A stretch of DNA of 5,336 nucleotides, taken from positions 22,205-27,540 of the forward strand of contig MGQK01000123.1 in assembly GCA_001797815.1 (NCBI GenBank), given 5' to 3'. This DNA is from Deltaproteobacteria bacterium RBG_13_61_14 (GTDB taxonomy: Bacteria; RBG-13-61-14). How positions within the stretch are numbered: the stretch's first letter is position 1; each line of letters begins with the position of its first letter. Below the pieces are notes generated by a model. The model was given only the letters and a program-made list of their open reading frames with translations. It made no database searches and was not told the origin of the DNA. This document shows, in pieces, positions 1 through 5,336 of the stretch. A program made the position numbers and the translations under genes.

Positions 1-104
1 TCAGGGGATTTGAGGTCAAGCCGGTGCCCCTGGCCGACAGCCTGACCCAGGCCAAGACGCTTCCGCCCGAGCTTTACGAGGTGGCTCGCAATTTCTTCGG
101 ATGA
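1..104 (+). CDS. pfkA: 6-phosphofructokinase, C-terminal fragment (5' end outside window)
   Basis: This is the last 33 codons of a plus-strand gene, read in the frame starting at base 3 and ending with TGA at 102-104. The tail has a ...PLADSLTQAKTLPPELYEVA.. segment followed by RNFFG. This resembles the C-terminus of the ATP- or PPi-dependent 6-phosphofructokinase group common in Actinobacteria and Deltaproteobacteria, where a 'K-T-V-P-P-E-L-Y-E-x-A-x-x-F-F-G' ending is typical. Such enzymes phosphorylate fructose 6-phosphate to fructose 1,6-bisphosphate in cytoplasmic glycolysis. No catalytic residue lies in the visible part, so the call rests only on the C-terminal signature. Whether the phosphate donor is ATP or PPi (pfkA or pfp) cannot be decided here. 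The gene converges on the minus-strand moaE, with 32 bp between the two stop codons. Confidence 0.6.
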   Translation, partial: RGFEVKPVPLADSLTQAKTLPPELYEVARNFFG

Positions 105-136
105 GCCGGAAATGATCCCGGGGCTTCCCTGCTCGC

Positions 137-514
137 TCAGGCAAAAAGCTCCTGCTTGCGCAGGCGCTTCATTTTCTTGAAGCCCTCGACCGCGTCGCGG
201 CAGGCGCCGAAGGCGGCCTCCCGGCCGGGCGCGGAGACCGCCGCGGCCAGGATGATCTCGCCCACCTTGAGCTCGCCCATCCGGCGCACGAGCAGCACAT
301 CGGTCAGCTCATACTTGGCGCGGAGCTCGGCCTCCAGGGCGCGCAGCTCGCCGACCAGGTCCCCGTCCGGGGCAAAGCGGATGCCCCGGGTGCGCCGGTC
401 CTCGGCCACCGGCTTCACCAGCCCGAAGTGCACGACCACCGAGCCGGCGCCCTCTTGGGAAAGCCGCTCCCAAATCCGGAGCGGCTCAATCGCGGTTTCG
501 GTCAACTCCACCAT
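137..514 (-). CDS. moaE: MoaE-family molybdopterin synthase catalytic subunit (short, divergent)
   Basis: The protein has 125 residues; classical MoaE is about 140-150. MoaE is the large subunit of molybdopterin synthase. With thiocarboxylated MoaD it inserts sulfur into precursor Z (cPMP) to give molybdopterin for Mo or W enzymes in the cytoplasm. The family pattern is visible: an N-terminal strand ending in HFGLVK (29-34, the F-x-G-x-V-R region), RRMGELKVGE (77-86, matching HRxGxLxVGE), AVSAPGREAAFGACRDAVE (92-110), and the two active-site lysines of the LKxxxPxWKKE block, kept as K113 and K120. Several usual residues differ: Arg of FxGxVR is Lys, His of HR is Arg, and Trp before KKE is Arg. 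The start is firm because AAGGAG lies 7 nt upstream of ATG. No moaD or other cofactor gene is adjacent in this window. A MoaE paralogue with an altered role is possible. Confidence 0.8.
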   Translation of the reverse strand: MVELTETAIEPLRIWERLSQEGAGSVVVHFGLVKPVAEDRRTRGIRFAPDGDLVGELRALEAELRAKYELTDVLLVRRMGELKVGEIILAAAVSAPGREAAFGACRDAVEGFKKMKRLRKQELFA

Positions 515-521
515 ATTTCTT

Positions 522-527
522 CTCCTT
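522..527 (-). promoter_or_regulatory. Shine-Dalgarno sequence of moaE
   Basis: On the minus strand the sequence reads AAGGAG, 7 nt before the ATG at 514-512. It is the only textbook ribosome binding site in the window and fixes the moaE start. The plus-strand genes lack one at normal spacing. Confidence 0.8.
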
Positions 528-555
528 ACCCCCCGCTCTCGATGGGCTGGCCCAG

Positions 556-582
556 CTTATCCTGGCCGCACTTCCGAGTCAA
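556..582 (-). promoter_or_regulatory. Candidate sigma70-type promoter of moaE
   Basis: On the minus strand, TTGACT (582-577) is followed after 15 bp by GATAAG (561-556). The -35 matches 5 of 6 consensus bases and the -10 matches 4 of 6, but the spacer is short; a 17-bp spacer would give the poorer TAAGCT. The predicted leader of roughly 30-35 nt contains the strong moaE ribosome binding site. This is a pattern match only. Confidence 0.3.
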
Positions 583-604
583 TCAGGCCCTGCCCAGAAA
601 GCCA

Positions 605-633
605 TTGATTTTGTCAGATCATGCGTATATGAT
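605..633 (+). promoter_or_regulatory. Candidate sigma70-type promoter of the GGDEF gene
   Basis: TTGATT (605-610) is followed by a 17-bp spacer and TATGAT (628-633), which matches 5 of 6 bases of the -10 consensus. Transcription would start near base 640, only about 6 nt before the ATG at 646. That leaves no room for a Shine-Dalgarno sequence, and none is seen. The element lies in an AT-richer island within GC-rich DNA, which supports a promoter. It faces away from the candidate moaE promoter. Confidence 0.5.
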
Positions 634-645
634 TTGACTTTGTCT

Positions 646-1671
646 ATGGAACCCTATACCGAGAACGAGGCCTACGGCCAACTGAAGATCCTGGGCGAGA
701 TCGGCAAGACGCTCACCTCCACCCTCGATTTCCAGGAGGTGCTGCGGGTGATCATGAAGATCATCGCCGACCAGTTCGAGCCCCGGGACTGGTCGCTGCT
801 GTTGGTGGACGAGGAGAGCGAGGAGTTATATTTTGCCATCGTGGTGGGCGAAGCCAGCGACAAGCTCAAGGACGTGCGCCTGAAGATCGGGGAAGGGATC
901 GCGGGCTGGGTGGCGCAACACGGCCAGCCCCTGATCACGGAGGACGCCTCCCAGGACCCGCGCTTCGCCAAGTGGGTGGACCAAAAGACCGGGTTTGAGA
1001 CCAAGAGCATGGTTTGCCTGCCCCTGATCAGCAAGGGCCGCACCCTGGGCGTGATCGAGCTGCTCAACACCGTCCGCGGCCATTTCTCCGAGCGCGACAT
1101 CGAGCTCCTGGTGGCGCTCGCCGATTTCACGGCGATCGCGGTGGAGAACGCCCGCTACGTGAAAAGGATCAAGGATCTCTCGATCGTGGACGACGTGACC
1201 GGGCTTTACAACTCCCGGCACCTGCACGCCCTGCTGGAGACCGAAATCTCCCGGGCAGTCCGCTACTCGGCGCCGTTCTCCGTCATCTTCCTGGACCTCG
1301 ATTACTTCAAGCTGGTCAACGACAACCACGGCCACCTGGTCGGGTCCCGCCTGCTCCGCGAGATCGGCCAGGTGCTCAGGTTCAACCTCCGCACCGTGGA
1401 CTGGGCCACCCGCTACGGCGGCGACGAGTTCGTCCTCATCCTCCCCCGCACCGGCCGAAAGGAAGCCCTGCTGGTGGCCCAGCGGCTGCGCCACGCCCTC
1501 AACGGGACCGTCTTCCTGAAAAGCGAAAAACTCAACATCCGGATTACCGCTTCGTTCGGCATCGCCACCTTCCCGGAGGATGCCAAGAGCAAAGAGGACG
1601 CGATCCGGCTGGCGGACCAGGCCATGTACCGGGTCAAGCGCAGCACCCGCGACGATATTGCCCAAGCGTAA
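646..1671 (+). CDS. GAF-GGDEF cyclase with Hypr-type Ser signature (candidate cGAMP / c-di-GMP synthase)
   Basis: The protein has 341 residues from ATG 646; an in-frame TTG at 634 would add four. No clear Shine-Dalgarno sequence supports either start. A GAF sensor domain spans about residues 20-172 (FETKSMVCLPLISKGRTLGV at 117-136), a short linker follows, then a GGDEF domain from about 178 to the end. Conserved elements are DDVTGLYN (182-189), FLDLDYFKLVND (215-226, with metal ligand D217 and base-contacting N225), RYGGDEF (256-262), the I-site RTVD (249-252) exactly five residues before GGDEF, and the closing ADQAMYRVK. All catalytic residues are present, so the enzyme should be active. The guanine-contacting Asp of GHxxGD is Ser234 (GHLVGS). 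This change defines Hypr GGDEF enzymes, which make 3',3'-cGAMP as well as c-di-GMP in Geobacter. The protein has no membrane segment, so it is probably cytoplasmic and controlled by a GAF ligand. Cyclase activity is a confident call; cGAMP production is inference. Confidence 0.93.
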   Translation: MEPYTENEAYGQLKILGEIGKTLTSTLDFQEVLRVIMKIIADQFEPRDWSLLLVDEESEELYFAIVVGEASDKLKDVRLKIGEGIAGWVAQHGQPLITEDASQDPRFAKWVDQKTGFETKSMVCLPLISKGRTLGVIELLNTVRGHFSERDIELLVALADFTAIAVENARYVKRIKDLSIVDDVTGLYNSRHLHALLETEISRAVRYSAPFSVIFLDLDYFKLVNDNHGHLVGSRLLREIGQVLRFNLRTVDWATRYGGDEFVLILPRTGRKEALLVAQRLRHALNGTVFLKSEKLNIRITASFGIATFPEDAKSKEDAIRLADQAMYRVKRSTRDDIAQA

Positions 1672-1722
1672 GAATATCTCCAGGCAAGGCTCTCTTTTCT
1701 CTCCCTGGTTCAATCTTCTTTC

Positions 1723-1750
1723 TTGACCCTCCGGCAAGGAGCGTGATAAC
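1723..1750 (+). promoter_or_regulatory. Candidate promoter of the SGNH/TPR gene
   Basis: TTGACC (1723-1728) is followed by a 16-bp spacer and GATAAC (1745-1750). The -35 matches 5 of 6 consensus bases and the -10 matches 4 of 6. The expected transcription start near 1757 falls practically at the ATG at 1759, so the mRNA would be leaderless. An AAGGAG at 1736-1741 lies 17 nt from the ATG, too far for a normal Shine-Dalgarno sequence, and would sit inside the promoter spacer. If the gene is instead read through from the cyclase, this AAGGAG might still help. Confidence 0.3.
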
Positions 1751-1758
1751 TTTGGTCC

Positions 1759-3288
1759 ATGAGCCTGCCCCAACCCTCGCGCCGGCTGCTCTTCCCGGTC
1801 CTGGCTTTGGGGTTGTCCTTGCTCGTCCTCGCCGGCCTCGAACTCGGGCTCCGGCTCTTCGGGGCGGCCGCGTTCGAGCCGGACCCGTTCGTGGGCTTTG
1901 CCGGCAGCCACCCGTTCTTGGTCAAGGTCGGCCAGGGCAATGAGGCGCGCTGCCAGGTCAACCCCCGCCACCAGCCGTTTTTCAACGAAGTCTCCTTTCC
2001 CGCCCCAAAACCCGCCGCCAGCTACCGCGTCTTTGTGGCCGGCGGCAGCGGCGCACTCGGCTTCCCCTTTTTCGAGCCCGGCTCCTTTGCCCGGTTCCTG
2101 CAGGTCGGGCTTGATCTGCTTGAGCCCGGCCGGCCGCACCAGGTGATCAATGCCGGCGGCTTTGGTTATGCCAGCTACCGGGTGGCGCGGGTGGTGGAAG
2201 AGGTCTTGAACTACGAGCCGGACCTGGTGGTGGTGATGACCGGCCACAACGAGTTCCTGGAAAAACGGATCTATGGCGAGCGCGAGCAGGCCGGCCCGGC
2301 GCTGATCGCGGTCCGCTCTTGCCTGGACCGGCTCCGGCTTTACCGAGAGCTCCGGCAGGCGGTGACGGCGCTGCGGCCCTCTCCGGCGCCGTTGCTCAAG
2401 GAGGAGGTCGCCTGGGAAAAATACTCCCGCGATTCCAGGCAAGTCGCCCTCACCCTGGACCACTATCGCTACAACTTGGAAAAAATCGTCCGCCTCTGCC
2501 GGGAACGGAACGTCCCGGTGGTGTTTCTGACTTTGCCCTCGAACTTGAAGGATTTCCCGCCTTATCGCTCCCAACACGGCAAGCAATTGAGCCCCGAGGC
2601 CTCTGCACAATGGGAGGCCCATTATCAGCGCGGCCTTTCGCTCCTGGCCGAGAGCGACTCGGCCGCGGCCGTGCTCGAATTCGATCGGGCGATGGAGCTG
2701 GATTCCGGCTATGCCGCCTTGCAATACGCCAGGGGCCGGGCGCTCCTGGAGCAGGGCCGGCCGGAAATGGCCGAACTGGATTTCTGGTGGGCGGTTCAAC
2801 TCGACGCCTGGCCGGTGCGGGCCTTCCCGGAAATGAACGCGGCTGTGCGGGAGATGGCGGCCCGGGGCGCGATCGTGGCCGACGCGCTCTCGCTTTTTAC
2901 CGCGGCGGCAAAGGACCGGATTCCGGGCAACGACCTTTTCCTCGACCACTGCCACCCCACCCTGGCGGGTCAGGCGCTCCTGGCCCAATCGGTCCTCTTG
3001 GCCCTGGCCGAGAAGCGCGTCGTGCCCCTGCCGGAAAACTGGAGGCCGGATTACCAACAGGCGGCACGGCGCTACCAGGAGTCCCTGGGCCAGGGCTTCC
3101 TGGGCGAGGCCTATTACCGGGCCGCAGTCGAGGTGGGCGTCAACATGGCCCGGCCGCAAGAGGGCTTAGGCCTGGCCGAGGCGGCCTTTCGCCTGATCCC
3201 GGACCACCCCAAGCTCCCCCGGCTGCTCGAGCGGTTGCGGCAGGAAGCCGCGGCCAAGGCCGGAGCGCCGCTTCCGGAAAAACCGTAA
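1759..3288 (+). CDS. Membrane-anchored SGNH/GDSL-hydrolase-like protein with inserted TPRs
   Basis: The protein has 509 residues. An in-frame stop at 1747 makes ATG 1759 the first possible start. Residues 9-34 form one hydrophobic helix after a basic N-terminus, so it is probably a signal anchor placing the enzyme outside the inner membrane. SGNH blocks follow in order: VAGGSGALGFP (93-103) with presumed nucleophile S97, NAGGFGYASYR (131-141) with the block II glycine, TGHNEF (161-166) with the block III Asn, and DHCHP (396-400) with catalytic Asp396 and His399. Two 34-residue TPR-like units (about 285-318 and 319-352) sit between blocks III and V. The C-terminal 80 residues are helical and TPR-like. 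SGNH enzymes are esterases or acyltransferases acting on lipids, glycans or peptidoglycan; the substrate here is unknown. The next gene encodes a TPR-bearing GT-C glycosyltransferase, so a surface-glycan role is a reasonable inference. Confidence 0.82.
   Translation: MSLPQPSRRLLFPVLALGLSLLVLAGLELGLRLFGAAAFEPDPFVGFAGSHPFLVKVGQGNEARCQVNPRHQPFFNEVSFPAPKPAASYRVFVAGGSGALGFPFFEPGSFARFLQVGLDLLEPGRPHQVINAGGFGYASYRVARVVEEVLNYEPDLVVVMTGHNEFLEKRIYGEREQAGPALIAVRSCLDRLRLYRELRQAVTALRPSPAPLLKEEVAWEKYSRDSRQVALTLDHYRYNLEKIVRLCRERNVPVVFLTLPSNLKDFPPYRSQHGKQLSPEASAQWEAHYQRGLSLLAESDSAAAVLEFDRAMELDSGYAALQYARGRALLEQGRPEMAELDFWWAVQLDAWPVRAFPEMNAAVREMAARGAIVADALSLFTAAAKDRIPGNDLFLDHCHPTLAGQALLAQSVLLALAEKRVVPLPENWRPDYQQAARRYQESLGQGFLGEAYYRAAVEVGVNMARPQEGLGLAEAAFRLIPDHPKLPRLLERLRQEAAAKAGAPLPEKP
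2611..2814 (+). repeat. Two tandem TPR units inside the SGNH domain
   Basis: Residues 285-318 and 319-352 of the SGNH protein align as two 34-residue helix-turn-helix units. The first has HYQRGLSLL and AVLEFDRAMELD; the second has QYARGRALLEQGR and AELDFWWAVQLD. The periodicity and the A-x-x-x-F/Y-x-x-A-x-x-L/M-x-x pattern are those of tetratricopeptide repeats. They interrupt the hydrolase fold before its DxxH block. Confidence 0.7.
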
Positions 3289-3293
3289 CCGAT

Positions 3294-3323
3294 TTGACAG
3301 AACCGGTCTCTTTGCTCTAGCAT
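3294..3323 (+). promoter_or_regulatory. Candidate sigma70-type promoter of the leader ORF and GT-C/TPR gene
   Basis: A perfect TTGACA (3294-3299) begins 5 nt after the SGNH stop codon, followed by an 18-bp spacer and TAGCAT (3318-3323; 4 of 6 with T, A, A and T in place). Transcription would start near 3330, giving a leader of about 120 nt before the ATG at 3452. This is the best -35 in the window and argues that the last gene is not simply read through from the SGNH gene. A weak dyad, ACCG/CGGT (3288-3291 and 3304-3307), overlaps it. Confidence 0.5.
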
Positions 3324-3341
3324 GGAAATGAAAGAAGAATC

Positions 3342-3422
3342 ATGAGTTCCCCCTCGCAGCTCGGGAGCAAAGCCAACGTGATGGATGATTTTCACTTGAG
3401 CCTGAATCCGGCCATTGCTTAG
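3342..3422 (+). CDS. Possible 26-residue leader ORF, unknown function
   Basis: An ATG at 3342 opens 26 codons ending in TAG at 3420-3422, starting MSSPSQLGSK and ending LSLNPAIA. AAAGAAG at 3331-3337, one mismatch from AAAGGAG, lies 4 nt upstream, a little close. The ORF starts just after the predicted transcription start and ends 29 nt before the ATG of the GT-C/TPR gene, which has no Shine-Dalgarno sequence of its own. I recognise no family; the peptide has no signal sequence, Cys pair or membrane segment. It could be a translated leader controlling the next gene, a small protein, or chance. A 5-codon ORF (3328-3345) overlaps its start. The same interval can also be folded as RNA, so a non-coding reading is equally open. 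Confidence 0.27.
   Translation: MSSPSQLGSKANVMDDFHLSLNPAIA
3366..3419 (+). other. Possible RNA secondary structure in the leader of the GT-C/TPR gene
   Basis: AGCAA (3366-3370) can pair with TTGCT (3415-3419). Next to it, GCC (3372-3374) can pair with GGC (3410-3412). Inside, GTGA (3378-3381) can pair with TCAC (3392-3395) around a 10-nt loop. The helices are short, and no T-run follows that would make this a terminator. It might be a regulatory fold or chance pairing in GC-rich DNA. Confidence 0.2.
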
Positions 3423-3451
3423 AACGTCAAAGCTTTTCTCCCTGCATCTCC

Positions 3452-5336
3452 ATGGCCAAACGCAAAACCAAGAAAAAGCCGCTCGGCACCCCGGGCCTGG
3501 TCCCGGCCGGCCCGGCCCCGACCGATATGGAACGCCCGGCGGGCCCGGCCGGGTGGCTCTCGAGCCCGCGCCGGCAAACTCTCGGCGCCGCCGTGTTCCT
3601 GGCCGTGCTGGCCGGGTTGGCTTATGCCAACTCTTTTCAGGCCGAATGGCACCTGGACGATACCACCAATATCACGCAAAATTACTTCATTCGGATTAAT
3701 TCCTTGACCCCCTCTATCCTGCTCCAGGCCATGGTCCAGGACCGGAAACAGAACCGTCCGTTCTCCAATTTAAGCTTTGCGCTGAATTATTATTTCAGCG
3801 GCGAGCAGGTCTGGGCTTACCACCTGGTGAATTGGCTGTTTCATCTGGCGGCGACCCTGGCGGCCTTTTCCTGGATCCGCCGCACGCTTCGGCTGGCCGG
3901 ACTGGCCGAGCCGTCTTCCAGCTTGGCCGCTTTTTCTGCCGCGGCCCTTTGGACCGTGCACCCGATCCATACCCAGGCGATTACCTATATCGTCCAGCGC
4001 CAGACCGTCCTGGCCTCGAGCTTATCCCTGGTCGCCCTGGCCGCTTACGCGGCCGGCCGGGAAGCCGTTTCTTCCCGGCGCAAGCGGATTCTCTACGCCG
4101 CCACCGTCCTGGCCTGGGTGCTGGCCCTCGGGTCCAAGGAAATCGCCGTGGTGACGCCCGGGTTGCTCATCCTTTATGAATTTTGCTTTTTCCAAAATGG
4201 TTCTTTCGCCTTTCTCCGGAGGCGGGCCCGGGCGCTGGCCGCGACCCTGGGCATTTTCGGGGTTCTGGGACTGATCTATCTTCGGCCCGAGATGTGGAGC
4301 CTCCTGGCCCGCTCCTTTCAAAGCTCTCTGTTCACGCCCGCAGAGCGCTTGATGACCGAGGCGCGGGTCCTGGTCCACTATGTAGTTCTGATCCTCTGGC
4401 CCTTGCCGTCCTGGCTCAGTTTGGAACACGACCCCGCCATCTCGACCTCGCTGTTTCATCCCTGGACCACGCTCCCCGCGGTCCTGCTCTGGACGGCGTT
4501 ACTCGGAGTCAGCCTGCGTTTTGCCCGTTCCCGTCCTTTCTTCAGTTTCGCCGTGCTCTGGTATCTGGGCAATTTGTTTCTCGAATCCTCTTTCCTTCCT
4601 CTGGACCTGTTCTTTGAGCATCGCCTTTACCTGCCTTCCCTGGCCGTGGTCACTCCCTTGGCGGTCGCGCTGGTGTTAAGTCTCCGTCGTTTCTCGAGAA
4701 TTCGATCGCTCCTGCTCGCCGGCATCCTCTTCTTCCTGCTGACGAGCACTCTCGTCCGGAACCAGGTCTGGCAGACCGATCTCGGGCTTTATCGGGATTG
4801 TGTGCGCAAGTCCCCTTTCCAGGTCCGCAGCCGCGTGAATCTGGCCAAAGCCTATCTGGATGCCGGGCAGTATCAGCGCTCCCAAATCGAATACGAAAAA
4901 TCCATCTCGCTCGGTTCCAAGTCGGCCGAGGCCCATAACGGCCTCGGGGAAATCGCTTTGCGGGATGGACAGACCGACCGGGCCTGGCAATTATTTCAGG
5001 CTTCGCTTCAGATTCGGCCCAATGCGGACGCGTTCATCGGCCTGGGGAACGTGCATTATTACCGCGAGCAATACGACCAGGCGATTCCGTTTTTCTCCAA
5101 AGCGATCGAGCTTGATCCTTATTATCCGGAAGCCTACAATGATCGCGGGAACTGTTACCGCCGGCTGAATCATTATGAAGAAGCGGTTCGGGATTACACC
5201 CGGGCGGTAGAGCTTAACCCTCGATACGCGGAAGCTTATAATAATCGAGGGAATGCCCAGGCGGACCAGGGCCGGCTGGAGCAGGCGGCGGCGGACTATT
5301 CCCGGGCCCTGGTTCTCAAACCCCGCTATGCCGAGG
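3452..5336 (+). CDS. GT-C/TMTC-like membrane glycosyltransferase with C-terminal TPR array (3' end outside window)
   Basis: The frame is open from ATG 3452 to the window edge (628 codons visible). It is the only possible start, because no ATG, GTG or TTG occurs in frame between the stop at 3386 and 3452; no Shine-Dalgarno sequence is visible. A basic, Pro/Gly-rich tail (2-40, KRKTKKKP) precedes about 11-12 membrane helices (43 to about 434). Motifs resemble those of TMTC-type O-mannosyltransferase-like proteins: EWHLDDTTNITQN (65-77) with the GT-C acidic pair D69/D70 in the first external loop, NRPFSNLSFALNYYF (101-115), AYHLVNWLFH (122-131), HPIHTQAITYIVQRQ (170-184), LGSKEIAVVTPG (226-237) and EHRLYLPS (389-396). 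TPRs then start near residue 458 and continue past the edge. Such enzymes use a polyprenyl-phosphate sugar to glycosylate proteins or glycans outside the membrane; donor and acceptor are unknown. The family call is strong, but the exact sugar chemistry cannot be read from sequence. Confidence 0.85.
   Translation, partial: MAKRKTKKKPLGTPGLVPAGPAPTDMERPAGPAGWLSSPRRQTLGAAVFLAVLAGLAYANSFQAEWHLDDTTNITQNYFIRINSLTPSILLQAMVQDRKQNRPFSNLSFALNYYFSGEQVWAYHLVNWLFHLAATLAAFSWIRRTLRLAGLAEPSSSLAAFSAAALWTVHPIHTQAITYIVQRQTVLASSLSLVALAAYAAGREAVSSRRKRILYAATVLAWVLALGSKEIAVVTPGLLILYEFCFFQNGSFAFLRRRARALAATLGIFGVLGLIYLRPEMWSLLARSFQSSLFTPAERLMTEARVLVHYVVLILWPLPSWLSLEHDPAISTSLFHPWTTLPAVLLWTALLGVSLRFARSRPFFSFAVLWYLGNLFLESSFLPLDLFFEHRLYLPSLAVVTPLAVALVLSLRRFSRIRSLLLAGILFFLLTSTLVRNQVWQTDLGLYRDCVRKSPFQVRSRVNLAKAYLDAGQYQRSQIEYEKSISLGSKSAEAHNGLGEIALRDGQTDRAWQLFQASLQIRPNADAFIGLGNVHYYREQYDQAIPFFSKAIELDPYYPEAYNDRGNCYRRLNHYEEAVRDYTRAVELNPRYAEAYNNRGNAQADQGRLEQAAADYSRALVLKPRYAE
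4823..5336 (+). repeat. TPR array of the GT-C protein (five full units plus the start of a sixth)
   Basis: Residues 458-490, 491-523, 524-557, 558-591 and 592-625 are successive TPR units of 33, 33, 34, 34 and 34 residues, and a sixth begins at 626. The last units are alike even in DNA, with a 102-bp period starting at 5123, 5225 and 5327. Compare YPEAYNDRGN, YAEAYNNRGN and YAE, and the endings AIELDPY, AVELNPR and ALVLKPR. Similarity rises toward the window edge, which suggests recent duplication of the later units. Confidence 0.88.

Follow-up and report, generated by a model that had tools for sequence, protein, structure and literature searches.

A GAF–GGDEF protein from a little-sampled bacterial lineage is a predicted Hypr cyclase of the GacB subtype

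The gene described here very likely encodes a GAF–GGDEF cyclase of the Hypr class and GacB subtype, whose main product would be 3',3'-cGAMP and whose activity would be raised by cAMP and lowered by c-di-GMP. A reading of the DNA had singled it out as a candidate 3',3'-cGAMP synthase of the Hypr class (the original prediction), and this is supported, as far as sequence can tell, by the alignment of the signature Ser, the side of the GGDEF tree on which the protein falls and the intact active site. Its residues, domain order, orthology, tree placement and predicted fold, described below, were observed directly. The class itself is not new; its members have already been described from Myxococcus, Geobacter, Bdellovibrio and other bacteria. 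It is well supported that the present protein is a further member of this known class, with the already known GacB layout, from a lineage that has been little sampled.

RESULTS

Gene, domains and surroundings

The window, the whole stretch of 5,336 nucleotides that was analysed (C123:22205-27540), is part of a 4.7-Mb draft genome. The features of the cyclase gene are collected in Table 1. The predicted residue number of the signature, Ser234, matches the ATG at 646; translation could instead begin at an in-frame TTG (634), which gives the longest ORF, of 345 residues, and would turn Ser234 into Ser238. Pfam finds one GAF and one GGDEF domain in the protein and nothing more, and thus no REC domain. 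A long ORF on the minus strand (826-3159) lies opposite the coding strand, the window being rich in GC, and we regard it as spurious.

Table 1. Features of the cyclase gene, in window coordinates
Feature	Position	Strand	Remark
GAF–Hypr GGDEF coding sequence	646..1671	+	341 aa from ATG 646; stop 1669-1671
GAF domain (PF01590)	727..1143	+	Closest solved domain: cAMP-bound GAF of Leptospira Lcd1 (5w10)
GGDEF domain (PF00990)	1183..1653	+	Closest solved domain: GacA Hypr GGDEF (6d9m)
Cross-dimer Ser	1213..1215	+	By alignment; GacA Tyr304, Arg in canonical diguanylate cyclases; role from PMC6456294
Base-contacting Asn	1318..1320	+	By alignment; GacA Asn339; role from PMC6456294
Hypr signature Ser	1345..1347	+	By alignment; GacA Ser347/348, PleD Asp344
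RxxD inhibitory-site motif (RTVD)	1390..1401	+	By alignment
GGDEF motif	1417..1431	+	By alignment; central Asp needed with Ser in the Goldilocks model (PMC6456294)
Arg, second half of I-site	1483..1485	+	By alignment; GacA Arg393 (PMC6456294)

On the same strand as the cyclase, the window holds an SGNH/GDSL-like hydrolase gene with a TPR stretch (1759-3288) and a gene for a long membrane protein with a TPR array at its C-terminus (3452-5336). In the stretches read from two genomes of the same phylum, no gene neighbourhood is conserved: the divergent MoaE and PFK genes upstream and the SGNH/TPR genes downstream are absent beside the orthologues, so that no operon partner backs the function. Further upstream, outside the window, two matches to linalool dehydratase/isomerase (PF18566; L001:5346-6971 and L001:7771-8925) lie near a PMT-like membrane protein.

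A Ser held at the specificity site

The stretch VNDNHGHLVGS at 1315-1347 was reread in the window and is correct, its last codon, TCC, encoding Ser. The residue stands at the base-contact position, where a canonical diguanylate cyclase has Asp. Its proposed equivalence to GacA Ser347 is borne out by the alignment, which sets it opposite Ser348 of the G. metallireducens GacA (6d9m) and Asp344 of PleD. The rest of the active site is intact as predicted, with D217, N225 and the GGDEF motif (258-262) all present, and the domain is not degenerate.

Ser occupies this site in all 31 full-length GAF–GGDEF members examined, namely the window protein together with 30 relatives spread over several phyla. 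It is encoded by AGC in 22 of them, TCG in four, AGT in three and TCC in two. Because the TCN and AGY boxes are not one silent change apart, the Ser looks held by selection, and its presence throughout the family in both codon boxes means that it is neither a chance residue nor a sequencing error. The Hypr share of GGDEF domains has been reported as about 0.17% (PMC9140294).

Further Hypr determinants

The Ser alone is insufficient: in the work of Hallberg et al. (2019, PMC6456294), Ser combined with GGEEF was dead, and Ser combined with GGDEF worked. The same study described an Arg, conserved in 94% of the cyclases predicted to be canonical, that contacts the base in the other monomer. Where a Hypr enzyme has Tyr, Ser, Ala or Gln at this cross-dimer position, its product is mainly cGAMP, and more c-di-GMP is made when Arg stands there. 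Both of these published determinants, which extend the original prediction, also fit the window protein. At the cross-dimer, specificity and GG-D/E-EF sites it reads S-S-D, compared with Y-S-D in GacA and R-D-E in PleD. The cross-dimer context is GLYNSRHL in the window protein and GLFNYRYL in 6d9m, where Tyr304, placed relative to Ser348 of the printed sequence, is the residue after Asn.

The Asp of the GGDEF motif is invariant in 31/31 family members, and the catalytic residues, including GGDEF and the general-base Glu, are intact and invariant across the family. The I-site is retained as well, with its RxxD motif and second Arg. In a wider set of 114 GGDEF domains, GGD accompanies Ser/Thr in 45/45 cases, the other domains having D in 41/69 and E in 28/69, and the cross-dimer Arg occurs in 0/45 Ser/Thr domains versus 37/69 others; the counts are uncorrected for shared descent, and the domains, having been collected by similarity to the GAF–Hypr family, form no census.

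Relation to solved structures

Among all solved structures, the top sequence match (159.5 bits, versus 106.6 bits for PleD) is 6d9m, in which the Hypr GGDEF domain of G. metallireducens GacA is fused to T4 lysozyme; the alignment of this domain with the window protein is free of gaps. An AlphaFold2 model built from the 31 family members has a mean pLDDT of 88 and a pTM of 0.55, the inter-domain arrangement being uncertain. When the GGDEF domain of this model was searched with VIA-align, 6d9m again came first (Z 29.1, rmsd 1.0 Å over 168 residues, 47% identity).

Phylogeny and spread of the family

The tree check proposed with the original prediction puts the window protein with the Hypr domains, across a well-supported branch from the canonical ones. 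In the IQ-TREE phylogeny of the 114 domains, this branch (100/83) splits off 68 canonical domains, among them PleD and three GGDEF domains of the window's own genome. The Hypr side contains all Ser/Thr domains, GacA and the window protein among them, and one Ala-bearing domain; within it the deep order is weakly resolved, the bootstrap is unsettled and GacA is the sole assayed Hypr sequence included. The window protein is sister to two orthologues from the same phylum (100/94), with an Acidobacteriota group adjoining, and Geobacter GacA pairs not with it but with a second protein of the window's genome (99/89).

The Ala-bearing domain, nested inside the Hypr side, is a verrucomicrobial GGDEF (L080). 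A small separate Ser lineage (L067, L068, L070 and L071), from Acidobacteriota, Nitrospirota and an uncultured bacterium, combines a degenerate I-site with an acidic residue (Asp or Glu) in the cross-dimer position.

The phylum is sparsely sampled, with three genomes here including the window's own; both of the others keep the gene with its Ser, at 64-66% identity. Full-length orthologues are GAF–GGDEF proteins, mostly of 340-390 residues, with hosts in Acidobacteriota, Methylomirabilota, Desulfuromonadales, Myxococcota (two Corallococcus strains among them), Nitrospirota and further lineages. The loci gathered in all span Acidobacteriota, Methylomirabilota, Myxococcota, Thermodesulfobacteriota, Nitrospirota and others.

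The GAF domain and cAMP

Compared with solved structures, the GAF domain is closest to 5w10, the Leptospira Lcd1 GAF with cAMP, both in sequence (144.6 bits) and in fold (rmsd 2.2 Å, 42% identity). The next matches are the adenylate cyclase tandem GAFs (1ykd), PDE5, PDE10 and PDE2, and almost all of the best ones are cyclic-nucleotide GAFs. In some family members the DPRF..VD..TGF stretch of the domain differs or is missing.

In a study of cAMP and cGAMP in M. xanthus, GacB is said to have been named as the cAMP-activated enzyme. According to a 2025 review, cGAMP production in M. xanthus has cAMP as activator and c-di-GMP as inhibitor (PMC12288465). Activation by cAMP is also described for Lcd1, a diguanylate cyclase (PMC8846402). 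The genome carries four class III nucleotide cyclase domains. Since the GAF is nearest to that of cAMP-bound Lcd1, Lcd1 is activated by cAMP and these cyclase domains are present, cAMP gating appears likely, and cAMP probably binds the GAF domain and activates the window enzyme, by analogy with these systems. The ligand is predicted from similarity, and GAF domains change ligand easily.

Elsewhere in the genome (G000:C73:48400-54340; L142:2419-8338), three same-strand genes encode a CHASE2–class III cyclase, a protein that matches the cNMP-binding domain twice and a GAF-GAF-HD-GYP phosphodiesterase. This run looks like a cAMP-linked signalling module.

Other cyclic dinucleotide components of the genome

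Six GGDEF domains were found in the genome, and two of these have the Hypr Ser/Thr signature. The second candidate (G000:C130:64100-65485, minus strand; loci L004 and L144) is a REC-(weak GAF)-GGDEF protein of 462 residues, with Thr at the specificity site (GHLIGT), a GGDEF motif and NTR at the cross-dimer site; it is the protein that pairs with Geobacter GacA in the tree. One Corallococcus genome (G038) likewise encodes both types, GacB type and REC-bearing GacA type, and in one genome of the window's phylum (G001) the REC-type homologue runs into the contig end before the GGDEF domain.

GEMM-Ib riboswitches are a mark of the Geobacter-type cGAMP pathway, and a search for them was proposed with the original prediction. 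The GEMM-I riboswitch model (RF01051) gave no match in the window's genome, where 150 of 335 candidates were scored, or in the two same-phylum genomes; the same search returned 1, 4 and 8 matches in three Desulfuromonadales genomes. There is thus no known cGAMP receptor in sight. No Rfam family matched within the window, and the c-di-GMP-II riboswitch was not found in the genome, in a search run without a positive control. The genome has 19 PilZ matches, versus six GGDEF domains, and four HD-GYP domains, none of which we assign as cGAMP-specific. For PmxA, a cGAMP-specific HD-GYP, a signature glutamine has reportedly been published.

DISCUSSION

Proposed mechanism

By analogy with the characterised enzymes, we infer the product, the activation by cAMP and the inhibition by c-di-GMP of the window enzyme as follows. 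Two GGDEF domains would dimerise, each holding one purine NTP. With Ser in place of Asp at the position facing the Watson-Crick edge, GTP or ATP could be accepted; the shorter Asp of GGDEF would keep the metal at the right distance, and the guanine bias would be lost in the absence of the cross-dimer Arg. The combination of Ser, GGDEF Asp and no cross-dimer Arg thus points to 3',3'-cGAMP as the main product, probably accompanied by some c-di-GMP and c-di-AMP. This scheme follows the mechanism of GacA, in which the Ser takes either purine, the GGDEF Asp sets the metal distance and the GGDEF Glu is the general base across the dimer (PMC6456294). The binding of cAMP to the N-terminal GAF domain would raise activity. 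As the I-site is intact, feedback inhibition is suggested as well, c-di-GMP lowering activity from this site.

Alternative readings

The enzyme might in practice be a diguanylate cyclase in which the Ser is tolerated and c-di-GMP is the main product. An engineered D-to-S variant of GSU3350 did remain active as a diguanylate cyclase only, and Hypr enzymes with the cross-dimer Arg yield more c-di-GMP; however, the window protein has Ser rather than Arg at that position, natural Ser enzymes are reported to be mostly cGAMP-making (PMC6456294), and the specificity Ser is kept throughout the family. We therefore regard this reading as improbable. More remote still, and rejected, is a GGDEF domain that has lost catalysis and serves as a receptor for c-di-GMP: its intact I-site would be suited to such a role, but the GGDEF motif and the general-base Glu are intact and invariant.

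A different question concerns the input only, and overlaps with our preferred reading on the product: the protein may be a Hypr cGAMP synthase whose GAF domain is a plain dimerisation module or a sensor of another ligand. The diversity of GAF domains and the variable DPRF..VD..TGF stretch are compatible with this, and we give it some weight, yet consider it unlikely when almost all of the best solved matches are cyclic-nucleotide GAFs, with the cAMP-bound Lcd1 first, and cGAMP synthesis in M. xanthus is activated by cAMP (PMC12288465). A cAMP-gated Hypr synthase remains our preferred reading.

Significance

As the original prediction anticipated, routine annotation gives only 'diguanylate cyclase', which is probably wrong on the product. 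The present protein would extend GacB-type cGAMP synthesis to another lineage. It is ordinary for its class, and its interest comes from this lineage and from the question of the downstream receptor. Judging from the distribution of the orthologues, cGAMP synthases that carry a GAF domain, and are perhaps gated by cAMP, seem to occur in many phyla, and such a wide spread makes the receptor question testable. More speculatively, if the GAF–Hypr layout works in this way in all these phyla, the relay from cAMP to cGAMP would be an ancient and widespread circuit.

It is tempting to go further and propose cGAMP as a main messenger in this phylum, and no side line, where two of six GGDEF domains are of the Hypr kind, one probably cAMP-gated and one REC-bearing. 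With no GEMM-I riboswitch detected, the receptor would then be a not-yet-described protein or RNA. We put this forward tentatively, as an idea that may well prove wrong.

Comparison with known systems

PleD of Caulobacter has the GGDEF fold, catalytic residues and I-site in common with the window protein, but differs in Asp344, GGEEF and NRR, compared with Ser, GGDEF and NSR. Lcd1 of Leptospira interrogans (5w10) shares the GAF–GGDEF order, and its GAF domain, cAMP-bound in the crystal, is about 42% identical. Lcd1 has, however, been described as a diguanylate cyclase that shares the key catalytic residues with PleD (PMC8846402, PMC12943098), and not as a Hypr enzyme. The GacA of Geobacter (GSU1658, Gmet_1914; 6d9m) is the best PDB match and shares Ser348, Asn339, GGDEF and the I-site, but it carries a REC domain (PMC6456294), which the window protein lacks, and a cross-dimer Tyr in place of Ser.

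The closest relation is to GacB. M. xanthus GacB, presumably MXAN_2643, is a GAF–GGDEF protein of about 365 residues, and, going by length, the Corallococcus orthologue group is presumably the same protein. A GacB deletion record reaching residue 355 fits that length, which is near that of the Corallococcus orthologues (PMC4877007), and both GacA and GacB of M. xanthus were assigned to the Hypr class in vitro (PMC8844925). Judged through these orthologues, GacB has the same GAF–GGDEF layout and size class as the window protein, with the specificity Ser, GGDEF and an intact I-site; the orthologues are about 46% identical to it, come from a different phylum and have Ala at the cross-dimer site where it has Ser. 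The window protein shows the layout of this subtype, GAF–GGDEF without REC at about 340-390 residues, and a GAF domain of the cyclic-nucleotide kind, nearest in sequence and fold to the cAMP-bound Lcd1. The Hypr class of the original prediction stands, but the nearest characterised type is GacB rather than the REC-bearing GacA, for which the genome has a protein of its own.
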